Shown here: one piece after another, positions 1-37,350 of the stretch | Numbering within the stretch: position 1 is the first letter of the stretch | Layout of the letters: each line of letters starts with the position of its first letter | NCBI GenBank assembly: GCA_905234125.1 | Contig: CAJOGQ010000012.1 | Location: forward strand, 12,366 to 49,715 | DNA from: an uncultured Bacteroidaceae bacterium | GTDB taxonomy: Bacteria > Bacteroidota > Bacteroidia > Bacteroidales > Bacteroidaceae | Reading direction: 5' to 3' | DNA: 37,350 bases | Notes under the pieces: generated by a model | The model's database searches: none | What the model saw: the letters and a program-made list of their open reading frames with translations, nothing else | Told to the model about the DNA's origin: nothing | Program-made: the position numbers and the translations under genes

Positions 1-696
1 GTTGTCGATGAGGCAGAAGTTGCGGGTGTTCTGCTTGCCCCGGTAGTAGAAGAATCCGGCGAGGCTCTCGATGTCGGCGTCTTCCTCGGCCTTGAGGGTG
101 AACTGCTGGATGCCGTTGGCGTAGTGGATGGAGAGGCCGATGTTGAGGGTGACGTCGTAGTACTCCTTGGATTCCTTCATGAAGACGGGTGTGAGGGTGA
201 GGATGAACTGGTCGTGTCGGCGGAAGGAGGTGTCGGCATGGATGGTGAAGCTCTCGGTGTTGAGGATGTCTTTGTTGCGGAGGGCGATGAGCTTGGTGGA
301 GTTCCAGAGGTTGGTGGTGTCGCCTCCTGTGGAGAAGATGGCCATCATGTCGTTGTTGCCGTTGACGATCTGGAGGTTTTCGTTGACGGCGTTGTAGCGT
401 TCTTTCAGATGCTCGTAGATGGTGTGGAGGTCGGAGGTGTGGCGGTTGTAGTAGACGATGGAGGAGTCGAACTCGGCCTCGGTGATGCCGTGCTTGGCAT
501 AGACGGCGTTGATGTAGTCCTGGGCTTTCTCTTCCCGCTCTTCGTAGGGCAGGTGCTCGATGATGCCCTGCATGATGTGGTAGTCGTAGAGGACATCTTC
601 CATCTTTCCGCGTGAGAGGACGGAGGAGGGGCGGTCGTCGCATGCGGAGAGGAGGAGAAGGAGCAGGGTGATGAGGGGAAGGATGCGGGGCGTCAT
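1..696 (-). CDS. DUF4296-type lipoprotein (partial, runs off left edge)
   Basis: The reading frame opens with ATG at 694-696 and stays open for 232 codons to base 1, so the C-terminus is missing. The N-terminus is a lipoprotein signal: a run of leucines followed by the lipobox LLSAC, with Cys18 as the expected lipidated residue. Residues about 27-90 have the DUF4296 look, a VLYDYHIMQG start and later a YYNRHTSDLHTIYEHLKER helix. The molecular function of this Bacteroidetes family is not known. It lies 49 bases after lspA on the same strand. A lipoprotein next to the lipoprotein signal peptidase fits the usual Bacteroidales order ileS...lspA-DUF4296. The gene call is firm; the family name rests on motif resemblance and gene order. 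Confidence 0.82.
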   Translation of the reverse strand, partial: MTPRILPLITLLLLLLSACDDRPSSVLSRGKMEDVLYDYHIMQGIIEHLPYEEREEKAQDYINAVYAKHGITEAEFDSSIVYYNRHTSDLHTIYEHLKERYNAVNENLQIVNGNNDMMAIFSTGGDTTNLWNSTKLIALRNKDILNTESFTIHADTSFRRHDQFILTLTPVFMKESKEYYDVTLNIGLSIHYANGIQQFTLKAEEDADIESLAGFFYYRGKQNTRNFCLIDN

Positions 697-745
697 GGGA
701 AAATGGATTTGGTCGTGGCGTGGAAACCGCCACGGGCGAACACTT

Positions 746-1366
746 TTACCTTTTCATCTGGTATTGGCTGACGATTTTGTGGTAGAAGAGGAGGAGGGCT
801 ACGATGCCACAGGAGATGGCGGCATCGGCGAAGTTGAAGATGGGGGAGAAGAAGACGCAGTGCTCGCCGGAGTAGATGGGCATCCATGTGGGCATGTCCC
901 ATTCGATGAGGGGGAAGTAGAACATGTCGACGACCTTGCCGTAGAGGAACTCTCCGTAGCCGTAGCCCCAAGGCTGAAACTCTGCCACTTGGGGGTAGGG
1001 CGGGTTGTTGAAGATGAGCCCGTAGAAGAGGCAGTCGATGATGTTGCCGGCTGCGCCAGAGGCTATGAGCGTGAGGCAGACGATGTAGCCCGTGGGGCGA
1101 CGGCGCTGAATCTCGCTGTAGATGAACCATCCGATGAGACCCACCGCCACCAGCCGGAAGAGGGTGAGGAAGAGTTTGCCTCCCCACAGTTCCCATCCGA
1201 AGGCCATTCCGTTGTTCTCGACGAAGAGGAGGCTGAACCAGCTGGTGATTTCGATGCGCTCACCCAGGTGCATGCCCGTCTTGACACAGACCTTGATGAT
1301 TTGGTCTATGACAAGAACGGCCATGAAGAGGGCGATGGAAAGGATGAGTTTGTTCTTTCTGTTCAT
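746..1366 (-). CDS. lspA: Lipoprotein signal peptidase (signal peptidase II)
   Basis: This inner-membrane aspartyl protease cleaves prolipoproteins just before the lipidated cysteine. The 206-residue protein has the expected four hydrophobic segments. The two catalytic aspartates are visible in GNIID (about residue 110) and FNFADAAI (about residue 181). It is longer than the roughly 160-residue enterobacterial enzyme because of an insertion (about residues 115-150), as is common in Bacteroidetes. I chose the ATG at 1364-1366. An extra upstream TTG codon is in frame but lies inside the ileS stop region. The lspA ATG overlaps the ileS stop as TGATG, which suggests translational coupling. The DUF4296 lipoprotein follows. 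Confidence 0.96.
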   Translation of the reverse strand: MNRKNKLILSIALFMAVLVIDQIIKVCVKTGMHLGERIEITSWFSLLFVENNGMAFGWELWGGKLFLTLFRLVAVGLIGWFIYSEIQRRRPTGYIVCLTLIASGAAGNIIDCLFYGLIFNNPPYPQVAEFQPWGYGYGEFLYGKVVDMFYFPLIEWDMPTWMPIYSGEHCVFFSPIFNFADAAISCGIVALLLFYHKIVSQYQMKR

Positions 1367-4300
1367 CAATCTTTCTGTACACTAATGACTGCCTTGAAGT
1401 CGTCGAAGTCGATGGCCTCACCTTCGGGCTGTCCGAGGGTGATGGAGTTGGCCAGCACCTGGGCGGCGATGTTCTCCTTGAAGCTGTCGAGCACGGCCTT
1501 GGTTTCGGGGGTCTCGGTGATGACGACTTGGATGCGGTCGGTGATTTCGAAGCCCTGCGACTTGCGGAGACCCTGAATCTGCTTGATGACCTTGCGGGCA
1601 TTGCCTTCGTTCTTCAGGGCTGGCGTGATGGTGATGTCGAGAGCCACGGTGGTGGTGCCTTCGTTGGCGACGCTCCATCCAGGGATGTCCTGCGACATGA
1701 TGTCCACGTCGGCCAATTCAATCACGGCATCTTGTCCATCGGCTTGCAGAGTGACCTGTCCGTTGGCTTCGAGTTCGGCGATTTGTGCCTGCGACATCTC
1801 TGCCACAGCGTTGCTCACCGCCTTCATCATCTTGCCGAATTTCTTGCCCATGACGCGGAAGTTGCACTTCACGTTCTTGACGAGCCTCTTACCGTCCATC
1901 AGCTGGAGCTCCTTCACGTTCACCTCCTTCATGATGATGTCCTTCATGCGCTCGATGCGACCGCTGAAGAGTGCGTCGGTGTCGGGAATGGCGATGGACT
2001 GCAAGGCCTGAATCACAGGAATCTTCACCTTCTTGCGGATGGAGAGTCCCATCGAGGTCACCTTCATGGCAGACTCCATCGCAACCTCCAGTTCGGAGTC
2101 GATGTATGCCTCGTTGAAGGTCGGGAATTGAGCCAAGTGGACGCTCTTTGCGGAGTCTTTTCCTGTAGCGCTGTTGAGGTCGCGGAAGAGTTGGTCGGCA
2201 TAGAACGGAGCAATCGGCGCGATGAGTCGGCTCAGCGTGTCGAGGCAAGTATAGAGAGTCTGATAGGCCGAGAGTTTGTCGGCAGTCATCTCGCCACCCC
2301 AGAAGCGTGGCTTGTTCAGACGGATGTACCAGTTGGAGAGGTTGTCGATGACGAACGACTGGATGAGACGACCAGCGGGGGTCGGGTCGTAGTCGTTGAG
2401 GTAGGTCTGCACATTCTTTACTAATGTGTTGAGTTCGGAGAGCAACCAGCGGTCGAAGTCAGGACGGTCTGCGTATGCGATGTCGGCCTCCTTGTACTCG
2501 AAGCCATCCACGTTGGCATACATTGTGAAGAACGAGTAGGCCTGCTGCAACTTGATGAAGAACTGGCTCGTCACTTCCTTCACGCCCTCGGGGTCGAAGG
2601 AGAGGTTGTCCCACGGCGAGGAGTTGGTGATCATGTACCAGCGCACAGCGTCGGCACCAAAAGTCTCGATGCACTCGAAGGGGTTGATGACGTTGCCAAT
2701 GCGCTTCGACATCTTGATGCCGTTCTTGTCAAGCACGAGACCGTTGGAAATCACGGCTTTGTAAGCCACCGAATCGAACACCATCGTGGCGATGGCATGG
2801 AGCGTGAAGAACCAACCGCGTGTTTGGTCAACACCCTCGGCAATGAAGTCGGCAGGGTAGGCGATGCCCTTGTCAATCAGATCCTTGTTCTCGAATGGAT
2901 AGTGAACCTGGGCGTAAGGCATGGCACCGGAGTCGAACCATACGTCGATGAGGTCGAGCTCGCGGGTGAGCACATTGCCCTGTTCGGACACCAGCTTGAT
3001 GTCGTCCACGTAAGGACGGTGAAGGTCAATCTTGTCGTAGTTTTCCTGACTCATGTCGCCAGGAACAAAGCCCTTGTCCTTCAATGGATTCGATGCCATC
3101 ACACCAGCTTTCACTGCCTTTTCAATCTCGTTGTAGAGCTCCTCGACGCTACCGATGCAGATTTCCTCGTGGGTGTCGCGGTTGCGCCAGATGGGCAGCG
3201 GAGTGCCCCAATAGCGAGAACGGGAGAGATTCCAGTCGTTGAGGTTCTCGAGCCACTTGCCGAAGCGTCCCGTACCAGTCGATTCGGGTTTCCATTGGAT
3301 GGTTTGGTTCAGTTCAAACATGCGGTCTTTTTTCGCCGTCGATTTGATGAACCAGGAGTCGAGCGGATAGTAGAGCACGGGCTTGTCGGTGCGCCAGCAA
3401 TGAGGATAGTTGTGGATGTGCTTCTCAATCTTGAAAGCCGTTCCCTCTTCCTTCATCTCGAGACACATGATGATGTTCAAGTCCATGTCCTTGCTGGCGG
3501 CCTTCTCATCGTACTTGCCACCTTGGTTGTATTTGGGGTCGTAAGCGTTCTTGACGAAGTCTCCACTATGTTTCCAGTAACTATCGTTCACACAGAGACT
3601 TACGAAATCTTCGTTCATGTCATCCTTAATGAAATACTTACCCGTGAAATCCACCATTGGACGGGTGTCTCCAGCCTTGTCGATGATGAAGAGCGATGGG
3701 ATGCCGGCGTCCTTTGCCACCTTGGCATCGTCGGCACCAAAGGTCGGAGCGATGTGCACAATGCCCGTACCGTCTTCGGTTGTCACATAGTCGCCAGGAA
3801 TCACACGGAAAGCCTCGTCTTCCTTCACGACAATCTGATTGTCCTCCAATGCGCAAGGCTTCACCCAAGGGAACAATTGTTCGTAGTGCAGACCCAAAAG
3901 GTCTGTGCCCTTGCCTCGCCACAAAATCTCAGGCTTTTCATCTTCGCCAAACTGGAAGTAGGCAGACAGGCGTGCTTCGGCCAAGATGTAGATGGCCTCC
4001 TCCTCAGTATAAGGGTTCTTGCCTTTGATGGCCACGTAGTCAATCTTGGGACCTACGCAGAGAGCCGTGTTGGAAGGGAGTGTCCAAGGGGTGGTCGTCC
4101 AGGCGAGGATGTAAACAGAGCTCCCCAGCCCCCAAAGGGGGAGGGCTGCCGCAGCGTTAGGCTGTTGGGCTTTTACACGGAACTGTGCTGTGACCGTTGT
4201 GTCCTTCACATCGCGATAGCAACCGGGTTGGTTCAGCTCGTGTGAAGAGAGGCCGGTACCTGCTGCGGGCGAGTAGGGCTGAATGGTGTAGCCCTTGTAT

Positions 4301-4815
4301 AGCAAGCCCTTATTGTAGAGTTGCTTGAGGAGATACCACAGTGTCTCAATGTACTTGTTGTCGTAGGTGATGTATGGATGCTCCAAATCGACCCAATAGC
4401 CCATCTTGTCGGTGAGTTCCGTCCACTCGTTGGTGTACATCATCACGTTCTTGCGACAGGCATCGTTGTAGTCATCCACGCTGATTTTCTTGCCGATATC
4501 TTCTTTCGTAATGCCCAATGACTTCTCCACGCTCAACTCCACAGGTAGGCCGTGGGTGTCCCATCCAGCCTTACGCTTCACCTGGAAACCCTGCATCGTC
4601 TTATAGCGGAGGAATGTATCTTTGATGGTTCTGCCCATCACGTGGTGAATGCCCGGATGTCCATTGGCAGAGGGTGGCCCTTCAAAAAAGATGAATTGAG
4701 GACAGCCTTCGCGTTCCTCAATGCTCTTGTGGAACATGTCTTCCTGGTTCCACTGTTCCAGAACCTCCTTGTTCACATCAGAGAGGTTCAGTTTAGCTCG
4801 TTCTGTAAATTTCAT
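1366..4815 (-). CDS. ileS: Isoleucyl-tRNA synthetase
   Basis: Charges tRNA-Ile in the cytoplasm; a class I synthetase with a CP1 editing domain. The 1149-residue length is normal for the long eukaryotic-like IleS of Bacteroidetes. The HIGH-type motif is HPGIHH near residue 56, and the KMSKR loop is present in NGIKMSKRIGN near residue 700. The editing-domain entry WTTTPWTLPSN is near residue 240. The ATG at 4813-4815 directly abuts the pyrI stop codon. The 3' end overlaps lspA by one base (TGATG). Just before the editing motif, at about residues 215-235, is an odd low-complexity stretch (PNAAAALPLWGLGSS) encoded by a GC-rich palindrome; see the repeat entry at 4117-4172. The reading frame is intact. 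Confidence 0.97.
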   Translation of the reverse strand: MKFTERAKLNLSDVNKEVLEQWNQEDMFHKSIEEREGCPQFIFFEGPPSANGHPGIHHVMGRTIKDTFLRYKTMQGFQVKRKAGWDTHGLPVELSVEKSLGITKEDIGKKISVDDYNDACRKNVMMYTNEWTELTDKMGYWVDLEHPYITYDNKYIETLWYLLKQLYNKGLLYKGYTIQPYSPAAGTGLSSHELNQPGCYRDVKDTTVTAQFRVKAQQPNAAAALPLWGLGSSVYILAWTTTPWTLPSNTALCVGPKIDYVAIKGKNPYTEEEAIYILAEARLSAYFQFGEDEKPEILWRGKGTDLLGLHYEQLFPWVKPCALEDNQIVVKEDEAFRVIPGDYVTTEDGTGIVHIAPTFGADDAKVAKDAGIPSLFIIDKAGDTRPMVDFTGKYFIKDDMNEDFVSLCVNDSYWKHSGDFVKNAYDPKYNQGGKYDEKAASKDMDLNIIMCLEMKEEGTAFKIEKHIHNYPHCWRTDKPVLYYPLDSWFIKSTAKKDRMFELNQTIQWKPESTGTGRFGKWLENLNDWNLSRSRYWGTPLPIWRNRDTHEEICIGSVEELYNEIEKAVKAGVMASNPLKDKGFVPGDMSQENYDKIDLHRPYVDDIKLVSEQGNVLTRELDLIDVWFDSGAMPYAQVHYPFENKDLIDKGIAYPADFIAEGVDQTRGWFFTLHAIATMVFDSVAYKAVISNGLVLDKNGIKMSKRIGNVINPFECIETFGADAVRWYMITNSSPWDNLSFDPEGVKEVTSQFFIKLQQAYSFFTMYANVDGFEYKEADIAYADRPDFDRWLLSELNTLVKNVQTYLNDYDPTPAGRLIQSFVIDNLSNWYIRLNKPRFWGGEMTADKLSAYQTLYTCLDTLSRLIAPIAPFYADQLFRDLNSATGKDSAKSVHLAQFPTFNEAYIDSELEVAMESAMKVTSMGLSIRKKVKIPVIQALQSIAIPDTDALFSGRIERMKDIIMKEVNVKELQLMDGKRLVKNVKCNFRVMGKKFGKMMKAVSNAVAEMSQAQIAELEANGQVTLQADGQDAVIELADVDIMSQDIPGWSVANEGTTTVALDITITPALKNEGNARKVIKQIQGLRKSQGFEITDRIQVVITETPETKAVLDSFKENIAAQVLANSITLGQPEGEAIDFDDFKAVISVQKD
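4117..4172. repeat. REP-like GC palindrome inside ileS, read in frame
   Basis: The segment contains CCCCC-AAA-GGGGG inside a CAGCCC...GGGCTG inverted repeat, beside a GCTGCCGCAGC palindrome. Such CCC-rich/AAAGGGGG palindromes resemble intergenic REP-like elements of Bacteroidetes; that is my recollection, not a search result. On the coding strand it reads as the Ala/Leu/Gly stretch described under ileS and keeps the frame. From memory of IleS sequences, relatives have a shorter, unrelated linker here, so a small insertion or replacement is inferred. Confidence 0.5.
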
Positions 4816-5271
4816 CTATTTCAATTTTATGTCTTTGAGTTTCTGTTCTTTTCCACAATAACGGCACTTCAGCGTCTCCATATCTTTGCGGTAGAAGACT
4901 GTCTTCATCGGCTCATTGTTTGTGATGCACACGGGGTTGGCGCACTTCACGATGTTGGTTAACTCATCGGGCAGTGTCACCTCACGCTTCTCCTTCACCT
5001 CGTAGTCCTTGATGACTGTCAGTCGGATGTTGGGGCACACGACAGCCAGTTTGCTGATCTCTGCCTCCGAGAAGAACTTGCCGGAAATCTTGATGAGTCC
5101 TTTCTTGCCCATCACTTGGCTCTTCAGGTTGTTGGCAATCACCACTTCTTCCTTGAATTTCTCCAAGTCGAGCAACTGCACAATCGTGAAAAGTTTGTCT
5201 GTTGGTATGTGGTCGATGACGGAGCCATTTTCCAAGGCCGCCACCATCATGTTTTCCTTATTCTGATCCAT
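4816..5271 (-). CDS. pyrI: Aspartate carbamoyltransferase regulatory chain
   Basis: The 151-residue regulatory subunit of aspartate transcarbamoylase binds nucleotide effectors and links catalytic trimers through zinc. The N-terminal allosteric domain begins VAALENGSVIDHIP and continues with LFTIVQLL. The C-terminal zinc domain has four cysteines at 110, 115, 136 and 139 (KCANPVC and KCRYCGK), the expected tetrahedral set. It starts 3 bases after the pyrB stop and ends directly against the ileS start, so it sits inside a tightly packed operon. The presence of pyrI implies an allosterically regulated, E. coli-type holoenzyme. Confidence 0.97.
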   Translation of the reverse strand: MDQNKENMMVAALENGSVIDHIPTDKLFTIVQLLDLEKFKEEVVIANNLKSQVMGKKGLIKISGKFFSEAEISKLAVVCPNIRLTVIKDYEVKEKREVTLPDELTNIVKCANPVCITNNEPMKTVFYRKDMETLKCRYCGKEQKLKDIKLK

Positions 5272-5274
5272 GGC

Positions 5275-6222
5275 CTATCCAATGATTGTTTTATCGTTCT
5301 TGATGTCCTCCAACGTGATTCCCAGCACATCGCAAATCAGCGCCTCACGAGCATAGAGTCCGTTCTGTGCCTGTTCAAAGTAATAAGCGTGCTTGCTCTC
5401 GTCTACATCATATTCAATCTCGTTCACACGGGGCAGAGGGTGCAGAATCTTCATGTTCTCCTTGCATTTTCCCAGCATATTTGCCTTCAGGATGTAAGCA
5501 TCTTTCACACGCTCATACTCCATCAGGTCTGTGAAACGCTCCCTTTGTACGCGTGTCATATATAAGATGTCAGCATCAGCAATCGTGTCTTCCGTGAAGT
5601 CCTGCTGTTCGATGTAATTGACGTTGTTCTTCTTGCAGTACAACTTGTACTCCTCGGGCATTTCCAACTCCTTCGGAGCGATGAAATGGAACGTGGGATT
5701 ATACTTCCGCATCGACATCAGCAATGAATGTACGGTGCGGCCATACTTCAAGTCGCCCACCATGTAGATGTTCAGATTTTCCAGTGTGCCCTGCGTCTTG
5801 TAGATGGAATAGAGGTCGAGCATCGTCTGGGATGGGTGCAGGTTCGAACCATCGCCTGCATTGATGATGGGCACGTTCGTCACTTCGCTCGCATACAGCG
5901 CGGCACCTTCCAACTTGTGACGCATCACAATCACATCAGCGTAATTGCTTACCATCTTGATCGTGTCCTTCAGTGTCTCACCTTTCGAAGAACTCGTCAC
6001 CTTCGGGTCTGTGAAACCAATCACACGGGCTCCCAAACGGTTCGCGGCCGTTTCAAACGACAGTCTCGTGCGAGTGCTTGGCTCGAAGAACAGCGTGGCT
6101 ACAACCTTGCCCTTCAGCAACTGACGGTTCGGGTGTGCCTCAAACTCCGCCGCCATGTTGAGCAGATATTGAATCTTCTCCTTTCCATAGTCGGCAATCG
6201 AAACAATGCTCCTGTTTTCCAT
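5275..6222 (-). CDS. pyrB: Aspartate carbamoyltransferase catalytic chain
   Basis: Catalyses carbamoyl phosphate + aspartate to N-carbamoylaspartate, the committed step of pyrimidine synthesis. The 315 residues match the family. The carbamoyl-phosphate signature EPSTRTR is at residues 47-53, the SSSKGET loop that contributes a neighbouring-subunit lysine is near residue 78, and the HPLPR motif is near residue 266. The gene starts 11 bases after the pheS stop and is followed 3 bases later by pyrI. No pyrBI-type attenuator is visible upstream; expression probably follows the pheS promoter. Confidence 0.97.
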
Positions 6223-6233
6223 ATTATCAATGT

Positions 6234-7253
6234 TTAGTTGGCTGCTTCAAATTCTTTCAGGAAGCGGACATCGTTCTCTGAGAAGAGACGAAGATCCTTG
6301 ACCTGATACTTGAGGTTGGCGATACGTTCAATACCCATACCGAAAGCATAGCCCTTGTACTTGGTGGAATCGATGCCATTGGCTTCGAGCACATTGGGGT
6401 GAACCATTCCGCAACCGAGGATTTCGAGCCATCCGGAACCCTTGCACATGCTACATCCCTTGCCCTTACAGAGGGTGCAACTCACGTCCATCTCAGCACT
6501 GGGTTCCGTGAAGGGGAAGTAAGAGGGACGGAGGCGGATTTGCGTGTCTTCGCCGAACATCTCCTTGGCAAAGAGCAGAAGTACCTGCTTGAGGTCGGTG
6601 AAACTGACTTTCTCATCGACATAAAGTCCCTCTACCTGATGGAAGAAGCAGTGGGCACGAGCAGAGATAGCCTCATTGCGATACACACGACCTGGGCAGA
6701 GCACACGAATGGGGGGCTGCTGCTTTTCCATCACACGAGCCTGAACCGAACTGGTGTGGGTACGGAGGATGATGTCTGGATGTGCCTCGACAAAGAACGT
6801 GTCCTGCATGTCGCGGGCAGGATGATCGTCCGCGAAGTTCATGGATGAGAATACGTGCCAGTCGTCTTCCACCTCTGGACCTTCAGCCAGTGAGAAGCCA
6901 AGACGTGAGAAGATGTCGATGATTTCATTCTTGACGAGGGTGAGCGGATGACGTGTGCCCAAACCGATAGGGTAGGCGGTACGGGTGATGTCGAGGTGGT
7001 TCACCTCAGTTTCCTGTACGGCAAAAGCATCGCGGAGTGCATTGATTTTCTCCTGCGCCTTGTCCTTCAGTTCGTTGATCTTGATGCCAATCTCCTTCTT
7101 CTGGTCGGCTGGCACATTGCGGAAGTCGGCCATGAGGGCTGGAATGACACCTTTTTTGCTCAGGTATTTGATGCGAAGTTGTTCGATTTCCTCAGCCGAA
7201 TTGGCTGTGAGTCCTTCAACCTCTTGGAGTAAACTTTGAATCTTTTCTAACAT
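6234..7253 (-). CDS. pheS: Phenylalanyl-tRNA synthetase alpha subunit
   Basis: Alpha subunit of the alpha2-beta2 class II enzyme that charges tRNA-Phe; pheT is not in the window, so the two subunits are unlinked here. The protein has 339 residues: an N-terminal coiled-coil tRNA-binding arm (about 1-85) followed by the catalytic core. Class II motifs are seen as [12 protein letters not shown], the [13 protein letters not shown] region and the C-terminal [13 protein letters not shown] cysteine-containing hairpin ([17 protein letters not shown]) precedes motif 3 and is frequent in this phylum. It is the first gene of the minus-strand run and has a promoter element about 30 bases upstream. Confidence 0.97.
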
Positions 7254-7282
7254 ATTTGATGTTGTTTTGTGAAAAATCGCTG

Positions 7283-7290
7283 CAAAGTTA
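7283..7290 (-). promoter_or_regulatory. Bacteroidetes -7 element for pheS operon
   Basis: TAACTTTG read on the minus strand matches the Bacteroidetes -7 consensus TAnnTTTG. Transcription would begin near 7278, leaving a leader of only about 25 bases before the pheS ATG. No good -33 TTTG is seen, so strength is uncertain. It lies back to back with the plus-strand element at 7314. Confidence 0.6.
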
Positions 7291-7313
7291 GTGATTTTTC
7301 ATGAGGAATGCGT

Positions 7314-7321
7314 TAACTTTG
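7314..7321 (+). promoter_or_regulatory. Bacteroidetes -7 element for DUF4348-murB group
   Basis: TAACTTTG on the plus strand lies 21 bases before the chosen ATG at 7343. It argues against an ATG at 7301, which lies upstream of the predicted transcript start. Together with 7283-7290 it forms a divergent promoter pair. Confidence 0.6.
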
Positions 7322-7342
7322 CAAAGTTTTTATGAAAAAAGC

Positions 7343-8185
7343 ATGAGAAAAGGTTTGGTTATAGCAGTAGCAGCGGGGTTTCTTCTTGGTTCGTGCAAAG
7401 ACAAGAAGATGGAGAACGTGTTTGCTCCTGACGATGATGTGGAGGAAGATTCCGTTGAAGCGTTCGTGGGTGACACGCTTCATTTGTTCGAGGAAACGGA
7501 GCCACCAGCCGCTGTTGATGAACTTTTTGATGATTTCTTGTTCAATTTCATAGACGATGCACGTTTCCAAGGACAGCGCATCGTTTATCCATTGCCTTGT
7601 ACGGATGGTGAAGAGGAAACTTCGTTGACGCGACAGGATTGGCCTGATTTTGACCATTTCAAGAATCAGGAATTGTTGACGGTGATTTATGAGCGTGAGC
7701 ATGATCTGGTGTTGTCGAAGGACACGTCGATGCAGAGTGTGGCGGTGGAATGGATAGATTTGAGTCATTCCATGGTGGAGAAGTTTCACTTCAATCGTGT
7801 GAACGATAAGTGGATGTTGACGAATATTGACAAGAAACGGAGGGAGGACATGCCGAATGGCGATTTCCTGAATTTCTATGCCCGCTTCATTACCGATAGT
7901 GTCTATCAGCGTGAGGCATTGGCTGATCCTGTCAAGGTGATTCTCACATCCGAGGATGGCGAGGAAGAACCTCAGGAGGAGCAGGTGAATGCTGACGAGT
8001 GGTTTGAGATGCGGGAGAGCATTCCACTGCCCGAGGATGCGTTGGTGAATGTGGACTATGGACAAGCGAGCATCAGCCAGAACAGGAAGATTCTGCTCTT
8101 GCAGGGCCTCAGCAATGGCATGCAGATGAAGTTCACGTTCACCAAGAATGGGGACGATTGGAAATTGATGGAGATAGAGTATTAG
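7343..8185 (+). CDS. DUF4348-type lipoprotein
   Basis: A 280-residue exported lipoprotein. The start at 7343 gives [18 protein letters not shown], with Cys18 as lipidation site; an in-frame ATG at 7301 would precede the promoter and spoil the signal peptide. An acidic linker (about residues 25-50) leads to a domain with [22 protein letters not shown] and later [21 protein letters not shown], which I recognise as similar to DUF4348, a structurally known but functionally uncharacterised Bacteroidetes family. A second half (about 180-280) ends in a [18 protein letters not shown] strand pair. It precedes murB with a 28-base gap filled by a heptamer repeat, so co-transcription with murB is likely. 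Confidence 0.82.
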
Positions 8186-8209
8186 AGTTGAGAGTTTAGA
8201 GCATAGAGG
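8182..8209 (+). repeat. Heptamer tandem repeat, unit TTAGAGT
   Basis: Four consecutive 7-mers: TTAGAGT, TGAGAGT, TTAGAGC, ATAGAGG. The array overlaps the stop codon of the DUF4348 gene and ends 4 bases before the murB ATG, so it is nearly the whole gap. Confidence 0.65.
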
Positions 8210-8213
8210 AAAG

Positions 8214-9239
8214 ATGAAAGAATACAAAGATTATAGTTTGCTTGGCCACAATACGTTTGGCATGGATGTGAAGGCCAAACGCTATGTGGAATATGACAGC
8301 GAGGAGGAGCTCCGCGCGCTGATTCCTACGTTGGAAGGGAAGGTGTTGCACATCGGTGGAGGCAGTAATCTGCTCTTCAAGGGAGATTTTGATGGTACGG
8401 TATTGCATAGTGCCATCAAGGGTATTCAGGTATATTTAGGCATTGGGGAAAATGATGAAGTCGTTGTCCGTGTGGGGGCTGGCGAAGTGTGGGACGATTT
8501 TGTCGCATGGGCAGTTTCCAATGGCTATGGAGGCGTGGAGAATCTTTCGCTCATTCCTGGCGAGGTGGGAGCAAGTGCTGTGCAGAACATCGGGGCGTAT
8601 GGCGTGGAGGCGAAGGATGTGATTGCGAAGGTTGAGGCGATTGACTTGCAGAGTGGGGCGTTCCGTTCGTTTGGTGTGGATGAGTGTGGCTATGCCTATC
8701 GTCAGAGTATATTTAAAAATGAGTTGAAGGGACGGTATGCCATCACCCATGTGATGTTCAGCCTGACACGTAAGCCAAAGTTGAAGCTGGAATACGGAAA
8801 TCTCCGTGCCATGTTGTGTAACAACACCCCGGATGGAGAATCTCGCCCAGCGCGTGGGCTGGGAGATGTGCGTCAGGCCATCATCGACATCCGCAACGCC
8901 AAATTGCCCGACCCCAAGGTGCTGGGCAATGCCGGCAGTTTCTTCATGAATCCAGTTGTGAGCAGGGAGAAGTTCCTGGCTCTCCAGAAGGACTATCCCC
9001 AGATGCCTTTCTACGAAGTGGAAGGTGGGGTGAAGATTCCTGCAGGATGGATGATAGACCAGTGCGGATGGAAGGGAAAGTCGTTGGGTCGTGCAGCCGT
9101 GCATGACAAGCAGGCTTTGGTGCTGGTCAATCTGGGTGGCGCCACCTCCGACGAGATTGTCACATTGTGCGAGACGATTTGCCGCGATGTGAGGGAGAAA
9201 TTCGGCATAGACATTCATCCAGAAGTAAATCTGATATAA
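8214..9239 (+). CDS. murB: UDP-N-acetylenolpyruvoylglucosamine reductase
   Basis: FAD-dependent reductase that makes UDP-MurNAc from UDP-GlcNAc-enolpyruvate in peptidoglycan synthesis. The 341-residue protein has the FAD motif IGGGSNLLF near residue 45, [22 protein letters not shown] near residue 112, and the C-terminal [17 protein letters not shown] with the catalytic serine, followed by [32 protein letters not shown]. The early Y-x-S-Y/YRQS pattern ([10 protein letters not shown]) is of the E. coli type. A loop before LPDPK ([18 protein letters not shown]) looks a few residues longer than relatives I recall and contains a short inverted repeat in the DNA. Confidence 0.97.
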
Positions 9240-9255
9240 ACTAACTTTCAAATTC

Positions 9256-10020
9256 ATGCGGATCACGATACTTGGTAGCGGAACCTCCTGCGGAGTGCCT
9301 CAGATAGGATGCACATGTGAGGTGTGTACATCGACCGACCCCAAGGACAAGCGTTTGCGCTGTTCGGCATTGGTGGAGGTGGATGGAGCGAACATCCTCA
9401 TCGACTGCGGACCCGATTTCCGCCAGCAGATGCTTGGCATCGACTTCAAGCCCCTCGATGCTGTGCTCATCACCCACGAGCATTACGACCATGTGGGCGG
9501 GCTGGATGACCTGCGTCCCTACAGCGTCTTTGGAGGCGTGAGTGTCTATGCAGAGAAGTTCTGCATGGATCATCTCATGGAGCGCATTCCTTATTGCTTT
9601 ACGCCACCCGAGAAGCGCTACCCCGGAGTGCCGGCTCTTGATCTGATGGAGATAGAACCCCACAAGCCCCTTGTCGTCAAGGGGGTGACCATCATGCCCA
9701 TCCGCGTTATGCACGCCAAACTGCCCATCGTAGGATTCCGCATCGGCAACTTCGCCTACATCACCGACATGAAGACCATTCCCGACTCCGAGCTTCCCAT
9801 GCTTGAGGGCGTCGAATACCTCATCGTGAACGGCCTGCGCCATAAAGAGCATCCCAGCCATCAGACCATTGAGGAAGCGATAGCCTTTGCCCGTCAGTTG
9901 GGCGTGAAGGAGGCATGGCTCATCCACATGAGCCACCACATCCGGCGGCATCAGCAGGAAGAGGCGTCTCTTCCTGCCGGCATCCACCTGGCCTACGACG
10001 GCGAAGTGATTAACTTCTGA
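9256..10020 (+). CDS. MBL-fold metallo-hydrolase, PhnP-like
   Basis: A 254-residue metallo-beta-lactamase-fold hydrolase. The start ILGSGTSCGVPQIGCTCEVC, with a cysteine cluster at 19, 21 and 24, is typical of the PhnP/phosphoribosyl cyclic phosphodiesterase branch. The metal motif is HEHYDHVGG (H74, H76, D78, H79). Later metal ligands fit VMHAKLPIVGFRIG...AYITDMK and LIHMSHH near the C-terminus. Family members cleave cyclic or diester phosphates, but no phn genes are nearby, so the substrate is open. It follows murB after 16 bases and is probably the last gene of that transcript; a strong hairpin follows. Confidence 0.88.
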   Translation: MRITILGSGTSCGVPQIGCTCEVCTSTDPKDKRLRCSALVEVDGANILIDCGPDFRQQMLGIDFKPLDAVLITHEHYDHVGGLDDLRPYSVFGGVSVYAEKFCMDHLMERIPYCFTPPEKRYPGVPALDLMEIEPHKPLVVKGVTIMPIRVMHAKLPIVGFRIGNFAYITDMKTIPDSELPMLEGVEYLIVNGLRHKEHPSHQTIEEAIAFARQLGVKEAWLIHMSHHIRRHQQEEASLPAGIHLAYDGEVINF

Positions 10021-10068
10021 AACAGTCCTGAAGGGAGGGCTGACGCGATGCTTGTCATGAGAAAAGAG

Positions 10069-10099
10069 AAGGGCGCGACGGAATGACCGTCACGCCCTT
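10069..10099. terminator. Bidirectional hairpin between convergent genes
   Basis: AAGGGCG...CGCCCTT with inner GACGG/CCGTC arms and an AATGA loop forms a stem of about 12 pairs with one mismatch. On the minus strand it is followed by a pyrimidine-rich CTCTTTTC tract; on the plus strand the T-run is poor. It lies between the convergent MBL hydrolase and the exported protein gene, so it likely ends both. Confidence 0.7.
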
Positions 10100-10125
10100 G
10101 CTTTATGTGTTGATGGAACTTTCGC

Positions 10126-10938
10126 CTATTTCAGACCTTCCCAGGTACCTTTGATGCGCTTGCACTGGGTGTAGAGGGAAGGGCAGTTGAAGACTTTGAA
10201 GAGATCGCCTTCGTTGACCTGGATGATCTCCACACTGCGCTGCTCGGTGTCCCATCCTTTGCCCATCATGTAGATGTACATCACGCGACCGTCGTAGAGC
10301 TGCATGTCCTGGTGCTTGTTCACGCTGGCACGCATGTTCACGGTGTAGGGATACTTGGGCGTGTAGGCGTTCTCAGGCGTGGCGCCTTCGAGCACGGCGG
10401 CTGGCAGATAGGGCTGGTAGTAGGAGTCGTTCTCCGGAGCGTAGGAGTTGGTGCCAAACTTCTCCTTGAGCTGTGAGAGCACAGAGCTGACGTTGGAGGA
10501 GTAGTTGATGAGGCGGATGCACTTCTCGCCCTCGGCGCGGTCGCGGCCGTAGATGGCCATCGCCATCGGCATCATGGCTGCGGTGCCGTAGGGGGTCTTG
10601 CCGAGGAACTCGGTGTAGAGCTCCTCAAACTCCTCGTAGTTGGAGGGAACGTTGGTGAACGTCACCATGCCGGTGGCGGCAGGGTTGTAGGTCTTGATGC
10701 TCAGCGTGCCCTTCTGCGTGTACTCGTGTCCGTTCGCTGTGTAGGATGATTCCTTGCCGGCGATTTTGGTCAGCGCGTCCATGCCTTTTTCCTTGACCTG
10801 CTTCTTGGCTTCTTTCGTGGCTTCCCGCTTCACGGCCTGCTTTCCTCTGTTGATGAGGCCCTGGATTTGTGCGTCAGCCATTGTGTTGGCGCCTGTCAGC
10901 AACACTGTCGCCACAAGCATGCGATAGAGGTTCTTCAT
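10126..10938 (-). CDS. Exported protein of unknown function
   Basis: A 270-residue protein I cannot assign with confidence. The N-terminus MKNLYRMLVATVLLTGANTMADAQ is a clear Sec signal peptide cut near ADA-Q. A lysine-rich helix follows (about residues 30-58, GKQAVKREATKEAKKQVKEKG), which could contact membrane or nucleic acid. The rest is a mixed domain with many aromatic residues, including YEEFEELYTEF and YDGRVMYIYMMGKGW. It lies 25 bases after the oadB stop on the same strand and could be read through from the decarboxylase operon. No cysteine lipobox is present, so it is probably periplasmic. Confidence 0.75.
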   Translation of the reverse strand: MKNLYRMLVATVLLTGANTMADAQIQGLINRGKQAVKREATKEAKKQVKEKGMDALTKIAGKESSYTANGHEYTQKGTLSIKTYNPAATGMVTFTNVPSNYEEFEELYTEFLGKTPYGTAAMMPMAMAIYGRDRAEGEKCIRLINYSSNVSSVLSQLKEKFGTNSYAPENDSYYQPYLPAAVLEGATPENAYTPKYPYTVNMRASVNKHQDMQLYDGRVMYIYMMGKGWDTEQRSVEIIQVNEGDLFKVFNCPSLYTQCKRIKGTWEGLK

Positions 10939-10963
10939 ATATAATAATAAATAATGTGTAGTT

Positions 10964-12226
10964 TTACAATGTCATGTTCTGCAAGAAGGAGATGAGCACA
11001 CCTGCTGCGACGGCTGAACCAATCACGCCAGAGACGTTGGACGACATGCAGTAGTTGAGCACGTGGTTCTTGGGGTCGTACTTGGTGCTGATTTCGTTGC
11101 ACACACGGCTGGCCATCGGAACGGCTGAAAGACCGGTGGCACCAATGAGCGGATTGATCTTCTTCTTGGAGAAGAGGTTGGTGATCTTCACCATACAGAT
11201 GCCCGATGCGATGGAGAGGCCGAATGCGAAGAATCCGCCGACCACGATACCGATTGTCGTCCAGTTGAGGAAGGCCTGCACAGTCATTGTTGCACCTACG
11301 CAGAGCCCCAAGAATACTGTAGCTGTATTCATGATGGAGTTGGAGATGGTGTCGAACAGACGGCCTGTGTCTGAACCGATTTCCTTCAAGAGGTTACCGA
11401 ACATGAGCATGCCGATGAGCGAAACGGCTGATGGCACGAGGAGCGCCACGATGGTGGTCACGGCGATGGGGAAGATAATCTTGATGACCTTCTCGTTCTT
11501 CATTTTCTGACCAGAGGGATAGAGCTTGTCCTGCTCCTTCATGTTGATGCGCAGTTCCTTCTCAGAGCAGAGCATCTTCACCACGAGTGGGATGATGACG
11601 GGCACGAGCGCCATGTAGGAGTAGGCTGCGATGGCGATAGGAGCCAGGAGGTGAGGAGCCAGCTTGATGGTCGTGAAGATGGCGGTAGGACCGTCAGCAC
11701 CACCGATGATGCCGAGCGATGCGGCCTCCTTGATGTTGAACTGGCCGGATGCCACAGCGATGATGAGCACTGCGAAGATACCCATCTGTGCGGCGGCACC
11801 GAAGATGGACAGACGCAGGTTGCGGAGCATGGGGCCGAAGTCGGTCAGCGCACCCACACCCATGAAAATCACAGGAGGCAGGAAGCCCGTCTTGATGAGC
11901 ATGTAGTAGAGGAAGTTCATCAGTCCGAGATCGTGCGCAATCTGAGGGAGCGACATCTCCCAGATGTTCTCTGCCAGCACTTTGCCCGATGCATCGACTA
12001 TGCGTCCAGCCTCGTCGGCCTGATACACGCCCATGTCGCCACCAGGGAAGTTGGCAATCAGCACACCGAAGGCGATAGGGATGAGCAGCAGGGGCTCGAA
12101 GTGCTTGACAATGCCGAGGTACAGGAGCACGAAGGCCAGCAAGTACATGATAAGATAGGTACCGTTGGCCGCGATGATGTCGCTGAACGCGGTCATCTGG
12201 TACACGTTATTGAGTATTTCTTCCAT
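10964..12226 (-). CDS. oadB: Oxaloacetate decarboxylase beta subunit (Na+ pump)
   Basis: Integral membrane subunit that couples decarboxylation of carboxybiotin to Na+ export. The 420 residues form roughly ten hydrophobic segments. The family signature GIIGGADGPTAIFTTIKLAPHLL is at about residue 172, with the aspartate proposed to bind Na+, and a second conserved block reads GATGLSAVPMASRV near residue 362. A soluble insertion (about residues 63-95, GVYQADEAGRIVDASGK) seems typical of the Bacteroidetes version. The start codon is 2 bases after the oadA stop, so tight coupling is expected. Confidence 0.93.
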   Translation of the reverse strand: MEEILNNVYQMTAFSDIIAANGTYLIMYLLAFVLLYLGIVKHFEPLLLIPIAFGVLIANFPGGDMGVYQADEAGRIVDASGKVLAENIWEMSLPQIAHDLGLMNFLYYMLIKTGFLPPVIFMGVGALTDFGPMLRNLRLSIFGAAAQMGIFAVLIIAVASGQFNIKEAASLGIIGGADGPTAIFTTIKLAPHLLAPIAIAAYSYMALVPVIIPLVVKMLCSEKELRINMKEQDKLYPSGQKMKNEKVIKIIFPIAVTTIVALLVPSAVSLIGMLMFGNLLKEIGSDTGRLFDTISNSIMNTATVFLGLCVGATMTVQAFLNWTTIGIVVGGFFAFGLSIASGICMVKITNLFSKKKINPLIGATGLSAVPMASRVCNEISTKYDPKNHVLNYCMSSNVSGVIGSAVAAGVLISFLQNMTL

Positions 12227-12228
12227 AA

Positions 12229-14085
12229 TTAAGCCATTTTCATGATTGGGTCATCTTCTTCCACTGAGTCGCCTGAGTTGACGAGGATGGCAGTGATAGT
12301 GCCCGCCTTGTCAGCACGGATGGCGTTGAAGGTCTTCATGGCCTCGATGTAGCCAAGTGTGTCGCCTGCCTGAACCGTGTCGCCCACCTTCACAGGAGTC
12401 TCAGAATTATCCTTCACGAGGTAGAACTTACCCTCCAGTGGAGCCACGATGTCTTCGCCTTCACTGGCTGGAGCGGCGGCAGCGGGTGCTGCACCTGCTG
12501 CTGGAGCTGCTGGAACAGCATCACCGTATGCGATTTCCACCTTGTAGTTCACGCCGTTCACCTGAACCGTCACGCTCTTAGGACCTTCACCTGCAGGAGC
12601 AGCGGCAGGAGCGTTCTTGGCAGCCTTACGCTTGGCGAGGTCAGCCTCGAAGTCAGCCTTGGCCTTACCACTCTTGTAGGCACGATACTGCTCTGGGTGC
12701 ATGGCGAGTTCGAAGAGCTCCTCATCGTCCTCACCGAGTTCCCAACCGTTCTGCTTCATTTCCTCGCGGAACTCGTCGAGCTTGTCGGGGAAGTAAGACT
12801 GTGGGTCTTGGGTCTCGAACTCACGACCCTGTTCTTTGGCCATCTCCACGAGTTCAGGAGCTACAGGACCAGGCAACTGACCGGCCTTGCCGAGAATCAT
12901 GTCCCAGATGGTGTCGGCAATCATGCTCCAGCGAGCTTTGCCCTTCTCCATCTGCATCACGTTCATCAGCGCGAGGTTCTTCACATACTGAGAGAATGGC
13001 GTCACGAGGCAGGGATAACCCACCTTTGGCCATACGTAAGCCACCTCGTCGAAGAGCTTGATGAGCAGGTCGTCAGTGGTCAACTCAGGCTGATTGTTCT
13101 TCACCTTCCACTTGTTGAGCGACTTGAGGTTGTCCTCGAGGTCTGTCATCAGCGAACCCATCATGCCACCAGGCAGACCTGGTTTCACGAGCAGAGAGTT
13201 GTTGATGTGGTTGAGGTCGGGGATGTAGTAGCCGAGGAAGTCGTCGCACATCTCTTGAATCTGAGTGCGCACCTCCATGTAGGCTGCCATATTGATCTCC
13301 TTTACCTTGAAACCGGCATCCTTCAACATCTCCTGCACGGCGATGATGTCAGCATGACCCGTACCCCAAGAGAGAGGAGACATGCCTGTATCTACATAGT
13401 CACAACCAGCGTTGCAGACCTCAAGGATGCTGGCCATGTTGAAACCTGGACCAGCGTGAGAGTGATACTGCACAACGATGTCAGGATTGATTTTCTTGAT
13501 GCCCTCAACAATTTTGCCGAGCGACACTGGACGGCCGATACCTGCCATATCCTTCAAGCAGATTTCGTCAGCACCAGCTTCGATGAACTGCTTAGCCAAG
13601 TTCACGTAGTACTCAACAGTGTGGATAGGGGAGTAGGTGATGCAAAGCGCAGCCTGGGCAATCATGCCTGCCTCCTTCGAATACTTGATGGAAGGAATCA
13701 CGTTGCGTGGGTCGTTCAGACCGCAGAAAATACGGGTGATGTCAGTACCCTGAGCCTTCTTCACCTTGTAGAAGAGTTTGCGCACATCCTTTGGCACTGG
13801 GCTCATGCGCAGACCATTCAGTGCTCGGTCGAGCATGTGGGTCTGAATGCCAGCCTCATGGAAAGGCTTTGTCCATTCGCGTACTGATTTGTTTGGGTTC
13901 TCTCCGTAGAGGAGGTTCACCTGCTCGAAACCGCCACCGTTTGTCTCGACACGGTCGAAACATCCCATCTTGATGATGGCCGGAGCCACTTTAACGAGTT
14001 GGTCCACACGAGGCTGATACTTACCAGCACTCTGCCACATGTCGCGGAAGACCAACGAGAACTTCACTTCTTTTGCTTTTGCCAT
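12229..14085 (-). CDS. oadA: Oxaloacetate decarboxylase alpha subunit with biotin domain
   Basis: Carboxyltransferase plus biotin carrier in one 618-residue chain. Residues 10-300 form the TIM-barrel carboxyltransferase: Asp15, the carboxylated-lysine candidate K178 (EICLKDMAG) and the metal-binding pair H208/H210 (YHSHAGPG). A conserved carboxylase domain follows. An Ala/Pro-rich linker (about 490-545) leads to a biotinyl domain with EAMKT, where K584 is the biotin site. The usual RDxHQS motif is RDMWQS here, a Trp replacing His, apparently a trait of this Bacteroidetes branch. It lies between oadG and oadB. The related methylmalonyl-CoA decarboxylase or pyruvate carboxylase B cannot be fully excluded by eye. 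Confidence 0.9.
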   Translation of the reverse strand: MAKAKEVKFSLVFRDMWQSAGKYQPRVDQLVKVAPAIIKMGCFDRVETNGGGFEQVNLLYGENPNKSVREWTKPFHEAGIQTHMLDRALNGLRMSPVPKDVRKLFYKVKKAQGTDITRIFCGLNDPRNVIPSIKYSKEAGMIAQAALCITYSPIHTVEYYVNLAKQFIEAGADEICLKDMAGIGRPVSLGKIVEGIKKINPDIVVQYHSHAGPGFNMASILEVCNAGCDYVDTGMSPLSWGTGHADIIAVQEMLKDAGFKVKEINMAAYMEVRTQIQEMCDDFLGYYIPDLNHINNSLLVKPGLPGGMMGSLMTDLEDNLKSLNKWKVKNNQPELTTDDLLIKLFDEVAYVWPKVGYPCLVTPFSQYVKNLALMNVMQMEKGKARWSMIADTIWDMILGKAGQLPGPVAPELVEMAKEQGREFETQDPQSYFPDKLDEFREEMKQNGWELGEDDEELFELAMHPEQYRAYKSGKAKADFEADLAKRKAAKNAPAAAPAGEGPKSVTVQVNGVNYKVEIAYGDAVPAAPAAGAAPAAAAPASEGEDIVAPLEGKFYLVKDNSETPVKVGDTVQAGDTLGYIEAMKTFNAIRADKAGTITAILVNSGDSVEEDDPIMKMA

Positions 14086-14109
14086 ATCTTTGTAATACTT
14101 ATTATTTGT

Positions 14110-14379
14110 TTACAACTTGGTGATTTTTGTTGCACGACCCTTGCCACCCGTGATTTGGCTGATGGTGGCGTCGATGATAGCCTTAGTGTTTGCGTCGATG
14201 CTGTTGATGGCCTTGGCAACAGGAAGTGCCTTCTTGGCCACACTCTCTTCGGGCGCCCACTTGTTCACTGCCCAGATGAGCAATTTGCCGAGATTGATCA
14301 CAATGAGCAATACGAGGAACACTGTGACCATACCGACAATCAGGAGCTGCAAAGCCCCATAAATGTCATTTGTAATCAT
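14110..14379 (-). CDS. oadG: Oxaloacetate decarboxylase gamma subunit
   Basis: A small 89-residue assembly subunit that holds the alpha subunit on the membrane beta subunit. One transmembrane helix covers about residues 9-33 (LQLLIVGMVTVFLVLLIVINLG), followed by a short polar tail. Identification rests on size, topology, the GMxxVFxxL pattern and its position 24 bases before oadA. It is the first gene of the oadGAB operon, with a promoter element 43-50 bases upstream. Confidence 0.85.
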   Translation of the reverse strand: MITNDIYGALQLLIVGMVTVFLVLLIVINLGKLLIWAVNKWAPEESVAKKALPVAKAINSIDANTKAIIDATISQITGGKGRATKITKL

Positions 14380-14421
14380 ATAATCCGAATTTATTTAATC
14401 TTTCTACGTTAAAAAACGCTG

Positions 14422-14429
14422 CAAATGTA
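14422..14429 (-). promoter_or_regulatory. Bacteroidetes -7 element for oadGAB
   Basis: TACATTTG on the minus strand fits TAnnTTTG. The predicted leader before oadG is about 35-40 bases and AT-rich. No clear -33 element is seen. Confidence 0.55.
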
Positions 14430-14543
14430 CGAATAATTTTCCACATATTTATATTATAAGGAACCTTTTTTTCGAAATGAGGGAAAAATTGTATAACCTT
14501 TGCTCATCCTCTTCATCTTCAGTTGCATTTTTCACTCAAAAAA

Positions 14544-14575
14544 TTTTGTACTCTCTTGACTTATTCGTACCTTTG
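14544..14575 (+). promoter_or_regulatory. Canonical promoter of the corA leader
   Basis: TTTTG (14544-14548) is a -33 element and TACCTTTG (14568-14575) is a -7 element, with exactly 19 bases between. This is as good a Bacteroidetes promoter as the window holds. The start site should be near 14580, about 190 bases before corA, so a long structured leader RNA is made. Confidence 0.8.
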
Positions 14576-14641
14576 CACCCGATTTCGAGGTGGAAGCCTT
14601 GAGTCGAACAGAAAAGAGAGTATTAACTAATAGAAACAACT

Positions 14642-14683
14642 ATGGACGATTATCCGGCGAATAGTATGAAGTGCCTGGGATAA
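14642..14683 (+). CDS. Putative 13-codon leader peptide upstream of corA
   Basis: ATG GAC GAT TAT CCG begins an ORF that encodes MDDYPANSMKCLG and ends in TAA at 14681-14683. The stop codon overlaps the first bases of the terminator 5' arm (14682-14689), so a ribosome finishing this ORF would cover that arm. Two aspartates and a proline right after the start resemble, in composition only, the acidic/proline Mg2+-sensing leader peptide MgtL of E. coli. No strong ribosome binding site is visible, which is common in this phylum. Coding is inferred from position, not proven. Confidence 0.4.
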   Translation: MDDYPANSMKCLG

Positions 14684-14731
14684 GACTCACCTCTCACGCG
14701 GAGTTGCCATGAGTCTTTGCCCCACTTTTTT
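14671..14731 (+). terminator. Intrinsic terminator upstream of corA
   Basis: The central stem is AAGACTCA (14682-14689) with TGAGTCTT (14710-14717), eight perfect pairs. It extends through a 2x2 internal loop to GGG (14677-14679) with CCC (14720-14722), then GTG (14671-14673) with CAC (14723-14725). T6 follows directly at 14726-14731. It lies between the promoter and the corA start, so it would stop transcription before corA unless disrupted. Confidence 0.72.
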
Positions 14732-14771
14732 ATTGTTCACAATCAGACAAGAAGCAAAGGTTCAAACAACA

Positions 14772-15698
14772 ATGCGAACATTCTGGAATTTTAATGGCGG
14801 CATCAAGCACATTGATGCGTGGGAGCCAAATTGCTGGGTGCAGGTGACGTGCCCAGTGGATGACGATAGAGAGTTTTTGGAGCAGGAACTCGGCATGCCC
14901 GACTACTTCATGGATGACGTGGCAGACGCTGAAGAGCGTGCGCGTTATGATATGGATGAGGGTTGGCTGATGATTATCATGCGTATTCCTCACCTGAAGA
15001 GCGTCTCGTCGCGGAGTCCTTATACCACTATCCCGTTGGGTATCGTGGTCAAAGGAGACAAGATCATTACTATCTGCAATCAGGAGACGCGTATGATGCT
15101 CGATTTTGTGAATCATCAGATGCGTCGTGCGGAGGGTTTCACCGATGCGGCAGATTTGGTGTTCAGGGTCTTCTTGAGCGCTTCGGTGTGGTATTTGAAG
15201 TATCTGAAGCAGGTGAATGGCATCATTGAGAAGGCGAAACGCGACCTCGACAAGCATATCGATAATAAGGATTTGGTGAATCTCTCACGATTGCAGGATT
15301 CGCTCACTTACTTTGGCACGTCCATTCGTGGCAATGAGTCGCTGTTGAGCAAGTTGAAGTTCCGTTTGCCTGTCGATGAACTGGATGCCGAACTCATCGA
15401 GGACGTGAACATCGAGATGAATCAGGCGCGTGAGACGACAGCCATCTACATCAACATCCTCGACTCAACGATGGACACCTACGCGAACATTATAAATAAT
15501 AATATGAATACGGTGATGCGACTGCTGACGTCGCTGAACATGATAATCCTCTTTCCCACGTTCATTACGTCGATGTTTGGTATGAACCTCATCAACGGAA
15601 TGGAGGGGTGGAAAATGGGCTTTCCCATCGCTATTGTTGCCTGTGTGGTGTGCACTGCCGTATCGTTGTGGTGGTTCAGACGGAAGAAGTGGCTGTGA
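14772..15698 (+). CDS. corA: CorA-family Mg2+/divalent cation transporter
   Basis: A 308-residue inner-membrane channel-type transporter. A long cytoplasmic N-terminal domain with a coiled-coil stalk (about 130-245) is followed by two C-terminal transmembrane helices. The selectivity motif GMN is at residues 270-272, and the protein ends in a basic RRKKWL tail. I chose the ATG at 14772 because an in-frame ATG at 14709 lies within the upstream terminator hairpin. Members carry Mg2+, Co2+ or Ni2+, and the substrate here is not determined. The leader suggests control by early transcription termination. Confidence 0.92.
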   Translation: MRTFWNFNGGIKHIDAWEPNCWVQVTCPVDDDREFLEQELGMPDYFMDDVADAEERARYDMDEGWLMIIMRIPHLKSVSSRSPYTTIPLGIVVKGDKIITICNQETRMMLDFVNHQMRRAEGFTDAADLVFRVFLSASVWYLKYLKQVNGIIEKAKRDLDKHIDNKDLVNLSRLQDSLTYFGTSIRGNESLLSKLKFRLPVDELDAELIEDVNIEMNQARETTAIYINILDSTMDTYANIINNNMNTVMRLLTSLNMIILFPTFITSMFGMNLINGMEGWKMGFPIAIVACVVCTAVSLWWFRRKKWL

Positions 15699-15869
15699 AT
15701 GTCTTTAGTGGGGTCGCTTTGTACATTAAAGGTTGCAAAATGCCGTTGTACATGCTCTTTTTTGTTCTTTTTGTCATAAAACATGCTCAGGATGCGTTCT
15801 CTTTTACTTATTATTAGTAAATTTGCCACGCAAAACGGTAAAAACATTTTTTTAGGGCAATAAGTTCCC

Positions 15870-15877
15870 GTACTTTG
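15870..15877 (+). promoter_or_regulatory. Possible -7 element for serC-serA
   Basis: GTACTTTG is one base short of the TAnnTTTG spacing (TA-C-TTTG). A T-rich stretch lies about 20 bases upstream. It is 37 bases before the serC ATG and is the only candidate in the 15699-15913 gap, which otherwise shows only a weak TGTACA inverted pair (15721, 15753) near a T-rich tract. Confidence 0.4.
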
Positions 15878-15913
15878 TATGGTAATATCACTTATCTAAC
15901 AATAATAAACAAG

Positions 15914-16981
15914 ATGAAAAAGTACAATTTCAATGCAGGGCCTTCTATCCTTCCTCGCGAAGTGATTGAGCAGACTGCACAGGCTTGTCTTGATTTCAAT
16001 GGTTCAGGACTCTCTCTGATGGAGATTAGCCACCGCGCAAAGGATTTTCAACCAGTAGTTGATGAGGCAGTAGCACTCTTCAAGGAACTTCTCGACATTC
16101 CAGAGGGTTACTCCGTGCTCTTCCTTGGTGGCGGTGCAAGCCTTGAGTTCTGCATGGTTCCTTACAACTTCCTCGAGAAGAAGGCAGCCTACCTGAACAC
16201 GGGTGTATGGGCTACGAAGGCCGAGAAGGAAGCCAAGGCATTTGGTGAGGTGGTGGAAGTCGCTTCTTCTGCCGACAAGAACTTCACTTACATTCCACGC
16301 AATTTCGAGATTCCAGCCGACGCTGACTATCTCCACATCACGACCAACAACACCATCTATGGTACTGAGCTTCGCGAAGATCTCGACTCTCCAATCCCTG
16401 TGATTGCCGACATGTCTTCCGACATCTTCAGCCGTCCTATTGACGTGAGCAAATATGCTCTCATCTATGGTGGAGCTCAAAAGAACCTCGCTATGGCAGG
16501 TCTCACCTTTGTCATTGTGAAGGAAGATGCTCTTGGCAAGGTTTCCCGTCACATTCCAACGATGCTCGACTATCGCACTCACGTGAAGAAGGGTTCTATG
16601 TTCAACACTCCTCCTGTGGTGCCTATCTATTCTGCCCTGATGAACCTCCGCTACATGAAGGCTCATGGTGGTGTGAAGGCCATGCAGAAGTTGGCTGAAC
16701 AGCGTGCTGAAATCGTTTATGCCGAGATTGACCGCAACAAACTTTTTGTTGGTACAGCTGAGGAGGACAGCCGTTCGCTCATGAACCTCACTTTCGTTCT
16801 GAAGCCAGAGTATCAGGAATTGCAGGACGAGTTCTTGAAGTTCGCCACTTCTCAGGGTATGGTTGGTGTGAAGGGTCATCGCGACGTTGGTGGTTTCCGT
16901 GCTTCTTGCTACAACGCCATGAGTATCGAAGGCGTTCAGGCACTTGTGAAGTGCATGCAGGAGTTTGAGGCTCAACACTAA
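15914..16981 (+). CDS. serC: Phosphoserine aminotransferase
   Basis: PLP enzyme converting 3-phosphohydroxypyruvate and glutamate to phosphoserine; it also serves the PLP pathway. The chosen ATG at 15914 gives 355 residues starting [14 protein letters not shown], the normal family start; an upstream ATG at 15875 overlaps the promoter. The PLP lysine is K190 in YGGAQKN. The phosphate-binding GGGASLEF lies near residue 73, and the C-terminal [15 protein letters not shown] contains substrate-binding residues. serA follows after 22 bases. Confidence 0.96.
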
Positions 16982-17003
16982 TAAACTTTCAACTTGAAAA
17001 AAT

Positions 17004-17924
17004 ATGGCAAAAGTACTGATTGCTACAGAAAAGCCATTCGCGGCGCAGGCTGTCAATGGCATCAAAGAGATTATTGAAGGTGCTGGCTTTGAGTTGGCAC
17101 TTCTGGAGAAATATACAGAGAAGGCTCAGCTACTTGAGGCTGTGGCTGATGTGGATGCCATCATCATCCGTTCTGACATCATCGACGCTGAAGTATTCGA
17201 CGCTGCCAAGAACTTGAAGATAGTGGTGCGTGCAGGTGCAGGTTACGACAATGTTGACCTTGAGTCCGCTACGGCTCACAAGGTGGTGGTGATGAACACG
17301 CCTGGCCAGAACGCCAATGCTGTGGCAGAACTCGTGCTCGGTTTGCTCGTCTTCACTGTCCGCAACTTCTACAATGGTAAGGCTGGTTCTGAGCTCATGG
17401 GCAAGAAACTGGGTATTCTTGCTTTCGGAAATGTAGGTCGTAACGTGGCTCGCATCGCCAAGGGCTTCGGCATGGAGGTGTCGGCTTACGACGCTTACTG
17501 TCCTGCTGAAGTTATCGAGGCCGCTGGTGTGCACGCTGCTGCATCTCAGGCTGAACTCTTCGAGACTTGCGACATCGTTTCGCTTCATATTCCAGCTACT
17601 GACGAGACGAAGCAGAGCATCGGTAAGGCACTTGTGGGAAGCATGAAGCAGGGTGCTATTCTGATCAATACAGCCCGCAAGGAGGTCATCAACGAGCCAG
17701 AACTCGTCGAGTTGCTCACTGAGCGTACTGACCTCAAGTACATCACAGACATCAAGCCTGTTGATGACGCTTCGTTCGCCCAGTTCGAGGGTCGTTATTT
17801 CTGCACGCCCAAGAAAATGGGTGCCCAGACTGCTGAGGCCAACACCAACGCAGGTCTTGCCGCCGCCAACCAGATTGTCGGTTTCATCAAGGAGGGCATC
17901 ACGAAGTTCCAGGTGAACAAGTAA
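17004..17924 (+). CDS. serA: D-3-phosphoglycerate dehydrogenase, short ACT-less type
   Basis: First enzyme of serine synthesis; 306 residues with no regulatory ACT domain. The Rossmann motif is LGILAFGNVGR (about 136-146), with Asp163 in place to bind the NAD ribose. Substrate residues RAGAGYDN (R76) and the NTARKE arginine (R225) are present. The usual catalytic His in TPHxG is replaced: the protein reads TPKKMGAQT (K270/K271). The DVFExEP block holding the catalytic Glu reads TDIKPVDD. A His-to-Lys change is known in the type III enzyme of Entamoeba and Bacteroides relatives, so this is probably functional. It follows serC and ends at a strong terminator. Confidence 0.93.
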   Translation: MAKVLIATEKPFAAQAVNGIKEIIEGAGFELALLEKYTEKAQLLEAVADVDAIIIRSDIIDAEVFDAAKNLKIVVRAGAGYDNVDLESATAHKVVVMNTPGQNANAVAELVLGLLVFTVRNFYNGKAGSELMGKKLGILAFGNVGRNVARIAKGFGMEVSAYDAYCPAEVIEAAGVHAAASQAELFETCDIVSLHIPATDETKQSIGKALVGSMKQGAILINTARKEVINEPELVELLTERTDLKYITDIKPVDDASFAQFEGRYFCTPKKMGAQTAEANTNAGLAAANQIVGFIKEGITKFQVNK

Positions 17925-17945
17925 TCAAATCATATAAATACAATC

Positions 17946-17978
17946 AAAAAGCACGTCCAGTTTCGGGCGTGCTTTTTT
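17946..17978. terminator. Strong bidirectional terminator after serA
   Basis: AAAAAGCACGTCC pairs with GGGCGTGCTTTTT (13 pairs including one G-T) around an AGTTTC loop, with a T-run on both strands. It ends serC-serA and the convergent lipoprotein gene at 18033. Confidence 0.92.
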
Positions 17979-18032
17979 GTTTTGGCCAATATTCCAATCG
18001 ATTGGAACCATTTCTTCAATCGGTTGGGTGAT

Positions 18033-18797
18033 TTACTTTGTCACACGTACATTGGTGATGTAGAGTCCTTCAGAACCATAGATGTGGAAGTTTTTCAGTG
18101 GCTTGATGCCTGGCAAGTTGGCAATGCGTTTGCCATTGACGAAGATTTTCACGCCTCCCTTATTGTAGCTGACGGCGATGTGGTTCCAACCCTGCTTCAT
18201 CACTTTCTCGAGATTTTGGCTTTGACCGTCAAGCGACTCGTCATTTGTCTTTGTGAACCAATATTGCACGTAGTCGAGGTAGATGTAAATGTGGCCGAAC
18301 TGGTCTTCGCCATCGAAGAAATGGATTTCTTGTGCTGCATCGGGAGTCCTGAAATATTCATATTCCAAATTCCAAATGTCTGGCATGCCACCGTTGAGTT
18401 GTGGTTCGATGAGGGTGCCACTTCCGCCAAACTTGAGGATGTTGCGGCCTGCGCAGGCGTTCACCTCCATGCTGCCTTCCTTCAGATCCCATTTCGAGGG
18501 CAATTCGCCATCTTTTTCGGCTGAGAGGTCATCAGCAAAGAAAATACCCTCGGCGGGCTTGAAGTCGCCACTCTCGTAGATGGCTTTCAAATCGAGCGCT
18601 TGGGCATCTGCAGGGTTGGCCACAGCCTCCTCGCTGGCCTCTTCGCCTTCGCTTTCCTCCGATTGCTCTTCAGCGTTCTCCACTACTTCTGTGTTCTCAT
18701 TTTCGGTGTCAGATGCATTGGGCTTCTTCTCACCTCCACAAGCCGTCATCATCATGAGGCTTGCCATGCACGTCAGTGCCAGATAGATTTTTTTCAT
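18033..18797 (-). CDS. Lipoprotein with LamG/GH16-like C-terminal domain
   Basis: A 254-residue lipoprotein. The ATG at 18795-18797 gives MKKIYLALTCMASLMMMTAC, with the lipobox at TAC and Cys20 lipidated; a longer in-frame start at 18854 overlaps the promoter. A very acidic low-complexity linker (about residues 28-70, mostly Glu, Ser and Ala) leads to a beta-sandwich domain: FFADDLSAEKDGELPSKWDL, then WNHIAVSYNKGGVKIFVNGKRI, which is the classic LamG/concanavalin strand pattern, ending in YITNVRVTK. No catalytic residues are evident; carbohydrate or protein binding is likely. It sits on the opposite strand between serA and DUF1015. Confidence 0.82.
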   Translation of the reverse strand: MKKIYLALTCMASLMMMTACGGEKKPNASDTENENTEVVENAEEQSEESEGEEASEEAVANPADAQALDLKAIYESGDFKPAEGIFFADDLSAEKDGELPSKWDLKEGSMEVNACAGRNILKFGGSGTLIEPQLNGGMPDIWNLEYEYFRTPDAAQEIHFFDGEDQFGHIYIYLDYVQYWFTKTNDESLDGQSQNLEKVMKQGWNHIAVSYNKGGVKIFVNGKRIANLPGIKPLKNFHIYGSEGLYITNVRVTK

Positions 18798-18851
18798 TTT
18801 CAGATTGATTTTGGTTGTATAAATAATGATTTGGTTGATGAATTGATGGGG

Positions 18852-18859
18852 CAAAGGTA
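18852..18859 (-). promoter_or_regulatory. -7 element for the LamG-like lipoprotein
   Basis: TACCTTTG on the minus strand fits TAnnTTTG and lies 55 bases before the chosen ATG. It is divergent from the element at 18923. Confidence 0.6.
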
Positions 18860-18877
18860 GTGAAAAAAGTAAAAAAA

Positions 18878-18905
18878 CTTGAACTTTTATCCTTGAACTT
18901 TTAGT
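18878..18905 (+). repeat. 14-bp direct repeat (two copies) between divergent promoters
   Basis: CTTGAACTTTTATC is followed at once by CTTGAACTTTTAGT, differing in the last two bases. It lies midway between the divergent -7 elements. Its period, twice seven, matches the heptamer arrays elsewhere in the window. Confidence 0.65.
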
Positions 18906-18922
18906 TTTAGCCTATTTTTTCC

Positions 18923-18930
18923 TAACTTTG
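18923..18930 (+). promoter_or_regulatory. -7 element for the DUF1015 gene
   Basis: TAACTTTG, 43 bases before the ATG at 18973; the -33 candidate TTTTAG at 18904 is imperfect. It rules out the in-frame TTG at 18928 as the start. Confidence 0.6.
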
Positions 18931-18972
18931 CACGCTGAAATCGTAAATACACATTATAATATATATATAGAC

Positions 18973-20241
18973 ATGGCTATTGTAAAACCATTCAGAGGCG
19001 TGCGCCCACCGAAAGAACTCGTGGAGAAGGTGGAGAGCCGTCCATACGATGTGCTTGACTCTGAGGAGGCTCGCGCAGAGGCTGGCGACAACGAGATGTC
19101 GCTCTATCACATCATCAAACCAGAGATTAACTTCGAACCCGGCACCAGCGAGTATGACCCTCGTGTCTATGAGGAGGCAAGGCGTCAGTTCGAGAAGTTC
19201 CAAAAGAACGGATGGCTCGTTCAGGACGAGAAGGAGCAGTACTACATCTATGCGCAGACCTCCTGCCTGCCAGCCAATGGCAATCAGGAGAAGACGCAGT
19301 ATGGCATCGTGGTGGGAGCCTACAGTGGCGACTACCTGCGAGGCGTCATCAAGAAGCATGAGCTGACTCGTGCCGACAAGGAGGAAGACCGCATGAAGCA
19401 TGTGCGCGTTAACGACGCCAACATCGAGCCCGTTTTCTTCGCCTATCCTGACGACGAGGTGCTCCTCCAGCTCATCGAGAAGTATGCCAAGACAGAGCCT
19501 GAGTATGACTTTGTGGCGCCTATCGATGGCTTCGGACACAAGCTTTGGGTGGTGAGCGACGACGAGGACATCCAGACCATCACCAAGCGTTTCGCCAAGA
19601 TGCCGAGCCTCTACATTGCCGACGGACATCACCGCAGTGCCGCCGCAGCTTTGGTGGGAGCGGAGAAGGCCAAGCAGAATCCCAACCATCGTGGCGACGA
19701 GGAGTACAACTACTTCATGGCCGTTTGCTTCCCTGCCAGCCAGTTGACCATCCTCGACTACAACCGCGTTATTCGAGGTCTCAACGGCCTCACGCCCGAA
19801 GGCTTCATCAAGGCTTTGGAGAAGGATTTCACGGTAGAGAAGAAGGGTAGGGAAGAGTATCGTCCGCAGGAGTTGCACGAGTTCTCGCTCTATCTTGAGG
19901 GCGAGTGGTATTCGCTCAAAGCCAAGCCTGGCACCTATGACGAGAACGACCCCATTGGTGTGCTCGATGTCAGCATCTCCTCTCGGCTCATTCTCGACAA
20001 GATTCTCGGCATCAAGGATCTGCGTCGCGACAAGCGCATCGACTTCGTGGGAGGACTTCGTGGTTTGGGCGAGTTGAAACGCCGTGTGGACAGTGGCGAG
20101 ATGAAGACCGCCCTGGCACTCTATCCTGTCACGATGCAACAGATCATGGACATCGCTGACTCAGGCAATATCATGCCTCCCAAGGCGACATGGTTTGAAC
20201 CCAAACTGCGCTCAGGATTAGTGATACATAAATTAAGTTGA
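18973..20241 (+). CDS. DUF1015 family protein
   Basis: A 422-residue cytoplasmic protein. It begins MAIVKPFRGVRPPKELVEKVESRPYDVL, the hallmark of DUF1015. A central IADGHHRSAAA (about residue 215) and ICFPASQLTILDYNRV-type block (here VCFPASQLTILDYNRV) are conserved. It ends with PPKATWFEPKLRSGLVIHKL. The family lacks a firm biochemical role. Its position next to serC-serA, which I recall being repeated in many Bacteroidetes and other anaerobes, suggests a link to serine or phosphoserine metabolism; no serB-type phosphatase is in the window. I chose the ATG at 18973 because an upstream TTG lies within the promoter. Confidence 0.9.
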   Translation: MAIVKPFRGVRPPKELVEKVESRPYDVLDSEEARAEAGDNEMSLYHIIKPEINFEPGTSEYDPRVYEEARRQFEKFQKNGWLVQDEKEQYYIYAQTSCLPANGNQEKTQYGIVVGAYSGDYLRGVIKKHELTRADKEEDRMKHVRVNDANIEPVFFAYPDDEVLLQLIEKYAKTEPEYDFVAPIDGFGHKLWVVSDDEDIQTITKRFAKMPSLYIADGHHRSAAAALVGAEKAKQNPNHRGDEEYNYFMAVCFPASQLTILDYNRVIRGLNGLTPEGFIKALEKDFTVEKKGREEYRPQELHEFSLYLEGEWYSLKAKPGTYDENDPIGVLDVSISSRLILDKILGIKDLRRDKRIDFVGGLRGLGELKRRVDSGEMKTALALYPVTMQQIMDIADSGNIMPPKATWFEPKLRSGLVIHKLS

Positions 20242-20257
20242 AAGCTTTTTAGTTTTC

Positions 20258-20848
20258 ATGGACATTTATAAGACCATCAAATCCCCATCTGAGGGAACTT
20301 ATACGGAGAAGCGGAGCAAATTTCTTGCCTTCGCTTTTCCTGTTAGTAGCGTCGATGAGGTGAAGCAGTTGGTGGCCGACTATCAGAAGAAGTACTACGA
20401 CGCGCGACACGTGTGCTATGCCTACATGCTGGGCGCCGAACGTAAGGAGTTCCGGGCCAACGACAATGGTGAGCCTTCGGGCACGGCGGGCAAGCCCATC
20501 CTCGGACAAATCAATTCCAACGAGTTGACTGACATCCTCATCATCGTTGTCCGTTACTTCGGAGGTGTGAAGCTCGGCACGTCTGGTCTGATTGTGGCCT
20601 ATCGACAGGCCGCGGCTGAGGCCATCACATCGGCAGAAATCATCGAGAAGACCGTGGACGAGGACGTGACCTTCTTCTTCGAATATCCCTTCATGAACGA
20701 CGTGATGCGCATCGTGAAGGAAGAGAACCCGCAAATCGTCGCGCAGGGATTCGACAACGACTGCTCCATGACCCTCCGCATCCGCAAGGACTCTATGCCC
20801 CGCCTCAGGGTGAGACTCGAAAAAGTCTCCTCGCTCCACTTCGGGTGA
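20258..20848 (+). CDS. YigZ/IMPACT family protein (UPF0029)
   Basis: A 196-residue cytoplasmic protein. The N-terminal UPF0029 domain (about 15-120) has RHVCYAYMLG, NDNGEPSGTAGKPILGQI and VVRYFGGVKLGTSGLIVAYR, which are all family landmarks. The C-terminal DUF1949-like domain spans about 135-190. Relatives are the eukaryotic translation regulator IMPACT and bacterial YigZ; the bacterial role is unclear. It follows DUF1015 after 16 bases and is probably co-transcribed. Confidence 0.92.
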   Translation: MDIYKTIKSPSEGTYTEKRSKFLAFAFPVSSVDEVKQLVADYQKKYYDARHVCYAYMLGAERKEFRANDNGEPSGTAGKPILGQINSNELTDILIIVVRYFGGVKLGTSGLIVAYRQAAAEAITSAEIIEKTVDEDVTFFFEYPFMNDVMRIVKEENPQIVAQGFDNDCSMTLRIRKDSMPRLRVRLEKVSSLHFG

Positions 20849-20854
20849 GTTCTT

Positions 20855-20915
20855 ATCTTCCAAATCTTCCTTCTGGGGGGATTTGGGAGACTGTTGTGAT
20901 GGAGGGGAAGATGCG
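20855..20915. repeat. Nested inverted repeat downstream of YigZ gene
   Basis: CCAAATC pairs with GATTTGG around a TTCC...GGGG inner arm, and flanking ATCTTCC pairs with GGAAGAT further out. There is no T-run, so a simple terminator is unlikely. It has the CCAAATC/GGGGGG character of Bacteroidetes REP-like elements. The rest of the 20849-21059 gap shows only the promoter at 21010. Confidence 0.45.
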
Positions 20916-21009
20916 CTGAAAAGGGCTTGGTTCTGTGGGTTGTGAAGAAAAAAACGGAGAAAAGTCATAATAAACCTTAACGGATGGTGGGGGTTTGGAA
21001 AAAATGTGC

Positions 21010-21017
21010 TATCTTTG
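21010..21017 (+). promoter_or_regulatory. -7 element for the MORN protein gene
   Basis: TATCTTTG fits TAnnTTTG; a TTTG lies upstream at 20994, closer than the usual 19 bases. Confidence 0.6.
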
Positions 21018-21059
21018 CAATCGTCTGATTTAAGAATTTAATAAATGATAGTGCGATAT

Positions 21060-22184
21060 ATGAATATTTCAAGATACATGATGGCTGGGGCGATGGCGCT
21101 GATGTGTGCTTCGTCGGCTCTGGCGCAGAAGGTGGTGATCGGGAATTATGTCTTCCCGAAGGATAAGGCTCAGTATTATGGCGAGATGGAGGGCGGAAAG
21201 CCACACGGCAAGGGTAAGACGACGTTCACGACGGGTGACACCTACGAGGGTGAGTATGAGAAGGGCAAGCGTCAGGGGTATGGCGTCTATACTTTCACCG
21301 ACGGCGAGAAGTATGAGGGTAACTGGCACCAGGATCATCAGCATGGAAAGGGAATTTATTACTTTTCCAACAATAATAAGTATGACGGTCTGTGGTACAT
21401 CGATTTCCAGCAGGGCTACGGCACGATGTATTATTATAATGGCGACAAATATACGGGCGACTGGTATCAGGACAAGCGCAACGGAAAGGGTCGCTACACG
21501 TGGTCGAACGGCATCTTTTACGATGGCGAGTGGAAGGAGGACAAGAAGTCGGGCAAGGGTGTGTTTGACTGGCGCGATGGCTCCATCTACGAGGGCGACA
21601 TGGACAACGACATGCGCAATGGCCAGGGTAAGTACACGTATGCTAACGGCGACTTCTACACGGGTGGCTGGAAGGACGACATGATGCACGGCAAGGGCAT
21701 CTACCGCTTCAAGAATGGTGACGTGTATGAGGGTGATTATCAGAACGGTGAGCGAACGGGCCAGGGCATCTTCACGTATGCTGACAAGCGGAAGTATGTG
21801 GGTCAGTTCAAGTTTGGCCTGATGGAGGGCTTCGGCACTTACACTTGGCCTGATGGTTCGAAGTACGAAGGCTATTGGGTGGAGGACAAGGAGCATGGAC
21901 GTGGCAAGTTCACGGGTGCGAATGGCGATGTGTACGACGGCGAATGGGCTGGCGGCGAGATGAACGGCGAGGGTGTGATGAGGCTGTCGGACGGCACGAA
22001 GTTCAAGGGTCATTTCAAGGACGGCATGAAGAACGGAAAAGGTGTGGAGGAGTCGCCTGACGGCACGCGCTTCGAGGGCTCTTTCTTCAACGACCAGAAG
22101 GATGGCTCGTTTGTGGAGAAGGATCGCAACGGCAACATCCTGCGCAAGGGCATCTACAACAAGGGACGCCTGATGGGGCAATGA
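21060..22184 (+). CDS. Secreted MORN-repeat protein
   Basis: A 374-residue exported protein with about 14 MORN repeats. From the ATG at 21060 the signal peptide reads MNISRYMMAGAMALMCASSALAQ; an ATG 15 bases earlier (21045) would also work. Nearly all the mature chain is MORN units of about 23 residues, each with Y-x-G-x-W/Y and GxGxY/F elements, for example YEGEY, YDGLW, YTGDW, YEGDM, and degenerate FKGHF and FEGSF at the end. MORN arrays form long beta-hairpin ribbons and often bind lipids or partners; the role in the bacterial periplasm is unknown. A second MORN-containing protein is encoded at 27618. Confidence 0.9.
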   Translation: MNISRYMMAGAMALMCASSALAQKVVIGNYVFPKDKAQYYGEMEGGKPHGKGKTTFTTGDTYEGEYEKGKRQGYGVYTFTDGEKYEGNWHQDHQHGKGIYYFSNNNKYDGLWYIDFQQGYGTMYYYNGDKYTGDWYQDKRNGKGRYTWSNGIFYDGEWKEDKKSGKGVFDWRDGSIYEGDMDNDMRNGQGKYTYANGDFYTGGWKDDMMHGKGIYRFKNGDVYEGDYQNGERTGQGIFTYADKRKYVGQFKFGLMEGFGTYTWPDGSKYEGYWVEDKEHGRGKFTGANGDVYDGEWAGGEMNGEGVMRLSDGTKFKGHFKDGMKNGKGVEESPDGTRFEGSFFNDQKDGSFVEKDRNGNILRKGIYNKGRLMGQ

Positions 22185-22187
22185 GGC

Positions 22188-22216
22188 CATTTACAATTTG
22201 ACATTTTACAATTTGC
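22188..22216 (+). repeat. Heptamer-based repeat before the suhB-like gene
   Basis: CATTTAC-AATTTGA is followed by CATTTTAC-AATTTGC, two 14-15-mers built of 7-mers. It covers nearly the whole gap between the MORN gene stop and the ATG at 22218. Confidence 0.6.
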
Positions 22217-22217
22217 C

Positions 22218-23018
22218 ATGCGGATTCAGAGCATACTGGAGGAAGTGAAGCGATTGGCGGTGGAGGCCGGCACGTTCATTGCCGAGCAACGTCAGCACTT
22301 CGACGCGAGCAAGGTGGAGTCGAAGCATAGTCACGACTATGTGAGCTATGTGGACAAGCAGTGCGAGCAGATGATTGTGGCGCGTCTGAAAGAGATTCTT
22401 CCGGAGGCTGGCTTCATCACGGAGGAGAAGACCACGACTCAGACAGCTGAGGAGACTGGGTTCTTCTGGGTGGTTGATCCGTTAGACGGCACGACGAACT
22501 TCATCCACGACTTGGCTCCCTACTGCGTCTGCATCGCCTTGAAAAATAAGACCGACATCCTCCTGGGCGTGGTCTATGAGGTGACACGCAAGGAACTATA
22601 CAGCGCGGGCAAGGGCTTGGGTGCCTATCTCAATGGCCAACCCATCCATGTGTCGGAGCTGAAGGACTTGGATCAGGCGCTGGTGATGATTGGCTATCCC
22701 TACAATGCGGAGGGTTTCCGTCAATTTTGCCTGAATCTGACGGGACAGCTCTACGGACATTGCGCCAGTATCCGCAGCAACGGCAGTGCTGAGGGCGAAC
22801 TCTGCTACTTGGCGGCAGGAAAGATTGATGTCTATGTGGAGTCGTTCATCCAGCCTTGGGACGTGATGGCTGGTGCCTGCATCCTGCTCGAGGCGGGTGG
22901 AAAGATTTCTGACTATGACGGGGCCGATGAGCAGTGGGAGAGTGGTCGTCAGGTAGTCGCCACCAACGGACTGCTTCATGAGGCGATGTTGGTGGAGATT
23001 CAGAAAGCAAGGTCTTGA
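22218..23018 (+). CDS. Inositol monophosphatase family protein
   Basis: A 266-residue Mg2+-dependent phosphatase of the SuhB/CysQ fold. Metal and catalytic motifs are present: ITEE (E70), DPLDGTTNF (D87, D90) and the C-terminal QPWDVMAGACILLEAGG with the third metal aspartate. Family members hydrolyse inositol phosphate, PAP or sugar phosphates, and the substrate cannot be read from sequence alone. It is followed by a YhcH protein and glgB, so a carbohydrate-related role is plausible but not shown. Confidence 0.92.
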   Translation: MRIQSILEEVKRLAVEAGTFIAEQRQHFDASKVESKHSHDYVSYVDKQCEQMIVARLKEILPEAGFITEEKTTTQTAEETGFFWVVDPLDGTTNFIHDLAPYCVCIALKNKTDILLGVVYEVTRKELYSAGKGLGAYLNGQPIHVSELKDLDQALVMIGYPYNAEGFRQFCLNLTGQLYGHCASIRSNGSAEGELCYLAAGKIDVYVESFIQPWDVMAGACILLEAGGKISDYDGADEQWESGRQVVATNGLLHEAMLVEIQKARS

Positions 23019-23078
23019 CAAAAGACTTTCGATAGCGAGTTAACTAACAATATTATCAACCTTAAATGATCAGACGTT

Positions 23079-23522
23079 ATGATTTTAGACACCCTTGAAA
23101 ACTTTGGCAAGTATGCCGCGCTCAACCCCTTGTTCCCAAAGGTGTTGGAGTATCTGCAGAACACCGACCTGATGGCTCAGGAGCCAGGCAGAGTGAACAT
23201 CGATGGCAACAAACTCTTTGTCAATCACAATGTGGCAAAGGGCAAGTCTGTTGACCAGGCAAGAATGGAGACCCACAATGCGATGATTGACATCCAGATT
23301 CCACTGTCTTGTGCTGAAGTGATGGGCTACACGCCTCGCCAGTATCTGCCCAATGCGGAATATGACGCGGCGAAGGACATCACTTTCTATCTGGATCGCC
23401 CCGAGCAGTACATCACCGTACATCCGGGCGAGTTCGTCATCTTCTTCCCAGAGGATGGCCATGCCCCCAACATTTCACCCATCCCCGAATACAAGAAAGT
23501 TATTATCAAAGTGAAAGCATAA
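23079..23522 (+). CDS. YhcH/YjgK/YiaL family protein (DUF386)
   Basis: A 147-residue cupin-like protein. It begins MILDTLENFGKYAALNPLF and has the family patterns VNIDGNKLFV, ARMETHNAMIDIQIPL and FVIFFPEDGHAPN, with the metal-ligand His and Glu. Relatives include the E. coli EbgC beta-galactosidase subunit and YhcH, which is linked to sialic-acid use. It lies 60 bases after the phosphatase gene and 50 before glgB; no sialic-acid genes are nearby. Confidence 0.9.
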   Translation: MILDTLENFGKYAALNPLFPKVLEYLQNTDLMAQEPGRVNIDGNKLFVNHNVAKGKSVDQARMETHNAMIDIQIPLSCAEVMGYTPRQYLPNAEYDAAKDITFYLDRPEQYITVHPGEFVIFFPEDGHAPNISPIPEYKKVIIKVKA

Positions 23523-23572
23523 GCAGCCCATGTGTTGAACTATTCAATAAATACAAGAAAAAATAGAAGATT

Positions 23573-25630
23573 ATGGCATGTAAGAAAACAAAGGAGGAGG
23601 CTAAGAAGCCAGCCCCTGTGAAGCATATCGGCATAGTGAAGAACGACCCTTGGCTCGAACCTTTCGAAGGAGCCATTTGTGGCCGTCACGACCATGCTCT
23701 TTGGAAACTGAACGAACTCACCAACAACGGCAAGCAAACGCTCTCTGACTTTGCCAGCGGTTACCTCTACTTCGGACTCCACAAGACGTCGAAGGGTTGG
23801 GTGCTTCGCGAATGGGCACCAAACGCCACTGACATCTATGTGGTGGGAGACTTCAACGGATGGCAAGAGCAGGAGGCCTACAAGATGACGCGCATCGACA
23901 ACGGCAATTGGGAAATCAAGCTCAAGGCCAGTCAGATGCATCATGGCGACCTCTTCAAACTCAAAGTGAAATGGTACGGTGGAGAAGGGGAGCGCATCCC
24001 ATCCTACGCCACCCGCGTGGTGCAGGACGACAACACCAAGATATTCTCTGCTCAGGTGTGGGCTCCTGCACAGGCTTATGAGTTCAAGAAAAAGAACTTC
24101 AAGCCCGACACCAATCCTCTGCTCATCTACGAGTGCCACATCGGTATGGCACAGGATGCAGAGAAAGTCGGCACTTACCTCGAATTTAAGGACAACATCC
24201 TGCCACGCATCAAGAAGGACGGCTACAATGCCATTCAGGTGATGGCTGTCGCTGAACACCCATACTACGGTTCGTTTGGCTATCATGTCAGCAACTTCTT
24301 CGCTCCCTCCAGCCGTTTCGGCACCCCCGAGGAACTGAAGGAACTCATCGACGCGGCTCACGAGATGGGCATCGCCGTCATCATGGACATCGTTCACTCT
24401 CATGCCGTGAAGAACGAGATTGAGGGTCTGGGCAACTTTGCTGGCGATGGCTGTCAATATTTCATGCAGGGTGGCCGTCGTGAGCATCCGGCTTGGGATT
24501 CGCTTTGCTTCGACTATGGCAAGAATGAGGTCATCCACTATCTCCTTTCCAACTGCAAATACTGGCTTGAGGAATTTAAGTTCGATGGATTCCGCTTCGA
24601 TGGTGTTACCTCCATGCTCTACTACAGTCATGGCTTGGGTGAGGCATTTGGCGGTTATGGCGACTACTACAACGGCCATGAGGATGACGAGGCCATTGCC
24701 TATCTGACGCTGGCCAACCTCCTCATCCACGAGGTGAATCCGAAGGCCATTACCATTGCCGAGGAAGTGTCGGGCATGCCAGGCTTGGCCGCGCCGTTCA
24801 AGGATGGTGGCTATGGCTTCGACTACCGTATGGCGATGAACATCCCTGACTATTGGATCAAGACCATCAAGGAACTCAAGGACGAAGACTGGAAGCCCTC
24901 TTCGATGTTCTGGGAGACGACCAACCGCCGTCAGGACGAGAAGACCATCTCCTACGCAGAGTCTCACGACCAGGCGTTGGTGGGCGACAAGACCATCATC
25001 TTCCGTCTCATCGATGCCGATATGTACTGGCACTTCAAGAAGGGCGACGAGAACTTCATGGCAGAGCGTGGCATTGCCCTCCACAAGATGATTCGTCTCC
25101 TGACTGCCTCCACGATGAACGGTGGTTACCTCAACTTCATGGGTAACGAATTTGGTCATCCTGAGTGGATTGACTTCCCACGTGAGGGCAACGGATGGGG
25201 CTACAAGTATGCACGTCGTCAGTGGAGCCTTGTTGACAATAAGGAACTGTGTTACCACTACTTAGGTGATTTCGATGAGGAAATGCTTAAGGTCATCAAG
25301 ACGGTGAAGAACTTCCAGAAGACACCTGTGGTGGAGGTGTGGCACAACGATGGCGACCAGATTCTGGCCTTCTCTCGTGGCGACCTCCTGTTCGTGTTCA
25401 ACTTCTCGCCCAACAGGTCTTACACCGACTACGGCTTCATCGTTCCAGAGGGCAGTTACGACGTGGTGCTCAACACCGACAGCAAGCTCTATGGTGGCAA
25501 TGGATTTGCCGATGACTCCGTTCGTCATTTCACCAACTACGATCCAATCTACGAGAAAGATGGCAAGGGCTGGCTCATGATTTACATCCCTGCACGCTCA
25601 GCTGTCGTTCTCCGTAAAAACGCTGAATAA
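23573..25630 (+). CDS. glgB: 1,4-alpha-glucan branching enzyme
   Basis: Forms alpha-1,6 branches in glycogen; GH13, 685 residues, of the eukaryote-like GH13_8 type common in Bacteroidetes. A CBM48 domain (about 60-150; WAPNATDIYVVGDFNGW) precedes the barrel. Catalytic blocks are DIVHSHAV, GFRFDGVTSM (nucleophile D343), ITIAEEVSGMPG (acid/base E397) and ESHDQ (D466). The C-terminal beta domain ends VVLRKNAE. The basic lysine-rich start (MACKKTKEEAKKP) is an extension. A membrane protein gene starts 2 bases after the stop. Confidence 0.96.
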   Translation: MACKKTKEEAKKPAPVKHIGIVKNDPWLEPFEGAICGRHDHALWKLNELTNNGKQTLSDFASGYLYFGLHKTSKGWVLREWAPNATDIYVVGDFNGWQEQEAYKMTRIDNGNWEIKLKASQMHHGDLFKLKVKWYGGEGERIPSYATRVVQDDNTKIFSAQVWAPAQAYEFKKKNFKPDTNPLLIYECHIGMAQDAEKVGTYLEFKDNILPRIKKDGYNAIQVMAVAEHPYYGSFGYHVSNFFAPSSRFGTPEELKELIDAAHEMGIAVIMDIVHSHAVKNEIEGLGNFAGDGCQYFMQGGRREHPAWDSLCFDYGKNEVIHYLLSNCKYWLEEFKFDGFRFDGVTSMLYYSHGLGEAFGGYGDYYNGHEDDEAIAYLTLANLLIHEVNPKAITIAEEVSGMPGLAAPFKDGGYGFDYRMAMNIPDYWIKTIKELKDEDWKPSSMFWETTNRRQDEKTISYAESHDQALVGDKTIIFRLIDADMYWHFKKGDENFMAERGIALHKMIRLLTASTMNGGYLNFMGNEFGHPEWIDFPREGNGWGYKYARRQWSLVDNKELCYHYLGDFDEEMLKVIKTVKNFQKTPVVEVWHNDGDQILAFSRGDLLFVFNFSPNRSYTDYGFIVPEGSYDVVLNTDSKLYGGNGFADDSVRHFTNYDPIYEKDGKGWLMIYIPARSAVVLRKNAE

Positions 25631-25632
25631 AA

Positions 25633-26886
25633 GTGAACTATAATCATCCAAAGAGACAGAAGACCGCAGGACTAATCCGTTATTCCTGCGGGATTCTGTT
25701 TATGCTTTTCTCCTTCAGCTATCTGTTCTTCCTGCAAGGCGATGTCCTGGCAGAGGCGCAGTTCGTCTTCTCCAAAGGTGTCACGACTTACAACCTCTTT
25801 GTGGGTGCCATCACCATCACGCTGATTCTGCAAGTGGTGCAGTGGGTGGTGGCGATGCTGTCGCGTTTGCCCTCAGTGTGCCATGCGTTGTCCTACATCC
25901 CGTCCGTCATGCTGCTCGCCTTTTTGGCCAACATCGACGAAGAGACGATAGCCGAATTCTCCTTTGGCGCATGGGTATGGATTACGCCTGTTGTGCTGGT
26001 GGCATACGTTCTTCTTGCCATCGCGGTTCACTCCCTGAAGGAGAATTTTACGGATGATGACGACCTCAAATCGCAGATTTATCCCAATTTCATCATCCTC
26101 TTCCTGCTCATTCTGGTGCTGGGATTTGTTCCCCAGTCGTCCGATGTCTATCACTACGAAGTCAAGGTTGAGCGTCTGATTCTTGATGGCGACTACGAAG
26201 AGGCCAGTAGAGTGGGGGAGCGCTCGCTTGCTTCCAGTGCCCGACTCACCCAGTTGCGCATGTATGCCCTGTCTCAGCAGGGGCTTCTGGCAGAGCGAAT
26301 CTTCGAATACCCGCAGTATGATGGTGCTCGTGGACTTCTTGACGTTTCCGACACTCTTCCCATCTATCGCTTCAGTTCGCAGAACATCTGCCGGCATCTG
26401 GGAGCGCTTCCTGGCAAGAGCGTGAAATCCTCCGACCGCTTCTATCACTTGCTGTTGAATGGCGTTCAGAAGGAAGACACCGTCGTGGTTCTGGCCAACG
26501 AGCACACCGTGGATTACTATCTGTGCAGTCTTCTTTTGGAGAAGAAACTCAAGGAGTGGCAACGTGAACTTCCCCGCTATTACAACCTCTCCGACAGCAT
26601 CCCCAATGCCTACGATGCCCTTCCCAAGTCCTATCGCGAAGCCCTTCTCCTGATAGGCCAGCCAGAAGAGGCTCTGAATGGAAAAATCGTGATGGGCGCA
26701 GACACGCTGGCTCAGCTGAAAGATGCCGAAATGATAGCTCAATTCCGTGATTACCAGGCCATGAAAGCCGAATTGAAAGACCCATCAGAGCGCATCAACA
26801 GAACCCATCGCGAATTTGGCAAGACCTATTGGTGGTACTACGATTTCAGCCATCTGGCCACAGGAGAAATAGAGAAAAAGTTATAA
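25633..26886 (+). CDS. Membrane protein, DUF6057-like
   Basis: A 417-residue protein with a GTG start 2 bases after the glgB stop, implying coupling. The N-terminal half has about five hydrophobic helices (near residues 15-35, 45-70, 80-97, 108-130 and 150-170). The C-terminal half (about 180-417) is soluble and helical, TPR-like: GDYEEASRVGERSL, RLTQLRMYALSQQGLLAERIFEYP and a terminal INRTHREFGKTYWWYYDFSHL. I associate this layout with DUF6057, a Bacteroidales family of unknown function, but only by recollection. A heptamer array starts at its stop codon. Confidence 0.75.
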   Translation: MNYNHPKRQKTAGLIRYSCGILFMLFSFSYLFFLQGDVLAEAQFVFSKGVTTYNLFVGAITITLILQVVQWVVAMLSRLPSVCHALSYIPSVMLLAFLANIDEETIAEFSFGAWVWITPVVLVAYVLLAIAVHSLKENFTDDDDLKSQIYPNFIILFLLILVLGFVPQSSDVYHYEVKVERLILDGDYEEASRVGERSLASSARLTQLRMYALSQQGLLAERIFEYPQYDGARGLLDVSDTLPIYRFSSQNICRHLGALPGKSVKSSDRFYHLLLNGVQKEDTVVVLANEHTVDYYLCSLLLEKKLKEWQRELPRYYNLSDSIPNAYDALPKSYREALLLIGQPEEALNGKIVMGADTLAQLKDAEMIAQFRDYQAMKAELKDPSERINRTHREFGKTYWWYYDFSHLATGEIEKKL

Positions 26887-26931
26887 CATCTCACATTTGA
26901 CATTTAACATTTAACATCTCGTTGACATCTC
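26886..26931 (+). repeat. Heptamer tandem repeat, unit ACATTTA/ACATCTC
   Basis: Five exact-phase 7-mers (ACATCTC, ACATTTG, ACATTTA, ACATTTA, ACATCTC) run from 26886 to 26920. A further ACATCTC at 26925-26931 follows a 4-base GTTG insertion. The array begins at the last base of the upstream stop codon. Confidence 0.7.
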
Positions 26932-26966
26932 GTTTACGCACCACCGCCGACAACTTGCAAGCGGAA

Positions 26967-27337
26967 ATGGATAGACTTATGCGTAGAATCATTCACATCT
27001 TATACTTATTGTTCCTTCCATTTGTTGTGGGAGGGTTCTCCATGATGGCGTGGGGACAGACGCTCAAAGTCCGCACAAAGCTGATAGACGAGGACACGGC
27101 GAGAGGCACGGTTTTACGGAAGTGACGGACATGCACTATGAGTTCTCAACTGAGGGAATCAACGTGAAGTCCATCCTTGTCAACCTTGATGAAGGCCTCT
27201 TCCCCCAGCATGAGCGTGTGGCCATCCACAACAACATCCTCGATGACATCAGAAAGGTGAAGCCCATTCATCGGTCTTTGCAAATCAACAACATCATCAA
27301 GCGAACGGCGAAGGAGGATTACATCATCAACCGATGA
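26967..27337 (+). pseudogene. Decayed exported protein gene (frameshift/internal deletion)
   Basis: One frame opens at 26967 or 26979 with a signal peptide (MRRIIHILYLLFLPFVVGG...AWGQ) and then TLKVRTKLIDEDTARG, like the start of a carboxypeptidase-regulatory-like (CarboxypepD_reg) domain, before stopping at 27123-27125. Another frame continues from about 27080 with VTDMHYEFSTEGINVKS and ends in LQINNIIKRTAKEDYIINR, which looks like the C-terminus of a longer protein. The two pieces need a frame change and the middle is far too short, so this is best read as a remnant of a larger gene with an internal deletion. Confidence 0.6.
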
Positions 27338-27377
27338 ATGGATAGACACCCGCTTCCGCAAAACGACAATCGAAACG

Positions 27378-27418
27378 GCAAGGAGCAAGAAGTAAGGAGC
27401 GAGGGCAAGGAGCAAGGG
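27378..27418 (+). repeat. Heptamer tandem repeat, unit GCAAGGA
   Basis: GCAAGGA, GCAAGAA, GTAAGGA, GCGAGG (one base short), GCAAGGA, GCAAGGG run in tandem just before the terminator at 27421. Confidence 0.65.
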
Positions 27419-27420
27419 TG

Positions 27421-27467
27421 TAAAGGGGAGGTCGCACGGAATGTGTGGCCTCCCCTTTATATTTTTG
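27421..27467 (+). terminator. Intrinsic terminator
   Basis: TAAAGGGGAGG and CCTCCCCTTTA form a perfect 11-bp stem around a 17-base loop, followed by TATTTTTG. It would end transcription from glgB, the DUF6057-like gene and the pseudogene. Confidence 0.82.
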
Positions 27468-27496
27468 AAACAAAAATCGGAAAAATCGGTTTAATC

Positions 27497-27545
27497 GTTC
27501 CGAAGGAACTTGTTCTTATAAAAACATACCCCTTCGGGGTGTTTG
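27497..27545. repeat. Two small hairpins with complementary loops
   Basis: GTTCC-GAA-GGAAC (27497-27509) and ACCCC-TTC-GGGGT (27528-27540) lie about 20 bases apart. Their centres, CCGAAGG and CCTTCGG, are complementary to each other, so the two could also pair. They lie after a terminator and before the promoter at 27582. Nothing else is seen in 27468-27580. Confidence 0.45.
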
Positions 27546-27581
27546 AGCTGATTTGACTGATTAAATATTTTTCCTTTTTTA

Positions 27582-27613
27582 TTTTGTATTGTCCTCACTT
27601 AATCGTACCTTTG
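27582..27613 (+). promoter_or_regulatory. Canonical promoter directly before the MORN-GH25 gene
   Basis: TTTTG (27582-27586), 19 bases, then TACCTTTG (27606-27613). The ATG at 27618 begins only 4 bases after the -7 element, at or next to the expected transcription start, so the mRNA may be leaderless. Confidence 0.78.
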
Positions 27614-27617
27614 CACC

Positions 27618-29468
27618 ATGATAACAGCTCAACGTAAGAAATTATTGATGATATTCTTTGCGGTGTTGGCATGTGGGGTGCTGATACTGTGGATTCTTTA
27701 TATCAACCGTTCGTGGACACAGGAGGAGTTGGCAAGGACGAAACTCGTGGTGCGTCAGCGGGTGGGATTCGCCCTGATGGCTGATGGGAAGGAGGTGGCT
27801 TTCTTCTCGCGATTCTCGGAGGCGGACTCTGCGTTTGTGGGGCTGACAACGTGTCGCGATTCGGCATTGGTCAGTTCGGATGGGGTCGGTGTGTGGGTGA
27901 ACAACTCGTCGATGTTTCCGTCGGCCTTCGGAAAGGTGATGGTGCCTGACGTGGAGGTGGAGAGGGAAGCGCAACGGGACTTCATCAATCAGAATCTCCT
28001 TCCCCTCATTGGAAAGAACCGCCAGCTCATGCAGATGACTCAGGAGCGCGAAGGGATGATGGCTGACGAGGTGGATTACTACCTGGTGCGTCACAGCATT
28101 GCTGACAATGAGTATATCGGCGTGGCCAACTATTCGTATGCGCTGGCGTCGCATCGGCCACATCTGGACAAGATGATGAATCTGCTTGACTCCCTCGCCC
28201 AGCATGCTAAGCGGATGGAGGTGCGTGTGGTGCGTGAGTACTTCAAGGACACCATCCGTCTTCACCCTGCCACGAACTTCATCACTCGTCCAACGCTGAT
28301 GCACATGGAGTCGGACAGTGCTGATGTGCGTTTCGTCGTTCTGCAAAGTGATTCCCTCGCCGACATGCCCGACACCTGTCTGGCGTTGAGCACGCCTCTC
28401 TTTCTCGATGCCGATTTCTCTGACATCATCCCTGAGTGGCACGTTTTGTTCTATCCTCATCTTCATCCTAATCCTCTGATTGAGGGAACGGCTCTCATCT
28501 CTCTCAAATTCAATCAGAAAGAAATAACTGATTCACTCTTTCATGGAACGTCCATCGACACGCTCTCCAATGTCTATACAGGGCAGATGGATGAGCGAGG
28601 ACGTGCCCAGGGATATGGCGTGATGCGCTATGGAAATGGTGATTATTATGAAGGTGAATGGTTGGATGGGGGGCGTCACGGACATGGATTTCTGGTCGGA
28701 TTGGGACATGTGGTCAAGGCTGGCGAATGGGATGCGGACAAGTACTTGGGCGAGAAGATGACCTATACCGACAACCGTGTGTATGGCATCGACATCAGCC
28801 GTTATCAGCATGAGATTGGACGGCGGGTGCATGGCATCAATTGGAACGCTATGCGCATCACGCACTTGGGAAAGAAGAATAGTCCGCTGGTGGATGGCAC
28901 CATCAATTTCCCTGTCAGCTTTGTCTATATCAAGTCTACCCAAGGGGTGACCATCAAGTCGGCCTACTATCAGCAGGATGCTCAGTCGGCACGTGCGCAT
29001 GGCATCATCTGTGGCGCTTACCACTTCTTCTCGTTTGCGGCTTCAGGTCGGGAGCAGGCGCAGTACTTCCTCGAAAACACGCAAATTCTCGCTGGCGACA
29101 TGCCTCCTGTGCTCGATGTGGAGCCTACGGATGCGCAGATAGAGGAGGCTGGGGGAGAGGAACGTCTCTTTGTCGACATGCGCGACTGGCTCCAGACTGT
29201 GGAGCGTGCCATTGGCAAGAAGCCCATCCTCTATGTGAGCCAGAACTTCATCAAGTATCACCTTGTCCATGCGCCCGACCTCTGCAGGGATTATCAGGTG
29301 TGGATAGCCCGTTACAATGTTTATCGTCCTGATGTCCGTCTGCTTTTCTGGCAACTCTGCTATGATGGTCGTGTGGCTGGCATCCAAGGAGGGGTTGACA
29401 TCAACATCTTCAATGGCTATCGTGAGCAATTTGAGGAGTTCGTGGCACAACAATCAATGAAAAACTAA
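27618..29468 (+). CDS. Membrane-anchored MORN-GH25 muramidase
   Basis: A 616-residue protein with an unusual layout. Residues about 8-30 form a signal anchor. Residues about 40-310 are an extracytoplasmic region I cannot assign. Two or so MORN units follow at about 317-365 (YTGQMDERGRAQGYGVMRYGNGDYYEGEW). From about 387 to 605 there is a GH25 lysozyme domain: VYGIDISRYQ, FVYIKSTQG, GAYHFFSF, PPVLDVEPTD with the catalytic Asp/Glu pair, and GGVDINIFNG. It probably cuts peptidoglycan. An alternative ATG at 27648 would give a 28-base leader but loses the basic residues before the membrane segment. Confidence 0.88.
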   Translation: MITAQRKKLLMIFFAVLACGVLILWILYINRSWTQEELARTKLVVRQRVGFALMADGKEVAFFSRFSEADSAFVGLTTCRDSALVSSDGVGVWVNNSSMFPSAFGKVMVPDVEVEREAQRDFINQNLLPLIGKNRQLMQMTQEREGMMADEVDYYLVRHSIADNEYIGVANYSYALASHRPHLDKMMNLLDSLAQHAKRMEVRVVREYFKDTIRLHPATNFITRPTLMHMESDSADVRFVVLQSDSLADMPDTCLALSTPLFLDADFSDIIPEWHVLFYPHLHPNPLIEGTALISLKFNQKEITDSLFHGTSIDTLSNVYTGQMDERGRAQGYGVMRYGNGDYYEGEWLDGGRHGHGFLVGLGHVVKAGEWDADKYLGEKMTYTDNRVYGIDISRYQHEIGRRVHGINWNAMRITHLGKKNSPLVDGTINFPVSFVYIKSTQGVTIKSAYYQQDAQSARAHGIICGAYHFFSFAASGREQAQYFLENTQILAGDMPPVLDVEPTDAQIEEAGGEERLFVDMRDWLQTVERAIGKKPILYVSQNFIKYHLVHAPDLCRDYQVWIARYNVYRPDVRLLFWQLCYDGRVAGIQGGVDINIFNGYREQFEEFVAQQSMKN

Positions 29469-29480
29469 AAAAACTCCATA

Positions 29481-29501
29481 CACTCAACTCTCAACTCTGA
29501 A
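29481..29501 (+). repeat. Heptamer tandem repeat, unit CTCTCAA
   Basis: CACTCAA, CTCTCAA, CTCTGAA: three 7-mers in exact phase just upstream of the slyD -7 element at 29510. Confidence 0.55.
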
Positions 29502-29509
29502 CTTTTTCG

Positions 29510-29517
29510 TATCTTTG
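29510..29517 (+). promoter_or_regulatory. -7 element for slyD-aroC
   Basis: TATCTTTG fits TAnnTTTG and lies 39 bases before the slyD ATG at 29557. Confidence 0.6.
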
Positions 29518-29556
29518 CAAATTGAAAATCGATTATTCACATTATATATCTTTATT

Positions 29557-30132
29557 ATGGAAGTAGATAACAAGTACATCACGCTTGCGTATAAGCTCTT
29601 CACCATCGAGGATGGCGAGGAGGATGAGGAACCTGTGGAGGTGACCAATCGCCGTCATCCGTTCCAGTTCATCAGCGGTCTTAATCTGGTGCTCGAGAAG
29701 TTCGAGGAGAATGTGCGTGACCTGGTGCGTGGCGATGAGTTTGATTTCATCATCCCCTGTGCTGATGCTTACGGGGATTTCAACGATGAGCTGATGTTCG
29801 ATGTGCCACAGACGGTGTTCATGATGGACGGAAAGATAGATCTCAACTATATCCATGAGGGTGCTATCGTGCCGATGATGGCTGAGGATGGCAGCCGCTT
29901 CAATGCCACCATCATCGAAATCAAGAAGGATACTGTGACGATTGACCTGAACCATCCGCGTGCTGGTCAGGATCTTCACTTCAAGGGTCATGTGATTGAG
30001 AACCGTCCTGCCACCAACGATGAGATTTCGGAGGCGCTCAATGCTTCGAGCAACTGTGCCGATTGCGACGGTGTTTGTGGCAGTGAAGGCTGTGGCGGTT
30101 GCAATGGTGGTGGCTGTGGAGGATGTCACTGA
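29557..30132 (+). CDS. slyD: SlyD-like FKBP peptidyl-prolyl isomerase
   Basis: A cytoplasmic FKBP-type prolyl isomerase and metallochaperone-like protein of 191 residues. The start at 29557 gives [15 protein letters not shown]; an earlier in-frame ATG at 29515 overlaps the promoter. The FKBP core is interrupted by the insert-in-flap domain typical of SlyD (about 65-125: [18 protein letters not shown]...IHEGAIVPM), followed by [17 protein letters not shown]. The C-terminal 25 residues are rich in Cys, Gly and a final His ([16 protein letters not shown]), a metal-binding tail. Its stop overlaps the aroC start as TGATG. Confidence 0.92.
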
Positions 30133-31208
30133 TGAGAAATACCTTTGGACATATTTTCACGCTGACCACCTTTGGCGAAAGTCATGGGGCTGGCATCGGA
30201 GGTGTGGTGGATGGGATGCCTGCGGGCATTGCCATCGACATGGATTTCATTCAGGCCGAGCTTGACCGTCGCCGTCCAGGACAGAGTCGTATCACGACGG
30301 GGCGTCAGGAGGACGATGTGGTGGAACTGCTGTCGGGCGTGTTCGAGGGCAAGACGACGGGCTGTCCCATCGGCTTCTTAGTGAGAAACACCAACCAACA
30401 TTCGAGCGACTATGAGAATGTACGCGAGGTGTTCCGTCCGTCGCATGCTGATTTCACTTATACGGAGAAGTATGGATTCCGTGACTATCGTGGTGGAGGA
30501 CGTTCTTCGGCACGCGAGACCATCTCCCGATGTGTGGGTGGTGCTTTGGCCAAATTGGCGCTCCGCGAGCTGGGCATCAAGGTGACGGCCTACACGTCGC
30601 AGGTGGGTGACATTGCCATTGACCGTGACTATTGGAAGTATGACTTCTCGCAGATTGAGAAGAATGCCGTGCGTTGTCCTGATGCCGAAGTGGCCAAGCA
30701 GATGGAGCAACTCATCCTCGATGTGAAGGCTGATGGCGACACGATTGGCGGCATCATCACGGGGGTCATCGAAGGCTGTCCCGTCGGATTGGGCGAGCCG
30801 GCTTTCTCCAAACTCCATGCCGACCTTGGTTCTGCCATGCTGAGCATCAATGCCGTGAAGGGCTTCGAGTATGGCGAGGGCTTCAGCGGAGTGGGGCAGA
30901 GGGGTTCGGAGCAGAACGACCTCTTCTTCAATGATGGTGGACATATCAACACTCGTTCGAATCATTCGGGGGGCATTCAAGGAGGCATCAGCAATGGGCA
31001 GGACATTTATTTCCGTGTGCTCTTCAAGCCTGTCGCCACTCAGTTGCGTCGCCAGCCGACGGTGAATCAGCAAGGTGAGGATGTGATGCTCGAAGTGAAA
31101 GGGCGTCATGATCCTTGTGTGTTGCCGCGTGCTGTACCAGTGGTGGAGGCGATGGCGGCCATGACTATTCTCGACCACTATCTGCTGAACAAGACCGTCC
31201 ATCTCTAA
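30132..31208 (+). CDS. aroC: Chorismate synthase
   Basis: Converts EPSP to chorismate with reduced FMN, the last common step of aromatic biosynthesis. The 358-residue protein starts [19 protein letters not shown]. The chosen ATG at 30132 shares its A with the slyD stop (TGATG), so coupling is likely; a longer in-frame start at 30099 lies inside slyD. Signatures: GESHG near residue 15, [29 protein letters not shown] near residue 105, and the C-terminal [17 protein letters not shown]. Confidence 0.96.
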
Positions 31209-31255
31209 ACTAAAATCTCTCTCCTCTTTCGGGGGAGGCTACTAAACTCTAAACA
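31209..31255. repeat. Weak REP-like palindrome between aroC and ssb
   Basis: CTCCTCTTTCGGGGGAG contains a CTCC/GGAG-type inverted repeat similar in style to the element in ileS. ACTAAAC-TCTAAAC, two 7-mers, follow it. This fills most of the 67-base gap. Confidence 0.35.
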
Positions 31256-31275
31256 ATACTTAATAACCAAGAACG

Positions 31276-31692
31276 ATGAATAAAGTAATGCTGATTGGCA
31301 ATGTGGGTCAGGATCCACAGGTGAAATATCTCGAACAAAATGTATGTGTGGCGCAGGTTCGTCTCGCCACTACTGAGCGTGGCTATACTCTGCAGAACGG
31401 GACGCAGGTGCCAGATCGAACAGAGTGGCACAACTGCATCTTCTGGCGCAAGCAGGCCGAAGTGGTGGAAAAGTACGTGCGCAAGGGCGACAAACTCTAT
31501 GTGGAAGGAAAGATTCAGACTCGTGACTGGACGGATCGTCAGGGCATATCCCGCAAGTCCATCGATATTGTGGTGGACAACATGGAACTGCTTTCTCCCA
31601 AGTCCACGGCTCCGACGTCTGCTCAGCCGGCTCAGCCAGAGACACCTCCCGCAGTCACTCCAGCAGAGAACGATGGCAATTATCCGTTCTGA
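31276..31692 (+). CDS. ssb: Single-stranded DNA-binding protein
   Basis: A 138-residue OB-fold protein that coats single-stranded DNA. It starts MNKVMLIGNVGQDPQVKYLE, with the following VAQVRLATTE and WHNCIFWRKQAEVVEKYVRKGDKLYVEGKIQTR typical of bacterial SSB. A Pro/Ala/Thr-rich linker (about 110-130) leads to the tip NDGNYPF. The final PF that recruits partner proteins is kept, but the tip has fewer acidic residues than the usual DDDIPF. A heptamer array follows up to kdsA. Confidence 0.95.
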   Translation: MNKVMLIGNVGQDPQVKYLEQNVCVAQVRLATTERGYTLQNGTQVPDRTEWHNCIFWRKQAEVVEKYVRKGDKLYVEGKIQTRDWTDRQGISRKSIDIVVDNMELLSPKSTAPTSAQPAQPETPPAVTPAENDGNYPF

Positions 31693-31697
31693 CCTTA

Positions 31698-31753
31698 ACT
31701 ATCAACTGCCAACTATTAACTATCAACTGTCAATTATCAATTGTCAACTAACA
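31698..31753 (+). repeat. Heptamer tandem repeat, unit ACTATCA (8 units)
   Basis: Eight consecutive 7-mers in exact phase: ACTATCA, ACTGCCA, ACTATTA, ACTATCA, ACTGTCA, ATTATCA, ATTGTCA, ACTAACA. The array starts 6 bases after the ssb stop and its last base is the A of the kdsA ATG, so it makes up almost the entire gap. The ACTATCA-ACTGTCA pair recurs before kdsD. Confidence 0.8.
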
Positions 31754-32508
31754 TGAAACCCACCATCATTGCAGGGCCGTGCGTGATTGAGTCGATGGAG
31801 TGTCTTGAAGCTGTGGCCGATGAACTGGTTCGCCTCAATGAGAAGTACGACCTTGACATCATCTTCAAGTCTTCCTTCGACAAGGCCAACCGCACGAGCA
31901 TCCATTCTTATCGTGGTCCCGGACTGGAGAAGGGCATGCAGATGCTTTCCGATATAAAAGAAAAGTATGGTCTGCGTATCCTCACCGACATCCATGAGAG
32001 TTATCAGGCGCAACCAGCCGGAGAAGTGGCCGACGTTCTTCAGATTCCCGCTTTCCTTTGCCGTCAGACCGACCTCCTGGTCTCTGCAGCCCGGACGGGT
32101 CGCATCGTCAACATCAAGAAGGCTCAGTTTCTGTCTGGTCTCGACATGGAGTTTCCCGTGCAGAAGGTTCGCGAGAGCGGCAACGACAACGTCTGGCTGA
32201 CAGAGCGTGGCAACATCTATGGCTACAACAATCTGGCTGTCGATTTCCGCAACATTGCTGACATGCACCACTTCACCGACACGGTCATCATGGACTGCAC
32301 GCACTCCGTACAGCGTCCAGGTGCAGCGGGTGGCAAGACGGGCGGAAACCGTGAGTTCGTTCCGGCTATGGCGTTGGCGGCCAAGGCTTTCGGCGCCAAC
32401 GGATACTTCTTCGAGGTTCATCCCGATCCGGACAACGCGCTCTCCGATGGTCCCAACATGCTCTATCTGAACGACCTCGACAGGGTTCTCTCCACGCTTG
32501 TAGAGTAG
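31753..32508 (+). CDS. kdsA: 3-deoxy-D-manno-octulosonate 8-phosphate synthase
   Basis: Condenses PEP with arabinose-5-phosphate to Kdo-8-phosphate for the LPS inner core. The 251-residue TIM-barrel protein starts MKPTIIAGPCVIES, has FKSSFDKANRTSIHSYRGPG near residue 40, the RQTDLL block near 100 and the C-terminal DCTHSVQRPGA and FFEVHPDPDNALSDGPNM. An in-frame TTG at 31741 is not needed. It is followed by kdsD, which supplies the arabinose-5-phosphate. Confidence 0.96.
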   Translation: MKPTIIAGPCVIESMECLEAVADELVRLNEKYDLDIIFKSSFDKANRTSIHSYRGPGLEKGMQMLSDIKEKYGLRILTDIHESYQAQPAGEVADVLQIPAFLCRQTDLLVSAARTGRIVNIKKAQFLSGLDMEFPVQKVRESGNDNVWLTERGNIYGYNNLAVDFRNIADMHHFTDTVIMDCTHSVQRPGAAGGKTGGNREFVPAMALAAKAFGANGYFFEVHPDPDNALSDGPNMLYLNDLDRVLSTLVE

Positions 32509-32533
32509 CAAACCTACTGATGCTGTGTAAGTA

Positions 32534-32568
32534 ACTGTCAATTCTCAACTATCAACTGTCAACTATGA
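32534..32568 (+). repeat. Heptamer tandem repeat, unit ACTRTCA (5 units)
   Basis: ACTGTCA, ATTCTCA, ACTATCA, ACTGTCA, ACTATGA in exact phase. The kdsD start codon lies within the last unit, at 32565. Confidence 0.75.
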
Positions 32569-33512
32569 TGAAATCCAAGATATATGCAGAGCGATGCTTG
32601 CGCGACGAGGCGCAGGCTCTGATTGACCTCATTCCCCAGTTGGACACGAACTTCGAGCAGGTGGTTGACCTCATCCACCGATGCACGGGGCATGTGGTCG
32701 TGACGGGAGTGGGCAAGTCGGGTCATGTTGGCGCCAAGATTGCGGCCACGTTGGCATCGACGGGCACGCCGGCCATCTATCTGAATGCTCTAGATGCCCT
32801 GCACGGCGACCTCGGCATGATTATGCAGGGCGACATCCTTCTCATGATCAGCAATTCGGGCAACACCGACGAGCTTTTGCGCATCATCGCCTCGCTCGAA
32901 GACCGTCACATCCCTATCGTCTCCATGACCGGCGAGTCCGATTCCCTCTTGGCTCAGCACTCCGACTACCATATCCTCTGCCGGGTGGAGCGTGAGGCCT
33001 GTCCGCTCAATCTTGCTCCCACGTCCAGCACCACTTGTGCCATGGCCATGGGCGACGCGCTGGCTTGTGCCCTGATGGAGGTGAGGAAGTTCCGCGCCAA
33101 GGATTTCGCCCTCTTCCATCCTGGTGGGACACTGGGTCGGAAATTGCTCGTCAGGGTGAAGGACGTGATGTACACGGAGAACTTCCCCATTGTTCCACCC
33201 ACCATGCTCCTGTCCGACGCGCTCATGATCATCAGCGGAGGCAAGCTCGGTCTGGGTGTCGTGATGGAAGGTGAGAAGATTCTTGGCATCATCACCGACG
33301 GTGACATCCGTCGAGCCGTCGAAGGAGCCCGTGAGAATTTCATCAACATTCCCGTGAGTGATGTGATGACCACGACCCCGAAGACCATTTCGCCCGAAGC
33401 CAAGCTGACGACCATCCAGCAGATGTTCCGCAACCATAAGATTCACTCTCTGCTCGTCACCGACCACGGACGTCTCGTCGGCATTGTCGACTATTTCGCC
33501 ATCATGAATTAA
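32565..33512 (+). CDS. kdsD: Arabinose-5-phosphate isomerase
   Basis: Interconverts ribulose-5-phosphate and arabinose-5-phosphate, the first step towards Kdo. The 315-residue protein has an N-terminal SIS domain (about 35-180) with GVGKSGHVGAKIAATLASTGTPA (K51), REACPLNLAPTSST and DFALFHPGGTLG, where the Glu and His fit the known catalytic residues. Two CBS domains follow (about 195-315; LGIITDGDIRRAVE and VTDHGRLVGIVDYFAIM). Two ATGs in a row (32565, 32568) are possible starts. The stop is 3 bases before the 22-bp palindrome array. Confidence 0.95.
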   Translation: MMKSKIYAERCLRDEAQALIDLIPQLDTNFEQVVDLIHRCTGHVVVTGVGKSGHVGAKIAATLASTGTPAIYLNALDALHGDLGMIMQGDILLMISNSGNTDELLRIIASLEDRHIPIVSMTGESDSLLAQHSDYHILCRVEREACPLNLAPTSSTTCAMAMGDALACALMEVRKFRAKDFALFHPGGTLGRKLLVRVKDVMYTENFPIVPPTMLLSDALMIISGGKLGLGVVMEGEKILGIITDGDIRRAVEGARENFINIPVSDVMTTTPKTISPEAKLTTIQQMFRNHKIHSLLVTDHGRLVGIVDYFAIMN

Positions 33513-33515
33513 CCT

Positions 33516-33811
33516 CTTGCGGATGGTTGAAAACCGTCATCCGCATGGTCAGAAAAAATAATGCGCATTATCAGCTCCGATAATGCGCATTATTTGTGTC
33601 GTTAATGCGCATTATTGACTCCGTTAATGCGCATTATCAATTTCAGCCATCCGCATGACCGATTTTGTTCATACGTATGATTGACTTCATTCATACGTAT
33701 CATTGAGTCAAATCATACGTATCATCGGAGCAAACCATACGTATGATTTAAAACAAGCATGCGCATCACCGTTTCTGATGATGCGCATGAATGATTGGAA
33801 TGATGCTGATG
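33516..33811. repeat. 14-unit array of 10-bp palindromes at exact 22-bp period
   Basis: Ten-base cores start at 33516 and every 22 bases to 33802. In order: CTTGCGGATG, CATCCGCATG, AATGCGCATT four times, CATCCGCATG, CATACGTATG, CATACGTATC, CATACGTATC, CATACGTATG, CATGCGCATC, GATGCGCATG, GATGCTGATG. Twelve of 14 contain ATNCGNAT. The 12-bp spacers vary but mostly begin with A and end in T. The array leaves 3 bases free after the kdsD stop and 3 before the ABC-F stop, so it fills the whole convergent gap of 302 bases. The period of 22 is not a codon multiple, so it is not coding. Confidence 0.93.
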
Positions 33812-33814
33812 GGC

Positions 33815-35512
33815 TTATTCATCCATCAGCTTTCGATAGCGGATTCGCTTGGGTTCTTCCAGTCCGAGACGCTTGGCCTTGTTGGCTTCGTAGTCGGTGT
33901 AGGAACCCTCGAAATAGAAGACTTGGCCGTCGCCTTCGAAGGCAAGGATGTGGGTGCAGATGCGGTCGAGGAACCAGCGGTCGTGGCTGATGATGACGGC
34001 GCATCCGGCAAAAGCTTCAAGTCCTTCCTCAAGAGCTCGGAGCGTGTTCACGTCGATGTCGTTGGTCGGCTCGTCGAGCAAGAGGACATTTCCTTCCTGC
34101 TTCAGCGCCAGCGCCAGTTGCAAGCGGTTCCGTTCACCACCTGAGAGCACGCCGCACTTCTTTTCCTGGTCGGCTCCACTGAAGTTGAACTTGCTCAGAT
34201 AAGCCCGCACATTCACGTCCCGACCACCCATGCGGATGGTCTCGTTGCCGCCGCTCACTGTCTGGTAAACCGACTTTTCGGGGTCGATGTCCTTGTGCTG
34301 CTGATCGACGTAAGCGAGCTTCACGGTCTCGCCCACCTCGAACGAGCCGGCATCGGCCTTGTCCAGCCCCATGATGAGACGGAAGAGCGTGGTCTTTCCA
34401 ACGCCGTTGGGACCGATGACGCCCACGATGCCGTTAGGTGGCAGGTTGAAGTTGAGGTCGGTGTAGAGCACTTTCTCACCGAAGGATTTCGCCACGTGCT
34501 GGGCTTCGATGACCTTGTTGCCGAGTCGCGGACCGTTGGGAATGAAGATTTCCAGCTTCTCTTCCTTCTCCTTCTGCTCCTCATTGAGCATCTTGTCGTA
34601 GGAGTTCAGACGAGCCTTTCCCTTTGCCTGACGGGCTTTCGGAGCCATGCGAACCCACTCCAGCTCACGCTCCAAGGTCTTCCGTCGCTTCGATGCAGTC
34701 TTCTCCTCCTGCTCCATGCGCTTGCTCTTTTGCTCCAGCCATGAGGAGTAATTTCCCTTCCATGGGATGCCTTCGCCTCGGTCGAGCTCGAGAATCCACT
34801 CGGACACGTCGTCGAGGAAATATCGGTCGTGGGTGACGGCGATGACCGTGCCCTCATACTGCTGAAGATGCTGTTCGAGCCAGTCGATTGACTCAGCATC
34901 GAGATGGTTGGTCGGCTCGTCGAGCAGGAGCACGTCGGGCTTCTGAAGGAGCAATCGGCACAGAGCGACACGGCGACGCTCACCGCCCGAGAGATTCTTC
35001 ACGCTCCAGTCGCCTGGCGGACAGCGTAGGGCATCCATGGCACGCTCCAGCTTCGAGTCCATGTTCCAAGCGTCGGTGGAATCGATGATGTCCTGGAGCT
35101 CGGCCTGCCGCGTCATGAGCTGTTCCATCTTGTCTGGGTCCTCGTAATATTCGGGCAAACCGAATTTCACGTTGATGTCATCGTACTCGGCCAGTGCGTC
35201 ATACACATGCTGAACGCCTTCCATCACGTTCTCCTTCACCGTCTTGTCCTCATTCAAGGGAGGCTCCTGCGGCAGGTAGCCCACTGTGTAGCCCGGACTC
35301 CACACCACTTGTCCCTGGAACTGCTGATCCAGTCCGGCGATGATCTTCATCAGCGTCGATTTACCCGCTCCATTCAGACCGATGATGCCGATCTTCGCTC
35401 CGTAGAAGAACGAGAGATAGATGTTCTTGAGCACTTGTTTCTGATTCTGCTGGATGGTCTTGCTCACTCCGACCATCGAGAATATCACTTTTTTGTCGTC
35501 AACTGTTGGCAT
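33815..35512 (-). CDS. ettA: ABC-F ATPase, EttA-type translation factor
   Basis: A 565-residue soluble protein with two ABC domains and no membrane segments, typical of ribosome-binding ABC-F factors. Domain 1: Walker A GLNGAGKST (about 45-53), LSGGERRRVAL and LLLDEPTNHLDAESI. A charged linker follows (about 250-310, KSKRMEQEEKTASKRRKTLERELEW). Domain 2: GPNGVGKTT, LSGGERNRLQLALAL and LLLDEPTNDIDVNTLRALEE. The tail KRLGLEEPKRIRYRKL matches EttA, the translational throttle that gates the first peptide bond according to ATP level. It starts 10 bases after the sppA stop and is probably co-transcribed. Confidence 0.93.
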   Translation of the reverse strand: MPTVDDKKVIFSMVGVSKTIQQNQKQVLKNIYLSFFYGAKIGIIGLNGAGKSTLMKIIAGLDQQFQGQVVWSPGYTVGYLPQEPPLNEDKTVKENVMEGVQHVYDALAEYDDINVKFGLPEYYEDPDKMEQLMTRQAELQDIIDSTDAWNMDSKLERAMDALRCPPGDWSVKNLSGGERRRVALCRLLLQKPDVLLLDEPTNHLDAESIDWLEQHLQQYEGTVIAVTHDRYFLDDVSEWILELDRGEGIPWKGNYSSWLEQKSKRMEQEEKTASKRRKTLERELEWVRMAPKARQAKGKARLNSYDKMLNEEQKEKEEKLEIFIPNGPRLGNKVIEAQHVAKSFGEKVLYTDLNFNLPPNGIVGVIGPNGVGKTTLFRLIMGLDKADAGSFEVGETVKLAYVDQQHKDIDPEKSVYQTVSGGNETIRMGGRDVNVRAYLSKFNFSGADQEKKCGVLSGGERNRLQLALALKQEGNVLLLDEPTNDIDVNTLRALEEGLEAFAGCAVIISHDRWFLDRICTHILAFEGDGQVFYFEGSYTDYEANKAKRLGLEEPKRIRYRKLMDE

Positions 35513-35522
35513 GGGGAGGGGG

Positions 35523-37307
35523 TTATAAATTGAACTTCAGACGATAGGGGAGTGCGGTCTGGATGCCCGTCTTCTGATGCACATTCTTCAGGTCAGCCCA
35601 GATGGGGTAGTAGTCGCCGAGGGCTTCACGGAGTTGCTTGTCGGCATAGCTCGTTCCCTGCATCTCTTCCATCAGCTGGTCGAAGATGTTGGTCTTGGAG
35701 GGATAGCTCATGACGGAAGCCTCGTCGAGTTTGGCGAGTTGCTTGGCCTTGGCGATGGCTTTGTCCAGACCACCGAACTCATCGACCAGACCAATCTGCT
35801 TGGCATGCAGACCTGTCCACACACGACCTTCGCCAATCTTCTTGATGTCGTCCTGCTTCATCTTGCGACCGTCGGCACAACGCTGGGTGAAGAGCTCGTA
35901 GCCGTTGTTGATGTAGCGCTGAGCCATCGCACGTTCTTGGTCGGTGAAAGGACGGGAGATGTCGCCGAAATCAGAGAAAGCGTTGGTCTTCACCGTGCTG
36001 GTATGGACGCCCAACGTGTTGTTCATCAGCTCGCTTGCGTTGGGGAACAATCCGAAGATGCCGATGGAACCCGTGATGGTCGTGGGCTCTGCAAAGATGT
36101 AGTCGGCAGCACAACTGATATAATAACCGCCCGATGCCGCCATGTCGCCCATGCTCACCACGATGGGTTTGTTCGCTTTGATGTTCATCACCTGATGCCA
36201 AATCTGCTCGCTGGCATAGGCCGAACCGCCACCCGAATTGACACGGAGCACGACTGCCTTCACATCATCATCGTTGGCCAGTTTCTCCAGATCCTTGATG
36301 ACTTTCTTACCTACGATTTCCGGCTCGTAAGAGAATCCAGATGTGGCTTCATCCACGATGTCGCCCACGGCATAATAGACGGCCACCACGTCACCACTGA
36401 GTCCCTTAGGCTCGTTGGCTGAGATGTTTGCGAGGTCTTTCACCGTCACCGTGTTGTAGTCATCGGGCGAATCGACCTTCATCATGCGGGCAATCATCGG
36501 CTTCACTTCGTCGCTGTAGGCCAGTTTGTCCACAAGCTTCTCCTTCTTATAGATTTCAGTCTCGCGCAACAGCATCATCGAGTCAGCCAATTCGTTCAAT
36601 TTGGCCTCGCTGATCTTACGGCTCTTGCTGATGGCCTTCGTCATCTCGCTCCAAATTTCTTTGTCGTAAGTCTCAATCTGCTCGCGGTTGGCGTCGCTCA
36701 TCTCGTTCAGCAGATAAGGCTCGACAGCGCTCTTGTAAGTGCCGACTTTCACTACCTGCATGTCCACACCGACCTTGCCGAGCAAATCCTTATAGTACAT
36801 CACCTGGCTCGAAAGTCCGCTCCAGTCAATCATGCCCTTCGGATTCACCACCACCGAGTCGGCTACTGAGCACAGATAGTAAGCGCCCTGTGTGTACTGG
36901 TCGCCGTAAGTCACGATGAACTTACCCGACTCCTTGAAGTCCACCAATGCCTTGCGGATGGCCTGCAACGTGGCGGGCATGGCTCCGGCGAACGAGCCTG
37001 CCTCGATGTAGATGCCCTTCACTTTCGACTCCTCTTTGGCCTTCTTGATGGAGGCGAGGATGTCGTCCAGACCCTGATCCGTCAGGGTAGGATTGCCGAG
37101 GATTTCGCTTAATGGATTCTCCTCACTGCGCTCGTTGATGCTCCCTTCTAACTGGATGACGAGAATGCTGTTGTCTTTCACATTGGCAGTCATGCTGCCC
37201 ATCGATGCCATGCCTGCGATACTCAGGATGGTCAAAATGGAGATAATCACTCCAACGATGAATATGCCCACAATCGTGGCGCACACATACTTAAAGAACT
37301 GTTTCAT
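35523..37307 (-). CDS. sppA: Signal peptide peptidase SppA, 67K type
   Basis: Membrane-bound serine/lysine protease that degrades leftover signal peptides. The 594-residue tandem-domain form has an N-terminal anchor (about 5-35). The general base is the lysine of VGTYKSAVEPY (about residue 191) in the first half and the nucleophile is the serine of MAASGGYYISCAAD (about residue 391) in the second. TITGSIGIFG follows the serine block as expected. The ATG at 37305-37307 lies 43 bases from the window edge, so the promoter or an upstream gene is not visible; 37308-37350 shows only T-rich DNA. Confidence 0.95.
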   Translation of the reverse strand: MKQFFKYVCATIVGIFIVGVIISILTILSIAGMASMGSMTANVKDNSILVIQLEGSINERSEENPLSEILGNPTLTDQGLDDILASIKKAKEESKVKGIYIEAGSFAGAMPATLQAIRKALVDFKESGKFIVTYGDQYTQGAYYLCSVADSVVVNPKGMIDWSGLSSQVMYYKDLLGKVGVDMQVVKVGTYKSAVEPYLLNEMSDANREQIETYDKEIWSEMTKAISKSRKISEAKLNELADSMMLLRETEIYKKEKLVDKLAYSDEVKPMIARMMKVDSPDDYNTVTVKDLANISANEPKGLSGDVVAVYYAVGDIVDEATSGFSYEPEIVGKKVIKDLEKLANDDDVKAVVLRVNSGGGSAYASEQIWHQVMNIKANKPIVVSMGDMAASGGYYISCAADYIFAEPTTITGSIGIFGLFPNASELMNNTLGVHTSTVKTNAFSDFGDISRPFTDQERAMAQRYINNGYELFTQRCADGRKMKQDDIKKIGEGRVWTGLHAKQIGLVDEFGGLDKAIAKAKQLAKLDEASVMSYPSKTNIFDQLMEEMQGTSYADKQLREALGDYYPIWADLKNVHQKTGIQTALPYRLKFNL

Positions 37308-37350
37308 ATTGATTGTTTTGAGTTGTTGTTTCTTCTTCTGATGTCGTTAT

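Follow-up and report, generated by a model that had tools for sequence, protein, structure and literature searches.

A 22-bp Palindrome Ladder in a Bacteroidaceae Intergenic Gap: Candidate Sites for an HU-HIG Protein

Introduction

Between two convergent genes of an uncultured Bacteroidaceae bacterium lies a ladder of short palindromes that leaves almost no other DNA in the gap, and the locus raises the question of what such a ladder is for and what, if anything, binds to it. The window analysed here is a stretch of 37,350 nucleotides (contig CAJOGQ010000012.1, positions 12,366 to 49,715). A sequence-only reading of this DNA had proposed cooperative binding of a dimeric protein, at a centromere, operator, nucleoid or domain-boundary site. 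A cooperative site for a nucleoid-type dimer stays the best reading, with the HU-HIG clade of the HU/IHF superfamily now added as the candidate family, while the strict helical phasing and the tie to the two flanking genes have to be given up.

The Array in the Window

The two convergent stop codons leave a gap of 302 bases (33513–33814 by the ORF coordinates and by direct reading), and the array fills it, just as had been claimed (Table 1). Read from the letters, the units stand at 33516 + 22n, with n = 0–13. The exact core ATNCGNAT is present in 12 of the 14 (n = 1–12, 33538–33789), and all 11 steps from core to core are 22 bp. The two end units are degenerate, with CTTGCGGATG at n = 0 and GATGCTGATG at n = 13, and self-complementary letters number 6 of 12 in the former and 4 of 12 in the latter. 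Perfect 12-letter palindromes are found in five of the twelve exact-core units (n = 2–5 and 7). The earlier description of fourteen palindromic cores on an exact 22-bp lattice was therefore right about the lattice, but its count of palindromes was slightly too high. The window contains 20 copies of ATNCGNAT against 9.9 ± 2.9 expected (maximum 16 in 100 shuffles), and it is out of the question that twelve of them fell into register by chance.

The units sort into three blocks. Block C also appears as a terminator-like hairpin on the minus strand in a terminator scan, and its type matches the sole other array found in the source genome, which has two units (C54:11316-11363, loci L004/L087). The spacers are not random either: over 71 cores, from the window array and related arrays, the consensus of the full 22-bp unit is palindromic, about TCRATNATRCGYATNATYGA. 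Adjacent units are more similar than in shuffled order (3101 vs 2951 matches, 0/1000 shuffles) in 59 arrays including that of the window; five matching loci (L109, L110, L112, L131 and L133) were left out of this test and of the covariation, neighbour-pairing and T-run tests described below. Other short repeats are seen in these regions as well, namely 7-bp tandem repeats of AACTATC near gene ends (window 31695–31750 and 32533–32566) and TCAATTATCAATTG-like repeats, which are common in the loci of relatives.

Table 1. Features of the window array and its two neighbours (window coordinates).
Feature	Position	Strand	Basis
Whole array: 14 units (22-bp lattice), of which 12 have an exact ATNCGNAT core	33516..33811	.	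Direct reading; array-model (R1) matches on both strands
Degenerate left end unit, n = 0	33516..33525	.	Direct reading
Block A, n = 1–6: CATCCGCATG, four AATGCGCATT, CATCCGCATG	33538..33657	.	Direct reading
Block B, n = 7–10: four CATACGTATS units	33670..33745	.	Direct reading
Block C, n = 11–12: CATGCGCATC/GATGCGCATG pair, GATGCGCATS-like	33758..33789	.	Direct reading
Degenerate right end unit, n = 13, without CG core	33802..33811	.	Direct reading
Units n = 3/n = 2 as a hairpin with six T after it, a possible ABC-F terminator	33553..33593	-	Direct reading; absent from the terminator-scan list; whole-strand fold z -10.4
Convergent neighbour, kdsD-like	32565..33512	+	ORF; name by eye
Convergent neighbour, ABC-F-like ATPase	33815..35512	-	ORF; name by eye

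Distribution of Related Arrays

The idea that the array has a conserved place between kdsD and ABC-F did not hold up. Of 20 other loci from the genus, just 2 (G035 and G041) were seen to have kdsD within 1.5 kb of the ABC-F gene, and the array model found no array in either genome among the candidates scored. The array is thus no conserved element of the kdsD/ABC-F gap, and like arrays occupy unrelated places.

Such arrays are patchily spread. Like sequences were found by BLAST in 11 of 45 genomes of the genus, and a three-unit sequence model found arrays in at least 12 of these 45 (E ≤ 1e-4), in at least 16 of 399 genomes of the family, covering 5 of 30 genera (E ≤ 1e-6), and in at least 4 of 393 genomes of the order, the source genome included. 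The counts of array genomes are lower bounds because the model scored only part of the candidates, 13 to 150 per genome. A pattern scan of one genome per species over 84,980 species gave 58 stretches, 56 of them with Bacteroidales titles and many derived from the rumen; the other two come from Actinocorallia and Oxalobacter. Among viral contigs 2 matched, and DNA searches of plasmids and phages with the window array gave no matches.

The array loci are mostly unrelated to each other. Among 64 arrays, 26 lie in convergent gaps, 25 between codirectional genes, 5 in divergent gaps and 8 at contig edges. The commonest step between successive ATNCGNAT cores is 22 bp (278 cases), followed by 44 bp (14 cases), and related arrays also run at 21 or 23 bp. 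The exact same-face phasing that had been linked to cooperative binding is thus not required, because these 21- and 23-bp ladders occur and because unit duplication also yields 22-bp steps. A third core word of 11 bp, CATGATACATG/CATGTATCATG, ends or composes arrays at a 23-bp pitch (L087, L123, L179, L198, L205, L211, L227, L272 and L276).

Two observations on the placement of arrays may be added here. Seven of them (L092, L094, L096, L105, L116, L119 and L126) are no more than a few hundred bases away from the end of a contig, and arrays may therefore be points at which assemblies break. In several species a ladder is retained between genes that appear by eye to be trpG and trpD (L132, L215, L217 and L219, with L184 on one side), apparently within an operon.

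Conservation and Copying of the Units

In 13 aligned pairs of arrays, differences amount to 36/731 in the cores, 120/608 in the spacers and 680/3624 in the flanks, so the cores differ four times less than the spacers, with a mild bias towards conserved cores because one array of every pair had its units identified through this same motif. Most of these pairs are at matching loci and not all are independent (L132 and L217 enter three each, L215 and L219 two each), and one pair, L203/L209, consists of two loci of one genome. The sequence-only reading had set a dedicated binding site against a mobile repeat scattered over many unrelated loci. Only half of the latter outcome is seen: the array is dispersed, but its cores are conserved unlike its spacers.

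Gap runs in the aligned pairs are exactly 22 bases long in 5 of 7 cases, three of the five against one locus. Arrays are more alike within a genome than between genomes (16.26 vs 14.78 of 22, 0/2000 label shuffles, L200 and L221 left out), a result compatible with copying as well as with a shared binder, and two loci of genome G006 share long stretches. New copies are probably produced when whole units duplicate and when sequence is copied from one genomic place to another. When flanks were compared across loci, the sequence that they had in common came mainly from matching loci, from HU-A genes (described below), or from further units and an end word CATGTATCATG. No gene recurs within 1.5 kb of arrays apart from the matching loci and the HU-like gene, and a shared cargo is dismissed on this ground.

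HU-A, a Candidate Partner in Bacteria and on Viral Contigs

The flanks of unrelated arrays share one gene start, MISLIKKK..., which belongs to a gene named here HU-A. The HU-A protein passes the HU-HIG profile PF18291 with 56.4 bits (cut-off 26.2), as do the viral and out-of-family partner proteins; TIGR01201 (HU_rel) is not reached, two HU-A proteins scoring 66.5 and 58.9 bits against 68.6. The AlphaFold model is only fair (pLDDT 71), and its nearest folds are HU/IHF, the best PDB hit having an E of 0.09.

Nine of 97 arrays precede HU-A, two of the nine being on near-identical contigs of one genome, and one more precedes a 19-codon remnant. In ten HU-A copies beside arrays, the start codon is 24–71 bp off in nine and 328 bp off in one. 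Starting from the protein instead, HU-A was found in 3 of 45 genomes of the genus and 6 of 399 of the family, and a ladder at 22 or 23 bp stands upstream of all 7 distinct bacterial HU-A genes that reach the start codon (G004, G021, G022, G064, G188, G220 and G406), among which G004 is the source of the query, the G406 gene has two stops, and the pairing with an array was not known beforehand in G022, G188 and G406. The HU-A match in G066 is partial and no ladder was seen there. The ladders of G022 and G188 have a 23-bp pitch and an 11-bp core, CATGATACATG or the complement of it, a word also found at the end of several other arrays. Of the 6 HU-A genomes in the family sample, five also belong to its 16 array genomes (P 3e-7; with G004 left out, 6e-6; neither value corrects for kinship). 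Among 150 listed of the 217 HU-HIG genes found in 19 array genomes, five lie within 3 kb of an array found by the R1 model, and all five are HU-A.

The pairing extends to viral contigs. A ladder of 2–4 units stands upstream of 6 of 6 viral-contig HU-A genes, which are 52–63% identical, two of these contigs having been first met through the array and L282/L283 being near-identical. Two viral contigs were checked for phage genes: in the first, tail genes surround the HU-A/ladder pair, and in the second, of 50 kb, the pair lies near a KilAC/Bro-N antirepressor gene, while a second, similar ladder is located between portal and protease. HU-A was not found in named phages (with the L282 query only) or in plasmids (with the L088 query), and a search of the viral contigs with a distant HU-HIG query found none.

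As a point against the HU-HIG reading, HU-A was not found in 10 of the 12 array-bearing genomes of the genus, including the source genome (G000, 84% complete) and G037 (98%), nor in 11 of 16 array genomes from the family, including G372 (95%), in which ten arrays were seen. Among the ten genomes of the genus, G006 retains a 19-codon remnant next to one of its arrays. The source genome has 12 HU-HIG matches, and the copy number runs from 3 to 20 per genome in the 19 array-bearing genomes. The window ladder may be a target of another resident HU-HIG protein, of an absent or invading one, or a relic.

Ladders Upstream of Other HU-HIG Genes

The association is not confined to HU-A. From the 150 listed genes, HU-A excluded, 60 were picked by genome and list order, not by arrays. 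Enough upstream DNA was present for 58 of them, and tandem repeats of 21–23 bp were found in 35 of these 58, compared with 18 of 162 controls, whereas other periods were not raised (10 of 58 vs 26 of 162). The controls are upstream regions of other genes at array loci, unscreened for distant HU-HIG genes, and their 18 include three divergent gaps seen from both sides, which leaves 15 distinct control arrays. The repeats lie at a median of 91 bp from the start codon, and the remaining 23 of the 58 HU-HIG upstream regions have no 21–23-bp repeat. The units of the HU-HIG repeats are often palindromic (mean 0.63 vs 0.52 shuffled), significantly so when taken singly in 11 of 35, and in 3 of 18 controls.

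The unit sequences vary between HU-HIG clades, and similar ladders accompany similar proteins: a gene and its best protein neighbour have a ladder in common in 16 of 21 cases. Such sharing by orthologous genes could be plain descent of the gene together with its upstream DNA. Three ladder types also recur at non-HU places in the same genome (L313/L136, L328/L101 and L339/L144, a search limited to the loci examined, from which L346 was dropped as a simple repeat), and the window array follows just this pattern. Across genomes, the only other recurrence away from HU genes was that of L327 at L090; L327 is the ATGCGCAT ladder of an HU-HIG gene of G201 other than HU-A. One ladder of another type counts against the HU-HIG reading, namely three copies of the 22-bp near-perfect palindrome TTGCATATACATGTATGTGCAA that lie in G201 between two divergent genes, neither of them HU-like (L129, 12653–12718).

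Farther afield, an array-first search outside the family gave 4 array loci in 3 genomes, 2 of which precede distant HU-HIG genes, by about 43 and about 120 bp; the one out-of-family HU-HIG protein compared is 28% identical to viral HU-A. The other two, L291 and L294, are ATACGTAT ladders of G495, a genome from a distant family of the Bacteroidales, and the 3 kb viewed there contains no HU-HIG gene. For more distant HU-HIG genes in plasmid-collection and phage records (8 of 13 matches), a ladder was seen in only 2 of 8, both from Phocaeicola massiliensis, and the rule of an upstream ladder is therefore not universal. The array family is statistically linked to HU-HIG genes, both in bacteria and on viral contigs.

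Terminators, Selfish Repeats and Other Regulators

The alternative that survives best, although we consider it unlikely, takes the arrays as two-way intrinsic terminators, in which adjacent palindromes pair as RNA hairpins with T-runs at the ends; their place in convergent gaps would then reflect the need to end the transcripts from either side. The orientation of the arrays suits it (26 convergent vs 5 divergent), and so do the fold of the window RNA (z -9.5 and -10.4) and the one terminator-like site that the scan gave in the window, although good folding is expected of any palindrome ladder. Beside ftsZ, an array in 3 of 30 genomes replaces, by eye, what looks like the ordinary ftsZ terminator of most others, and arrays of two or three units are often built as A-run, array and T-run with complementary outer units, above all in G019 and G021. 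A TTTT run comes after 47 of 193 cores at array ends, compared with 40 of 606 inner cores and 13% of 2200 control spots in intergenic DNA, and is thus clearly commoner at the ends than inside; AAAA, however, is found at 34 of 193 array ends and is not clearly rarer than TTTT (P 0.13), and a looser T-run test gave 48 of 117 vs 38% in controls. The terminator pattern, present at many short arrays, is weak overall. In 156 neighbour pairs that are not self-complementary, direct copies fit better in 78 and complements in 30, with 48 ties, and neighbour pairing is not significant (56 and 673 of 1000 shuffles). Covariation within the unit does not favour per-unit hairpins: its total is not significant, the ±5 pair alone exceeds both kinds of shuffle (137/262, 0/1000), and ±2 and ±6 do so only against within-genome shuffling. 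Positions count against terminators as well: some ladders separate codirectional tail and head genes of phages, others apparently separate trpG from trpD (by eye), and others again directly precede HU-HIG genes, an odd place for a terminator. Binding and terminator roles could coexist. Rfam gave no matches in the window at the gathering score.

As a separate observation on RNA, a stretch downstream of gyrB in the ftsZ-gyrB gap (ATTTCATTCAATTCTTACATATATTCTCGTGCCGACCA...GAAGTGATTCTAACCGAGTCGGCACATC, L237–L266) is by eye near-identical in most genomes of the genus, above its surroundings, and may be a conserved RNA or terminator; the names ftsZ and gyrB were given by eye.

A selfish or mutational repeat, that is, a minisatellite or MITE-like element spread by a transposase and useless to the cell, would agree with the patchy spread over unrelated loci, the likeness within genomes, the long stretches shared by the two G006 loci and the whole-unit indels. 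We find it improbable in view of the conserved cores, the HU-HIG association and the lack of any recurring gene near arrays besides the one already named; among the 12 array genomes of the genus, moreover, no more than 3 have a Y1/RAYT transposase above the cut-off. With no Y1 match in G000 either, a REP/RAYT mover is unsupported.

Least of all do we favour operator ladders for some other regulator, such as a phage-type repressor, with the HU-HIG gene as target and not as binder: a ladder upstream of HU-HIG genes fits this and an antirepressor gene lies near HU-A on one viral contig, but no other gene recurs beside arrays, and since the unit varies by HU-HIG clade, a separate regulator would be needed for each.

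Comparison with Known Systems

That the array is not a CRISPR, as the sequence-only reading had stated, agrees with its 22-bp units, its related 12-bp spacers and the absence of recurring neighbours other than the HU-like gene and matching loci. REP/BIME elements are likewise dispersed extragenic palindromes, often at the 3' ends of genes, but they are not known to have a fixed lattice like the 22-bp one here, and a Y1/RAYT gene passes the cut-off only in the 3 of 12 array genomes given above. Partition centromeres and iteron arrays are regularly spaced tandem sites for a DNA-binding protein and resemble the ladders in this respect; the arrays differ in lying several to a chromosome at unrelated loci, and no par or rep gene was noticed beside them. 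The proteins proposed as partners clearly have the HU-HIG domain, and their nearest folds are HU/IHF, but HU is known for a weak sequence preference and IHF for single sites, in contrast to the clade-private palindrome ladders seen here. Our literature search, which most subscription papers lay outside, found no description of an element of the window type, of HU-HIG targets or of clade-private palindrome ladders. Similar in form is BrickBuilt of P. gingivalis, a MITE minisatellite that is also from the Bacteroidales, intergenic and dispersed with a short tandem unit; according to the accessible part of the source, its 23-nt unit AGAYCATARTATCCTCTCRTRTG is unlike the window unit, it has a leader, a tail and IS-like inverted ends, and no HU link is described there (PMC4596501).

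Proposed Explanation and Significance

Since arrays stand before HU genes far above chance, the one in the window probably serves a protein of this kind as a docking strip. At a rough probability of 0.57, we read the window array as a scattered ladder of candidate sites to which an HU-HIG protein would bind, with the same kind of units as those before HU-A. HU-family proteins are dimers, which suits palindromic sites. Each palindrome of about 22 bp would take one HU-HIG dimer and neighbouring dimers would sit side by side, perhaps cooperatively. The ladder upstream of an HU-HIG gene would let the protein regulate its own gene, while ladders with the same unit scattered between genes may be seeds of local nucleoprotein blocks. 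The unit sequence would be private to the clade. Of this picture, the genomes show the lattice, the dispersal, the conserved cores and the statistical link to HU-HIG genes; the rest, including the choice of paralog at the window ladder, is inferred.

A broader and more doubtful proposal is an address system of the Bacteroidales, in which many HU-HIG paralogs each have a private ladder of 21–23-bp pitch before their own gene together with scattered landing sites. Phages carry matching HU-HIG/ladder pairs, and orphan ladders such as that of the window may therefore be landing or decoy sites for an incoming phage HU-HIG protein. Burroughs and others reportedly proposed in 2017 that the HU-HIG expansion in Bacteroidetes concerns the recognition of mobile elements, and we know of no DNA target for the HU-HIG family.

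Even if the arrays turn out to be terminators, they would be unusual ones, modular and duplicating. If the clade-private ladders are targets, however, gel shift and footprinting could directly test the specificity of a large protein family, HU-like proteins would have addresses in the sequence, and the scattered ladders could serve as a map of nucleoid landing sites.
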